A stretch of DNA of 64,000 nt from Betaproteobacteria bacterium. GTDB lineage: Bacteria; Pseudomonadota; Gammaproteobacteria; Burkholderiales; SG8-39. The notes beneath the pieces were generated by a model. That model worked only from the letters and a program-made list of their open reading frames with translations. It searched no databases and had not been told where the DNA came from. This document shows positions 1 through 64,000 of the stretch, in pieces. The position numbers and the translations under genes were made by a program. Location of the stretch: assembly GCA_029883975.1 (NCBI GenBank), contig JAOUIL010000003.1:36174-100173 (forward strand). The letters run 5' to 3'. Each line of letters opens with the position of its first letter. The stretch's first letter is position 1.

Positions 1-169
1 GGCTTCAAGTTCCTGTCCAAGGACGTGTACTACATCTCCGACCTGCCCTCGGACGTGCAGCTGCGCGATGTCGCCACCATCGGCCTGGTGTCGCTCGCCA
101 TGTCGTTTGTCGCCACGCTCTACCCGAGCTGGCGCGCCGCGCGCGTCAATCCGGCGGAGGCGCTGCGCT

Positions 170-177
<8 letters not shown>
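1..177 (+). CDS. lolC: Lipoprotein-releasing ABC transporter permease LolC/E, C-terminal fragment (truncated by window start)
   Basis: Frame 1 reads [58 protein letters not shown], the typical LolC/E permease C-terminus; ATGA overlap with lolD. Confidence 0.85.
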
Positions 178-842
<665 letters not shown>

Positions 843-853
<11 letters not shown>

Positions 854-948
854 TACTCAAATAGGGACAGACCCCATTTTTCTCATCTGCGAATGATTCG
901 CAGATGAGAAAAATGGAAAAATGGGAAAAATGGGGACTGTCCCTATTT
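843..948. repeat. Nested palindromic repeat element: tandem TACTCAAATAG x2, outer IR AAATAGGGACAG(A/T)CCCC, inner perfect 21-bp IR with 1-nt centre
   Basis: 843-853 and 854-864 identical 11-mers; 859-875 vs 932-948 inverted (16/17); 874-894 vs 896-916 perfect inverted repeat. Confidence 0.85.
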
Positions 949-1245
949 AATGAGCCCGGCGGCCACGGCTTCGCCGTAGAAGCGCTCGTCGGCGAGCGCG
1001 CGCTGCAGCACGAAGCCGGGGGCCGAGCGGCGCACGGCGAAGCGCAGCGCCAGGCCGCCGAGGAAGACGAGGGCCCCGAACACCAGGGAGCCGACGAGCG
1101 CGAGCGCGACCGCCGCGCCTAACACGGGCAGCAGCACGAGCGGCAGCATGAGGCGCGCCGAGACGACCCGCGCGGCGGCGGCGCGATCCACGTGCACGCG
1201 CAGGCGTCCCTCGCGATAGGCGGCGACGAACTCGTGGTGCGTCAC
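943..1245 (-). CDS. Small membrane protein, hypothetical
   Basis: 100-aa ORF with two hydrophobic segments; 4-bp overlap with the DUF2062 gene. Confidence 0.6.
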   Translation of the reverse strand: MTHHEFVAAYREGRLRVHVDRAAAARVVSARLMLPLVLLPVLGAAVALALVGSLVFGALVFLGGLALRFAVRRSAPGFVLQRALADERFYGEAVAAGLIK

Positions 1246-1793
1246 CGGCGGCGCCGCTTCTTTGCGCGCGCGCGCCAGGCGAGCATGACGTAGGCGCGCC
1301 AGCCGAACTGCACGGCGAGGTAGCCGAGCGCGGCCAGGGTGAGCCCGAGCGCGACCAGGCCGACCGCCAGCGGCGCACCGAGCGCCACGGTCCAGTCGAA
1401 CAGCCTGCCCATCGAGTCGAACAAGTTGCCCCAGTCCATCTCGAAAGGCACGATGTGCGCGCGGTCTTCTCCGCCGCCGAGCAGCAGGCTGCCGTAGCCG
1501 TAGGCGAGCAGGTAGAGCGGCACGATGGTGAAAGGATTCGTATAGAGCGTCATGAGCAGCGCCACGGGCAGGTTGCGGTGCAGCGGCACCGCTAGCACGA
1601 GCGCCGTCAGCATCTGCAGCGGCCCGGGCACCAGGCCCGAGAACAGGCCGATGGCCACCGCGCCGGCCACCGAGTCGCGGTTCAGGTGCCAGAGGTTCGG
1701 GTGATGCAGCAGCGTGCCGAACATCGCCACCAGGCGGTTCCTGCGCACCTCGGTGGCGCTCGGCACGTACTTGCGGATGAACTTGCGCGGCAT
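1242..1793 (-). CDS. DUF2062 family membrane protein
   Basis: MPRKFIRKYVPSATEVR...GLFSGLVPGPLQM...TNPFTIVPLYLLAYGYG pattern typical of DUF2062. Confidence 0.85.
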   Translation of the reverse strand: MPRKFIRKYVPSATEVRRNRLVAMFGTLLHHPNLWHLNRDSVAGAVAIGLFSGLVPGPLQMLTALVLAVPLHRNLPVALLMTLYTNPFTIVPLYLLAYGYGSLLLGGGEDRAHIVPFEMDWGNLFDSMGRLFDWTVALGAPLAVGLVALGLTLAALGYLAVQFGWRAYVMLAWRARAKKRRRR

Positions 1794-1830
1794 GTGGTCA
1801 TCCGGCGGATCGCCGGCGCGTTGATTTTAG

Positions 1831-4110
1831 ATGACCGCAACCGCCCTCGCGTTCGCCACCGGCGTGCTGCTGCTGCAGCAACAGGCCGCGCTGCCCGCCG
1901 TGGGCTGGCTTACCCTGCTGCCGGCCTGCGCCGCGCTCGCCGCCTGGCGGCGCGCGCTCGCCATCCCGGCGGCGCTGGCCGTCGGCTTCCTGTGGGCGGC
2001 GGGCGCGGCGCACCTGCGGTTGGCGGACCGCATGTCCCCGGAGCTCGAAGGCGTCGATCTCGCAATCACGGGCGTCGTGTCCGGACTGCCGGCACCTCTG
2101 GAGCGCGGCGCGCGCTTCGCCTTCGACGTCGAGCACGCGCCGGCGCGGCTGCCGCGCAGGATCCTGCTCGCCTGGTACGGCGAGGCGCCGCCGCTGCGGC
2201 CCGGCGATCGCTGGCGCCTTTCGGTCCGGCTCAAGCGCCCCCACGGTCATGCCAACCCGCATGGCTTCGATTACGAGGTTTGGCTCATGGAGCGCGGCAT
2301 CGGCGCCACGGGCTACGTGCGTGACGCCCAGGGCGCGCTGCGGCTGGGCGCGCGCGACTTCCCCGGCGACCGCATCGAGCAGGCGCGCGCGGCGGTGCAC
2401 GAGCGCTTCGTGCGCACGCTCGGCGAAACGCCGGCGGCCGGCATCCTGACGGCGCTCGCGGTGGGTGAGCAGCGCGCGATCGCCAACGAGGAGTGGCGGC
2501 TGTTCGCGCGCACGGGCGTCACGCACCTGATGAGCATCTCCGGGCTGCACGTGACGCTGGTCTCGGGGCTCGTGGCCTGGCTCGCGGCGGCGCTGTGGCG
2601 CCGCGTGCCGCGCCTGGCGCTCGCCGTCCCGGCGCGCAAGGCCGGCGCGGCCGCAGCCATCGTGGCAGCGCTCGGCTACACGCTGCTCGCCGGCTTCGCG
2701 GTGCCGGCGCAGCGCACCTTCTACATGGTGAGCGTCGTGGCGCTCGCGCTGTGGTCGGGGCGCATGGCCTCACCGGCGCGCACGCTCGCCCTCGCACTCG
2801 CGGTGGTGACGGCGCTCGATCCGTGGGCGGTGCTGCAGCCGGGCTTCTGGCTGTCGTTCGGCGCGGTGGCGCTCATCTTCTACGTGTCCGCGGGCTGGAG
2901 CACCGGCGAGCCGCGCTTGTGGCAATGGGCGCGCGTGCAGTGGGCGATCACCGTGGGGCTCGCGCCCGCGGCGCTGTTTCTGTTCTCGCAGGTATCGGTG
3001 GCGGGGCCGCTGGCCAACGCGCTTGCCATTCCGCTCGTCTCGGCGGTCCTCACGCCGCTCGCGCTCGCCGCCGCGGCCATCCCCGCGGACACGCTGCTCT
3101 ACGCGGGCGAGTGGCTCGTGCATGCGCTGCTCGCCTGGCTCGAATGGTGCGCGCGCCTTCCCGGCGCGCTCTGGCAGCAGCACGTGCCGCCGCTGTGGGC
3201 GACCCTGCTCGCGCTCGCCGGCGTGGCGTGGCTGCTGCTGCCGCGCGGCTTTCCATGGCGTGCGAGCGGGCTCGCGCTGATGGGGCCGGCGCTCGTGCTG
3301 CCCGCGCCCGTGCCGGCGCCGGGCGAGGCCGCGGTCACGGTGTTCGACGTCGGGCAGGGGCTCGCGGTGCTGGTGCGCACCTCGGGCCACGCGCTGCTGT
3401 ACGACGCGGGGCCGGCGTACGGGAGCGAGGCGGACAGCGGGGAGCGCGTCGTCGCGCCGGCACTGGTCGCGCTCGGCGTGCGCCGGCTCGACACGCTCGT
3501 GCTCACGCACGACGATACCGACCACACCGGCGGCGCGCGCTCGATCCTCGAGCAGTTCGAGACCGGCGCGCTGCGCCACGCGCTGCCGGCGGAGCACGCG
3601 CTCCTCGGGCTCGCGCCCGCGGCCGCGCGCTGCGCGCGCGGCGAAGCCTGGGAGTGGGACGGCGTGCGCTTCGAGTTCCTGCACCCTGCGCCGGGGCTGA
3701 ACGCGCGCCGGCGCAATGACGAGAGCTGCGTGCTGCGCATCGCGGCGGGCGGCACCGCGATGCTGCTGGCCGGCGATATCGAGCGCGGCACGGAGCGCGC
3801 GCTCGCGCGCGCCGGGCTGCAGCCCGCGACCGCGCTGCTCGTGCCGCATCACGGCAGCCGCAGCTCCTCCAGCGCCGAGCTGCTCGCCGCCGTGCAGCCG
3901 CGCGTCGCCGTGGCCGCCGCCGGCTATCGCAACCGCTTCGGTCACCCCGCGGCGGATGTCGAGGCGCGCTACGCGCAGGCGGGAACGCGGCTGCTGCGCA
4001 CCGATCGCGATGGTGCGGTGTACCTGCAGCTCGCGCCCGGCGCGCTGCAGGTGGAGTCCGAGCGCGCGCGCCGCCCGCGCTACTGGCACGCGTGCGCACC
4101 GCCGGCGTAA
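1831..4110 (+). CDS. comEC: ComEC/Rec2 DNA internalization protein
   Basis: 759 aa; LMSISGLHVTLVSGL competence motif plus C-terminal metallo-beta-lactamase domain (VFDVGQGLAVLV, THDDTDHTGG, LLVPHHGSRSSSS). Confidence 0.95.
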   Translation: MTATALAFATGVLLLQQQAALPAVGWLTLLPACAALAAWRRALAIPAALAVGFLWAAGAAHLRLADRMSPELEGVDLAITGVVSGLPAPLERGARFAFDVEHAPARLPRRILLAWYGEAPPLRPGDRWRLSVRLKRPHGHANPHGFDYEVWLMERGIGATGYVRDAQGALRLGARDFPGDRIEQARAAVHERFVRTLGETPAAGILTALAVGEQRAIANEEWRLFARTGVTHLMSISGLHVTLVSGLVAWLAAALWRRVPRLALAVPARKAGAAAAIVAALGYTLLAGFAVPAQRTFYMVSVVALALWSGRMASPARTLALALAVVTALDPWAVLQPGFWLSFGAVALIFYVSAGWSTGEPRLWQWARVQWAITVGLAPAALFLFSQVSVAGPLANALAIPLVSAVLTPLALAAAAIPADTLLYAGEWLVHALLAWLEWCARLPGALWQQHVPPLWATLLALAGVAWLLLPRGFPWRASGLALMGPALVLPAPVPAPGEAAVTVFDVGQGLAVLVRTSGHALLYDAGPAYGSEADSGERVVAPALVALGVRRLDTLVLTHDDTDHTGGARSILEQFETGALRHALPAEHALLGLAPAAARCARGEAWEWDGVRFEFLHPAPGLNARRRNDESCVLRIAAGGTAMLLAGDIERGTERALARAGLQPATALLVPHHGSRSSSSAELLAAVQPRVAVAAAGYRNRFGHPAADVEARYAQAGTRLLRTDRDGAVYLQLAPGALQVESERARRPRYWHACAPPA

Positions 4111-4155
4111 ACTGGCCGCGCGGGATCTCCCCGCACACTCTTGGAGGAGGCGCTC

Positions 4156-4374
4156 ATGGCGAAAGGCGACAACGCGGTCTACCGGGTCACCGAGGTGATC
4201 GGCACCAGCACCAGCTCGTGGGAAGAGGCGGCCAAGAACGCGGTGAAGACCGCCGCGGGGTCGCTGCGCGACCTGCGCATCGCGGAAGTCACCAAGCTCG
4301 ACGTGAAGATCGAGGACGGCAAGGTGACCCAGTTCCGCACGCGCCTCGCGCTGTCCTTCAAGTACAGCGGCTGA
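4156..4374 (+). CDS. Dodecin family flavin-binding protein
   Basis: MAKGDNAVYRVTEVIGTSTSSWEEAAKNAVKTAAGSLRDLRIAEVTKLDVKIEDGKVTQFRTRLALSFKY. Confidence 0.92.
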   Translation: MAKGDNAVYRVTEVIGTSTSSWEEAAKNAVKTAAGSLRDLRIAEVTKLDVKIEDGKVTQFRTRLALSFKYSG

Positions 4375-4685
4375 TGGCGTTCACGGCGATCGTGCGCGTC
4401 ACCGGCGCGGCGGGGCGCTTCGAGGATTTCCGCGAGCGCGTGCGCTGGCTCATGGTGCGCGACATCGACGCCGAGCCCTACACCGAGCACCACCGCCCCG
4501 GCGAGCTCGAGTACCGCTTCGAGCTCGCGCGGGGCATTCCGTTCCCCGCGTTCGTCGAGGCGACGCGCGACTTCGAGGAGCTGCGCGTCGAGGTCGAGTG
4601 GGAGCACGACGGCGCGCGCGGCGGCGCAGCCATCGAGGCTGGCCGCCTGGTGGACAAGTGGACCGGGGAACGGGAGCCGCGTTGA
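4374..4685 (+). CDS. Hypothetical protein
   Basis: ATG overlaps dodecin stop; MAFTAIVRVTGAAGRFEDFRERVRWLMVRDIDAEPYTEHHRP... Confidence 0.6.
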   Translation: MAFTAIVRVTGAAGRFEDFRERVRWLMVRDIDAEPYTEHHRPGELEYRFELARGIPFPAFVEATRDFEELRVEVEWEHDGARGGAAIEAGRLVDKWTGEREPR

Positions 4686-5539
4686 GCGCCGTCGCGCGAC
4701 CGCGGCGCGTGCAGTGCGCCTCTCCGGCGGGGCTGCACCGCATGGCGTACCTGGAGTGGGGCGACCCGACCAATCCCGAGGTGCTCATCTGCGCGCACGG
4801 CCTGACGCGCTGCGCGCGCGACTTCGACAACCTCGCGCGCGCGCTTTGCACCCGTTACCGCGTCGTGTGCCCGGACATGGTGGGGCGCGGCGATTCGGGG
4901 TGGCTCGCCGATCCCGTGTTCTACGCCGTGCCGCAGTACGTGGCGGACATGGTGACGCTGATCGCGCGCCTGGACGTCGAGCGCGTGCACTGGGTCGGCA
5001 CATCGCTCGGCGGCCTGGTCGGCATGGCGCTCGCCGCGCAGAAGGACTCACCCGTGACGAAGCTGGCGCTGAACGAGGCGGGCGCGGTGGTGGCGCACGC
5101 CTCGCTCGAGCGCATCGGCCAGTACCTCGGCACCGACCCGAGATTTCCGAGCATCAAGGCGGCCGAGAAGGTGGTGCGCGCCGTGTCGGCGCCGTTCGGG
5201 CCACATACGGACGCCGAGTGGCGCTTCCTGACCGAAGTGGTGCTGAGGAAGAACCCGGACGGCACCTGGCGTTTCCACTACGACCCGCGCATCGCCGTGG
5301 CCTATCGCGGGCAGATCCCCGAGGGCGACATCGTGCTGTGGGACACCTACGATGCCATTCGCTGCCCGACGCTGCTCATCCGCGGCGCGCAGTCGGACTT
5401 GCTGTCGCGGGAAACCGCCGAGGAGATGACGCGCCGCGGGCCGCAGGCGAAGCTCGTCGAGCTGCCCGGCATCGGGCACGCGCCGACCCTGTTGCACGAC
5501 GACCAGATTGCGATCGTGCGGGAGTTTCTATTCTCGTAG
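4682..5539 (+). CDS. Alpha/beta-fold hydrolase
   Basis: HGLTRCARDFDNLARAL...DMVGRGDS...GTSLGGLVGM nucleophile elbow; TTG at 4682 overlaps upstream stop (ATG at 4742 is an alternative). Confidence 0.85.
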   Translation: MSAVARPRRVQCASPAGLHRMAYLEWGDPTNPEVLICAHGLTRCARDFDNLARALCTRYRVVCPDMVGRGDSGWLADPVFYAVPQYVADMVTLIARLDVERVHWVGTSLGGLVGMALAAQKDSPVTKLALNEAGAVVAHASLERIGQYLGTDPRFPSIKAAEKVVRAVSAPFGPHTDAEWRFLTEVVLRKNPDGTWRFHYDPRIAVAYRGQIPEGDIVLWDTYDAIRCPTLLIRGAQSDLLSRETAEEMTRRGPQAKLVELPGIGHAPTLLHDDQIAIVREFLFS

Positions 5540-5621
5540 GTATTTCAGCGGTGGTTGCCAGCGGCAACTTGCGGCTCGCGTCGAATTGACCGCTATCGAA
5601 CCTAACCGGGCATTCGCGGTG
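5461..5621. repeat. Direct repeat copy A: 3' end of hydrolase gene plus downstream intergenic
   Basis: Contains 29-bp core GCGCCGACCCTGTTGCACGACGACCAGAT (5480-5508) identical to 6642-6670; collinear similarity continues past the stop codon. Confidence 0.85.
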
Positions 5622-5814
5622 TAGATTTGCGACCGATTTGGTGTGCGGATTGCCAAAGCTGCCAACTGCGGCTTTTCTCGGAGTTGTTGTTTGCACCCAA
5701 GGATCGAAAATGACCTTGGTTGAAATTGTCGGATAGGGCGCAACGGTCCAGTAGAGTCGCTCGAGAGGAGTTGCATTTCATAGCGCCAAGGTGGTCCAGG
5801 CGGGAGGTGATGCA

Positions 5815-6588
5815 ATGGCGGGGATCTTCATAAGCTACCGTCGCGACGACAGCGACGTTGCCGCCGGCCGGCTCGCTGATGACCTATCGGAAATCCTCGG
5901 ACCTCACTCGATCTTCCGGGACGTCGACAAACTGGAGCCAGGTGAGGACTTCGAGATAGCGCTGGACCATGCCCTCAGTTCCTGTGTGGTCCTTATTGCT
6001 GTGATTGGCGCGCGCTGGTCGAGCATTACCGATGGTGGGGGGCGTCGACGCCTGGAGGATCCCAAGGATTGGGTGCGCGCAGAGATCAGCCGAGCCTTGG
6101 CGCGCGGCATTCGTGTGATACCCGTTCTGATTTCGGGAACAACTATGCCGCGCGAAGAGGAGGTTCCTGTTGATCTGAAAGCACTTCTCAAGCGTCAGGC
6201 GCTTGAGTTGGGTGATCGACACTGGAAACAGGACATTGAGCTTCTGACACAGGCCTTGGAGAAGATCCCAGGAATCACGAAGCGGGGTCCACCACTGAGC
6301 GCAATGGCCACAGCAATGGGCAGAGTCACCCTGGTTGGGTCAAGGCAATGGTTCGCAATCAGTCCACAGATAATAGTCTCCATTGACAATATGGAAGTGG
6401 CTCGAATGAAGCTGAGCGATCAAGTGACCGTGGAAATCAAACCGGGCGCTCACACGATCTATGGAAAGATGCCCCTCAGCTCCTCAAAGACCACCACTTT
6501 CGATTTGGAGCCGGGCCAAACCCAGACCTTCTCGGTGAGCATCAATCGCCTAACTGGAGGCCTGAGGATCGAACTTCTAGCGGAGTGA
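5815..6588 (+). CDS. TIR-domain protein with additional C-terminal beta-rich domain
   Basis: MAGIFISYRRDDSDVAAGRLADDLSEILGPHSIFRDVDKLEPGEDFEIALDHAL...RWSS...DWVRAEISRALARGIRVIPVLI; C-terminal IIVSIDNMEVARMKLSDQVTVEIKPGAHTIYG...TTTFDLEPGQTQTFSV. Confidence 0.9.
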   Translation: MAGIFISYRRDDSDVAAGRLADDLSEILGPHSIFRDVDKLEPGEDFEIALDHALSSCVVLIAVIGARWSSITDGGGRRRLEDPKDWVRAEISRALARGIRVIPVLISGTTMPREEEVPVDLKALLKRQALELGDRHWKQDIELLTQALEKIPGITKRGPPLSAMATAMGRVTLVGSRQWFAISPQIIVSIDNMEVARMKLSDQVTVEIKPGAHTIYGKMPLSSSKTTTFDLEPGQTQTFSVSINRLTGGLRIELLAE

Positions 6589-6628
6589 ATCCGCGACGCG
6601 AGGAATACACCAAGCAGGTGACACTGGC

Positions 6629-6783
6629 GGGCATCGGCCATGCGCCGACCCTGTTGCACGACGACCAGATCGCGATCGTGCGCGAGTTCCTGGTTTCGTA
6701 GGCATGCCGCGGTAGTTCCTGACATCCGCCTGTCGCTGGCATGGGATTGACCGCTTGCGACCTTAGGCGGACATTCATGCCGT
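6629..6783. repeat. Direct repeat copy B: orphan 3' end of an alpha/beta-hydrolase gene plus intergenic
   Basis: Encodes GIGHAPTLLHDDQIAIVREFLVS* in isolation; matches copy A (5461-5621). Confidence 0.85.
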
Positions 6784-6796
6784 GGACAGGCGCCCA

Positions 6797-7603
6797 ATGC
6801 GAGGTGCGATTGTCTGGGCATGCGCAGCCGGCCTGCTGACGGTCGCCGGTTGCGCCTCTCGTCCAGCAGAGCCGCCAAAGCCGATCAATCTCTTGGCCGT
6901 GCTGCCTGCCTGGGCGCCCGTCACCGATTCCAACCTCGGCTTCGGTTCGTCGGGACCGTCGGTCGTGGTCGTGCCGATCGTCGTGCCGTCCGGGTCGCAA
7001 GGAAGCGGGATATCGACCGGCGGCGCCGTAGCGGCAGGCGTCATTACTTCCGCAGTCATCTATGGCATGCAGGAAAGCAAGCGCAAGGGGCGCGAAGCGC
7101 TCGCCGAGGCGCTGTCGCATATCCACTTCGATGCGGCCGCGGAAGTCGACTCCAGGCTCATACCCGCACTGGAGCAGCGCCAGGTTCGTCTGGTCCGCAT
7201 CACCGATCCCAACATCATCTGGGGTGTGCGCAACGGGAGATTCGACGGCCTGCCCGAGGGCGTCGACGCCATCCTCGACGTGCGCATTACCGAGTCCGGC
7301 TACTACTCTTCCACGCGGGCCGGCGGCTACTCGCCGATGCTCCTGATCACGGCGAACCTGCTTCCGCCGGTGGCCAAAGCCGAGAGCCTGGATGAATTCA
7401 GCTACTACGCGGACTTTCGGGACGGCGGCAAGGACAGGCGATGGATCACGACGCCCACGTCCATGACTTTCGCTACCGTCGAGCTGCTCAAGGCAGGTGC
7501 AGGCGACGCGCGCGCGGGCCTCTCCACGGTGGTGGACCAGATGGTGGCGCTGATGGTCGAGGACCTGCAGCGCCATGCGCGCGGAGAGCTTCGGGTCGAC
7601 TGA
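6797..7603 (+). CDS. Putative lipoprotein
   Basis: MRGAIVWACAAGLLTVAGCASRPAEPP signal peptide with LTVAGC lipobox; ORF-track start at 6782 also possible. Confidence 0.75.
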   Translation: MRGAIVWACAAGLLTVAGCASRPAEPPKPINLLAVLPAWAPVTDSNLGFGSSGPSVVVVPIVVPSGSQGSGISTGGAVAAGVITSAVIYGMQESKRKGREALAEALSHIHFDAAAEVDSRLIPALEQRQVRLVRITDPNIIWGVRNGRFDGLPEGVDAILDVRITESGYYSSTRAGGYSPMLLITANLLPPVAKAESLDEFSYYADFRDGGKDRRWITTPTSMTFATVELLKAGAGDARAGLSTVVDQMVALMVEDLQRHARGELRVD

Positions 7604-7619
7604 GCACGCTCGTTCATCG

Positions 7620-8759
7620 TCAGCCGCGGCGATTCGCCGCGTCCCAGTGCTTCTCGAGATTCGCGATCAGCGCAGGGCTGAAATGGCACACGGCCTGCTC
7701 GCGCGCGTACACCGCCATGTAGCGCCGGAACTCGTCGAGCGGCTCCTCGCCCGAGCGCAGCGCGCGCCTGTTCCCGGCGGCGCTCACCACGCCGGAGTCC
7801 GTGAGATTGGAGATGGTGCGCGCGATCGCCGCGTCCATCCCGCCCACTGGCACGATCTCGTCGCAGATCATGCGCCCTTCGGGCGAGTCGCAGTCCAGCC
7901 GGCGGCCGGCGAGGATCGCCTGGCGCGCGATGCGCGGGCCGACGAAGCGCGGCAGCCGCAGGTTCGCCGCGCCCGGGATGATGCCTTCCTTCCTCGCCGG
8001 CAACGTCATGTAGGCATCCTGCGCGGCGAGCACGTAGTCCATGGTCAGCAGGATCTGGCAGTGCCCGCCGATGGCGAAGCTCTCCACCGCCGCCACCCAG
8101 GGCTTCTCGATGCTGTCCTCCTCGGGATGCACGCCGGGCCGCGCGAGCCCGCGGTACAGCTTGTTGACCAGGCCGAGGTCGCGGATCAGGTACCAGAGGT
8201 AGCGGATCTTCCCCTGGTAAAGGTGCGTGAGATTGATGCCGGCGCCGAACACGCGCTTGCCCGCGTGCTTGGTGTGCGTGACCGTGTCGCCGCGCAGCAG
8301 GCAGAGCTCGCTTTGCCGATCGAGCAGCGCCACGTCGACCGCGATCTCCAGCCCGTCGAGGGTCGTCTCGTCCTCGGCATTGAGGAAGCGCGGGTTGCGC
8401 ATGGTGACGACCACCGCCTTTCCCTCGCGGTGCACGCACGCCCCGGCGAGCTCGAGCGTGCCCTGCGCCTCGAATTCCTCCAGGTGCCGCGCCGAATCGG
8501 CTCGCGGCAGCAGCATGCAGTGCACGAGATGCGTGCCGCACCGAGGATCGGCGAGCACGGCGCCCAGGAAGCGCCCGTAGGCCTTCTCCAGGCCCTTCTT
8601 GTCGCGCTGCATCAACGGCGCCTCGGCCGCCAGCCCGGCGGCGCCGGGCAGCAGACCGGGCCAGCGCGCGCCGGCCCGCCGGCACAGCTCGTCCACGCGC
8701 ACCGGCTGCGACAGCCCGCCGGTGAGCGCGTCGTAGGCGGCAAGCGCGTCGCGCGACAT
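7620..8759 (-). CDS. Crotonase-superfamily protein resembling DpgC ((3,5-dihydroxyphenyl)acetyl-CoA 1,2-dioxygenase)
   Basis: RNPRFLNAEDETTLDGLEIAVDVALL...VFGAGINLTHLYQGKIRYLWYLIRDLGLVNKLYRG...EKPWVAAVESFAIGGHCQILLTMDYVLA...LPARKEGIIPGAANLRLPRFVG. Confidence 0.75.
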   Translation of the reverse strand: MSRDALAAYDALTGGLSQPVRVDELCRRAGARWPGLLPGAAGLAAEAPLMQRDKKGLEKAYGRFLGAVLADPRCGTHLVHCMLLPRADSARHLEEFEAQGTLELAGACVHREGKAVVVTMRNPRFLNAEDETTLDGLEIAVDVALLDRQSELCLLRGDTVTHTKHAGKRVFGAGINLTHLYQGKIRYLWYLIRDLGLVNKLYRGLARPGVHPEEDSIEKPWVAAVESFAIGGHCQILLTMDYVLAAQDAYMTLPARKEGIIPGAANLRLPRFVGPRIARQAILAGRRLDCDSPEGRMICDEIVPVGGMDAAIARTISNLTDSGVVSAAGNRRALRSGEEPLDEFRRYMAVYAREQAVCHFSPALIANLEKHWDAANRRG

Positions 8760-8816
8760 GGGCCGCCAGTCTACCGCGAAGGCCGCGCCGTCTGGACATT
8801 CGCTGCCGAGGCAGGT

Positions 8817-8840
8817 AGTTTGCTGCCTGGGCAGTCAACT
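8817..8840. promoter_or_regulatory. Candidate MarR-type operator in divergent promoter region
   Basis: Imperfect 24-bp palindrome AGTTTGCTGCCTGGGCAGTCAACT just upstream of the marR start. Confidence 0.55.
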
Positions 8841-8844
8841 GGGG

Positions 8845-9294
8845 GTGGGCGTGGGCCTGTACCGGGCCGAGACCTATCGCGTCGAGGACAGCGTCGGCTG
8901 GCTGGTGACGCGCCTGCGCTCGTCGATCTTCGCCGCGGTGGACCGCGAGCTCGCCGGCTCGGGTATCTCGGCGGCGCAGGCCGGCATCCTGCTCTACCTC
9001 GCCCATGGGCGCGGCGACCGCGTGGCCGACATCGCGCGCGACTACAGCTACGACACCGGCGCGGCCACGCGCATGGTCGCGCGCCTCGCCGCCAAGCGGC
9101 TGCTGCGCCGCGTGCCCGACGCCGAGGACGGCCGCGTCGTGCGCCTGGAGCTCACCGCGGGCGGCCGCAAGCTCGCCGCCGAGCTGCCGGCCGTGGCCGC
9201 CAAGGTGCTCAACCAGCACCTGCGCGGCTTCACGCACGCCGAGCTCGGCCAGTTGAAGGGGCTGCTGCAACGCATGCTCGACAACCATGGCTAG
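8845..9294 (+). CDS. MarR family transcriptional regulator
   Basis: SVGWLVTRLRSSIFAAVDRELAGSGISAAQAGILLYLAHG...DYSYDTGAATRMVARLAAKRLLRRVPDAEDGRVVRLELT; GTG at 8845 or 8851; the longer ORF-track start at 8758 would read through the palindrome. Confidence 0.85.
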   Translation: MGVGLYRAETYRVEDSVGWLVTRLRSSIFAAVDRELAGSGISAAQAGILLYLAHGRGDRVADIARDYSYDTGAATRMVARLAAKRLLRRVPDAEDGRVVRLELTAGGRKLAAELPAVAAKVLNQHLRGFTHAELGQLKGLLQRMLDNHG

Positions 9295-10408
9295 CCGGCG
9301 CCACGCGCTCACCGGCATGCTGCTCGTGGTGGCGGCCGCGGCCGGCGGCTGGGCCGCCTGGTGGCAGCTTTCGGGGCGCTATTACCAGAGCACCGAGAAC
9401 GCCTACGCGGCGGGCAACCTCGTCGAGGTGACGCCGCAGGTGGCGGGCACCGTGATCGCCATCGGCGCCGACAACATGCAGCGCGTCGAGGTGGGGCAGA
9501 TGCTGGTGCGGCTGGATCGCGCCGATGCCGAAGTGGCGCTCGCCCAGGCCGAGGCGACGCTGGCGCGCGCGGTGCGCGAGGCGCGCACGCTGTACGGCAA
9601 CAACCTCGCGCTGGAGGCGAACGTGCGCGTGCGCGAGGCCGAGCTGCAGCGCGCCGAGGAGTTCCTCGCGCGCCGCGAGCCGCTCGCCCGCCAGGGGGTG
9701 GTGTCGCGCGAGGAGTGGGATACGGCGCTGACCGCGGCGGCCGCCGCGCGCGCCTCGCTCACCGCCGCGCGCGAGAACCTTGCCACCAATCGCGTGTTCA
9801 CCGACAAGGTCAAGCTCGAGGAGCAGCCCTCGGTGCTGCTCGCCGCGGCGCGCGTGCGCGAGGCCTGGCTCGCGCTGCAGCGCACCGAGATCCCGGCGCC
9901 CGTGTCGGGCACCGTGGCGCGGCGCTCGGTGCAGGTCGGGCAGCGCGTCGCGCCGGGCGCGCGCCTGATGGCCGTGGTGCCGCTCGGCGACGTCTGGGTG
10001 GACGCGAACTTCAAGGAGGCGCAGCTGCGCGACATGCGCGTCGGTCAGCCGGCGCGCGTTACCGCCGACCTGTACGGCGGCACGGTCGAGTATCGCGGGC
10101 GCGTGGCGGGGCTGGCCGCGGGCACGGGCGGCGCTTTCGCGCTGCTGCCGCCGCAGAACGCCACCGGCAACTGGATCAAGGTGGTGCAGCGCGTGCCGGT
10201 GAGGATCGAGCTGGACGCGGCGCAGCTGCTGGAGCACCCGCTGCGCGTCGGTCTGTCGATGACCGTCGAGGTCGAGACGCGCGACACGAGCGGCACGCAG
10301 CTCGCGGCGCTGGCGGGCAGCGCGCCGGCATTCGCCACCGAGGCGCTCACCGTGCCGGCGGCGGAGGCGGACGCGCGCGTGCGCGCCATCATCGCTGCGC
10401 ACCGGTGA
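9287..10408 (+). CDS. HlyD/EmrA family periplasmic adaptor subunit
   Basis: TENAYAAGNLVEVTPQVAGTVIAIGADNMQRVEVGQMLVRLD...IPAPVSGTVARRSVQVGQRVAPG...FKEAQLRDMRVGQPA. Confidence 0.9.
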   Translation: MASRRHALTGMLLVVAAAAGGWAAWWQLSGRYYQSTENAYAAGNLVEVTPQVAGTVIAIGADNMQRVEVGQMLVRLDRADAEVALAQAEATLARAVREARTLYGNNLALEANVRVREAELQRAEEFLARREPLARQGVVSREEWDTALTAAAAARASLTAARENLATNRVFTDKVKLEEQPSVLLAAARVREAWLALQRTEIPAPVSGTVARRSVQVGQRVAPGARLMAVVPLGDVWVDANFKEAQLRDMRVGQPARVTADLYGGTVEYRGRVAGLAAGTGGAFALLPPQNATGNWIKVVQRVPVRIELDAAQLLEHPLRVGLSMTVEVETRDTSGTQLAALAGSAPAFATEALTVPAAEADARVRAIIAAHR

Positions 10409-11991
10409 GCTCCACGGCGCGCGCCGTCGTACCGGGGTCGCCCGCCGCCGGGCCGGCGCCGCTCGCCGGCGCCGAGCGCCTGGTCGGCGCGTTCATGATC
10501 GCCGTGGCCACCTTCATGGTGGTGCTGGACATCACCATCGCCAACGTCTCGGTGGCCACCATCTCCGGCGACCTGGGCGTGAGCGCCACGCAGGGCACCT
10601 GGATCGTCACTTCCTATGCCGCGGCGCAGGCCATCGCCATGCCGCTCACCGGCTGGCTGACGCGGCGCTTCGGCCAGGTGCGCCTCATCGTCTGGTCGGT
10701 GCTGCTGTTCACCGCCACCTCGCTGCTTTGCGGGCTCGCCGAGAGCCTCGAGACGCTGGTCGTGTTCCGCGTGGCGCAGGGCCTGGTGGCCGGGCCGATG
10801 GTGCCCGTGTCGCAGTCGCTGCTGCTCGCCACCTTCGGCCCGGGGGGCGCGGGCCTGGCGCTGTCGGTCTGGTCGATGACGGCGACGCTCGCGCCGATCA
10901 GCGGGCCGATCATCGGCGGCTGGATCACCGAGGAGATCGCCTGGCCGTGGATCTTCTACATCAACGTGCCGGTGGGCGTGCTGTGCGCCAGCCTGATCTG
11001 GCTCATCTACCGCGAGCGCGAGACGCCGCGGCAGCGCGTGCCGGTGGACGTGGTGGGGCTCGCGCTGCTCGCCGTGTGGGTCGGCGCGCTGCAGATCCTG
11101 CTCGACAAGGGCAAGGAGCTCGACTGGTTCGCCTCGCCGGTGATCGTCGCGCTCGCCTGCGTCAGCGTCGCGGGCTTCGCCTTCTTCCTGGTGTGGGAGC
11201 TGCTCGACAACCCGCACCCGATCGTCGACCTGCAGCTGCTGCGCGACCGCGACTTCTGGACCGGCACCACGGCGCTCTCGGTCGGCTATGCGGTGTTCTT
11301 CGGCGCCATCGTCGTGCTGCCGCTGTGGCTGCAGCAGTACATGGGCTACCCGCAGATCTGGGCCGGGCTGATGATGATGCCCTTCGGCCTGCTCGCCCTG
11401 GTGCTCGCGCCGATCGTCGGGCGCACGCTGCACGTGATCGATCCGCGCCTGATGGCGAGCGCGGGCTTCCTCGTCTTCGCGCTGGTGTCCTTCATGCGCT
11501 CCGAGTTCAACCTCGAGGCCGACTGGATGACCATCGCGCTGCCGATGTTCATCCAGGGCGCGGCCAACGTGATGTTCTTCCTGCCGCTCACCGGCCTCGC
11601 GCTGCGCGGCATGACGCCGGAGAAGATGCCGGGCGCCACCGGGCTGCAGAACTTCCTGCGCTACATGGGCGGCGCGGTCGGCGCCTCGCTCGCCATCACG
11701 CTGTGGGACGACCGCGCCAAGCTGCACCGCGCGCAGCTCGCCGAGCACCTGGTGGGCGGCGAGCCGCAGACCGAGGCCGCGCTCGAGGCGCTGCGCGCGC
11801 AGGGCCTGTCGCCGGTCCAGGCGCTGGCGCAGCTCGACCAGACGCTGGATGCGCAGGCGCGCATGCTTTCCACCGTCGATCTGTTCTGGCTGTCGGGCGT
11901 GCTGTTCGTCGCCCTCACGGTGCTGGTGTGGCTCGCGAACGCGCCAGGCCCGGCTGCTAGGATGCAGCCTCGAACCGGGAGCCACGAATGA
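10405..11991 (+). CDS. DHA2 family (EmrB-like) MFS efflux transporter
   Basis: VVLDITIANVSVATISGDLGVSATQGTWIVTSYAAAQAIAMPLTGWL...GPIIGGWITEEIAWPWIFYINVPVG; GTG start overlapping the emrA-like stop. Confidence 0.92.
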   Translation: MSSTARAVVPGSPAAGPAPLAGAERLVGAFMIAVATFMVVLDITIANVSVATISGDLGVSATQGTWIVTSYAAAQAIAMPLTGWLTRRFGQVRLIVWSVLLFTATSLLCGLAESLETLVVFRVAQGLVAGPMVPVSQSLLLATFGPGGAGLALSVWSMTATLAPISGPIIGGWITEEIAWPWIFYINVPVGVLCASLIWLIYRERETPRQRVPVDVVGLALLAVWVGALQILLDKGKELDWFASPVIVALACVSVAGFAFFLVWELLDNPHPIVDLQLLRDRDFWTGTTALSVGYAVFFGAIVVLPLWLQQYMGYPQIWAGLMMMPFGLLALVLAPIVGRTLHVIDPRLMASAGFLVFALVSFMRSEFNLEADWMTIALPMFIQGAANVMFFLPLTGLALRGMTPEKMPGATGLQNFLRYMGGAVGASLAITLWDDRAKLHRAQLAEHLVGGEPQTEAALEALRAQGLSPVQALAQLDQTLDAQARMLSTVDLFWLSGVLFVALTVLVWLANAPGPAARMQPRTGSHE

Positions 11992-12629
11992 AGGACTTCA
12001 CCCCCACCCCCCGCACGAGGATCAAGCGCCTGCCCAAGCGCGCGCGCTACGACCGCGACACCGTGTATTCGATTCTGGATGCCGGCTTCGTCTGCCACCT
12101 CGGCTACGTGATCGACAAGCATCCCTTTGTGACGCCCACGGCCTACTGGCGCGAGGGGGATGCCGTGTACTGGCACGGTTCGTCGAAGAGCCGCATGCTG
12201 CTCGCGCTGGAGAAGAACCCGAACGTGTGCCTGACGGTGACGCACTTCGACGGCCTGGTGGTGGCGCGCTCGGGCTTCCACATGTCGGTCAACTACCGCT
12301 CGGCAATGATCTTCGGCAAGCCGTACAAGGTGAGCGATCCCGAAGAGAAGCTCGCGAAGATGGAGAAGTTCGTCGAGCGGCTCTATCCCGGGCACTGGAA
12401 CAACCTGCGGCCCGTGCACAAGCAGGAGCTGAAGGCGATGAGCGTGTTCGGCCTGCACCTCGAGGAAGCGGTGGCCAAGGTGCGCACCGGCGGCCCGATC
12501 GACGAGCCGGAGGACTACCGGCTGCCCATCTGGGCGGGCGTGGTGCCGGTGCAGCAGGTGCTGGGCGCGCCACAGGATGACGGGCGGCTCGCGCCCGGCA
12601 CTTCCGCCGCGCCGAAGGTGACGCTCTAG
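11988..12629 (+). CDS. Pyridoxamine 5'-phosphate oxidase family protein
   Basis: RIKRLPKRARYDRDTVYSILDAGFVCHLGYVIDKHPFVTPTAYWREGDAVYWHGSSKSRML. Confidence 0.85.
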   Translation: MKDFTPTPRTRIKRLPKRARYDRDTVYSILDAGFVCHLGYVIDKHPFVTPTAYWREGDAVYWHGSSKSRMLLALEKNPNVCLTVTHFDGLVVARSGFHMSVNYRSAMIFGKPYKVSDPEEKLAKMEKFVERLYPGHWNNLRPVHKQELKAMSVFGLHLEEAVAKVRTGGPIDEPEDYRLPIWAGVVPVQQVLGAPQDDGRLAPGTSAAPKVTL

Positions 12630-13081
12630 AGGATTCCGGCGGCGAGGCCGGCGGCCATCGCCGCGCCGAGCTGTTCGCAGGCGGCGAGCTGCTCCGGCTT
12701 CAGGTCCTTCACGACGACGATCGGCTCGCGGATCTTCTTCAGGCGCAACCCGGTGACGATGCGCTCGACGGACGTCACGGCGCCGCTGCCGTCCTGGCCC
12801 GCGCCGACGAACAGCGCCCAGGGCCTGCCCTCGAGCTTGCCTTCGCAGGCGTAGAAGATGCGCTCGAGGAAGTCCTTCATCATCCCCGACATGTAGCCGA
12901 AGTTCTCCGGCGTGCCGAGGATCAATCCGTCGGCGGCGAGCACGTCCTGCGGACCGGCGTCCGCGCAGCGCTTCACGACGACGCGCACGCCCTCCTCGGC
13001 GCGCGCGCCGCGCTCCACGGCCTCGGACATCTGCGCGGTCTTCACGCCGCCGGTGTGGTAGACGATGAGGAGCGTCTTCAC
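12626..13081 (-). CDS. Flavodoxin / NADPH-dependent FMN reductase family protein
   Basis: (GTG)KTLLIVYHTGGVKTAQMSEAVERG...ADGLILGTPENFGYMSGMMKDFLERIFY. Confidence 0.8.
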   Translation of the reverse strand: MKTLLIVYHTGGVKTAQMSEAVERGARAEEGVRVVVKRCADAGPQDVLAADGLILGTPENFGYMSGMMKDFLERIFYACEGKLEGRPWALFVGAGQDGSGAVTSVERIVTGLRLKKIREPIVVVKDLKPEQLAACEQLGAAMAAGLAAGIL

Positions 13082-13836
13082 GTCGAATTCCTGGTCGCCG
13101 GGTCCTGGCGGTAGTACCGCTTCAGCTGCTCGTAGACGTCGGGATAGCGCCGCCGGGTCTCCGCCCCGTCGGTGAAGAACTTCTCGCTGAGGACGGCGAA
13201 GAACTCGCTGGCGTGCTGCGCCGCGTACGGATCGAGCCAGGTGTCCCTGCCGCGATCGACGGCGTCGCAGAATCCCTCGTAGGCGATGCGAAACGCCGCC
13301 GTCCACGCGCGCCGGTCCATGCCCGAGTGCAGCGGCGGCAGGCCGTCGGCCGCGCCGTTCGCCATGTCGAGCTTGTGCGCGAACTCGTGGATGACGACGT
13401 TCATGTCCGGCGCATGGGCCGCCGCGTCCCAGGACAGCACCACCGGGCCGCCCTGCCAGGACTCGCCGGCGCGCTCGTCGTCGAACTCGTGCACCACGCC
13501 GCCCTCGTCGGTTTCCTTCACGCGCACCCTGAACTCTCCGGGATACACCACGATCTCGCTCCATTCGTCGTAGCGATCGAGCCCCAGGTGCAGCACCGGC
13601 AGCGCCGCCTGCACGGCGATCGACAGCCGCATGGCGTCGTCGAGCTGCAGGCCGTGCGCGCCGGAGAACTCCTTCTCCACCAGCAGCAGCAGCGCGAGCG
13701 CGCGCAGCCGCTCGAGCTCGTCGCGTCGCAGGCCGCGCAGGAAGGGCAGCGGCTGCGTCACCGAGCGCCACAGTTCCTCGTCGATGCGGTGGTGCGCCAG
13801 CAGGCGCCGCCGCCGCCAGTTCTTCAGCCAACCCAT
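13078..13836 (-). CDS. mtfA: MtfA-like zinc-dependent peptidase (M90)
   Basis: MGWLKNWRRRRLL...VVYPGEFRV...GPVVLSWDAAAH...NVVIHEFAHKLDMANGAADGLPPL (HEFAHKLD). Confidence 0.9.
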   Translation of the reverse strand: MGWLKNWRRRRLLAHHRIDEELWRSVTQPLPFLRGLRRDELERLRALALLLLVEKEFSGAHGLQLDDAMRLSIAVQAALPVLHLGLDRYDEWSEIVVYPGEFRVRVKETDEGGVVHEFDDERAGESWQGGPVVLSWDAAAHAPDMNVVIHEFAHKLDMANGAADGLPPLHSGMDRRAWTAAFRIAYEGFCDAVDRGRDTWLDPYAAQHASEFFAVLSEKFFTDGAETRRRYPDVYEQLKRYYRQDPATRNST

Positions 13837-13852
13837 CCGATTACAATACCGC

Positions 13853-15859
13853 ATGGTCTCGGTCGTGCAGTTGCATCCGCAGGGCGCCGCCGCCGCGCTC
13901 GAGGCCCTCGCGGAAGGCCTCGGCGGCGAGGAGCGCGCGCTCGTCGGCCGCGCTCTCGAGTTCGCCGAATCCCTGTACGCGGGCCACGAGCTGTCCACCG
14001 GCGAGCCGGTGTGGCCGCACGCGCTCGGCCTGGGCGCCAGCCTTGCCGGGATCGGCGTCGACCCGGCGGCGCGCGCGGCCGGCGTGCTGTTCGCGGCGCC
14101 CAAGTACCTCGCGCACGGCGACGCGCTCGCCGCGCGCTTGGGCGCCGAGGTCGCCGGCCTGGCTGCCGGCGTGGAGAAGCTCTACCAGCTGCGCGTGCTG
14201 ACGCGCGCTACCGCCGCGCAGCAGACTGAAATCCTGCGCAAGATGGTGCTCGGCATGGTGGAGGACGTGCGCGTGGTGCTCATCCGCCTGGCGAGCCGCA
14301 CGCAGACGCTGCGCTGGTTCGCCAAGCGCGCCTCGCCCGAGCGCGAGGCCTACGCGCGCGAGACGCTCGACATCTACGCGCCGCTCGCCAACCGCCTGGG
14401 CGTCTGGCAGCTGAAGTGGGAGCTGGAGGACCTGTCATTCCGCTTCCTCGAGCCCGAGGTCTACAAGCGCATCGCCAGGATGCTCGACGAGCGCCGGCAG
14501 GAGCGCGAGCACTACATCGCCGAGGCGATCGCCGCGCTGCGGCGCGAGCTGGCCGCCGCGGGCGTGCCCGGCGAGGTGAGCGGCCGTCCCAAGCACATCT
14601 ACTCCATCTGCAACAAGATGCGCCTGAAGGGCCTGGGCTTCGAGCAGCTGCACGACATCCGCGCGCTGCGCGTCATCGTGCCCGAGGTCAAGGACTGCTA
14701 CGCCGCGCTCGGCGTGGCGCACAACCTCTGGCGCCCGATCGAGCGCGAGTTCGACGACTACATCTCGCGGCCGAAGGACAACCTGTACCAGTCGCTGCAC
14801 ACCGCGGTGCTCGGGCCGGGCGGCAAGACGCTGGAGGTGCAGATCCGCACCGAGGGGATGCACCGCCACGCGGAGCTCGGCGTCGCCGCGCACTGGCGCT
14901 ACAAGGAAGCGGGGCGCGCGACGCGCGCCGACACCGCGTTCGACGACAAGGTAGCCTGGCTGCGGCAGCTGCTCGCCTGGCGCGACGAGGTGGCCGACCG
15001 CGGCACGCGCGCCGAGGCGGCGCGGCGCGCCTCCTTCGACGACACCATCTACGCAGTGACGCCGCAGGGCAAGGTCGTGGACCTGCCCGCGGGCGCCACG
15101 CCGGTCGATTTCGCCTATGCGCTGCACACCGATCTCGGCCACCGCTGCCGCGGCGCCAAGGTGGACGGGCGCATCGTGCCGCTCGACACGCCGTTGAAGA
15201 GCGGCCAGCGCGTCGAGATCACGGTGGCGAAGACGGGCGGGCCGTCGCGCGACTGGCTCAATCCCGAGCGCGGATTCCTCAAGTCGAGCCGCGCGCGCGC
15301 CAAGGTGCGGCACTGGTTCAACCTGCAGGAGGGCGGGCGCGAGCCGGCGCCGGCGCCGCGGCCCAGGCTCGTGCCGGCCCCGGCGCCCGCGGCGCCGAAG
15401 AAGCGCAAGACAGGCGCCGGCGGCCGCGGCGTGCTGGTGGTGGGCATGGACCGGCTGCTCACGCAGATGGCCAAGTGCTGCAAGCCGGTGCCGCCCGACC
15501 CGATCCGCGGCTTCGTCACGCGCGGGCGCGGCGTGTCCATCCACCGCGCCGACTGCCCGAGCCTGGCGCGCCTGGCGCAGGCCGATGCCGCGCGCGTGCT
15601 GGAGGCGCAATGGGGCGAGGGCGTGGGCGCCTACGGCGTGGACCTGGTGGTGACGGCGAGCGACCGGCCGGGGCTGCTGCGCGACGTGGGGGATGCGCTC
15701 GCGCGCGAGCACATCAACGTCACCGCGGTGCGCACGCAGAGCCGCGAGGACCTGGCCTTCATGCGCTTTGCCTTCGAGGTGACCGACCTCTCGCAACTGC
15801 GGCGCGCGATCGGCGCGGTGCGCGAGGTGCACGGCGTCATCCGCGTGGCGCGGGGCTGA
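13853..15859 (+). CDS. relA: RelA/SpoT family (p)ppGpp synthetase
   Basis: Degenerate HD region, synthetase motifs (GRPKHIYSICNKMRLKGLGFEQLHDIRALRVIV; YISRPKDNLYQSLHTAVLGPGGKTLEVQIRTEGMH), TGS and ACT domains. Confidence 0.93.
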   Translation: MVSVVQLHPQGAAAALEALAEGLGGEERALVGRALEFAESLYAGHELSTGEPVWPHALGLGASLAGIGVDPAARAAGVLFAAPKYLAHGDALAARLGAEVAGLAAGVEKLYQLRVLTRATAAQQTEILRKMVLGMVEDVRVVLIRLASRTQTLRWFAKRASPEREAYARETLDIYAPLANRLGVWQLKWELEDLSFRFLEPEVYKRIARMLDERRQEREHYIAEAIAALRRELAAAGVPGEVSGRPKHIYSICNKMRLKGLGFEQLHDIRALRVIVPEVKDCYAALGVAHNLWRPIEREFDDYISRPKDNLYQSLHTAVLGPGGKTLEVQIRTEGMHRHAELGVAAHWRYKEAGRATRADTAFDDKVAWLRQLLAWRDEVADRGTRAEAARRASFDDTIYAVTPQGKVVDLPAGATPVDFAYALHTDLGHRCRGAKVDGRIVPLDTPLKSGQRVEITVAKTGGPSRDWLNPERGFLKSSRARAKVRHWFNLQEGGREPAPAPRPRLVPAPAPAAPKKRKTGAGGRGVLVVGMDRLLTQMAKCCKPVPPDPIRGFVTRGRGVSIHRADCPSLARLAQADAARVLEAQWGEGVGAYGVDLVVTASDRPGLLRDVGDALAREHINVTAVRTQSREDLAFMRFAFEVTDLSQLRRAIGAVREVHGVIRVARG

Positions 15860-15887
15860 CGCGGAAAGGTTGCTCGCCGCCTCGGGG

Positions 15888-16220
15888 CTAGAGTCGGGGC
15901 GCGAGCACGAGCAGCCACGCGGCGGTCGCAGCGGCCAGCGCGAGCATGACCGCCGCGCTGCCGTAATCCTTGGCGCGCATGGACAGCTCATGGTGCTCGT
16001 GCGAGACGCGATCCACCACGGCTTCGACTGCCGAATTCAGCAGCTCGACGATCAGCACCATCACGATGCTGCCCGCGAGAAGCACCTGCTCGATGCTGTC
16101 CTCGCCGAGCCACAAACCGACGGGCACGAGGATGAACGCCGCCAATACTTCGAGCCTGAATGCTTCCTCGTGCCGGAAGGCGGCAGCCAAGCCTTGCGCA
16201 GAGTATCGGGTCGCGGCCAT
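15888..16220 (-). CDS. dgkA: Diacylglycerol kinase
   Basis: FRHEEAFRLEVLAAFILVPVGLWLGEDSIEQVLLAGSIVMVLIVELLNSAVEAVVDRVSHEHHELSMRAKDYGSAAV. Confidence 0.93.
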   Translation of the reverse strand: MAATRYSAQGLAAAFRHEEAFRLEVLAAFILVPVGLWLGEDSIEQVLLAGSIVMVLIVELLNSAVEAVVDRVSHEHHELSMRAKDYGSAAVMLALAAATAAWLLVLAPRL

Positions 16221-16261
16221 CAGGCGCCGCACCCCAGTGGCGCGTTTTGGCGGCGAAGCCG

Positions 16262-18343
16262 TCAAGAAGGCGTCCCCAGCGTGAACAACAGCTCCTCCTG
16301 CGCCGACCTCGGCCGCCCGCGCCGCGGCCGCAGGCGCGTGTAGACGCCGTCCGCGTCCATGGTCCAGGCCTGGCAGTTGTCGTCGAGATAGGCCTGCAGG
16401 CCCTCGCGGATCACGCGCCGCTTGAGCGCCGGGTCGAGCACCGGGAAGCACAGCTCGATGCGGCGGAAGAAGTTGCGGCCCATCCAGTCGGCGCTCGCCA
16501 GGTAGACGTCCTCGGCGCCGCCGGCGAGGAAGAAGAACACGCGCGTATGCTCGAGGAAGCGGCCGATGATCGAGCGCACGCGGATGTTCTCGGACAATCC
16601 GGCGATGCCCGGGCGCAGCGCGCAAACGCCGCGCACGATCAGGTCGACCTTCACGCCGGCCTGCGAGGCGAGGTACAGCTCGTCGATCACCTGCGGGTCG
16701 AGCAGCGCGTTCATCTTGGCGATGATGCGCGCCGCCCGTCCCTCGCGCGCGTTGCGCGCCTCGGCGCGGATGGCCTCGACGATGCGCTTGTGCAGCGTGA
16801 ACGGCGACTGCCAGACGTGCCGCAGCTTGCCCGCGCGCCCGAGGCCGGTGAGCTGCTTGAAGACCTCGGCGACGTCGGCGCACAGCTCCTCGTTGGCCGT
16901 CAGCAGGCCGAAGTCGGTGTAGAAGCGCGCGGTGCGCGGATGATAGTTGCCGGTCGCGACGTGCGCGTAGCGGCGCAGCACCTTGCCGCTTTCCGTGTCT
17001 TCGCGGCGCACGATCAGCGCCATCTTGGCGTGCGTCTTGTGCCCGACCACGCCGTAGACGACGTGCGCGCCCACTTCTTCCAGGCGCGCCGCCCAGTTGA
17101 GGTTGGCTTCCTCGTCGAAGCGCGCCATCAGCTCCACCACGACGGTCACCTCCTTGCCGCGGCGCGCGGCGTCGATCAGGATCTCCATCAGCTCCGAGTC
17201 GGTGCCGGTGCGGTAGACGGTCTGCTTGATGGCGATGACGTCCGCATCGAGCGCCGTGGTGCGGATGAAGTCGATGACCGGCGCGAAGGACTGGAAGGGG
17301 TGGTGCAGCAGCACATCCTGCTTCTTCAGCACGTCGAACAGGTCGCTGCGCGCCTCGAGCGGCGCGGGCAGCCCGGGCTGGAACAGCGGGTACTTGAGGT
17401 CCGGGCGCTCGACCTGCTCGGGCACCTCGCGCAGGCGGTACAGGTTCACCGGGCCTTCGACGCGGTAGAGATCGGCCTCCGTGAGCCCGAACTGCTGCAG
17501 CAGGAACTCGATCATCGCCGGCGAGCAGTTGTCGGCCACCTCCAGGCGCACCGCATTGCCGAAATGCCGGTGCAGCAGCTCGCCCTTGAGCGCGGTGTGC
17601 AGGTTCTTGATCTCCTCCTCGTCCACGAACAGGTCGGAGTTGCGCGTGACGCGGAACTGGTAGCAGCCGAGCACCTTCATGCCGGCGAACAGCTCCTCGA
17701 GGTGCGCGTGCAGGATCGAGGACAGGAAGACGAAGGCGAACTGCGCGCCGGCGATCTCGCGCGGCAGGCGGATGACGCGCGGCAGCGCGCGCGGCGCCTG
17801 CACGATGGCGGCGCGCGAGCTGCGCCCGAACGCGTCGCGCCCGACCAGCTCGACGACGAGGTTCAGGCTCTTGTTGAGCACCTTGGGGAACGGGTGCGCC
17901 GGGTCGAGGCCGATGGGCGTCAGCACCGGCAGCAGCTCGCGGAAGAAGTAGTCGCGGATCCACTGGCGCTGCGCCGGCGACCATTCCTCGCGCCGCGGGA
18001 AGACCACGCCGGCCTCGGCGAGCGCGGGCAGCAGCACCGTGTTCAGCAGCCGGTACTGGTCGGCGACCAGCGCGTGCGACTCGCGCCCGACGGCGTCGAG
18101 CACCTCGACCGGGCCCTTGCCGTCCGGCCCGGGCTCGGGCAGGTTCAGCTCGATCTGCTCCTTCAGGCCGGCGACGCGGATCTCGAAGAACTCGTCCAGG
18201 TTGGACGAGACGATGGTGAGGAAGCGCAGCCGCTCGAGCAGCGGCACCGATTCGTCGGCGGCCTGCGCCAGCACGCGCCGGTTGAACGCCAGGATGCCGA
18301 GCTCCCGGTTCAGGAAATGCGCGGTGGGCAGGTCTCTCTTCAT
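16262..18343 (-). CDS. ppk1: Polyphosphate kinase 1
   Basis: 693 aa; FLNRELGILAFNRRVLAQA...LLHHPFQSFAPVIDFI...KQTVYRTGTDSELMEILIDAARRGKEVTVVVELMARFDEEANLNWAARLEEVGAHVVYGVVGHKTHAKM. Confidence 0.97.
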   Translation of the reverse strand: MKRDLPTAHFLNRELGILAFNRRVLAQAADESVPLLERLRFLTIVSSNLDEFFEIRVAGLKEQIELNLPEPGPDGKGPVEVLDAVGRESHALVADQYRLLNTVLLPALAEAGVVFPRREEWSPAQRQWIRDYFFRELLPVLTPIGLDPAHPFPKVLNKSLNLVVELVGRDAFGRSSRAAIVQAPRALPRVIRLPREIAGAQFAFVFLSSILHAHLEELFAGMKVLGCYQFRVTRNSDLFVDEEEIKNLHTALKGELLHRHFGNAVRLEVADNCSPAMIEFLLQQFGLTEADLYRVEGPVNLYRLREVPEQVERPDLKYPLFQPGLPAPLEARSDLFDVLKKQDVLLHHPFQSFAPVIDFIRTTALDADVIAIKQTVYRTGTDSELMEILIDAARRGKEVTVVVELMARFDEEANLNWAARLEEVGAHVVYGVVGHKTHAKMALIVRREDTESGKVLRRYAHVATGNYHPRTARFYTDFGLLTANEELCADVAEVFKQLTGLGRAGKLRHVWQSPFTLHKRIVEAIRAEARNAREGRAARIIAKMNALLDPQVIDELYLASQAGVKVDLIVRGVCALRPGIAGLSENIRVRSIIGRFLEHTRVFFFLAGGAEDVYLASADWMGRNFFRRIELCFPVLDPALKRRVIREGLQAYLDDNCQAWTMDADGVYTRLRPRRGRPRSAQEELLFTLGTPS

Positions 18344-18465
18344 GGCGGTCGGCCGCGGCGGCGCGGCCCGGGGCCACGAATTCTACGCTTGCCCTGTGAC
18401 GCCAGGATGACGGCGCGGTGGCGCCACGAGCAAGAAAGGCCCGGCCGGGCTATCCTGCGGCCCGC

Positions 18466-19983
18466 ATGGCGCGCCAGGAAACACTCGCGGCAGTAGACCT
18501 CGGCTCCAACAGCTTCCACCTGCAGATCGGCCGGGTGGTCGACGGCCAGATCTACCCGCTGGACAGCCTGCGCGAGGTGGTGCGCATCGGCGCCGGGCTG
18601 ACGGCCGACAAGCGCATCGACCGCGCGACCCAGGCGGGTGCCCTGGAGGTGCTGCGCCGCTTCGGCGAGCGGCTACGCGGCTTCCCGCGGCAATCGGTGC
18701 GCGCGGTGGGCACCAATACGCTGCGCGTGGCGAAGAACGCGCCGCAGTTCCTGCGCGAGGCGCGCCAGGAGCTCGGCTTCCCCATCGAGGTGATCGCCGG
18801 TCGCGAGGAGGCGCGCCTCATCTACCTCGGCGTTGCCCATTCGATGCCCCCGGCGCAGCACAAGCGCCTGGTGATCGACGTCGGCGGCGGTTCTACCGAG
18901 TTCGTCATCGGCGCCGGCTTCGAGCCGCAGCTCACCGAGTCGCTGTACATGGGCTGCGTGAGCTACAGCCTGAAGTACTTCCCGGAGGGGCGCATCGACA
19001 AGTCGCGCTTCAAGGCCGCGGAGCTCGCCGCGCGCCAGGAGCTCGCCGGCATCGCGCTTGCCTATCGCGGGCTCGGCTGGCAGGAAGCGGTCGGCTCCTC
19101 GGGCACGGCGCGCTCGATCGAGACCATCCTGCGCGAGAACGGCTTCACGGCGCAGGGCATCACGCGCGAGGGCGTCGAGCGCCTGCGCGGCCTGCTGGTC
19201 AAGCACGAGCGCGCCGACCCCGATCGCATCGCCGGGCTGCGCGCCAATCGCGCCCCGGTGCTGCCCGGCGGGCTTGCCATCCTGAGTGCGGTGCTGGACG
19301 AGCTGGGCGTCGAGGAAATGGCGGTGTCCGACGGCGCCCTGCGCCACGGGGTGCTGTACGACCTGCTGGGCCGCGTGCAGCATCGCGACATGCGCGCCGC
19401 GACCGTGGCGCAATTCGGCCGTCGCTACCACGTGGACGCCCCGCAGGCCGAACGCGTGCGGCGCCTCGCGCTCGCCATCTACGACGCGCTCTTTCCGGGC
19501 CGCGAGCGCGAGGACGATGCCGACCGGCAGCTGCTGGAATGGGCCGCGCAGCTGGCGGAGGTCGGGCTGTCGATCGAGCACGCGCAATACCACAAGCATT
19601 CGGCGTACGTGCTGCAGAACGCCGACATGCCGGGCTTCTCGCGCATGGAGCAGCAGCGCCTCGCGCGCGTCGTGCTCGCGCACCGCGGAAAGCTGCGCAA
19701 GATGCAGGATGCCGGACTGGAAGGCGCCGACTGGCCGCTCGTGTTCGCGCTGCGGCTAGCGTCGCTCATCCTGCGCCGGCGCAGCGACGTCAAGCTGCCG
19801 CTGCTGCGCGTCGCAGGCGACCAGGGCGGCTTCGAGATCGAGCTGGCGCAGTCCTGGCTCGACGACAACCCGCTGTCCGCCGCGGCCCTGGAGGACGAGG
19901 CCGGCCACTGGAAGTCGGTGGGCATGAAACTCACCGTCAGCGGCCTTTCGGACAAGAAGGTGTCGGTGCTGGCGCGCGGCTAG
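18466..19983 (+). CDS. ppx: Exopolyphosphatase
   Basis: AAVDLGSNSFHLQIGRV...AVGTNTLRVAKN...LVIDVGGGSTEFVIG. Confidence 0.95.
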   Translation: MARQETLAAVDLGSNSFHLQIGRVVDGQIYPLDSLREVVRIGAGLTADKRIDRATQAGALEVLRRFGERLRGFPRQSVRAVGTNTLRVAKNAPQFLREARQELGFPIEVIAGREEARLIYLGVAHSMPPAQHKRLVIDVGGGSTEFVIGAGFEPQLTESLYMGCVSYSLKYFPEGRIDKSRFKAAELAARQELAGIALAYRGLGWQEAVGSSGTARSIETILRENGFTAQGITREGVERLRGLLVKHERADPDRIAGLRANRAPVLPGGLAILSAVLDELGVEEMAVSDGALRHGVLYDLLGRVQHRDMRAATVAQFGRRYHVDAPQAERVRRLALAIYDALFPGREREDDADRQLLEWAAQLAEVGLSIEHAQYHKHSAYVLQNADMPGFSRMEQQRLARVVLAHRGKLRKMQDAGLEGADWPLVFALRLASLILRRRSDVKLPLLRVAGDQGGFEIELAQSWLDDNPLSAAALEDEAGHWKSVGMKLTVSGLSDKKVSVLARG

Positions 19984-20432
19984 AGCAGGTCCGGCGCGGC
20001 GACGGCGCGCACCACCACCTGCGCCTCGTCGTCGCGCACGCGTTTGGTGACCCACCACAGCCCGCCCTTCTTCACGGTCCAGGGCGCCTCCGCGCCGGAG
20101 ACCAGGAAGGCCGCGGCGCGCCCGAGGTCCGGCTGGTGGCCGACTACCACCACGGCGTTGCGCCGCTGCGGCCATTCGGCCGCCGTGAGAATGTCGCGCA
20201 CGCGCGCGCCGGGGGCGAGCTCGGGCAGCGTCCGGCACGGCACGCCCAGCGCCCGCGCGGTTTCCTGGGCGCGCCGCGCCGGGCTGGCCAGCACGAGGAA
20301 CTTCGCCGGCAGGCGCTGCAGCAGCCAGGCGGCCATGCGCTCGGCATGCTTGCGGCCCTTGGGCGTGAGTCGCCGCTCGAGGTCGGGACCGCCGTCCTCG
20401 GCTTCGGCGTGTCGCCAGAGAATCAGGTCCAT
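19980..20432 (-). CDS. sixA: Phosphohistidine phosphatase SixA family
   Basis: MDLILWRHAEAEDGGPDLERRLTPKGRKHAERMAAWL...VVVGHQPDLGR. Confidence 0.92.
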   Translation of the reverse strand: MDLILWRHAEAEDGGPDLERRLTPKGRKHAERMAAWLLQRLPAKFLVLASPARRAQETARALGVPCRTLPELAPGARVRDILTAAEWPQRRNAVVVVGHQPDLGRAAAFLVSGAEAPWTVKKGGLWWVTKRVRDDEAQVVVRAVAAPDLL

Positions 20433-20511
20433 GACTGATGGTCGATGCTTTCCCGGGCGATATTGTTCCGCCCAGATGACGCTTCAGTTAAAATCCGCTC
20501 CTCGTTCCATC

Positions 20512-20588
20512 AGGCGCGTAGCTCAGCTGGTTAGAGCACTACCTTGACATGGTAGGGGTCGTTGGTTCGAGTCCAATCGCGCCTACCA
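20512..20588 (+). tRNA. tRNA-Val (GAC)
   Basis: AGGCGCG...CGCGCCT acceptor stem, anticodon loop TTGACAT, GGTTCGAGTCC T-arm, encoded ACCA. Confidence 0.95.
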
Positions 20589-20593
20589 TTACT

Positions 20594-22495
20594 TTGCCGA
20601 ACATCACGCTTCCCGACGGCTCGGTGAGATCCTACCCGGGCCCGGTTTCCGTCGCCGAGGTGGCGCAGTCCATCGGCGCCGGCCTCGCGCGCGCGGCCCT
20701 CGCGGGCAAGGTCGACGGCCGGCTGGTCGACACCGACCATCGCATCACGAGCGACGCGCGGCTCGCCATCGTCACCGACAAGGACCCGGAGGGTCTCGAG
20801 ATCCTCCGCCATTCGACCGCGCACCTGCTGGCGCACGCCGTGAAGGAGCTTTTTCCCGAGGCGCAGGTCACCATCGGGCCGGTCATCGAGAACGGCTTCT
20901 ATTACGACTTCTCCTACAAGCGCCCGTTCACGCCCGAGGACCTCGCGGGGATCGAGAAGCGCATGGCCGAGATCGCCAAGCGCGACCTGGCCGTGCACCG
21001 GCGCGAGTTGCCGCGCGACGAGGCGGTGAAGTTCTTCCGCGACCAGGGCGAGGTCTACAAGGCGGAGATCATCGCCTCGATCCCGGAGAAGGAGACCATC
21101 TCGCTCTATGGCCAGGGCGACTGGGTGGACTTGTGCCGCGGCCCGCACGTCCCCTCCACCGGCAAGCTCAAGGTGTTCAAGCTGATGCGCGTCGCCGGCG
21201 CCTACTGGCGCGGCGACTCGAAGAACGAGATGCTGCAGCGTATCTACGGCACGGCCTGGGCGAAGAAGGAGGATCAGGACGCCTACCTGAAGATGCTGGA
21301 GGAAGCCGAGAAGCGCGACCACCGGCGCCTGGGGACGCAGCTCGATCTCTACCACATGCAGGACGAGGCCCCCGGAATGGTGTTCTGGCATGCCAAGGGC
21401 TGGACGCTGTGGCAGCAGGTGGAGCAGTACATGCGGCGCGTGTACCGAGACAACGGCTACCGGGAGGTGCGCGGGCCGCAGATCCTCGACAAGAGCATCT
21501 GGGAAAAGACCGGCCACTGGGAGAACTACCGTGAGCACATGTTCACCACGGCCTCCGAGAACCGCGACTACGCGGTGAAACCGATGAACTGCCCGGGCCA
21601 CATCCAGATCTACAACAAGGGCGTGCGCAGCTATCGCGACCTGCCGTACCGGCTGGGCGAGTTCGGCGCCTGCCACCGCAACGAGCCCTCGGGCGCGCTG
21701 CACGGCCTGATGCGCGTGCGCGGCTTCACGCAGGACGACGGCCACGTCTTCTGCACCGAGGACCAGGTGCTCGAGGAATGCGTCACGTACACCGCGCTGC
21801 TGCAGGAGGTCTATGCGCGATTCGGCTTCACCGACATCATCTACAAGGTGGCGACGCGGCCCGCGAAGCGCATCGGCGACGACGCGGCCTGGGACAGGGC
21901 CGAGCGCGCGCTGATCGAGTCGCTGCAGCGCTCGGACGTGAAGTTCGAGATCTCCCCGGGCGAGGGCGCCTTCTACGGGCCGAAGATCGAGTATTCCCTC
22001 AAGGACGCGATCGGCCGCGTCTGGCAGTGCGGCACGATGCAGGTGGATTTCTTCATGCCGGCGCGCCTGGGCGCGGAGTACGTGGGCGAGGACAACGCGC
22101 GCCACGTCCCGGTGATGCTCCACCGCGCCATCATCGGCTCGCTCGAGCGCTTCCTCGGCATCCTGATCGAGCATTTCGCGGGGGCCTTCCCGCCGTGGCT
22201 TGCGCCCGAGCAGGTGGTGGTCATGAACATCTCCGAGCACCAGGCGGATTACGCCAAAGCGGTGGCGCAGCGGCTGCGCGAAGCGGGTTTTCGCGCCGTC
22301 GAAGATTTGCGAAACGAGAAAATTTCTTATAAGATTCGCGAACATAGCTTGCAGAAGCTCCCCTACCAGCTGGTGGTGGGAGACAAGGAAAAGCAGGCTG
22401 GAACGGTGGCCGTGCGCACGCGCGGCGGTGAAGATCTCGGCGCCATGGCGCTGGATGCCTTCATCGCACGCCTCCGCAACGAGGCGAGCGCGTAA
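20594..22495 (+). CDS. thrS: Threonyl-tRNA synthetase
   Basis: [27 protein letters not shown]...[25 protein letters not shown]...; likely TTG start at 20594 since the ORF-track start lies inside the tRNA. Confidence 0.96.
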
Positions 22496-22538
22496 GCAGC
22501 ACGGCCGGTTTTTTTGACGAGCAGAGGAGCTGTCACCC

Positions 22539-23132
22539 ATCGCACTCGAGAGATCGCAGCGCATCAACGGAGAGATCAACGCACCGCAGGTGCGGCTGGT
22601 CGGTGAGCAGGGGGAGCAGCTCGGCATCGTGGCTGTGGCCGAGGCCCTGCGCATGGCGGAAGAGAAGAACGTGGACCTGGTGGAGATCGCGCCCATGGCG
22701 CAGCCGCCGGTCTGCAAGCTGATGGACTACGGCAAGTTCCGCTACCGCGAGCAGAAGAAGGCGCACGAGGCGAAGCTCAAGCAGAAGCAGATCCAGGTCA
22801 AGGAGATCAAGTTCCGCCCCGGAACCGACGAGGGCGACTACAAGATCAAGCTCAACAAGCTGATCCAGTTCCTGGAGGATGGCGACAAGGCGAAGGTGAC
22901 GTTGCGGTTCCGCGGGCGGGAGATGGCGCATCAGGAATTCGGCGTGCGCCTGCTCGAGCGGGTGAAGGCCGATTTGGAGCCGGTCGGGATCGTCGAGCAG
23001 TTTCCGAAGCTCGAAGGCCGGCAGATGGTGATGGTGCTGGCGCCCAAGAAGAAGGGCCTGCCGCCCAAGGCGAAGCCGAAGGAAGCGAAGCAGAAGAAGG
23101 AAGCGAGTCCGAAACCCGCCGCAGCGACCTAG
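22539..23132 (+). CDS. infC: Translation initiation factor IF-3 (probable ATC start)
   Basis: In-frame (ATC)[73 protein letters not shown] at 22523-22529. Confidence 0.93.
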
Positions 23133-23224
23133 CGGTCGTCGCGGCTACACAAGTGATGTCCGCGGCTTCAAGCGCCCGCCCGGCGGGCCGCCCGGCGTCA
23201 GGCTAAAAGAGAAGGAGCAGTACC

Positions 23225-23425
23225 GTGCCCAAGGTGAAGTCGAAGAAGTCCGCCGCCAAGCGCTTCAAGATCCGCTCGTCCGGCAGCATCAAGCGCTCGC
23301 AGGCCTACATGCGCCACATCCTCACCAAGAAGTCCACGAAGCGGAAGCGCCATCTGCGCGGCACCACCGAGGTGCACGCCAGCAACAAGCGGGCAGTGCG
23401 CGCCATGCTGCCCTACGCTTCGTAA
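23225..23425 (+). CDS. rpmI: 50S ribosomal protein L35
   Basis: [46 protein letters not shown]. Confidence 0.98.
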
Positions 23426-23435
23426 GGAGCGCGCC

Positions 23436-23795
23436 ATGCCAAGAGTCAAGCGTGGGGTGACGGCGCGCGCGCGCCACAAGAAGGTCCTGAAGCAGGCCAA
23501 GGGCTTCCGCGGCCGCCGCGGCAACGTCTACCGCGTCGCCAAGCAGGCGGTGATGAAAGCGGGGCAGTACGCCTACCGCGACCGGCGCAACCGCAAGCGC
23601 ACCTTCCGCGCGCTGTGGATCGCGCGCATCAACGCCGCCGTGCGCGAGCTCGGCATGAGCTACTCGGCGTTCATGGCCGGCCTGAAGCGCGCCAACATCG
23701 AGATCGACCGCAAGGTGCTCGCCGACCTGGCGGTGGCCGACAAGCCGGCCTTCGCCAAGATCGCCGGCCAGGTGAAGGCCAGCCTCGCTCACTGA
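23436..23795 (+). CDS. rplT: 50S ribosomal protein L20
   Basis: [62 protein letters not shown]. Confidence 0.98.
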
Positions 23796-23817
23796 CCCCG
23801 TCGCGGACGCCGCGGGG

Positions 23818-24834
23818 ATGGAACAGCTCGAGCGCATCGTCGAGCGCGCGCATGCCGCGTTCCAGGCGGCCGGCGATCCGGCCGCCCTGGAGAACGCCAA
23901 GGCGCGCTTCCTGGGCAAGTCCGGAGAGCTGACCGCACAGCTCAAGAGCCTGGGCGCGCTCGCGCCGGAGGAGCGGCGCAGTGCCGGCGCGCGCATCAAC
24001 GCGGCCAAGGAGCAGATCGAGCGCGCCCTGGACGCGCGCCGCGCGCAGCTCGCGGACTCCCGGCTGCAGGCGCGCCTCGCCGAGGAGGCGATCGACGTGA
24101 CCCTGCCGGCGCGCGGCCGCGGGCGCGGCGGCGTGCATCCGATCACGCGCACCTGGCAGAGGGTCGAGGCGATCTTCGGCTCGATCGGCTTCGATATCGC
24201 CGACGGCCCGGAGATCGAGAGCGACTGGTACAACTTCACCGCGCTCAACAATCCGGAGAACCACCCGGCGCGCTCGATGCAGGATACGTTCTACGTGGAC
24301 CTGAAGGACGCGCAGGGCCTGCCGGCGCTGCTGCGCACGCACACCAGCCCGATGCAGGTGCGCTACGCGCGCATGCACCGGCCGCCGATCAAGGTGATCG
24401 CGCCGGGGCGCACCTACCGCGTCGACTCGGACGCGACGCACTCGCCCATGTTCCACCAGGTCGAAGGCCTGTGGATCGACGAGGACGTGAGCTTCGCCGA
24501 CCTGAAGGGCGTGTACACGGATTTCCTGCACCGCTTCTTCGAGACCGACGCGCTGCAGGTGCGCTTCCGGCCTTCGTACTTCCCGTTCACCGAGCCTTCG
24601 GCCGAGATCGACATGCAGTTCGGCAGCGGGCCGCTGCGCGGGCGCTGGCTGGAGATTTCCGGGGCGGGCCAGGTGCACCCGAGCGTGGTGCGCAACTTCG
24701 GGCTCGATCCCGAGCGCTGCATCGGCTTCGCGTTCGGCTCGGGTCTGGAGCGGCTCACCATGCTGCGCTACGGCATCGACGACCTGCGCCTGTTCTTCGA
24801 CGGCGACTTGCGCTTCCTGCGGCAGTTCGCATGA
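23818..24834 (+). CDS. pheS: Phenylalanyl-tRNA synthetase alpha subunit
   Basis: [55 protein letters not shown]...[19 protein letters not shown]. Confidence 0.97.
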
Positions 24835-27212
24835 TCGTCCCGGAACACTGGCTGCGCAGCTTCTGCGATCCGTCGCTGACGACGGAGAAGCTCGCGCACC
24901 TGCTTACCATGTCCGGTCTCGAGGTGGAATCGATCGCGGCGGCGGCGCCGGCGTTTCGTGGCGTGGTCGTGGGCGAGATCCTCGAGGTCGCGCGCCACCC
25001 GAACGCCGACAAGCTCACGCTATGCACGGTGCGCGCGGGCAGGGAGCGCCTGCGCGTGGTGTGCGGCGCGCCCAACGTGCGCAAGGGGATGAAGGTACCC
25101 GTGGCGAGGGTGGGCGCTGAGTTGCCGGGCATGAGCGTGAGCGCGGCGAGCGTGCGCGGGGTGGAGAGCCTCGGCATGCTGTGCTCCGCGCGCGAGCTCG
25201 GTCTCTCGGAGGACCACACGGGACTGCTGGAGTTGCCCGCCTCGGCCAGGCCCGGGACGGACGTGCGCAAGCTGCTCGAGCTGGACGAGCGCATCCTCAC
25301 GCTCAAGCTCACGCCCAATCGCGCCGACTGCCTGTCGATGCTCGGCGTGGCGCGCGAGGTTTCGGCGCTCACCGGCACGGCGCTCCGCCTGCCCGCGCTC
25401 AAGCCCGTGCGCGCGCAGAGCCACGCCCGGCATGCGGTGCGCATCACGCACCCGCAGGGCTGCGGACGCTTCGCTGGCCGCGTGCTCCGCAACGTGAATG
25501 CCGCTGCGCCGACGCCGGAATGGATGCGCCGGCGCCTGGAGCGCGCGGGCCAGCGCTCGATCTCGGCGCTGGTCGACGTCACCAACTACGTCATGCTCGA
25601 GCTCGGCCGCCCGCTGCACGTGTACGACCTGGACAAGCTCTCCGGGCCGATCGACGTGCGCTGGGGCCGCCCGGGCGAGAAGGTCCTGCTGCTGAACGGC
25701 CAGGAAGTCGCGCTCGACGACTCGGTGCTGTGCATCACCGATGACTCCGGCCCGATCGGCCTCGCGGGCATCATGGGCGGGGAATCGACCAAGGCGGAGC
25801 CAAGCTCGCGCCACATCTTCCTCGAGTCGGCCTTCTTCTTCCCCGAGGCGGTCGCCGGGCGCGCGCGGCGCTACAACTTCACCAGCGACGCCGCGCACCG
25901 CTTCGAGCGCGGCGTCGACTTCGGCAACAACGTCGAGGGCATCGAGCGCGCCACGCGGCTCATCCTCGACATCTGCGGCGGCGATCCGGGGCCGACGGTC
26001 GACCAGGTCAGGCGCCTGCCGCGACGCAAGCCGGTGCGCATGCGCGTGACGCGGGCGCAGAAGGTGATCGGCATGCCGGTCTCCGAGAAGGAGATGGCGC
26101 AGGCGTTCGCCCGCCTGCGGCTGCCCGCGCGCCGCGCGAAGGGCGCTTTCAGCGTCACGCCCCCCTCGTATCGCTTCGACCTGCAGATCGAGGAGGACCT
26201 GATCGAGGAGGTCGCGCGCCTGCACGGCTTCGATCGCATTCCCGCGCATCCGCCGCGCGCGCGCGCCGTCATGGCGGCCGTGCCCGAGGCACGGCGCTCG
26301 CTGCATGCGCTGCGCGAGCGCCTCGCGGCCTGCGACTTCCAGGAGGTCGTGAACTTCAGCTTCGTCGAGCCGGCGTGGGAAAGCGACTTGTGCGGCGGGC
26401 CCGACCCCATCCGGCTGCTCAACCCGATCGCCAGCCAGCAGTCGGTGATGCGTACGTCGCTGCTCGGCGGGCTGATCGCCAACGTGCGCTACAACCTGGC
26501 GCGCAAGCTCGAGCGCGTCCGCGTGTTCGAGGTCGGGCGCGTGTACCTGCGTGACAGCGGGCAGCCGGATGCCCCGCTCGAGGTCGGGGGTGTGCGCCAA
26601 CCCGTGCGCATTGCGGCAGCCGCCTTCGGGCCGGCCTGGGAGGATCAGTGGGGCATGCCGGGCCGGCCGGTTGACCTGTTCGACCTCAAGGCGGACCTCG
26701 ACGCGCTGGCCGCGCCGCTCAAGCTGCGCTACGAGGCGGCCGAGCATCCGGCCCTGCACCCCGGCAGGTCGGCTCGAGTGCACCTGGGGGACCAGGCGAT
26801 CGGCTGGATCGGCGAGCTGCACCCCCGATGGCAGCAAAAGTACGAGCTTCCCCAGAGCGTTGCGATGTTCGAGGCCGAAGCCGCTGCATTGCAGCAATGT
26901 CCACTGCCGGCCCCCAGGGTACCTTCCAAGTACCCGCCGGCGGCGCGCGACATCGCTTTGTTAGTGAATACTGACATCACGGCAGATGCGCTTCTGGCTG
27001 TGGCCATGGCGGAAATGCCGATCATCGTGCAGAGCATCCGACTATTTGATTTGTACCAGGGTTCGAACCTCCCCGCGGGGAAAAAAAGCCTTGCTTTCCG
27101 GGTAGTTATGCAAGATACTGAACGAACCCTCACGGATGCGGAGGCCGACTCGGCGCGAGATGCGCTGGTCGCGCTGTGGGGCCGTCGTTTCGGTGCGACA
27201 CCCCGCGTATAA
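24831..27212 (+). CDS. pheT: Phenylalanyl-tRNA synthetase beta subunit
   Basis: [35 protein letters not shown]...; ATGA overlap with pheS. Confidence 0.97.
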
Positions 27213-27234
27213 ATAAAGAAATCAGGGAGTTGTG

Positions 27235-27552
27235 ATGACTTTGACCAAGGCCGAACTGGCCGACCTTCTATTCGAGAAGGTCGGACTGAACAAGCGCGAG
27301 GCCAAGGACATGGTCGAAGCCTTCTTCGAGGAGATTCGCGGCGCCTTGGAGCGGGGGGAGAGCGTCAAGCTTTCCGGGTTCGGCAACTTCCAGCTTCGCG
27401 ACAAGCCGCAGCGTCCGGGCCGCAATCCCAAGACCGGCGAGGAGATCCCCATCAGCGCCCGCCGCGTGGTCACCTTTCACGCCAGCCAGAAGCTGAAGGC
27501 GATGGTGGAGAAGGCGCGCCATGGAAAGCCGCAGCCCCAGCAAGAAAGCTGA
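27235..27552 (+). CDS. ihfA: Integration host factor alpha subunit
   Basis: [81 protein letters not shown]. Confidence 0.97.
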
Positions 27553-27904
27553 CCTTCCGCCGATACCGGCGAAGCGCTACTTCACCATCGGTGAGGTGAG
27601 CGAGCTGTGCGGCGTGAAGCCCCACGTGCTGCGCTACTGGGAACAGGAGTTCACGCAGCTCAAGCCGGTCAAGCGGCGCGGCAACCGGCGCTACTATCAG
27701 CACCACGAGGTGCTGCTCATCCGCCGCATCCGCGAGCTGCTGTACGAGGAAGGATTCACGATCAGCGGCGCGCGCAATCGCCTGGACAATGCGGCCCTGG
27801 GCGGCGAGGAGCGCGCCGCGCCGGCGCCGCGGCCTCCGGGTGGGGCGGATCTCGGCGCGATCCGGCGCGAGCTGCGTGCGCTGCTCGACGCCCTGCGCCC
27901 CTGA
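27521..27904 (+). CDS. MerR family transcriptional regulator
   Basis: [64 protein letters not shown], normal gene after ihfA. Confidence 0.93.
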
Positions 27905-27919
27905 TAGACTCTTGCACTT

Positions 27920-27996
27920 CGGGGCGTAGCGCAGCCTGGTAGCGTACCTGCATGGGGTGCAGGTGGTCGCGAGTTCGAATCTCGCCGCCCCGACCA
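27920..27996 (+). tRNA. tRNA-Pro (GGG)
   Basis: CGGGGCG...CGCCCCG acceptor stem, anticodon loop ATGGGGT, GAGTTCGAATCTC T-arm, ACCA. Confidence 0.94.
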
Positions 27997-28106
27997 ATCT
28001 CCTGGACAGATCACCGACCCTCGGGGAATTCCCCTAGGGACATCGCAGATTTACCGCGCCGCGGGCTCCCCCTAGGCTTCGGCCCGTCGTCCAAGCCCGA
28101 AGCCGC

Positions 28107-29276
28107 ATGAACCGCCTTTCCATACGCACCCAGCTGGTCGCGCTGTGGGCGATCTGCTTCGTGCCGATCGCAGCGCTGGGCATGCTGGTGGTGACCGGCA
28201 CCGGCCGGGGCGCGGCTGCGTGGATCGTGTCCGCGTTCGCCGCACTGACGCTCTCCGGCGCTTTGTACTGGCTTTCGCGGCGATTGCGGGAGGACTTCGC
28301 GCGCATGGCCTGCGCCATGCACGGTCTGGCGCAGGGCAGCCTGACGGCACGCATGGAACCGCGGGCCTGCGCCGAAACGCTTGCCATCGGGCAGGAGTTC
28401 AACGGCGCGCTGCAGCGCGTCCATGCGCTTCTCGACCAGGTGCAGGCAGCCGCGCGTCAGTTGCTGTTGGCTTCCGGGGAGATCTCGCAGGGTCACGCGG
28501 ACCTTTCCACGCGCACCGAGAAGCAGGCCTCGTCGCTCGAGGAGGCGGCCTCGGCGATGGAGCAGATGACGGCCACGGTGTCGCAGAACGCGGAGAACGC
28601 AAAGCGTGCGAACCAGCATGCCGCGGCAGCCGCGGAGGTGGCCAAGCGGGGCGGACAGGCGGTGGCGGGCGTCGTGGGCACCATGATGAGCATCTCCGAG
28701 TCTTCCGGCAGGATCTCCGACATCATCAGCGTGATCGACGCCCTCGCGTTCCAGACCAACATCCTCGCCCTGAACGCTGCGGTCGAGGCGGCGCGCGCCG
28801 GCGAACAGGGACGGGGGTTCGCGGTGGTGGCCGCCGAGGTCAGAAGCCTTGCCCAGCGCTCGGCAGCGGCCGCCAAGGAGATTCGCCAGCTGATTCTCGA
28901 CTCGGTTGGGCGCGTCGATGCCGGCTCCCGGCAGGTGGAGGAAGCGGGCGAAACCATGGCCGAGATCGTGAGCGCGGTGCAGCGCGTACACGATCTGATC
29001 GCGGAAATATCCTCTGCCTCGCAGGAGCAATCGCAGAGCCTGTCCCAGGTGAGCGAGATCGTGCAGGAGCTCGAAAAGGTGACGCAGCAGAACGCGGCTC
29101 TGGTCGAGCAGGCCTCGGGGTTGTCCGCATCCATGGATGAGCAGTCGTCGGCGCTGGCGATTGCCGTGGGCAAGTTCGGGCTGCTCGAGCGGCAGCCCGC
29201 GTCCGGACGGGCCGTGCGGCGGCCTGTGGCGGCGCTTTCCTGGGCCGAGCGCTCGGATACCGTGAAGGAGGTCTGA
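28107..29276 (+). CDS. Methyl-accepting chemotaxis protein
   Basis: Two N-terminal TM segments and conserved signalling hairpin [53 protein letters not shown]. Confidence 0.95.
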
Positions 29277-29311
29277 TCCCGAGCCCGCGGCCGGGCCCCC
29301 GGGGGCTTGGC

Positions 29312-29506
29312 TCAGGGGCCGTTGCCGGCGCGCCCCAGCCAGGAAGTCACGAGCTCGATGAGGCCGACCAGGGGCGCATGTCGAGGCGGCTTCGCGCACG
29401 GGGCGCTCTCGACGTACCCGGGGCGGCTGATGGCATTGATTTCGCGGAGTCCTCCCGGCAGCGCCTCCGCACCGATGTCTTCGAGCGACTGGTCCGTCTT
29501 ACGCAT
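29312..29506 (-). CDS. Small hypothetical protein (64 aa)
   Basis: ATG overlaps the stop of the upstream ORF by 8 bp; no recognised family. Confidence 0.45.
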   Translation of the reverse strand: MRKTDQSLEDIGAEALPGGLREINAISRPGYVESAPCAKPPRHAPLVGLIELVTSWLGRAGNGP

Positions 29507-29903
29507 GGCGGGGCACTCCTGGGCCCGCCGACCGCGCCGGCGCCGGCTCGGGCGGGATGTCCTCGATCCTGCGGCAGGCGAGCGTGAGGCACAGATCCAA
29601 TTCGAGCAGGTCCGGCTCCACGGCCAGCCCGGCGCTGGTCAGCGCGGCGCACTGCCCGTGCACAGCCTCGCGCATCTTGCACAGGTCGGCGCTGCCGAGC
29701 GGCGGCGACGGATGCTGCTGCAAGTCGAACGGCGCCCAGCCTGCGTCGATGCGCTGGATGCGCGCGATGCGCTCCGCCGGCCACGAATCGAGATAGCGCC
29801 GCACTGCCTCGACGACGTCGGATCTCACGCTTGCCTGTGTGAGCAGGCCGGTGAAGCGCTGCAGTGCGACTTGCGAGTCGACCTCGGTGCGGGCGGCAGT
29901 CAT
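29499..29903 (-). CDS. Hypothetical protein (134 aa)
   Basis: MTAARTEVDSQVALQRFTGLLTQASVRSDVVEAVRRYLDSWPAERIARIQRIDAGWAPFDLQQHPSPPLG...; frame consistent, no recognised family. Confidence 0.55.
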   Translation of the reverse strand: MTAARTEVDSQVALQRFTGLLTQASVRSDVVEAVRRYLDSWPAERIARIQRIDAGWAPFDLQQHPSPPLGSADLCKMREAVHGQCAALTSAGLAVEPDLLELDLCLTLACRRIEDIPPEPAPARSAGPGVPRHA

Positions 29904-29985
29904 GGCGGTCCCCCTGTGAGCTGCACCTCGATTCAACTCCACATTCGTGGCCGACCGTTGTAAACGTATGCAAGGCATTTTCGTC

Positions 29986-30013
29986 TTCGCGGCGCGGCAG
30001 CTCGCGCCGCGAA
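29986..30013. promoter_or_regulatory. Perfect 11-bp inverted repeat in divergent intergenic region
   Basis: TTCGCGGCGCG-gcagct-CGCGCCGCGAA. Confidence 0.5.
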
Positions 30014-30074
30014 TTCTGATAAAGTCTCGCGCACCGCAAGCGGTATGGATGTACTGAGGGCGAGCGTCGACGAC

Positions 30075-30980
30075 ATGGTCAAAGACAAAGTGGTAGTGAT
30101 CACCGGCGCCGGCGGCGGCATCGGCAGGGACTTCGCGCTCGCGTTCGCCGCCCATGGCGCGCGGGTCGTGGTCAATGACCTGGGGACTACGGTCACGGGC
30201 GAAGGTGCAAGCGCGCATCCCGCGCAGAACGTCGTCGACGAGATCCGCGCCAAGGGCGGCGAGGCTGTTGCCAGTACCGAGAGCGTGGCGGACTGGGAGG
30301 CGGCGAACCGCATCGTGAAGACGGCGATCGACGCGTTCGGCCATCTCGACTGCGTGGTGAACAACGCCGGCATCCTGCGCGACCGGTTCTTCTTCAACAT
30401 GTCGGTGGAGGAGTGGCGCGCGGTCATCGACGTGCACCTGAACGGCGCGTTCTACGTCTCGCGCGCCGCGGCGCCGTACTTCAAGAGCCAGAATTCCGGC
30501 AGCTACGTGCACATGACCTCGACCTCGGGTCTGATTGGCAACCTCGGGCAGGCGAACTACTCCGCAGCCAAGCTGGGCATCGTCGGGCTGTCCAAGTCGA
30601 TCGCGCTGGACATGGCGCGCCACGGCGTGCGCTCGAACTGCATCGCGCCGTTCGCCTGGAGCCGCATGATCGGCTCGATTCCCACGGACACTCCAGAGCA
30701 AAGGGCGCGCGTGGAACGCATGAAGGTCATGGAGACCGCCAAGATCGCGCCGCTGGCGGTGTACCTCGCGAGCCCGGCGGCGGAGGGTGTCAGCGGGCAG
30801 ATCTTCGCCGTGCGCGCCAACGAGCTGTTCCTCATGTCGCAGAGCCGGCCGGTGCGCTCGGTGCACCGTGCGGGCGGCTGGACGCCGGAGGGCATCGCCG
30901 CGCACGGCATGCCGGCGCTGCGGCAGGGCTTCTTCCCCCTCGATCGCACGCAGGACGTCTTCACGTGGGACCCGCTGTAG
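30075..30980 (+). CDS. Short-chain dehydrogenase/reductase
   Basis: MVKDKVVVITGAGGGIGRDFALAFAAHGARVVVND...NNAGILRD...YSAAKLGIVGLSKSIA. Confidence 0.92.
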   Translation: MVKDKVVVITGAGGGIGRDFALAFAAHGARVVVNDLGTTVTGEGASAHPAQNVVDEIRAKGGEAVASTESVADWEAANRIVKTAIDAFGHLDCVVNNAGILRDRFFFNMSVEEWRAVIDVHLNGAFYVSRAAAPYFKSQNSGSYVHMTSTSGLIGNLGQANYSAAKLGIVGLSKSIALDMARHGVRSNCIAPFAWSRMIGSIPTDTPEQRARVERMKVMETAKIAPLAVYLASPAAEGVSGQIFAVRANELFLMSQSRPVRSVHRAGGWTPEGIAAHGMPALRQGFFPLDRTQDVFTWDPL

Positions 30981-32131
30981 CCGGCGCGGGGCACGAGGAG
31001 CTGCGCGCGGGCGTGCGGGCCCTGTGCGCGCAGTTCGACTCCGCCTACTGGCAGAAGGTGGACGAGGCGCGCGCCTACCCGGAGGCCTTCGTCGACGCGC
31101 TGACCGGGGCCGGCTGGATGGCGGCCCTGATTCCCGAGCAGTACGGCGGCTCCGGACTGTCGCTGACCGAGGCGACGGTGATCATGGAGGAAATCTCGCG
31201 CTCGGGCGGCAACCCCGGCTGCTGCCACGGCCAGATGTACAACATGAACACGCTGCTGCGCAATGGCTCGGAAGCGCAGAAGAAGAAGTACCTGCCGAAG
31301 ATCGCCTCGGGCGAGCTGCGCATGCAGGCGATGGGCGTCACCGAGCCCACGGCGGGCACCGATACCACCAAGATCAAGACCGTGGCGGTGAGGAAGGGCG
31401 ATCGCTACGTGGTGAACGGCCAGAAGGTGTGGACCTCGCGCCTGCAGCACTCGGACCTGATGATCCTGCTGGCGCGCACCACGCCGCTCGGCGAGGTGGC
31501 AAAGAAATCCGACGGCATGTCGGTGTTCCTCGTGGAGAAGAAGGAAGCGCTCGGCAAGGGCCTGACCATGCGGCCGATCCGCAACATGGTGAACCACGAA
31601 ACGAACGAGGTGTTCTTCGACAATCTCGAGATCCCCGCGGAGAACCTGATCGGCGCGGAGGGCAAGGGTTTCCGCTACATCCTCGATGGCCTGAACGCCG
31701 AGCGCATCCTGATTGCCGCCGAGTGCATCGGCGACGGCTACTGGTTCGTCGAGCGCGCGACGAAGTACGCGAAGGAGCGCGTGGTGTTCGACCGGCCGAT
31801 CGGCCAGAACCAGGGCATCCAGTTCCCGATCGCCGAAGCGTACATGGAGGTGGAGGCCGCGAACCTGATGCGCTACAAGGCCGCCGCCTTGTACGACGCG
31901 AGGCAGCACTGCGGGGCGGAGGCCAACATGGCCAAGCACCTCGGCGCCAAGGCGTCCTGGGAGGCGGCCAACGTCTGCCTGCAGACGCATGGCGGCTTCG
32001 GCTTTGCCGCCGAGTACGACGTGGAGCGCAAGTTCCGCGAGACGCGCCTGTACCTGGTGGCGCCGATCTCCACCAACCTGATCCTCTCCTACGTCGCCGA
32101 GCACGTGCTGGGGCTGCCGCGCTCGTTCTAG
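30965..32131 (+). CDS. Acyl-CoA dehydrogenase family protein
   Basis: GWMAALIPEQYGGSGLSLTEATVIMEEISRSGGNPG...MGVTEPTAGTDTTKIKT...QTHGGFGFAAEYDVERKFRETRLYLVAPISTNLIL; GTG start overlapping SDR end. Confidence 0.92.
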   Translation: MGPAVAGAGHEELRAGVRALCAQFDSAYWQKVDEARAYPEAFVDALTGAGWMAALIPEQYGGSGLSLTEATVIMEEISRSGGNPGCCHGQMYNMNTLLRNGSEAQKKKYLPKIASGELRMQAMGVTEPTAGTDTTKIKTVAVRKGDRYVVNGQKVWTSRLQHSDLMILLARTTPLGEVAKKSDGMSVFLVEKKEALGKGLTMRPIRNMVNHETNEVFFDNLEIPAENLIGAEGKGFRYILDGLNAERILIAAECIGDGYWFVERATKYAKERVVFDRPIGQNQGIQFPIAEAYMEVEAANLMRYKAAALYDARQHCGAEANMAKHLGAKASWEAANVCLQTHGGFGFAAEYDVERKFRETRLYLVAPISTNLILSYVAEHVLGLPRSF

Positions 32132-32167
32132 GGCGCGGACGCACCGTCGGCTAGAATCGCCCCGGCG

Positions 32168-32911
32168 ATGCGCATCCTGGTGTCCAACGACGACGGCTAC
32201 TTCTCACCCGGCATTGCGCTGCTGGCCGAGCGGCTCGCATCGCTCGGCGACGTCACGGTGGTCGCGCCCGAGCGCGACCGCTCCGGGGCGTCCAATTCGC
32301 TCACGCTCGATCGCCCGCTGTCGGTGCGCCGTGCGGCCAACGGCTTCTTCTTCGTCAACGGCACGCCGACCGACTGCGTGCACCTCGCCGTCACGGGCTT
32401 GCTCGATTTCCAGCCCGACGTCGTGGTTTCCGGCGTGAACCTGGGCGCCAACATGGGCGACGACACCATCTACTCGGGCACGGTGGCGGCCGCGACCGAG
32501 GGCTTCCTGCTGGGCATTCCTTCGCTCGCCGTTTCGCTCGCCAGCAAGGAAGGCCGTCATGTCGAGAGCGCGGTGGACGTGGCGCAGGCGCTGGTCGAGC
32601 GCTTGCGGCGCGCGCCGCTCGGCCAGCCCGTGCTGCTCAACGTCAACGTGCCGGACGTGCCCGCCGCCGAGCGCGGGCCGATGGAAATCACGCGACTCGG
32701 CCGGCGCCACAAGGCCGAGCCGGTGGTGAAGATGCGCACGCCGCGCGGCGAGCAGGCGTTCTGGATCGGGCCCGCGGGCGGTGCCGCCGACGCCGGCCCC
32801 GGGACCGACTTCCATGCCGTGGCGAGCGGCCGCGTGTCGGTCACGCCGCTGCAGATCGATCTCACGTTCCATGCGCAGTGCGCGCCGGTGCGCGAGTGGC
32901 TGGACCGCTGA
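32168..32911 (+). CDS. surE: 5'/3'-nucleotidase SurE
   Basis: [51 protein letters not shown]...[26 protein letters not shown]. Confidence 0.97.
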
Positions 32912-33603
32912 ACGCACGCGGCGCGCGCGCCGCACGCGATCTCGCCGGCATCGGCATGACGTCGCAGCGCACGCGCCTGCGCATGGTGGAGCGTCTGCGC
33001 CGCAAGGGAATCCGCGACGAGCGCGTGCTCGCCGCCATGGCCGCCGTGCCGCGGCACCTGTTCGTGGACGAGGCGCTCGCCAGCCGCGCGTACGAGGACA
33101 CGGCCTTGCCCATCGGCTTCAGCCAGACGATTTCCCAGCCGTACGTGGTGGCGCGCATGCTCGAGTCGTTGCTCGGCGACACTTCGGTGCCGCGCAAGGT
33201 GCTGGAAGTGGGCACGGGCTGCGGCTATCAGGCGGCGGTGCTCGCGCAGCTGGGGGGCGAGGTGTACTCGATCGAGAGAATCCGCGCGCTGCTGGAGCGC
33301 GCGCGGGTGAATCTTCGCGCGCTGCGGCTGTCGAATTTGCGGTTGACGCACGCGGACGGCAGCGCCGGGCTGCAGGTGGCCGCGCCCTTCGATGCCATCG
33401 TCGTGGCGGCGGCAGCGTCGTGCGTGCCCGAGGCCCTCTTACGGCAGCTGGCGCCCGGTGGCAGAATGGTGCTGCCGCTGAAGACGGGATCGGCGCCGCG
33501 CGCTGCGCAGCGTCTCGCGTTATACGAGCGCGGGGTCCGCGGCATCACCGAGTCTGTGCTCGACGAAGTGCTGTTTGTGCCCCTCGAGACGGGAAAGCTA
33601 TGA
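32878..33603 (+). CDS. pcm: Protein-L-isoaspartate O-methyltransferase
   Basis: [41 protein letters not shown]...[15 protein letters not shown]; start may be internal (e.g. [14 protein letters not shown]). Confidence 0.95.
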
Positions 33604-34589
33604 TCAACCGACAGACGCAAGGCCGGGCGCTGATCTGCATCGCGGCGCTGCTCGTCCTGGCGGGGTGCGGGTCCGCGCCGGTGCAGGCGCCCGTCACCGA
33701 CGGCCGCCCGCCGGTCGCGCCCAAGCCCGAGCCCGTGGCGCCCGCGGCGCCGGTCGCGGCGGCGCAGCCGGGCGTCCCGCCGGGCCATTACCTGGTCAAG
33801 CGCGGCGACACGCTGTACAGCATCGCGCTGGAGAACGGCGCAGACTACCGCGACGTGGCGCGCTGGAACAACCTGGACGACCCGACCAAGATCGCGGTCG
33901 GACAGGTACTGCGCGTGGCGGCGCCCGAGGGTGCGCCGGGCGTCCAGGTCGGCGCGGCGCCGGGAACCTCGCGGGTCCAGGCCCGGCCGCTGGAGGGCAG
34001 CGTGGCGGCGCGGCCGCTGCAGGCTGATGGCGCGACGAAGGTCTCTCCCAAGGCCCTGCGCCTGCCGTACAGCGAGGAAAATCTGGCGATGCTTGCGCGT
34101 GGCGAGGCAGCTCCCGTACCTTCGGCCACGCCCGCAGCGGCTGCCGCCGCACCGGCTGCGGCAACAGTCAAGCCCGAGCCGCCGAAGACTGCCGCGGTGG
34201 CGCGTGACCCCACGGGCATCGATTTCATCTGGCCGGCCAAAGGCGGTCTGCTGGCGAGGTTCGCGGAGCCCAACAGCAAGGGCGTGGACATCGCCGGCAA
34301 GGCGGGCGATCCGGTGGTGGCGGCAGCGTCGGGCCAGGTGCTGTACACGGGCACCGGCATCCGCGGCTTCGGCAAGCTGATCGTCATCCGCCACGAGAAC
34401 GGCTTCAGCAGCGTCTATGCGCACAACCGCGAAATCCTCGTGAAGGAGGGCCAGTCGGTGACGCGCGGCCAGCGCATCGCCGAGCTGGGCGACACTGACG
34501 CCGACCGGCCGAAGCTGCATTTCGAGATCCGCAAGTCCGGCAAGCCGGTAGATCCGATGCAGTACCTGCCCGGGGAGCGCCCGACCTAA
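33600..34589 (+). CDS. nlpD: NlpD-like LysM/M23 (LytM) murein hydrolase activator lipoprotein
   Basis: LVLAGCGS lipobox, Lys[29 protein letters not shown]23-like [49 protein letters not shown]. Confidence 0.92.
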
Positions 34590-35599
34590 GGGCGCGGCTT
34601 GCGCCGCGCCGCGCGCAGCGCGTCGGCCAGCTCCGTGACCGACATCGCGTAGAATAGGCTGCGGTTATAGCGCGTCAGCACGTAGAAGTTCTGCAGACCC
34701 AGCCGGTAGTCGGCGGCCCGCTCCGGCGTCTGCAGGCGCAGCAGGACCGCGCGCGTGTCGGCAGGCAGCGCTCCGTTGTTCGCCTGCACGCCCGCCTCGC
34801 TCAGCTCGAGCAGCGTGTGTCGCGGCATGGGATCGAGCGAGACGAACTGCGCGTGGTCCTCGCCGTTCACGCGCACGCGCAACTGCACCGGCGCGCCGGG
34901 CTGCCAGCCATGGCGGCGCAGGAAGTTGGCCACGCTGCCGATCGCGTCTGCTGGGTTGGCGCGCAGGTCGGTGGCGCCGTCCCCGTCGAAGTCCACCGCG
35001 TAGCGCAGGTAGCTGCCCGGCATGAACTGCGGGATGCCGATCGCCCCGGCATACGAGCCGCGCACGTCGAAGACGTCGACATTCAGGTCGCGGGCGAACA
35101 GCAGGTAGTTCTCCAGCTCGCCGCGGAAGAAGGGCGCGCGCGGCGGGTAGTCGAAGGCAAGCGTGGCGAGCGCGTCGATCACGCGCCAGCGCCCGGTGTT
35201 GCGCCCGTAGAAGGTCTCGATGCCGATGATCGCGACGATGATCTCCTCGGGCACCCCGTACGTGGCCCGGGCACGCGCGAGCGTGGGCGCGTGCGCCTTC
35301 CAGAAATCGAGCCCGGCGCGCACGTGGCGCTCGTTGACGAACAGCGCGCGATAGGTCTCCCACGAGTCCGCTTGCCGCGGCTGCGCGCGCATGGCCTCCA
35401 GCACGCCTTCCTCGCGCCGTGCCTGCGCGAAGACCCGCCGCAGCTCGTCCGCGTCGAACGCGTGGCGCTCGACCAGGTCCGCCATGAAGCGCTCCACCTC
35501 TGGCCGCACGGCAAAAGTCGGCGATGCCGGGTCGCTCGCCCGGGCCGGCGCGGCGAGCATCAGCAGCAGCAGGACGGCGACGCGGTGGACGGGGCTCAT
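34586..35599 (-). CDS. mltB: Lytic murein transglycosylase B
   Basis: GVPEEIIVAIIGIETFYGRNTGRWRVIDALATLAFDYPPRAPFFRGELE...GAIGIPQFMPGSYLRYAVDFDGDGATDL. Confidence 0.95.
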   Translation of the reverse strand: MSPVHRVAVLLLLMLAAPARASDPASPTFAVRPEVERFMADLVERHAFDADELRRVFAQARREEGVLEAMRAQPRQADSWETYRALFVNERHVRAGLDFWKAHAPTLARARATYGVPEEIIVAIIGIETFYGRNTGRWRVIDALATLAFDYPPRAPFFRGELENYLLFARDLNVDVFDVRGSYAGAIGIPQFMPGSYLRYAVDFDGDGATDLRANPADAIGSVANFLRRHGWQPGAPVQLRVRVNGEDHAQFVSLDPMPRHTLLELSEAGVQANNGALPADTRAVLLRLQTPERAADYRLGLQNFYVLTRYNRSLFYAMSVTELADALRAARRKPRP

Positions 35600-37560
35600 G
35601 CAATGCTCAGACTGCGCACGCGGCGCTCGAGTTCGAAGATGCGCTCGCCCGACGGCGCGCGCCCGTAGCGGGCGGCGAGATACAGCTCGGCGATCGCCTC
35701 GATGGCGGGACGGGCGGCGGGCAGGCGCTCGGCGGCGCGCCGCGCGAAGTCGCGCGGGCCTTCGTGCGGAGCGCGCACCAGGCCGCCGCGGGCGAGCTTG
35801 CGCGCAAACGCCTCCCAGGCCCGTTGCACGCGGTCCGGCCGCGCGAAGCGCCGCAGCGACCACGCCAGCAGCAGCAGCGTGAACGCGCCGAGAATCGTCG
35901 CCATGGCGGCCGTGAGCTTGCGCCAGTCGGCGTCGCGCATGCCGATGCGCAGCATCAGGTCGCGCTGGCGCTCGACGCCGTAGCCGAGCACCCAGACGTT
36001 CCAGCGGTGCGCCAGCGCCTCCCAGTTGGCGCGCAGTCCACGCAGCCACTCGAGCTGCGGCCGCATGAGCAGCGGCAGGGAATCACCGGCGCGCACCGAG
36101 CGGGCGATTCCCGACTCGACGCGCCCGGGGACGGCGGCGGCGGTGGGGTCGACGCGCACCCAGCCGCGGCCCGCGAGGTAGACCTCCGCCCAGGCGTGCG
36201 CATCGGACTGGCGCACGGTGATGATGCGGTCGACGTAGTTCACCTCTCCGCCCTGGTATCCGGTCACGACGCGCGCCGGCACGCCGGCCGCGCGCATCAG
36301 GTAGACGAAGGCGGAGGAGAAATGCTCGCAGAAGCCCTCGCGCGTGTCGAACAGGAAATCGTCCACCGTATCCGGGCCGAGGAGCGGCGGCTCCAGCGTG
36401 TACCCGAGACCGCCGCTCACGAAGAATCCGAGGGCGCGCTGCAGGATGGTCTGCGCATCGGCGCCGCCCTCACGCCATCCGGCCGCCAGCGCGCGCGCGC
36501 GCGGGTTGCCCGCGTCCGGCAGCGCGAGGGCGCGGCGCAGGCTGCCCGGCCGCTCCGCGCGTCCCGGCTCGGGCAGGGCGAGCGACGATGCGTCGTAGCG
36601 CAGGCGCGCACGCAGCGGGGCGGGCGACACCACCATGCCGTCGTGCGTGATGCGCGCGCGCGCCGGCAGGCGCGCGACCTGCTCCAGGACGAACATCCAG
36701 GACCGGTTGTGCGGCTCGAGCGTCACCACGTAGTCATAGGGGCCGGCGCCGCGCGGTGTGTCAAAGGAATCGATCCAGCTGGCGCCCATGCGCCAGGTGC
36801 GGCCGTCGAAGTCCCAGAGCACGGGGCCGCGCCAGTAGCGCTCGCGCGGGGAGGGCGGCTGGCCCTCGAATTCCGCGCGGAACGCGATGGCGTCGGATTG
36901 CGCCAGCTGCGAGACGGTGCCCGGGGACATGGAGTCGGACAGGCCCGTCATGGCGGCATAGGCGTCTTGCGGCAATCCCCACAGGGGGCCCTGCACCCGG
37001 GGAAAGAGCAGGAACAGGACCAGCGCGGCGGGCGCGGCGTGCACGAGCAGCATGCCCGCGGTGCGCAGGTTGGCCGCCGCCGGCCGCTGCGGCGCCGTCA
37101 AGCTGACGAGCGTCGCGGTGGTCGACAACAGCGCAACGGCCAGCAGGAGCGCGGTGGCGATGCTCTGCGTATAGAGCAGGTTGGTCATCGCCAGGAAATA
37201 GCACAGGAACGCCACCACGGCCGCGTCCCGATGCGTGCGCATCTCGATCAGCTTGAGCCCGGAAAACAGCACGAGCAGCACGATGCCGGTGGTGCGACCG
37301 TACAGTGTCCGGTACTCGACGTACACGGCGGCGATGGCGAGCACGGCGACCAGGAGCAGCATCCACCGGGGCGGCAACTTCGCGCCGGACAGTCCCAGCT
37401 GCGCGCGCCAGGCATAAAGGCCGGCGACCGCCAGGGCCAGCCACCAGGGCATGCGCAGGGCATGCGGCGCCGCGACCAGAACGAGCGAGGCGATCAGGCC
37501 GAGCAATTCGCGCGGCGCGATCGCCCGCTGCTCCGGCAGAAGAGGATGGGCGGCGGTCAT
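35596..37560 (-). CDS. TgpA-like transglutaminase (DUF3488) membrane protein
   Basis: Multi-TM N-terminus; transglutaminase core RAAGVPARVVTGYQGGEVNYVDRIITVRQSDAHAWAEVYLAGRGWVRVDPTAA. Confidence 0.92.
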   Translation of the reverse strand: MTAAHPLLPEQRAIAPRELLGLIASLVLVAAPHALRMPWWLALAVAGLYAWRAQLGLSGAKLPPRWMLLLVAVLAIAAVYVEYRTLYGRTTGIVLLVLFSGLKLIEMRTHRDAAVVAFLCYFLAMTNLLYTQSIATALLLAVALLSTTATLVSLTAPQRPAAANLRTAGMLLVHAAPAALVLFLLFPRVQGPLWGLPQDAYAAMTGLSDSMSPGTVSQLAQSDAIAFRAEFEGQPPSPRERYWRGPVLWDFDGRTWRMGASWIDSFDTPRGAGPYDYVVTLEPHNRSWMFVLEQVARLPARARITHDGMVVSPAPLRARLRYDASSLALPEPGRAERPGSLRRALALPDAGNPRARALAAGWREGGADAQTILQRALGFFVSGGLGYTLEPPLLGPDTVDDFLFDTREGFCEHFSSAFVYLMRAAGVPARVVTGYQGGEVNYVDRIITVRQSDAHAWAEVYLAGRGWVRVDPTAAAVPGRVESGIARSVRAGDSLPLLMRPQLEWLRGLRANWEALAHRWNVWVLGYGVERQRDLMLRIGMRDADWRKLTAAMATILGAFTLLLLAWSLRRFARPDRVQRAWEAFARKLARGGLVRAPHEGPRDFARRAAERLPAARPAIEAIAELYLAARYGRAPSGERIFELERRVRSLSIA

Positions 37561-38522
37561 TCGATGCCGTGCAGCGCAAGCGCCTGCAGGCAGGCGGCCT
37601 GGTGGGCCGCGCCGCGGTCCGGCCGCTTCTTCACGCCGGGCAGGCGCAGGCCGTAGCGCGCCCCCGATTGCTCGGCGGCGAGCGTCCAGCCGGCGAGCCG
37701 CGACAGCCGCGCTTCCGTGTCGAGCGCGGCGGGCAGGCGCGCTTCGTCGAGCCAGAGCTCTGCGCCCGATGCGCCCGAGAACTGCTTGGTGAGCATGTCC
37801 TCCGCGCGTGCCACCGCCTTCCAGGCAACGTGGCGGGGAGAATCCTGCAGCTGGTAGCCGCGCAGGCCGGCGAAGTCGTCGCTCCCCGTGGCATGTACGC
37901 GCTGCGCGCCCGCCTCGTCGGCAGCGGCGGGGGCGGGTAGCGGCACGCGCTCGGGGCGCGGATACACCAGGCAACGTACGTCGGGCTCGACGTAGCTCCA
38001 GGCCCGAAACAGCCCGAGCGGGTAGCGTGTCTCCAGCACGACGCGCCCGAGCGGCAGCCAGCCCCGGCGTGGCGCCGGAACGGCCAGCACGGCCTCGCGC
38101 ACCGAGGCGGATGGCAGGTCGAGGACCCCTTGGGCGCCGCTCGCGGCGTGCCGCACGAGCACCGCGGGCCGGTCGTGGGGCGCGCGGTTGTCCAGGATCA
38201 GCCTGAACTGCGCCGCCTCGCCGGCAAAGACCGGCTCCGCGCGGCCGGCATCCACGGTGAGGCGGGCAAGGTTGCGCACCGTGTGCACCATGCCGGCCAG
38301 TCCCATGCCGGCGAGCAGGAACGTCAGCGCGAACCCGAGCTGCAGCGCGTAGTTGATCGAGCCCACGAGCAGCAGGCCGAGCGTGGCGCCGAACATCCAT
38401 CCCAGGCGCGTGGGCAGGATGTAGACGCGGCGATGCCCGAGCGTGATCGCGCCGCGCTCCGGCGCGGCATAGCCGTAGAACCAGTTGCGCAGATGCGTGC
38501 CGGCCGAAGGGGCGCGCAGCAT
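37557..38522 (-). CDS. DUF58 domain-containing protein
   Basis: RLGWMFGATLGLLLVGSINYALQLGFALTFLLAGM...VYPRPERVPLP...GSDDFAGLRGYQLQDSPRHVAWKAVARAEDMLTKQFSG. Confidence 0.9.
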   Translation of the reverse strand: MLRAPSAGTHLRNWFYGYAAPERGAITLGHRRVYILPTRLGWMFGATLGLLLVGSINYALQLGFALTFLLAGMGLAGMVHTVRNLARLTVDAGRAEPVFAGEAAQFRLILDNRAPHDRPAVLVRHAASGAQGVLDLPSASVREAVLAVPAPRRGWLPLGRVVLETRYPLGLFRAWSYVEPDVRCLVYPRPERVPLPAPAAADEAGAQRVHATGSDDFAGLRGYQLQDSPRHVAWKAVARAEDMLTKQFSGASGAELWLDEARLPAALDTEARLSRLAGWTLAAEQSGARYGLRLPGVKKRPDRGAAHQAACLQALALHGIE

Positions 38523-38523
38523 G

Positions 38524-39132
38524 TCAGCTGGTCGCGCCCTGGTATCCCCAGCGCACTTTCCATGCGGCGAGCACCGCGCGCGGGTAGTCGGGTTTGCCGA
38601 GGCTGCCGTTGTAGCGCCCGAGGGCGCGGAAGTAGTCGCCGTTCTCCATGTCGAGATAGTGCCGCAGAATGACGCAGCCGTAGCGCAGGTTGGTGCGCAG
38701 GTGGAACAGGTTGTCGCCGCGCCGGCCGATCAGCTTCACCCAGAACGGCATGACCTGCATGTAGCCGCGCGCCCCGGCGCGCGACACCGCGTACTTGCGA
38801 AAGCGGCTCTCCACCTCGATGATGCCGAGCACCAGTTGCGGATCGAGGCCCGCGCGCAGCGCCTCGAAGTGCACCGTGCGCAGCAGCGCGATGCGCTGCT
38901 TGCGGTCGGGAACGCGCTTCTCCAGCCTGCGCGACATCTCGAACAGCCACTTGTGGGCGTCCTCGCGGTCGCGGAACACGAGCTCGGCGACCGCCTTGTC
39001 GGCGAGCGCCGCCGACATCCGGTGGCGCACGCTTTCCGCGAGTTCCTCGTAGACCTGCGCGCCGGCGTGCACGCCGCCCGGACAGAGCAGCACGGCGACC
39101 AGTATCGCGGCCCGCAGGTCGGCGCCCCTCAT
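38524..39132 (-). CDS. Lytic transglycosylase (SLT domain)
   Basis: [66 protein letters not shown]. Confidence 0.9.
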
Positions 39133-40835
39133 GGCGCGGCCAGGCGCTCCTTGAGCAGCGCGTCGAGCTCGGCCAGCGGCACGTGCGCCGGCTGTGCATC
39201 GCGGCGGAACTTGTATTCGGCCTCGCCCGCCGCCAGGCCGCGCTCCGACAGCACGATGCGGTGCGGCACCCCGATCAGGTCCATGTCCGCGAACAGCACG
39301 CCCGGGCGCTCCTCGCGGTCGTCGAGCAGGACGTCGGCGCCCTCCGCGCGCAGGCTCTCGTACAGCCGGTCGGCAGCCTCCCTGACCTTGCTGCTCTTGG
39401 CGTAGCCGATGGGCACGATGCACACGGAGAACGGCGCGAGCGCCGCCGGCAGCGCGATGCCCCGCTCATCATGATGCTGCTCGATCGCGGCCGCCACCAC
39501 GCGCGTGACGCCGATGCCGTAGCAGCCCATCTCCAGCGTGCGCGGCGCGCCCTTGGCGTCCAGCACCGTGGCCTTGAGCGCCTCGGAGTACTTGGTGCGC
39601 AGCTGGAAGATGTGCCCGACCTCGATGCCGCGCTGGATGCGCAGCGCGCCTTTGCCGTCGGGGCTGGGATCGCCGTCCACGACATTTCTGATATCGGCGA
39701 CCGCCGATGGTTCCGGCAGATCCCTCGACCAGTTCACGCCCGCCAGGTGAAATCCCTCCTCGTTGGCGCCGCAGACGAAGTCGCTCATGGCCGCCACGGT
39801 GCGGTCGGCGACAACGCGCAGGCCCTGCGCGCCCACCGGCCCGATGTACCCCGGGGGGCCGCCCAGCGTGCGCCGGATCTCGGCTTCGGAGGCGAAACGG
39901 AACTGGCCGATCGTCTTCTGTGCCTTGACCTCGTTCAGGTCGTGGTCGCCGCGCAGCAGCAGCAGCACGAATTCGTCGTCGTGCATCACGGCGATGGCTT
40001 TGACCATGCGCTCGAGCGGGAGCTTGAGCAGCGCGGCGACGTCCTCGCAGCGCGTCTTGCCGGGCGTCGGAACCTTGTGCAGCGCCTCGGCGCCGGGCCG
40101 GCGCGGCTCGCGCGGCGCGAGCGCCTCCGCGAGCTCGACGTTCGCCGCGTAGTCGGACGCCGGGCACCAGGCGATGGCGTCCTCGCCGGAGTCGGCGAGC
40201 ACCTGGAATTCGTGCGAGCCGGTGCCGCCGATGGCGCCGGTGTCGGCCGCCACGGCGCGGAACTGCAGCCCGAGACGCGTGAAGATGCGCGTGTACGTGT
40301 CGTACATGTTGCGGTACTCGCGCTCGAGGTCGGCGTAGTCCACGTGAAAGGAGTAGCCGTCCTTCATGACGAACTCGCGCCCGCGCATCACGCCGAAGCG
40401 CGGGCGGCGCTCGTCGCGGAACTTGGTCTGGATCTGGTAGAAGTGCAGCGGCAGCTGGCGATAGCTCTTCAGCTCGGCGCGTGCCAGGTCGGTGATCACT
40501 TCCTCGGAAGTGGGCTGGATGACGAAATCGCGCTCGTGCCGGTCCTTGAAGCGCAGCAGCTCGGGCCCGTAGGCCTGCCAGCGCCCGGACTCCTGCCACA
40601 GCTCCGCCGGCTGCACCGCCGGCATGATGAGCTCGAGGGCGCCGGCGCGGTTCATCTCCTCGCGCACCACGCGCTCGACCTTGCGCAGCGCGCGCACCCC
40701 GAGCGGCAGCCAGGTGTAGATGCCCGCGGCCAGCCGCCGGATGTATCCGGCGCGGATCATCAGGCGGTGGCTCGCCAGCTCCGCGTCGGCGGGCGCTTCC
40801 TTGATCGTGCCGAGGTGGAATCGCGATGTGCGCAT
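39129..40835 (-). CDS. proS: Prolyl-tRNA synthetase
   Basis: 568 aa; [86 protein letters not shown]. Confidence 0.97.
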
Positions 40836-40910
40836 GGGTGGGCGCCCGCGTTGTCTTTGCGGTGCGCCTGTGGAAAAATGCCGGAGGATTCTAACTTAGG
40901 TGGTGTCGCC

Positions 40911-41426
40911 ATGCTCGACCGGGACGGATACCGCCCGAACGTCGGCATCATCCTCGCCAACGACCGCGACGAGGTGTTCTGGGGCAAGCGCGTCAACCAG
41001 CACGCGTGGCAGTTTCCCCAGGGCGGCATCAAGCACGGCGAGACCCCGGAGCAGGCCATGTACCGCGAGCTCGAGGAAGAGGTCGGGCTCAAGGGCGATC
41101 ACGTCCGCATCCTCGGGCGCACGCGCCACTGGCTGCGCTACGAGGTGCCGGACCGGTGGATGCGGCGCGACTGGCGGGGCGCGTATCGCGGCCAGAAGCA
41201 GATCTGGTACCTGCTGCGCCTGGTAGGCCGCGATTGCGACGTCAAGCTGCGCACCAGCGACAAGCCCGAGTTCGATGCCTGGCGCTGGCTCGACTACTGG
41301 GTGCCGCTGGACAGCGTGATCGAGTTCAAGCGCGAGGTGTACCGCAAGGCGCTCGCCGAGCTGCGCCGCTACCTCGGCGCCGACCGTCGCCGACGCGCGA
41401 ACGGCGCGGCGTCCCGGCCGGGCTGA
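40911..41426 (+). CDS. rppH: RNA pyrophosphohydrolase (Nudix)
   Basis: [60 protein letters not shown]. Confidence 0.96.
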
Positions 41427-41493
41427 GAGGAAATAGCCGGGCTCAATAGGTGGAATTGAAAAGATCGATTTGATTGATGGCGCGGCCCGGCGT

Positions 41494-41512
41494 AACTTGG
41501 CCGTGCCAAGTT
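41494..41512. promoter_or_regulatory. Perfect 8-bp dyad AACTTGGC-cgt-GCCAAGTT upstream of rubrerythrin
   Basis: Direct reading; 30 bp upstream of ATG at 41542. Confidence 0.5.
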
Positions 41513-41541
41513 CGGCGCATCACGCAAACGGAGACCTGAGC

Positions 41542-41964
41542 ATGAAACCACTGAAGGGCACGAAGACGCACCAGCACCTCAAGGATGCATTCGCCGGCGA
41601 ATCGCAGGCCAACCGCCGCTATCTGTACTTCGCCGCGAAAGCCGACGTCGAAGGCCAGAACGACGTCTCGGCGCTGTTCCGCTCGACCGCGGAAGGTGAG
41701 ACCGGGCACGCGCACGGGCATCTCGAATACCTCGAGCAGGTGGGCGATCCCGCCACCAACCTGCCGATCGGACGTACGCGCGACAACCTCAAGTCGGCAG
41801 TCGCCGGTGAGACGCACGAGTACACCGACATGTATCCGGGGATGGCCAAGGACGCGCGCAGCGAGGGCTTCACGGAGATCGCGGACTGGTTCGAGACGCT
41901 GGCCAAAGCCGAGCGCAGCCACGCCAACCGCTTCCAGAAGGCCCTGGACGCGCTGGCCGACTGA
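41542..41964 (+). CDS. Rubrerythrin family protein
   Basis: [39 protein letters not shown]...[19 protein letters not shown]...[43 protein letters not shown]. Confidence 0.95.
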
Positions 41965-42548
41965 TGATGGCGCGCATCGAGCGCGGCAGCCTGTTGTCGC
42001 TCGAGGCCTACGCGCGTGAACGCAATGCGTTCCGCGCGCGGGTCATCGAGCACAAGAAGCGCCGCACGGTCCACGTCGGGGACCACGTCACGCTGATCTT
42101 CGAGGACGAGCTGACCATCCGCTACCAGATCCAGGAGATGCTGCGCATCGAGCGCATCTTCGAGGACGACGGCATTCAGGGCGAGCTGGACGCCTACAAC
42201 CCGCTGGTGCCCGATGGCAGCAACCTGAAGGCCACGATGATGATCGAGTACCCCGACGTCGCGGAGCGCCAGCGCCAGCTCGCGCTGCTCAAGGGAATTG
42301 AGGACCGCGCCTGGGTGCAGGTGCAGGGATGCGCTCGCGTGCATGCGATCGCCGACGAGGACCTGGAGCGCGAGAACGACGAGAAGACCTCGGCGGTGCA
42401 TTTCCTGCGCTTCGAGCTCGCGCCGGACATGGTCGGCGCCCTGCGCGGGGGCGCCGCCCTGGCGATCGGCGTCGATCACCCCGGTTACCGGGCAAGCGTC
42501 GAGACGGCGCCGGAGGTTCGCGCCGCCCTCGCCGCGGATCTTTCCTGA
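41964..42548 (+). CDS. DUF3501 family protein
   Basis: [86 protein letters not shown]. Confidence 0.88.
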
Positions 42549-43075
42549 GCCTGCGGGCCCTGCTGCTGGCCGTCGCGGCGCTGCTTGCCGCGGCGCGCTT
42601 TGCGCTGGTGCAGGCGCAGTCGGACTGGGAGCGCGAGCAGCAAAGGCGCAACTGGCGCGAGCGCCCGGTCGCGCTTCCCGAGTACCCGCGTGAAGAGCGG
42701 CTGGTGCCGTTCTTCGTCAGCTCGGCGAGCAACTTCAGGTTCTTCATCGACGCCCCTTCGGTGTCGACGGGTACCGACGGCGTGGTGCGCTATGCGCTGG
42801 TGGTGCGCAGCGCGACCGGCGCCGAGAGCATCACCTACGAGGGCATTCGCTGCGAGACCGGCGCGTACCGCATCTACGCCACCGGAATCGATGGCGGCTG
42901 GAAGCCTGCGACCGGGGGCTGGCGCCGGATCGAGCCGCGCAGCGTGCAGCGCTGGCATAACGCGCTTTATCTCGAGTACTTCTGCCCGCTCGGCGAGCCG
43001 ATCCGCAGCGCGCGCGAGGGCGTGAACGCGCTGCGCGCCGGCGATCACCCCAGCCGCAGCCTGACGGGTCCCTAG
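42545..43075 (+). CDS. CNP1-like family protein (start uncertain; no ATG near expected N-terminus)
   Basis: Signal-like segment then [48 protein letters not shown]...[35 protein letters not shown]. Confidence 0.75.
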
Positions 43076-44199
43076 CCGGCCTGCAGCAGAACCAGGTTGT
43101 CGCGGTGGATGAGCTCGGGCTCGTCCACGTAGCCGAGCGTCGCCTCGATCTCGCTGGACGGCTTGCGCATGATGAGGCGTGCCTCCGCCGCCGAGTAGTT
43201 CACCAGTCCGCGGGCGATCTCCTGCCCGCCGGGCGCCACGCAGGCCACCACGGCGCCGCGCTCGAACTCGCCGCTCACCGCGGTGACGCCGACCGGCAGC
43301 AGGCTCTTGCCGTCGCGTTGCAGCGCCCGCGCCGCGCCCGCGTCGAGCGTCACGCGGCCGGCGACTGTCACGTGGTCCGCGAGCCACTGCTTGCGCGCCG
43401 CGAGTGGCGTCGTTTGCGCGCGCAGCAGCGTGCCGATGCGCTCGCCGCGCGCCAAGCGCACGAGCACGTCGGGCTCGCGCCCGGCGGCGATCACGGTATG
43501 CGCGCCGCTGCGCGCGGCGCGCCTGGCGGCAAGCACCTTGGTGATCATGCCGCCACGCGCCAGGCTCGAGCCGACGCCCCCCGCCATCGCCTCGAGACGC
43601 TCTTCTCCCGCCGCTGCCTCCTCGATCAGGCGCGCGCCGGGGACGCGGCGCGGATCGGCGTTGTAAAGGCCCGGCTGGTCGGTGAGGATCACCAGCGCGT
43701 CCGCCTCGACCAGGTTGGTCACCAGCGCGGCGAGCGTGTCGTTGTCGCCGACCTTGATCTCGTCGGTGACCACGGTATCGTTCTCGTTGATCACCGGGAT
43801 GACGCCGAGCGCGAGCAGCGTGAGCAGCGTCGAGCGGGCATTGAGGTAGCGCTGGCGGTCGGCCATGTCGGCGTGCGTCAGCAGCACCTGCGCGGTGGCG
43901 ATGCCGTGCTCGCGGAAGCAGCTCTCGTAGCATTGGACCAGCCCCATCTGGCCTACCGCCGCAGCGGCCTGCAGCTCGTGCAAGGCGCTCGGGCGCTTGC
44001 GCCAGCCCAGGCGCTGCAGGCCCTCGGCGATGGCGCCCGAGGACACCAGCACGCAGCGCCTGCCGAGCGCACGCAACTGCACGATCTGCGCCGCCCAGCG
44101 CGCGATGGCCGCGGCGTCCAGCCCGCGGCCCTCGTTGGTGACCAGCGAGCTGCCGACCTTGACGACCAGCGTCTGCGCGTGGGCGACCGGACTGTCCAC
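43072..44199 (-). CDS. proB: Glutamate 5-kinase
   Basis: [57 protein letters not shown]...[26 protein letters not shown]-terminal PUA. Confidence 0.97.
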
Positions 44200-44203
44200 G
44201 GCC

Positions 44204-45307
<1,104 letters not shown>

Positions 45308-45565
45308 TCAGGCCGGAATCACGCGTACGACCTTCTTGCTGGCCGCGCCCTGCACCGCGTACTGCACCGTGCCCGCGATGCGCGCATACAACGTGTGGTC
45401 CCGGCCCATGCCGACGTTCGGCCCGGGTCGCACCACCGTGCCGCGCTGACGCACGAGGATCTGCCCCGCGTTGACCTGCTCGCCGCCGTACACCTTGACG
45501 CCGAGCCGCTTGGACTGCGAATCGCGGCCGTTGCGCGAGCTGCCGCCTGCCTTCTTGTGTGCCAT
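45308..45565 (-). CDS. rpmA: 50S ribosomal protein L27
   Basis: [48 protein letters not shown]. Confidence 0.98.
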
Positions 45566-45581
45566 GGTCCGTGTGCTCCGC

Positions 45582-45899
45582 TCAGTTCCCGGCGACGATG
45601 TCGTCGATGCGCACCTCGGTGTAGCCCTGCCGGTGGCCCTGGGTCTTCTGGTAGTGCTTGCGCCGGCGCAGCTTGAAGATCCTGACCTTGTCGCCGCGGC
45701 CGTGACCGAGCACCGTCGCCTTCACCTGTGCACCCGCCACCAGGGGCGCGCCCACGCGCACGGCCTCGCCGGCGCCCACCATCAGCACCTGGTCGAAGGA
45801 CACCGCCGCGCCGACCTCCGCGGCAAGGGACTCGACCCGCACCTGCTCGCCGGAGCTGACGCGGTACTGCTTGCCGCCCGTCTTGATGATCGCGTACAT
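45582..45899 (-). CDS. rplU: 50S ribosomal protein L21
   Basis: [25 protein letters not shown]...[32 protein letters not shown]. Confidence 0.98.
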
Positions 45900-46004
45900 G
45901 GAATTTTCGTCGCTGGTTCGCTGCAAAGACTTGGAATTATAGGAGATTCCGGCCGTCGGCGTCAAAGCCCTGTATGCTACGCTTCGCGCCCCGCCGCGTT
46001 TCCC

Positions 46005-46982
46005 ATGCCGTCTCCGACCGCCGCTGCCGTTCTCTCCGTCGTCGCCGACGACATGCAGCGCGTGGACGCCGTCATCCGCGCGCGCCTGGGCTCGGACGTC
46101 GCCCTGGTGCGCCAGGTGGCCGAGCATATCGTCACCGGGGGCGGCAAGCGCCTGCGGCCCGCCCTGCTGCTGCTCGCCGCCGGCGCCACCGGGTTCCGCG
46201 GCGACGCCCGCCTGGAGCTGGCCGCAGTGGTCGAGTTCATCCATACGGCCACGCTGCTGCACGACGACGTCGTCGACGAGTCGCAGTTGCGGCGCGGGCA
46301 GCGGACCGCGAACGCGGCGTTCGGCAACTCCGCCGCGGTCCTGGTGGGGGATTTCCTGTATTCGCGCGCCTTCCAGATGATGGTCGGCCTCGACAACCCG
46401 CGCGTCATGCGCGTGCTGGCGGACGCCACCAACACGATCGCCGAAGGCGAGGTGCTGCAGCTGATGAACTGCCACGACCCCGACGTCGACGAGGCGCGCT
46501 ACCTGGACGTCGTCCGGCGCAAGACGGCGAAGCTGTTCGAGGCCGCGGCGCGCCTGGGCGCGGTGCTCGGCGGCGCCGGGCCGGCCCTGGAGCAGGGCAT
46601 GGCCGACTACGGCATGCACCTCGGGACCGCGTTCCAGGTCATCGACGACGTGCTCGACTACTCCGGCGCGGCGCAGGATACCGGCAAGAGCCTGGGCGAC
46701 GACCTGGCGGAAGGCAAGCCGACCTTGCCGCTGATCCGCGCCATGCAGGCCGGCAGCGCGCAGCAGCGCGCCGTGGTGCGGCGCGCGATCCTCGAGGGCG
46801 GGCGCGAGGACTTCGCGCAGGTGCTCGCGGTCATCGAGGCGAGCGATGCGCTCGCCTACGCGCGCGCCGCCGCCACGCGCGAATCGCAGGCGGCGGTGCG
46901 GGCGATCGCCGCGCTGCCGGCGTCGACGTATCGGGATTCTTTGCTAGAATTGGCGGCCTTTTCCGTGAGCCGCCGCGGCTAG
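46005..46982 (+). CDS. ispB: Octaprenyl/polyprenyl diphosphate synthase
   Basis: [19 protein letters not shown]...[30 protein letters not shown]...[12 protein letters not shown]. Confidence 0.95.
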
Positions 46983-46994
46983 TCCCCGGCGAAT

Positions 46995-47071
46995 CGGGGT
47001 GTAGCTCAGCCTGGTAGAGTACTGCGTTCGGGACGCAGGTGTCGCTGGTTCGAATCCAGTCACCCCGACCA
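46995..47071 (+). tRNA. tRNA-Pro (CGG)
   Basis: CGGGGTG...CACCCCG acceptor, anticodon loop TTCGGGA, GGTTCGAATCC T-arm, ACCA. Confidence 0.95.
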
Positions 47072-47095
47072 TCCCCACTTTCCTAGAATAGGGCC

Positions 47096-47323
47096 ATGGG
47101 ACGCCTGCTCCTGCTCGCCCTCGCCGTGCTGGTCCTCGTGTGGCTGGTGCGCCGCGCCCTGCGCGGCCGGCAGGCCGGCGCCCCGCCTGCCGCCGGCTCG
47201 GCGGCCGAGCTGGTCGCTTGCGCGCACTGCGGGCTGCTCGTGCCGCGCGGCGAGGCGCGCGTCGCCGACGGCGGCCTGTACTGCAGCGACGCGCACGCGC
47301 GGCTCGGGCCGCGCCGGCCCTGA
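47096..47323 (+). CDS. PP0621-like small protein with CxxC motif
   Basis: MGRLLLLALAVLVLVWLVRRAL...ELVACAHCGLLVPRGEARVADGGLYCSDAHARL; typical position before pilS. Confidence 0.8.
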   Translation: MGRLLLLALAVLVLVWLVRRALRGRQAGAPPAAGSAAELVACAHCGLLVPRGEARVADGGLYCSDAHARLGPRRP

Positions 47324-48914
47324 TGGCCACGCTCGCCTACTCGCCGCTGTTCGCGGCCGAGCAGCGGGTGCCGGAGTCTTTCTGGATCTCGCTGCAGTAC
47401 TTCAACCTGTACCGCATCTTCATCGCGGTGCTGTTCCTCGGCGCCACCTATTTCGCCTACGAGCCGATCAATTTCGGCGCGCACGACATGCGCCTGTTCC
47501 GTGCGGTGTGCGTGGTCTACCTGATCCTCGGCATCGCGGCGCAGCTCGCGCTGCGCGCAGTGCGCGAGCGCTTCAACCTGCAGCTCTCGGCCCACGCGCT
47601 GCTCGACGTGATCACCATCCCGCTGCTCATGTACGCGAGCGGCGGGATGCGCAGCGGCCTGGGCGTCATGCTGCTGATCTCGCTGACGGGCGCCGGGCTG
47701 GTGGCGCCGCTGCGGCTGAACTTCCTGTATGCCGCGCTGGCGGCGATCGCCGTGCTGCTGGAGGAAGGCTACTGGGTCCTGGCGCTCGACCTGCCGTCGG
47801 CCAGCGTGGTGCCCGCAGCGCTGCTCGCCATGGGCTATTTCGCCACCGCAGGCGCCACCGGCTGGCTGGCGCAGCGCCTGGCCGCCAACGAGCGCCTGGC
47901 GCGCGAGCGCGGCCGCGCGCTTGCCAACCAGACGCGCGTCAACCAGCTGGTGATCGCCGACATGCAGGACGGCGTGCTGCTGGTCGACCGGCTGGGGCAG
48001 GTCTTCGAGCACAATCCGCAGGCCATGCGCCTGCTGGGGAACGATTCCCTGCGCGGCCAGCCGCTCGCCGCCGTGCTGCCCGGCGTCGAGGCGCGCTGGC
48101 GCGCCTGGCGCGACTCCGGAGCGCGCGCCGCCGTGTCGATCGACGTGCAGGCGCGCGGCCGCGAGGTGCGCGCGCGGCTGCTCGATACCGGCACGGAGGA
48201 CCAGACGACCGTGGTGTTCGTCGAGGACATGACGCGCTCGCGCGAGCAGGCCCAGCAGCTCAAGCTCGCCGCACTTGGCCGCCTGACCGCGAATATCGCA
48301 CACGAGATCCGCAACCCCCTGTCGGCGATCAGCCACGCCTCGGAACTGCTGGCCGAGGAGCGCCGTGATCCCGATCGGCGCCGGCTGACGCGCATCATCC
48401 TCGACAACACGGTGCGCCTGGAGCAGCTGGTGGCCGACGTGATGCAGCTCAACCGCCGCGACCGCGTGGCCGCGGAGCGCGTCGCGCTGAGCGCCTGGCT
48501 GGGCCTGTTCCTCGGCGAGTTCGTCGCCAACGAGGGCGTGCCGCAGGAGCGCATCCTCATCCAGCCGGGACGCGACGTCTGGGTCGAGTTCGATCGCGAG
48601 CACCTGCGGCAGGTCGTGTGGAATCTCCTGCGCAACGCGGTGCGGCACGCGCGCGCCGAGCCGGGTGCGGTGCGGCTTTCCGCGCGCGCGCTCGGCGAGC
48701 ACGTAGAATTGAGCATCGTCGACAACGGGCCGGGCGTGCCGGCTGCCATCCAGGGACAATTGTTCGAGCCGTTCTTCACCACCGACAGCAAGGGAACCGG
48801 GCTCGGACTGTACCTGGCGCGCGAGCTGTGCGCGGCCAACGATGCGCGGCTGGAGTACGTGGATGATGGACCGGGAGCGCATTTCCGCATCGTGTGCCAC
48901 GGGGGCGCGGTGGC

Positions 48915-48918
<4 letters not shown>
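47323..48918 (+). CDS. pilS: PilS-like sensor histidine kinase
   Basis: N-terminal TM bundle, PAS-like region, LGRLTANIAHEIRNPLSAISHASELL, DNGPGVPAAIQGQLFEPFFTTDSKGTGLGLYLARELC. Confidence 0.92.
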
Positions 48919-50272
<1,354 letters not shown>

Positions 50273-50276
<4 letters not shown>

Positions 50277-50821
50277 GGCTCGGCCCGGACGGGCGCGTGC
50301 GCGGCGCGCGATACCTGGCGTCGCCCAACTGCGATGCGCGCCCGCCGGGGGCGCAGGTGACCCTGCTGCTGCTGCATTCGATCAGCCTTCCGCCGGGCAA
50401 GTTCGGCGGCGACGCGGTCGAGCGGCTGTTCACCAACCGCCTCGATCCGCGTGCGCACCCGTACTTCCGTGACATTTCGCATCTGCGCGTGTCCGCGCAT
50501 TTCTACGTGCGTCGCGACGGTGCACTGCAGCAGTTCGTGCCGGTGCACCGGCGCGCCTGGCACGCGGGTGCGTCGCGCTGGCGCGCACGCGAGCGGTGCA
50601 ACGACTTCTCGGTCGGCGTGGAGCTCGAAGGCCTCGAGGGCGGCGGCTTCAGCGCGGCGCAGTACGACTGTCTGGCGCGCCTTGCGCGCGCGCTGGCCGT
50701 GGCGCTGCCGCTGCGCGCCTGTGCCGCGCACAGCGACGTGGCCCCTGGCCGCAAGCGCGATCCGGGCGCGCGCTTCCACTGGCCGCGCCTGCTGCGCGCG
50801 CTGGCCGAGCGCAATATCTAG
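50273..50821 (+). CDS. ampD: 1,6-anhydro-N-acetylmuramyl-L-alanine amidase AmpD
   Basis: RYLASPNCDARPPGAQVTLLLLHSISLPPGKFGGDAVERLFTNRLD...HFYVRRDGALQQFVPVHRRAWHAGAS...HSDVAPGRKRDPGARFHW. Confidence 0.95.
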
Positions 50822-50873
50822 TAGCGTCAGCGTCTCCGAATACCAGCGTTAGTCGTCGCGTTGCAGCGCGCAA

Positions 50874-50899
50874 AAGCGCGCGCGCCGGCGCGCGCGCTT
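50874..50899. terminator. 26-bp perfect GC palindrome between ampD and nrdA (putative terminator hairpin)
   Basis: AAGCGCGCGCGCC|GGCGCGCGCGCTT; no strong T-run. Confidence 0.5.
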
Positions 50900-50940
50900 C
50901 GCGGCGCTTGCAAAATAAAATCCGCGTGGTACATTGCGGC

Positions 50941-50986
50941 CACTAGAAGTAGTTAGCAATCAGGTATTCAGCACCATATATTGTGG
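50941..50986. promoter_or_regulatory. Candidate tandem NrdR boxes upstream of nrdAB
   Basis: CACTAGAAGTAGTT (50941) and CACCATATATTGTG (50972) offset by 31 bp; recalled NrdR consensus CACTATATATAGTG. Confidence 0.65.
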
Positions 50987-51093
50987 TTTTAGTGCAGGTC
51001 GTCACAGAGCCGCAACAACGCGGCGGGACGGCCGGGCCAGGACCGGGAGCCGGCGCACGCGCCGGCGAACAGCGGAGCACGGGAGACAGAGAC

Positions 51094-53946
<2,853 letters not shown>

Positions 53947-53972
53947 CGCTCGAGCAAGAGGAGGAAGGCAAG

Positions 53973-55085
53973 TTGAGCACGATTTCCAGCCTGGCCGTGC
54001 AGCCGACGAGCGGCTTCGTGCCCGCGGCGGGCGGCCGGGAAGAGCGCTTCGCCGCCGGCAACGCGTTCCGTCGCATCACGGTGGAGGACAAGCGCATCAT
54101 CAATTCGCGGGCCGACGTCAATCAGCTGGTGCCGTTCAAGTACAAGTGGGCCTGGGAGAAGTACATCGCCGCCTGCGCCAACCACTGGATGCCGCAGGAA
54201 ATCAACATGAGCCGCGACATCGCGCTGTGGAAGGACCCGAACGGGCTGACCGCGGACGAGCGTCGCGTCGTGGTGCGCAACCTCGGCTTCTTCGTCACCG
54301 CCGACTCGCTCGCCGCCAACAACATCGTGCTCGGCACCTACCGGCACATCACGGCGCCCGAGTGCCGGCAGTACCTGCTGCGCCAGGCGTTCGAGGAAGC
54401 CATCCACACGCACGCCTACCAGTACATCGTCGAGAGCCTGGACCTGGACGCGGGCGAGGTGTTCAATGCCTACCACGAGATCGCCTCGATCCGCGACAAG
54501 GACGAGTTCCTCGTGCCGTTCATCGACACGCTGACCGACCCGGCCTTCCGCACCGGCAGCGCGCAGGCCGACCAGCAGCTGCTCAAGAGCCTGATCGTGT
54601 TCTCGTGCCTGATGGAGGGGCTGTTCTTCTACGTCGGCTTCGCGCAGATCCTGTCGCTCGGCCGCCAGAACAAGATGACCGGCGCGGCCGAGCAGTACAT
54701 GTACATCCTGCGCGACGAGTCCATGCACTGCAACTTCGGCATCGACCTCGTCAACCAGATCAAGCTGGAGAACCCGCACCTGTGGACCCCCGATTTCAGG
54801 GAGGAGCTGCAGGCGCTGTTCCGCGAGGCGGTCGAGCTCGAGTACCGCTACGCCGAGGACACCATGCCGCGCGGCGTGCTGGGCCTGAACGCGCCGATGT
54901 TCAAGGAGTACCTGCGCTTCATCGCCAACCGCCGCTGCCAGCAGATCGGACTGGAGACGCTGTACCCGGGGGCGTCCAATCCGTTCCCGTGGATGAGCGA
55001 GATGATCGACCTGAAGAAGGAGCGCAACTTCTTCGAGACGCGCGTCATCGAGTACCAGACGGGCGGCGCGCTGAGCTGGGACTGA
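53973..55085 (+). CDS. nrdB: Class Ia ribonucleotide reductase beta subunit (TTG start)
   Basis: [27 protein letters not shown]...[17 protein letters not shown]...[17 protein letters not shown]. Confidence 0.95.
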
Positions 55086-55354
55086 TGCGAGAGGAGAGAC
55101 GCCAGGTGCATCGAGTGACCGCCTGCAAGGTGGAAGAAGACTACAGGCTGTGGCTGCGCTTCGACGACGGACTGGAAGGAAGCGTATCCTTGGGCAATCT
55201 GCTGGAGATCGGAGCGTTCAAGCTGTGGCGCGACGTGCGCGAGTTCGAGAAGGTGAGCGTCGATCCGGAGACCGCCACGGTCACCTGGGAAGGCGGCATC
55301 CGCCTCGACCCGGAAATCCTCTATCAGGACCTGGCGGCGAGGGGCAGCCGCTGA
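55085..55354 (+). CDS. DUF2442 domain-containing protein
   Basis: [83 protein letters not shown]. Confidence 0.85.
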   Translation: MREERRQVHRVTACKVEEDYRLWLRFDDGLEGSVSLGNLLEIGAFKLWRDVREFEKVSVDPETATVTWEGGIRLDPEILYQDLAARGSR

Positions 55355-55377
55355 TGCCGCAACGCGTGGAATTCAGT

Positions 55378-55407
55378 CCGCACCCGGGGCGCAAGCCCCG
55401 GATGCGG
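55378..55407 (+). terminator. Hairpin with GCAA tetraloop downstream of nrdAB-DUF2442
   Basis: CCGCA-c-CCGGGGC GCAA GCCCCGG-a-TGCGG. Confidence 0.6.
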
Positions 55408-55413
55408 TTGAAT

Positions 55414-55437
55414 AGTCCGGCCAGAGATGGCCGGGCT
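55414..55437 (+). promoter_or_regulatory. Hairpin with GAGA tetraloop in 5' region of the lysine-rich gene
   Basis: AGTCCGGCCA GAGA TGGCCGGGCT (9/10 pairs plus G-U). Confidence 0.5.
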
Positions 55438-55468
55438 CCTTTGTTCAACTACCCGTAAGGAGCTAGTC

Positions 55469-55750
55469 ATGGCGAAGAAAAAAGCCAAAAAAGGCGGCAA
55501 GAAGAAGAAGAAGAAGAAATCATCAAAGAAAAAGAAGAAAGCACTGAAGAAGTCATCCAAGAAGAAGGCAGCGGGCCGGAAGAAAAAATCCGCCAAGAAA
55601 AAGAAGGCGAAGCCCGTTAAACCTAAGGCCAGCTCTGCGGGAACGATGACGGCGGTCGTAACGCCGTCATCCTCCGCCGCGATGTCCGGCGCGCGAACCG
55701 CGCTGAATCCGGCGGCCGCCTGGCCGTTCCCAACCGGCACCCGGCCGTAA
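55469..55750 (+). CDS. Lysine-rich histone H1-like DNA-binding protein
   Basis: MAKKKAKKGGKKKKKKKSSKKKKKALKKSSKKKAAGRKKKSAKKKKAKPVKPKASSAGTMTAVV...; strong polypurine coding strand and RBS TAAGGAG. Confidence 0.75.
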   Translation: MAKKKAKKGGKKKKKKKSSKKKKKALKKSSKKKAAGRKKKSAKKKKAKPVKPKASSAGTMTAVVTPSSSAAMSGARTALNPAAAWPFPTGTRP

Positions 55751-55760
55751 CCGGGTGCCG
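55735..55760 (+). terminator. Hairpin spanning stop codon of the lysine-rich gene
   Basis: CGGCACCCGG ccgtaa CCGGGTGCCG. Confidence 0.55.
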
Positions 55761-55771
55761 AGTGGGAACGT

Positions 55772-55795
55772 GGCGGGGGGCGCAAGCCCCCCGCC
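55772..55795 (+). terminator. Perfect 10-bp stem with GCAA tetraloop
   Basis: GGCGGGGGGC GCAA GCCCCCCGCC. Confidence 0.6.
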
Positions 55796-55800
55796 GGGCC

Positions 55801-55899
55801 CTCGAAGCTCAGCGGACCGCCTTGGTCGTTCGGCCGCAACTGAAGGGCTGAGGCCGGTCCGCGAGGCTTCCCTTGATCCCAGCCGAGAATTCGGCTGGG
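55801..55899 (+). ncRNA. Candidate structured non-coding RNA element (two-domain fold)
   Basis: GAAGC/GCTTC (804-808:866-870) enclosing GCGGACCG/CGGTCCGC (812-819:855-862), then CCCAGCCGA-gaat-TCGGCTGGG (878-899, perfect). Confidence 0.35.
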
Positions 55900-56115
55900 T
55901 TCAACCTCGACAGCCGCCATTTTACCGGGCTTCGGAAAATCTCCGGGAATCAGGTTCATGGAGCAGAACTGTTCATGTGGCGACGCACCATACGAAAGTA
56001 ACGTCTTCTCAGAAGTCTTTGAGTAGATTAATATTACTTGAACTAATAGCGTATATTGCGGCGCAGCAGCCCTGGGGCAGCCAGTGATCGGACGCCTTGA
56101 GAACTGGGGGTAGAC

Positions 56116-56811
56116 ATGTTCGCATTGGATCAACTGAGCAGACTGTTCCTCTTGGCCCGCGGCCTGTTTGCCCTGGTGGGTCTGGCAGCCGTGCTGGTGG
56201 TGGCCCTGCCGGCGTCCCGCGGAGCGCTTGTCGCGCAGGCCGTATCGGCAGCGACCGCTGTAGACGCGGCGGAAGCCTCGCCGGCAGCCGCCGTCCTGAC
56301 GGCCGAGCGCGTGGAGCCGGTGCGGGTAAGCTCGGCCGAAGCAGCACCGGCCGTCACGGGCGAGCAACTGGCGATCGCGGAGTTCATCGGGCGGCGCTAT
56401 CGCGTCGCGGATTCGGCCAGCGAGGCCTTCGTCGCGGCCGCGTTCCGCGCCGGCCGGGAATTCTCGGTCGACCCCCTGCTGATCCTCGCCGTCATGGCGA
56501 TCGAGTCGCGCTACAACCCGGTCGCCGAGAGCTCGATGGGCGCCATGGGCCTGATGCAGATCATCCCGCGCTTCCACCCGGAGAAGCTCGCCGACCACGG
56601 CGGCGAGGCCGCGCTGCTCGAGCCGGAGATCAACATCCGCGTCGGCACCTGGGTGCTGCACGAGTACATGCGCCGCTTCGGCGACGTCGAAGCCGCGCTG
56701 CTGAAGTACGCCGGCGCGCTCGACGACCCCGCCAGCCAGTACGCGGACAAGGTGCTCGCCGAGAAGGCCCGGCTGCAGCAGATCGTCGCGCGCAGCCGCC
56801 GCCAGACCTGA
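56116..56811 (+). CDS. Lytic transglycosylase (SLT domain)
   Basis: AFRAGREFSVDPLLILAVMAIESRYNPVAESSMGAMGLMQIIPRFHPEKLADHGG...NIRVGTWVLHEYMRRFGDVEAALLKYAG. Confidence 0.88.
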   Translation: MFALDQLSRLFLLARGLFALVGLAAVLVVALPASRGALVAQAVSAATAVDAAEASPAAAVLTAERVEPVRVSSAEAAPAVTGEQLAIAEFIGRRYRVADSASEAFVAAAFRAGREFSVDPLLILAVMAIESRYNPVAESSMGAMGLMQIIPRFHPEKLADHGGEAALLEPEINIRVGTWVLHEYMRRFGDVEAALLKYAGALDDPASQYADKVLAEKARLQQIVARSRRQT

Positions 56812-56812
56812 G

Positions 56813-57988
56813 CTAGCGCGCCGCGCAGAAGCGCGCGATGCGCGCGGCGGCCTCCTCCAGCTCGGGCTGCGGGCGGGTGAAGGCGAAGCGCACGTAACGC
56901 GCGGTGTCGTTCGACCCGAAGTCCAGCCCCGGCGTCGCCGCCACGCCTTCCGCCTCCAGCAGCTCCAGGGCGAAGCGGTGCGCGTCGCCGCCGAACGCGG
57001 AGCAGTCGGCGTACGCGTAGAACGCGCCGCGTGGCGCGCACGGCACCGCCAGGCCGGCGCGTTGCAGCGCGGGGACGAGGAAATCGCGACGCCGCTCGAA
57101 CTGTGCGCGGCGCGCTTCCAGCAGCGCCAGCGTGGCGGGGGTGAACGCTTGCAGCGCGGCGTGCTGCGCGGCGCTCGGCGCGCAGATGAAGAAATGCTGC
57201 GCGAGCTTCTCGAAGTCGCGCACGCGCTCCTGCGGCAGCACCACCCAGCCCAGCCGCCAGCCGGTCATGCAGAAGTACTTGGAGAAGCTGTTGACCAGCA
57301 CGACCTCTCCCGGCAGGTCGAGCGCGCTTGCCGGCGCGGCGCCGTACACCAGCCCCTGGTAGATCTCGTCGGCGATCAGTACGCCGCCGCGCTCGGCGAC
57401 GAAGCGCGCGATGCGCTCGAGCTCGGCCGGATCGGCGATCGTGCTGGTGGGATTGGAGGGCGAGCCGAGCATGAGTCCCTTGGTGCGCGGCGTCCACGCC
57501 GCGCGTACCGCCTCGAGCGTGGGCTGGAAGCTGGACGCGGGCGAGAGCGGCAGCGGGCGCGGCACGCCCTCGAAGGCGCGCACCAAGTGCCGGTAGCCGG
57601 GATAGCCGGGGTCGGGCACCAGCAGCTCGTCGCCGGGATTCACGTACAGGGCCACGGTCAGCAGCAGCCCGCCCGAGGCGCCCGCGCTGACCGCCACGCG
57701 CTCCGGCGACACGCGCTTGCCGAAGCACTGCCGGTAGTGCCCGGCGATCGCCTCGCGCAGGGCGCCGAGCCCGAGCGTGGCCGTGTAGGCCGTGCGGCCG
57801 TCGCGCAGCGCCCGCACGCCCGCCTCCACCACGCTTTCCGGCGCGGTGAAGTCCGGCTCGCCGATCTCCATATGCACGACGCGGCGGCCCGCGGCCTCGA
57901 GCGCCTGCGCGCGCGCCAGCACGTCCATCACGTGGAACGGCTCGATGTCGGCGGCGCGGTGCGCCGCCAGCAGGCGGGAAGGTGTCAA
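56813..57988 (-). CDS. Pyridoxal-phosphate-dependent class I/II aminotransferase
   Basis: VVHMEIGEPDFTAPESVVEAGVRALRDGRTAYTATLGLGALREAIAGHY...VNSFSKYFCMTGWRLGWVV. Confidence 0.93.
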   Translation of the reverse strand: MTPSRLLAAHRAADIEPFHVMDVLARAQALEAAGRRVVHMEIGEPDFTAPESVVEAGVRALRDGRTAYTATLGLGALREAIAGHYRQCFGKRVSPERVAVSAGASGGLLLTVALYVNPGDELLVPDPGYPGYRHLVRAFEGVPRPLPLSPASSFQPTLEAVRAAWTPRTKGLMLGSPSNPTSTIADPAELERIARFVAERGGVLIADEIYQGLVYGAAPASALDLPGEVVLVNSFSKYFCMTGWRLGWVVLPQERVRDFEKLAQHFFICAPSAAQHAALQAFTPATLALLEARRAQFERRRDFLVPALQRAGLAVPCAPRGAFYAYADCSAFGGDAHRFALELLEAEGVAATPGLDFGSNDTARYVRFAFTRPQPELEEAAARIARFCAAR

Positions 57989-58065
57989 GGCGTGCGCGGG
58001 GGAAAGAGCAGCGGATTATACGGACGGGTTGCTATAATTTTTGCCCGGGTCGAGGAGAAGCGGCG

Positions 58066-60363
<2,298 letters not shown>

Positions 60364-60368
60364 CGCCC

Positions 60369-61502
60369 ATGGCGGCCAGGCCGCGCGCGGGGCTGGTGCT
60401 CACCGGCGGCGGCGCGCGCGCCGCCTACCAGGTGGGCGTGGTGAAAGCGGTGCGCGACATCCTCGGCAACCCGCCCAGGAACCCCTTCCCGATCCTGTGC
60501 GGTACCTCGGCCGGCGCGATCAATGCCGCCGCGGTCGCGGCGTACGCCGACGATTTCCCGCGCGCGGTGGCCAACCTGCTGGAAGTGTGGGAGCACATGC
60601 GCTGCGAGCACGTGTACCGCACCGACTTCCCGAGCATCATGAAGAACGGGGCGCGCTGGCTGAGCTCGCTGATGCTGGTGTCGCGCCGCAACCCGGTATC
60701 GCTGCTCGACAACGCGCCGCTGCGAGATCTGCTGCAAAGGGTGCTGCCGTTCGCGCGCATCCAGGAGCACATCGACGCGGGCGCGCTGTACGCGGTGTGC
60801 GTGACGGCCTCGGGCTACACCTCCGGGCAGAGCGTGTCGTTCTTCCAGGGCGGCTCGGGGCTGGAGGGCTGGGAGCGCAACCAGAGGATCGGCGCGGCGG
60901 TGGTGCTGCAGCAGGACTATCTGCTCGCCTCGGCCGCGCTGCCGTTCATCTTCCCGGCGGTGAAGCTGCACCGCGAGTACTTCGGCGACGGCTCGATGCG
61001 CCAGATCGCGCCGGTCAGCCCGGCGCTGCACCTGGGCGCCGACCGCGTGCTGGTCGTCGGCACCGGGCGGCAGATGCGCGAGCAGGCGCGCGAGCGCTCC
61101 AGCGTCTATCCGTCGCTCGCGCAGATCGCCGGCCATGCGCTGAACTCGATCTTCCTCGACAGCCTGGCCGTGGACATCGAGCGCCTGGAGCGCATCAACC
61201 GCACCGTGCGCATGATCCCGCTGCAGACGCTGGAAGGCTCGAGCCTGACGCTGCGCCCGGTCAAGGTGCTGTTCATCTCGCCCTCGCAGCCCATCGAGCG
61301 CATCGCGGCGCGCTTCATCCAGGACCTGCCGCGCAGCGTGCGCTTCCTGCTGCGCCCGACCGGCGCGCTGTCGCGCGCGGGGTCCAACCTCGCCAGCTAC
61401 CTGCTGTTCGAGGCGCCGTTCTGCCGCGCGCTCATTGACCTGGGCTACCTGGACACCTGCGCGCGCGAGTCCGAGGTGAGAGACTTCTTTTCCATGGCGT
61501 GA
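60369..61502 (+). CDS. Patatin-like phospholipase family protein
   Basis: GLVLTGGGARAAYQVGVVKAV...LCGTSAGAINAAAVAAYADDF (GXSXG); YFGDGSMRQIAPVSPALHLGAD (DG[A/S]). Confidence 0.93.
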   Translation: MAARPRAGLVLTGGGARAAYQVGVVKAVRDILGNPPRNPFPILCGTSAGAINAAAVAAYADDFPRAVANLLEVWEHMRCEHVYRTDFPSIMKNGARWLSSLMLVSRRNPVSLLDNAPLRDLLQRVLPFARIQEHIDAGALYAVCVTASGYTSGQSVSFFQGGSGLEGWERNQRIGAAVVLQQDYLLASAALPFIFPAVKLHREYFGDGSMRQIAPVSPALHLGADRVLVVGTGRQMREQARERSSVYPSLAQIAGHALNSIFLDSLAVDIERLERINRTVRMIPLQTLEGSSLTLRPVKVLFISPSQPIERIAARFIQDLPRSVRFLLRPTGALSRAGSNLASYLLFEAPFCRALIDLGYLDTCARESEVRDFFSMA

Positions 61503-61510
61503 GGCGACCA

Positions 61511-61936
61511 ATGGCAGAATCGAACCCGGCGCAGGATCCCTTCGAGATGTTCCGCCGCCTGTGGGGCCCGCTCGGCCTGCCGGTGCCCGGCATGACGATG
61601 CCGACCCTGGACCCGAAGGAGGTGGACAAGCGCATCGCCGAGCTGCGCTCGGTGCAGTCCTGGCTGGAGGTCAACCTCAACATGGTGCGTTTCGCCATCC
61701 AGGGGCTGGAAGTGCAGCGCTCGGCGCTGCTCGCCATGGGCGCGGGCGCCGAGGCCGGCGCGCCGCCGAGCGCGCTGGCGCAGCTTGCGGCCTCGAACGC
61801 CACCGCGGCGAGCACGATGCTGTGGCCGTGGGCGATGCTGCAGCAGGCGATGGGCGGCACGCCGCCGCCGGCCGCGGCCGAAGCGCCGGCGCCGGAGGCG
61901 CCGCCGGGCGCAACCGGCCAGGACGCGAAGGAATGA
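61511..61936 (+). CDS. PhaM-like polyhydroxyalkanoate granule regulatory protein
   Basis: DPFEMFRRLWGPLGLPVPGMTMPTLDPKEVDKRIAELRSVQSWLEVNLNMVRFAIQGLEVQRSALLAM, Ala/Pro-rich C-terminus. Confidence 0.75.
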   Translation: MAESNPAQDPFEMFRRLWGPLGLPVPGMTMPTLDPKEVDKRIAELRSVQSWLEVNLNMVRFAIQGLEVQRSALLAMGAGAEAGAPPSALAQLAASNATAASTMLWPWAMLQQAMGGTPPPAAAEAPAPEAPPGATGQDAKE

Positions 61937-61958
61937 ACCGATTTCCAAAGAGGAGGCA

Positions 61959-62936
61959 ATGGCAATGACGAAGGCGGTGCGATATCACAAGACGGGCGGG
62001 CCCGAGGTGCTGCAGCTGGACGAGATCGACGTCGGCGACCCCGGACAGGGGCAGGTGCGCGTGCGCCACACGGCGATCGGCGTGAATTTCATCGACACCT
62101 ACCAGCGCTCCGGGCTCTACCCGATGCAGCTGCCGCAGACGGCCGGCAACGAGGGCGCGGGGGTGGTGGAGGCGGTCGGTCCGGGCGTGACCACGCTCAG
62201 GAAGGGCGACCGCATTGCGTACACGGGCGTGGTCGGCTCGTATTGCGCCGAGCGCCTGCTGCCAGCGGACCGGCTGGTCAAGGTGCCCGAGGGCATCAGC
62301 GACGAGCAGGCGGCCTGCATGATGCTGAAAGGCATGACGGTGCAGTACCTGATACATCGCACCTATCCGGTGAAGGCCGGCGAGACGGTGCTGTGGCACG
62401 CCGCCGCGGGTGGTGTCGGCCAGATCGCCTGCCAGTGGCTGAAGGCGCTCGGCGTCACCGTGATCGGCACGGTCGGCTCGGCGGACAAGGCCAAGCTCGC
62501 CCTGGCGCACGGCGCGGCGCACGTCATCGACTACACGAAGGAGAACTTCGTCGAGCGCGTGAAGGAGATCACGGGCGGCAAGAAGGTGCCGGTGGTCTAC
62601 GACTCGGTCGGCAAGAGCACCTGGGAAGGGTCGCTCGACTGCCTGCAGCCGCTCGGCCTGTGGGTCATCTTCGGCAACGCGTCCGGCCCGGTGCCGCCGC
62701 TCAACACGCAGGTGCTGGCGCAGAAGGGCTCGCTGTTCATGACGCGGCCCACGCTGCAGACCTACATCGCGTCGCGTCCCGACCTCGAGGCGCGCTCGGC
62801 GTCGCTGTTCGACGCCGTGAAGTCCGGCAAGGTGAAGATCGAGGTCTCGGCGCGCTACAAGCTCGCCGAGGCGGCGCAGTGCCACCGCGACCTGGAGGGT
62901 CGCAAGACCACCGGCTCGGTGATCCTCACGCCGTAG
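61959..62936 (+). CDS. Zinc-type/quinone oxidoreductase (MDR family, Qor-like)
   Basis: TKAVRYHKTGGPEVLQLDEIDVGDPGQGQVRVRHTAIGVNFIDTYQRSGLYPMQLPQTAGNEGAGVVEAVG...WHAAAGGVGQIACQWLKALG. Confidence 0.95.
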   Translation: MAMTKAVRYHKTGGPEVLQLDEIDVGDPGQGQVRVRHTAIGVNFIDTYQRSGLYPMQLPQTAGNEGAGVVEAVGPGVTTLRKGDRIAYTGVVGSYCAERLLPADRLVKVPEGISDEQAACMMLKGMTVQYLIHRTYPVKAGETVLWHAAAGGVGQIACQWLKALGVTVIGTVGSADKAKLALAHGAAHVIDYTKENFVERVKEITGGKKVPVVYDSVGKSTWEGSLDCLQPLGLWVIFGNASGPVPPLNTQVLAQKGSLFMTRPTLQTYIASRPDLEARSASLFDAVKSGKVKIEVSARYKLAEAAQCHRDLEGRKTTGSVILTP

Positions 62937-62959
62937 CGCGCGCCGGCGCCGTGCAGAAG

Positions 62960-62985
62960 AAAACGCCGCCCGCGGGCGGCGTTTT
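62960..62985. terminator. Bidirectional intrinsic terminator (perfect 26-bp palindrome)
   Basis: AAAACGCCGCCCG|CGGGCGGCGTTTT between convergent genes. Confidence 0.9.
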
Positions 62986-63006
62986 CGCTTCCTGCGAACC
63001 AGCGCG

Positions 63007-63249
63007 CTACTGGATGTTCAGGATCTTCATCGCCTTGGACAGCGTATCGACCGACTCCTGGTGCTTGCCGGCCTTGTGCAGCGCCTCGCCGTCGGCGCGG
63101 TACTTCTTCACGTCGCTCATCTGCTGCGCCGAGAGCGTCGGGTTCTTGGCCATGGCCGCGTCGATCTTGCGCATGTCCGCCGGGCAGTGGAACGCCAGCG
63201 CGCTCGCGCTGGCGAGGGTCAGCGCTGCGCCTAGGATCAGTCTCTTCAC
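63007..63249 (-). CDS. Small secreted/periplasmic protein
   Basis: GTG start; KRLILGAALTLASASALAFHCPADMRKIDAAMAKNPTLSAQQMSDVKKYRADGEALHKAGKHQESVDTLSKAMKILNIQ; ORF-track start at 63294 would precede the RBS. Confidence 0.75.
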   Translation of the reverse strand: MKRLILGAALTLASASALAFHCPADMRKIDAAMAKNPTLSAQQMSDVKKYRADGEALHKAGKHQESVDTLSKAMKILNIQ

Positions 63250-63337
63250 AAATTCCTCCTCTTCGGGTTGATGGGAGCCGGGACCCATTATCATGCCGGT
63301 TGGAGCGTAAACACATGCAGCCCATGAAAGATTCCCG

Positions 63338-63979
63338 GTGCGGGCGACGCTGATCCACGACGGCCCGGTGACGCTGGATCCCGACTGGCTGCGCCGTCGC
63401 TTCGCCGCGGGCGCGCCGGCGCGCGCCCCGGTCTACGGAGACCAGGGCGTGGACATTGCGCGCCCCGCCGCCCGGCGGCCGGCCTCCGTGCTGGTGCCCA
63501 TCGTGACGCGCGCCGAGGAGATGACGGTGCTGTTCACGCGCCGCACGGTCCACCTGAAGCACCACTCGGGACAGATCAGCTTTCCCGGCGGCCGCGCCGA
63601 GGCGATGGATGCGGGCGCCGAGGGCACGGCGCTGCGCGAGGCGCGCGAGGAGATCGGGCTCGATCTGGCGCGCGTCGAGGTGCTGGGCCGGCTGCCCGAG
63701 TACCACACGCGCACCGACTTTCGCGTGACCCCGGTCGTCGCCCTGGTGGCGCCGCCGTTCGAGCTGCGCCTGGACGCGCATGAAGTGGACGAGGCCTTCG
63801 AGGTGCCGCTCAGCTTCCTGCTGGATCCGGCGAACCACCAGCGCCACGCGCGCGAGTTCCAGGGGCGCCAGGTGCCCTATTTCGCCATCCCTTATCGCGA
63901 CTACTACATCTGGGGCGCGACCGCCGGCATGCTCGTCAACCTCTACCGCTTTCTCGCCGGGGCGGCGGTGACGTCGTGA
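63338..63979 (+). CDS. Nudix hydrolase, CoA pyrophosphatase-like
   Basis: SVLVPIVTRAEEMTVLFTRRTVHLKHHSGQISFPGGRAEAMDAGAEGTALREAREEIGL. Confidence 0.93.
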   Translation: MRATLIHDGPVTLDPDWLRRRFAAGAPARAPVYGDQGVDIARPAARRPASVLVPIVTRAEEMTVLFTRRTVHLKHHSGQISFPGGRAEAMDAGAEGTALREAREEIGLDLARVEVLGRLPEYHTRTDFRVTPVVALVAPPFELRLDAHEVDEAFEVPLSFLLDPANHQRHAREFQGRQVPYFAIPYRDYYIWGATAGMLVNLYRFLAGAAVTS

Positions 63980-64000
63980 ACGCGCTGGCGGTAGTCGCCG

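What the first reader, a model, noticed from the sequence alone, without database searches (positions are those of the whole stretch)
5461..6783. Single-gene TIR cassette bounded by a direct duplication of the host hydrolase gene's 3' end
The alpha/beta-hydrolase ORF ends with ...GIGHAPTLLHDDQIAIVREFLFS* (5461-5539). About 1.16 kb later an orphan fragment encodes ...GIGHAPTLLHDDQIAIVREFLVS* (6629-6702). The copies share an identical 29-bp core, GCGCCGACCCTGTTGCACGACGACCAGAT (5480-5508 and 6642-6670), then ATTGACCGCT motifs placed 54-55 bp after each stop. Between them is one lower-GC TIR gene with no integrase or transposase. The proximal 3' end (GAGTTTCTATTCTCG) looks less host-like than the distal one (GAGTTCCTGGTTTCG), which is what integration at a gene 3' end would give if the incoming DNA replaced the gene end and displaced the original. 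A mobilised-in-trans gene cassette is an inference; divergence between copies suggests it is not recent, and a decayed tandem hydrolase duplication is the main alternative.
Basis: partly seen in the sequence, partly recalled or inferred. Interest (0 to 1): 0.85.

Follow-up and report, generated by a model that had tools for sequence, protein, structure and literature searches.

The report
Small integrase-less island behind hydrolase gene
In one environmental bacterium, a 2-kb patch of foreign-looking DNA carrying a probable anti-phage (TIR) gene and a lipoprotein-like gene sits exactly at the end of a hydrolase gene and has duplicated that gene's end, as small integrating islands do; it is a neat but single example with no recombinase of its own.

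Summary
The repeat is real. Positions 5462-5615 and 6624-6776 match at 76% over 154 bp and contain the only exact direct repeat of 25 bp or more in the window (29 bp). In three same-genus genomes and two from another genus, the hydrolase stop codon abuts the stop of a convergent enoyl-CoA-hydratase-like gene. Here the two are 2,080 bp apart.

The two copies carry a reciprocal junction signature: left of the shared stretch the proximal copy is host-like, right of it the distal copy is. Their coding differences are almost all synonymous. This fits Campbell-type insertion of a TIR-bearing segment at the gene's 3' end, with the original end displaced, and argues against a decaying tandem hydrolase.

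The insert has no recombinase. The genome has an integron integrase, but the insert has no attC site. No other case was found in 100 family or 400 order genomes. It is best described as a small, probably decayed, CIME-like island built in at least two steps; the recombination agent is unknown.

The parts
4682..5539 (+). Host alpha/beta-hydrolase CDS; its 3' end is the insertion site
   Evidence: Pfam Abhydrolase_6 and Abhydrolase_1; orthologues in most family genomes; GC3 0.92
5462..5615 (+). Proximal repeat copy R1: hydrolase 3' end (to 5539) plus a non-coding tail of about 75 bp ending in TTGACCGCT...CATTC
   Evidence: BLAST repeat; left part host-like, right part less host-like
5480..5508 (+). 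29-bp core identical in both copies (proximal); probable region of the crossover
   Evidence: Only exact direct repeat of 25 bp or more in the window
5540..7619 (+). Whole accessory insert of 2,080 bp between the hydrolase stop and the stop of the convergent enoyl-CoA-hydratase-like gene
   Evidence: The two genes abut in G001, G002, G003, G049 and G059
5815..6588 (+). TIR-domain gene, 257 aa; TIR domain at residues 4-121 and a C-terminal region of about 95 aa without a family
   Evidence: PF13676 TIR_2 E=2.9e-12; GC3 0.63; absent from genus mates
6624..6776 (+). Distal repeat copy R2: displaced hydrolase 3' end (6630-6701) plus a related non-coding tail
   Evidence: the coding part is closer to genus mates than R1 is; 7 of 8 coding differences at third codon positions
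6642..6670 (+). 29-bp core identical in both copies (distal)
6782..7603 (+). Lipoprotein-like ORF (GTG start; an ATG in frame at 6800), also part of the accessory insert
   Evidence: Not between hydrolase and ECH in genus mates; no homologue in 400 order genomes at E<=1e-8; GC3 0.80
7620..8759 (-). Host convergent enoyl-CoA hydratase/isomerase-like gene (called ECH here), the distal flank
   Evidence: Syntenic next to the hydrolase in five relatives; name from sequence character, not profile-tested here

Best explanation
A small integrase-less genomic island sits at the 3' end of a host hydrolase gene and was built in at least two steps. Shown: the hydrolase and the enoyl-CoA-hydratase-like gene were ancestrally tail to tail, and 2.08 kb of foreign-composition DNA now lies exactly at the hydrolase stop codon. 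Inferred: first, a non-coding tail plus the lipoprotein-like gene entered behind the hydrolase. Later a segment of about 1.16 kb, carrying the TIR gene and a homologous hydrolase 3' end, recombined with the resident 3' end within the conserved stretch (about 5468-5508) in Campbell fashion. The newcomer supplied the gene's present last 30 or so bases, and the original end was pushed downstream as the fragment at 6630-6701, so the hydrolase stayed intact. Which enzyme did this is unknown: an integrase since lost or supplied from elsewhere, or homologous recombination over the gene end. The TIR protein is probably an NAD-consuming defence effector, inferred from its family only.
For: Clean empty sites in three genus mates and two genomes of another genus. 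TIR and lipoprotein ORFs missing from genus mates. Reciprocal junction: where genus mates decide, they side with R1 at 12 of 14 sites left of the shared stretch and with R2 at 5 of 5 sites right of it (Fisher P=0.0018). R1-R2 identity is 19/36 left of 5468 and 65/74 right of it (P=1e-4). 7 of 8 coding differences are at third codon positions (P=0.0026), so both ends evolved as ends of working genes until recently. Low GC and GC3 of the TIR segment, running into R1's 3' end.
Against: One example only; none in 100 family or 400 order genomes. No recombinase in the insert and no serine recombinase in the genome. The two tails share ancestry yet are absent from the empty site, which forces a second, unobserved event; no hydrolase relic marks the distal end of the lipoprotein part. 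The junction test rests on 19 sites, with the boundary set after inspection, and partly mirrors GC content at third positions.
Confidence: 0.55

Rival explanations
1. Homologous recombination between two natural alleles of one variable slot behind the hydrolase (hydrolase-tail-TIR in one strain, hydrolase-tail-lipoprotein in another). A one-sided or uneven exchange joined both in tandem; no site-specific recombinase was ever involved.
For: The tails of R1 and R2 are related and absent from the empty site, as two alleles of one slot would be. The gene ends differ mainly at synonymous sites. No integrase is needed, and none is found in the insert.
Against: No genome with either single allele was found. 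The right-hand junction would fall by chance within 80 bp of the gene end.
Confidence: 0.25
2. Decayed tandem duplication of the hydrolase, with the TIR gene captured between the copies and most of the second copy lost.
For: Left of 5468 the distal copy keeps a weak hydrolase likeness (19 of 36 bases, P=7e-4 by shuffling).
Against: The orphan fragment is more conserved than the copy inside the gene, and almost all coding differences are synonymous. Identity drops sharply at one point instead of decaying evenly. No genus mate has a second copy beside the first.
Confidence: 0.1
3. Integron gene cassettes placed at a secondary site by the integron integrase that this genome encodes.
For: The genome encodes an integron integrase on contig C153 (TIGR02249, 490 bits against a cut-off of 265), and the unit is gene plus repeat, like a cassette.
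Against: No RYYYAAC...GTTRRRY pair and no relaxed attC-like hairpin between 5400 and 7700. attC sites do not copy the 3' end of a neighbouring host gene.
Confidence: 0.03
4. Assembly chimera of two strains joined at the 29-bp core.
For: The genome is a draft of 175 contigs, probably from a metagenome, and the core is about as long as the shorter assembly k-mers (general knowledge).
Against: Both outer flanks are syntenic with genus mates. An artefact would need both ends of a 1.16-kb segment joined at the same core, which itself implies a circle or tandem copy of that segment.
Confidence: 0.04

Closest known systems
CIME (cis-mobilizable element) and tandem accretion at a gene 3' end (PMC5704250)
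   Same: DNA flanked by two copies of a target gene's 3' end, without integration or transfer genes; [quoted passage not shown]
   Different: Only two genes and about 2 kb; no related ICE or IME is known at this gene; attL/attR activity not shown; the older part lacks a distal repeat
Genomic islands in protein-coding genes, such as dusA islands (PMC4482086) and SGI1 at the 3' end of trmE (PMC8409611 abstract)
   Same: The element supplies a replacement end for the target gene and leaves the original end at the far side as an imperfect direct repeat
   Different: Those islands carry their own integrase and the dusA islands range from 4.8 to 185 kb; this one has no integrase and a new target gene
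Integron gene cassettes, including cassettes lodged outside attI (attG sites; Loot et al. 2024, cited in PMC11389934)
   Same: One gene per repeat; an integron integrase is present in the genome
   Different: No attC site; the repeat is a copy of a host gene end
Stand-alone TIR_2 proteins; Thoeris TIR proteins
   Same: TIR domain with the conserved Glu of the W/F-V-x-x-E stretch; relatives at 40-52% identity in the order
   Different: Score to Thoeris type III ThcB4 is 47.6 against a cut-off of 220; no ThsA-like or other partner gene next to it; C-terminal region without a family

Membership tests
CIME / integrase-less genomic island | Flanked by two copies of a target gene's end (attL- and attR-like repeats) | tested here: met
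   R1 and R2, 76% over 154 bp with a 29-bp identical core
CIME / integrase-less genomic island | Empty site in relatives | tested here: met
   G001, G002, G003, G049, G059
CIME / integrase-less genomic island | No integration or transfer genes inside | tested here: met
   Only the TIR and lipoprotein-like ORFs
CIME / integrase-less genomic island | Derived from an ICE or IME, with att sites that still recombine | not testable with these tools
   No related ICE or IME at this gene was found; excision needs reads or bench work
Integron gene cassette | attC site (RYYYAAC...GTTRRRY hairpin) at the cassette end | tested here: not met
   No canonical or relaxed candidate in 5400-7700
Transposon | Terminal inverted repeats and a transposase | tested here: not met
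   No terminal inverted repeat above chance; no transposase ORF in the insert
Thoeris | TIR protein over the family cut-off, with partner gene | tested here: not met
   Below cut-off; weak partial PADLOC hits to ThsB1 and SAVED-TIR only; neighbours are hydrolase and lipoprotein-like ORF
TIR-domain NADase | TIR domain with catalytic-type Glu | tested here: inconclusive
   TIR_2 above Pfam cut-off and Glu aligned with relatives; single-sequence fold of low confidence (pLDDT 46); activity not testable here

The most novel reading that the evidence does not exclude
The TIR segment is a minimal single-gene integrating element: a circle of about 1.16 kb that carries a mimic of a housekeeping gene's 3' end as its attachment site and relies wholly on a recombinase from elsewhere, with the lipoprotein gene as a second, older member of the same kind.
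Probability: 0.12. Interest if true: 0.65.

Novelty: new member of a known kind. Interest (0 to 1): 0.33.

Why it matters
If the reading holds, it is a clear small example of how a one-gene defence cargo can settle at a gene's end without a recombinase of its own and without breaking the gene, and of how such insertions stack. It also marks this hydrolase end as an integration site to watch in related genomes. As a single case without a recombinase or a second copy, it does not establish a new class of element.

Tried and rejected
Repeat DNA against plasmid and phage records: no match. TIR and lipoprotein-like proteins in viral contigs: none; in plasmids only distant TIR proteins and no lipoprotein. 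Non-coding tail as a widespread motif: in 100 family genomes the only hit is R2 itself; the three viral hits are one coding stretch in related phages; the 40 hits in the 85,488 species genomes are scattered over phyla and lie in open frames of about 100 codons or more, mostly much longer, so no motif family. Repeats flanking the TIR relatives fetched: none. Rfam: no meaningful match. Integron cassette: no attC. Terminal inverted repeats, or a hydrolase relic at the distal end of the insert: none. A different insert between the same two genes in G045 (L044) is about 5.9 kb of host-like genes without a repeat. AlphaFold of the TIR and lipoprotein-like proteins without an alignment gave low confidence, so no fold search was run.

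Full report
Observation. The repeat is present as described. The hydrolase CDS runs from 4682 to 5539 and the orphan fragment ends with TAG at 6699-6701. The 29-bp core (5480-5508, 6642-6670) is the only exact direct repeat of 25 bp or more in the window. The alignable repeat is 5462-5615 against 6624-6776, 76% over 154 bp, with no comparable third copy in the genome. In 460 kb of the same genome, no other direct repeat of 50 bp or more at 0.3-6 kb spacing bounds a low-GC stretch; the other pairs examined lie in neighbouring similar ORFs or within one ORF. The TIR gene has 56.6% GC and GC3 0.63; the flanking host genes have GC3 above 0.92.

Empty site. In the three same-genus genomes held (G001-G003) and in G049 and G059 of another genus, the hydrolase stop adjoins the stop of a convergent enoyl-CoA-hydratase-like gene within a few bases, or overlaps it. 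Here the two genes are separated by 5540-7619. The tail-to-tail order is therefore most simply ancestral, and 2,080 bp were added in this lineage. The addition includes the lipoprotein-like ORF (6782-7603), which has no match in the genus mates or at E<=1e-8 in 400 genomes of the order, as well as the TIR gene, which has no match in the genus mates.

Junction signature. I compared both copies with 41 relatives' gene ends. Left of the shared stretch, where genus mates agree with one copy, they agree with R1 at 12 sites and with R2 at 2. From 5476 to the stop they agree with R2 at 5 sites and with R1 at none (Fisher P=0.0018; the boundary was chosen after inspection and the sites are few). R1-R2 identity is 19/36 left of 5468 and 65/74 right of it (P=1e-4). 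Of 8 coding differences on the right, 7 are at third codon positions (P=0.0026). So both ends evolved as ends of working hydrolase genes until recently, and the displaced end is the more host-like one. This is the pattern of Campbell-type insertion at a gene 3' end and not that of a decaying tandem duplicate. Part of the signal is GC content at third positions, which is itself what incoming low-GC DNA would bring.

A complication. The non-coding tails of R1 and R2 (about 75 bp, ending in TTGACCGCT...CATTC) are related to each other but absent from the empty site. The simplest history has two steps: tail plus lipoprotein ORF first, then the TIR segment, which brought its own related gene end and tail. 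The order and the agent are inferred. No hydrolase relic lies at the distal end before the ECH-like gene. R2's left side keeps a weak hydrolase likeness (19 of 36 bases, P=7e-4), which suggests that the incoming segment carried a longer, drifted piece of the gene.

Agent. The insert has no recombinase. A search for PF00589 finds two proteins in the genome. One, on contig C153, is an integron integrase (TIGR02249). The other, on C87, is presumed to be a Xer recombinase because counterparts of similar score occur in all three genus mates; this was not verified. PF00239 finds no serine recombinase in the genome. The integron route was tested: no attC site is present in 5400-7700, so the insert does not qualify as a canonical cassette. 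An integrase that has been lost or lives elsewhere, or homologous recombination over the gene end, remain open.

Breadth. No second case of a nearby duplicated hydrolase end was found in 100 family genomes or in 400 order genomes at E<=1e-5. The tail motif is not a dispersed repeat. TIR relatives at 40-52% identity exist in the order, but the ones fetched are not flanked by direct repeats.

Function of the cargo. The TIR protein belongs to Pfam TIR_2 and keeps the Glu that aligns across its relatives. From established knowledge of bacterial TIR proteins it is probably an NAD-consuming immune effector; this is inference. It fails the Thoeris cut-off. The lipoprotein-like ORF has no convincing family match.

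Placement. The structure works like a CIME or decayed island stacked at a gene end (definition and accretion scheme in PMC5704250) and resembles dusA islands in supplying a replacement gene end (PMC4482086), but it has no integrase and only two genes. It is a new, small member of a known kind, seen once; interest is modest.

Noticed in passing
L165:3801-4898 (own genome G000, contig C153, minus strand): An integron integrase (TIGR02249, 490 bits) whose 5' end lies about 70 bp from the contig end, where attI and a cassette array would begin. A second one is in genus mate G002 (L168:104-1129). No attC site was found near the finding.
   Followed up: partly
window 6782-7603: Orphan lipoprotein-like ORF with no homologue at E<=1e-8 in 400 order genomes and no Pfam family above cut-off.
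   Followed up: partly
L068 (own genome G000, contig C132, 14000-14461): A second TIR-domain gene in the same genome, 44% identical over the TIR domain, with a different C-terminal part and no flanking direct repeat within about 1.5 kb.
   Followed up: partly
window 6725-6776: The tail of R2 forms a hairpin on the + strand (TCCGCC...GGCGGA, z -2.2); the same stretch of R1 folds no better than shuffles. It may be a remnant terminator between convergent genes.
   Followed up: partly
window 55401-56200; L169:13201-18000 (own genome contig C75); L180:15001-15800 (contig C42): Other low-GC stretches (below 60%) in this high-GC genome, possibly further foreign DNA; none is bounded by a direct repeat of the kind studied here.
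   Followed up: no

Follow-up and report, generated by a model that had tools for sequence, protein, structure and literature searches.

A predicted SARM1-type TIR protein with a C-terminal beta domain, encoded on a horizontally acquired insertion in a betaproteobacterium

We analyzed a 64,000-nucleotide stretch of the genome of a Betaproteobacteria bacterium (here called the window) and found a gene for a soluble protein with an N-terminal TIR domain and a beta-rich tail. Our preferred reading, to which we give a probability of roughly 0.6, is that this gene was acquired horizontally and encodes a soluble, single-gene TIR NADase from the bacterial TIR clade that contains SARM1. A sequence-only reading of the same DNA had proposed a TIR NADase fused to a beta-rich domain. 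We found that this interpretation was partly supported overall and that it had overlooked both the horizontal insertion and the direct repeats that flank the gene.

Results

The open reading frame was exactly where it had been placed (Table 1), and the three motifs reported for it, FISYRRDDSD, RDVDKLEPGEDF, and DWVRAEISRAL, were all found in the translation. A Shine-Dalgarno-like GGAGG lies 5' of the start codon, at positions 5803 to 5807. We found no promoter- or terminator-like matches between positions 5400 and 7700 and no Rfam families at the gathering score between positions 5300 and 7700.

Table 1. Features of the TIR locus, in window coordinates
Feature	Coordinates	Strand	Basis or remark
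Direct repeat, left copy: hydrolase gene 3' end plus ~110 bp downstream	5430..5652	+	
Insertion, ~2.07 kb (right end approximate)	5540..7615	.	Empty sites in two same-genus genomes (L027, L028)
TIR protein gene, 257 aa	5815..6588	+	Start ATG 5815, stop 6586-6588
TIR domain, SARM1-like, residues 3-150	5821..6264	+	Pfam, SARM1 sequence matches, AF2/Foldseek
Y8-R9-R10 (SARM1 Y568-R569-R570), AA loop of NAD pocket	5836..5844	+	
BB loop DVDKLEPGEDF, D36-F46 (SARM1 D594...F603)	5920..5952	+	
D85-W86-V87-R88-A89-E90	6067..6084	+	Conservation and SARM1 alignment
Low-confidence linker and small all-beta domain, residues ~160-257	6292..6585	+	AF2, family profile
Direct repeat, right copy: hydrolase tail fragment (core 6612-6703) plus downstream sequence	6592..6811	+	
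Putative lipoprotein gene, 273 aa, co-inserted, without family assignment	6782..7603	+	

We found that Pfam TIR_2 matched residues 4 to 121 (47.6 bits against a cut-off of 28; E = 2.9e-12). When all PDB chains were searched, the only significant sequence matches were SARM1 and TIR-1 (best E, 7e-9). The SARM1 matches spanned residues 3 to 148, and the two TIR domains were 34% identical over 131 aligned residues. An AF2 model built from 48 sequences had pLDDT values mostly above 90 in the TIR domain. SARM1 and TIR-1 chains made up the best 33 Foldseek matches to this model (E = 1.4e-9; target-normalized TM up to 0.87), followed by the SPARTA TIR, AbTir, and others. The TIR_2 score above the curated cut-off and the predicted TIR fold together place the protein in the TIR domain superfamily. 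We concluded that its N-terminal domain has a predicted fold of the SARM1 type, in agreement with the proposed SARM1 likeness. The likeness to SARM1 and TIR-1 lies in the fold and in the pocket residues described below. SARM1 has ARM and SAM domains and a C-terminal TIR domain, whereas this protein gave no ARM or SAM match and has an N-terminal TIR domain followed by a beta tail; it does not have the architecture of the SARM1 orthologues (group 24 of PMC7075850).

The SARM1 segment around the catalytic Glu, which had been given as KDWVHKEI, proved correct. It aligns with KDWVRAEI in the TIR protein, so that E90, at the codon originally named (6082 to 6084), falls on SARM1 E642 and W86 falls on W638. 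Further counterparts by alignment are Y8 (Y568), D36 (D594), and G43 (G601). SARM1 residues Y568, R569, R570, D594, K597, E599, G601, F603, D637, W638, V639, and E642 are all identical in the TIR protein. SARM1 mutants at Y568, D594, G601, W638, and E642 are impaired (PMC8266388), and these five positions are among the identical ones. In the 48-sequence alignment, Y8, R9, D36, D85, E90, and P118 were invariant (48/48) and R10 was present in 44, so the conservation expected of Glu90 held in every relative. Equivalents of K597 and W638 occurred together in the TIR protein only; none of the other 47 sequences had both. In contrast, SARM1 H640 and H685 are replaced by R88 and D134, and the EE-loop HEYQ of SARM1 is DRHW (D134-R135-H136-W137), which departs from the H-D/E-Y-Q motif listed for SARM1 orthologues (PMC7075850). 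The TIR protein thus has SARM1-type pocket residues (matches at Y8, D36, G43, W86, and E90) and does not have the EE loop of an orthologue. From these alignments, we regard Glu90 as the candidate catalytic residue of a likely TIR NADase.

A conserved Glu is no proof of NADase activity, because it is also more than 90% conserved in one TLR subgroup and need not track enzymatic activity (PMC7075850). This caution favors an alternative in which the TIR domain belongs to a scaffold or to a housekeeping or stress-signaling protein without relevant NADase activity, the tail serving to tether another protein. The very diverse tails of the family members, which suggest varied roles, point the same way, but pocket residues that include W86 and K39 are kept beyond the needs of the fold, and we consider a scaffold quite unlikely.

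The SARM1-like context of Glu90 is real by both alignment and PDB matches, but the TIR protein is not alone in having it. A profile of the bacterial "FISYRRDDS" TIR family (for example, L004 from Rubrivivax rivuli, L011 from Candidatus Thiodiazotropha endolucinida, and L047 to L051) matched SARM1 at 6e-18, better than the TIR protein alone did, and its top 19 PDB matches were SARM1 or TIR-1. A typical bacterial relative also had TIR-1 and SARM1 as its best structure matches. Because the family profile matches SARM1 even better, SARM1 likeness is, as judged from profile comparison, common to a large and common bacterial TIR clade. No bacterial homologue of SARM1 emerged from a 2020 survey (PMC7075850), whereas a 2026 preprint places SARM1 within a bacterial TIR lineage (PMC13142454). 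The clade-wide likeness and this placement make the resemblance to SARM1 already known ground. The TIR protein is therefore what one would expect from a highly variable class of proteins that is already known, and it does not define a new system.

Members of the "FISYRRDDS" family share 31 to 59% identity with the TIR protein over the TIR domain and have the invariant residues in common. Their usual architecture is TIR-transmembrane-variable tail. Of 54 tails, a few of them duplicates, 40 had a transmembrane-like hydrophobic segment (KD19 above 1.6); in contrast, the TIR protein has no membrane helix, with a best KD19 of 0.91. By eye, the tails of family members were PASTA-like, sulfatase-modifying-factor-like, or membrane anchored, and none of them resembled the beta tail. 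Among more than 1,000 genomes we found no orthologue that carries this tail, and viral contigs and phage records contained no relatives. A match on a Paraburkholderia plasmid (37% identity, 88% cover) was rejected; its tail is of another kind, and a break in the reading frame falls inside its TIR domain. Two loci (L008 5968-8440 and L055) carry tandem TIR genes of this family that overlap by a few codons and differ in their tails. Several relatives (L057 to L059, L061, L063, L064, L070, L071, and L023) share another unnamed C-terminal domain, a transmembrane segment plus a beta tail with "W-LPTGSFW..EETHY.SREVWKRGTG."

The sequence-only reading had stated that no ThsA, Argonaute, or CBASS partner is adjacent, and the neighboring genes bear this out. 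They encode ComEC, dodecin, a hydrolase, the lipoprotein, enoyl-CoA hydratase, MarR, and efflux proteins; the adjacent genes are housekeeping genes, and no recognized defense island is present at the locus. Effectors of CBASS, SPARTA, and TIR-STING systems have a SAVED, STING, or Argonaute/APAZ partner or fusion, and none of these is found in or beside the TIR protein. A STALD search of the genome gave no match, and its control was equally silent.

Thoeris proteins ThsB and ThcB4 resemble the TIR protein in having a TIR domain with a candidate catalytic Glu. The TIR protein matched NCBIfam ThcB4 of type III Thoeris (NF058526) at E = 1.1e-12, although its 47.6 bits are far from the cut-off of 220, and PADLOC ThsB at E = 8.9e-6; the PADLOC matches were confined to the TIR part, about residues 3 to 67. 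These matches would be expected if the TIR domain, as in Thoeris, produced a signal of the cyclic-ADP-ribose type that acts on an effector from another locus and did not itself deplete NAD. TIR phylogeny, moreover, does not predict the product (PMC13142454). However, Thoeris pairs ThsB or ThcB with a ThsA-type effector, whereas no effector gene is adjacent here and a search of the genome found no SIR2_2 (ThsA-type) gene. We therefore consider such a signal-making role unlikely.

Two further TIR genes occur in the same genome. One lies in an operon-like run of a TIR gene, an nSTAND1-WD40 gene (1,439 aa), and a patatin-like phospholipase gene (L083 4965-11980; contig C132 13964-20979). The phospholipase matched a PADLOC phospholipase effector at 1.7e-44, and the run is a candidate multigene conflict system. 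The other TIR gene (L083 12382-13884, minus strand) is convergent to the patatin gene and encodes a TIR domain, a hydrophobic transmembrane-like segment, and, by eye, a possible tetratricopeptide-like tail.

The C-terminal half had been described as beta rich and, by eye, DUF2846/PEGA-like. AF2 predicted eight to nine short strands there, at low confidence (pLDDT, ~50 to 70, and 48 for the tail alone), which supports the first description; the all-beta domain itself covers about residues 168 to 257. The domain had no direct counterpart in Pfam, NCBIfam, or the PDB, and DUF2846 (PF11008) itself scored 12.1 bits against a cut-off of 34.3 (E = 0.21), below the Pfam threshold. In contrast, a profile of six natural small beta proteins found by sequence search, built without the query, had the TIR protein tail as its best nonmember among 6,231 ORFs (E = 5e-4), and hhalign of this family against the tail gave a probability of 90%. 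The second description thus holds loosely, at the level of the natural family and not for DUF2846 directly. Three members (L075, L076, and L078) are from proteobacterial genomes, two nearly identical members (L080 and L081) are from Lactococcus plasmids, and one (L082) is from a Janibacter plasmid. The nearest Pfam neighbors of the family, as judged from a hand-written consensus, are DUF2846, BiPBP_C, and PEGA.

This DUF2846/PEGA (PF08308)-related family and the tail share "V-x-ID...V....PG-x-H-x-I....S...F." DW and one Arg are invariant in the natural members and missing from the tail, and because the tail is without the DW motif we treat it as a diverged relation. With moderate confidence, these profile matches suggest that the tail belongs, as a divergent member, to an unnamed family of DUF2846/PEGA-like beta domains. 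The hand-written family consensus had matched the tail at 4e-7; because it was composed after the tail had been seen, we took this match only as a lead and replaced the consensus with the profile of natural members. A search of 369 genomes of the class with the tail alone (a 109-aa query, one residue off, with ERIPG for EKIPG) gave three matches (E, 0.003 to 0.005) that on inspection were chance or in the wrong frame.

We found that the insertion is missing from two genomes of the same genus. Window position 5529 is joined to 7620 across ~12 bp in L027 and to 7629 across ~14 bp in L028, so that ~10 to 15 bp separate the hydrolase gene from the convergent enoyl-CoA hydratase gene there, versus 2.07 kb here. 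Diverged direct repeats of ~220 bp, derived from the 3' end of the hydrolase gene that lies upstream, bracket the TIR gene (70% identity over 223 columns; E = 7e-33). The fragment in the right copy has 75% amino acid identity to hydrolase residues 230 to 265, and the similarity of the copies continues beyond the stop codon (score of 27, versus a maximum of 12 among 200 random fragments). The TIR gene has a higher AT content than the genome (GC, 0.566; GC3, 0.632), and GC3 is 0.799 in the downstream lipoprotein gene and 0.925 to 0.949 in three conserved neighbors. Since the insertion is absent from same-genus genomes, AT richer, and bracketed by repeats, we concluded from these comparisons that the TIR gene is a recent horizontal acquisition.

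The divergence between the repeat copies is of the order found between species, which makes a relative carrying this gene tail the probable donor of the cassette, with crossover inside the shared hydrolase gene tail as the likely route. The direct repeats may mark a small mobile cassette or be the scar of a donor-recipient crossover. We found no DNA-level match to the cassette in plasmids, and the lipoprotein gene was not found in 97 other genomes of the taxonomic family.

The full-length TIR protein was present in 1 of 98 genomes of the taxonomic family, and a hydrolase tail fragment adjoins its gene, as might be expected of a passenger or decaying acquired gene without present function. However, the frame of 257 codons is intact, all catalytic motifs are kept, and the ribosome-binding site is good. 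A passenger is therefore very unlikely.

Discussion

The TIR protein is probably a stand-alone NADase effector with an anti-phage role, a role suggested by its protein class together with its horizontal acquisition. According to this model, a trigger, most likely phage infection, would cause the TIR domains to self-associate and complete a composite NAD pocket as in SARM1. Glu90 would then cleave NAD+ to nicotinamide and ADP-ribose, possibly cyclic, and the cleavage would lead to cell arrest or death. The beta tail would most likely sense the trigger or set oligomerization. A more specific version, which we find doubtful but conceivable, is that the tail is an uncharacterized ligand-sensing or polymerizing module that directly gates a SARM1-type NADase, giving a minimal, membrane-free immune switch of one gene that travels as a ~1.1-kb cassette located at a host gene's 3' end.

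Comparisons between the TIR NADases of bacteria and animals would benefit from this compact, soluble bacterial protein with its full SARM1-like pocket. Its tail offers a route to the role of an unnamed beta domain in immune proteins, and the insertion with its hydrolase-tail repeats points to the mobility of such a gene as a small cassette.
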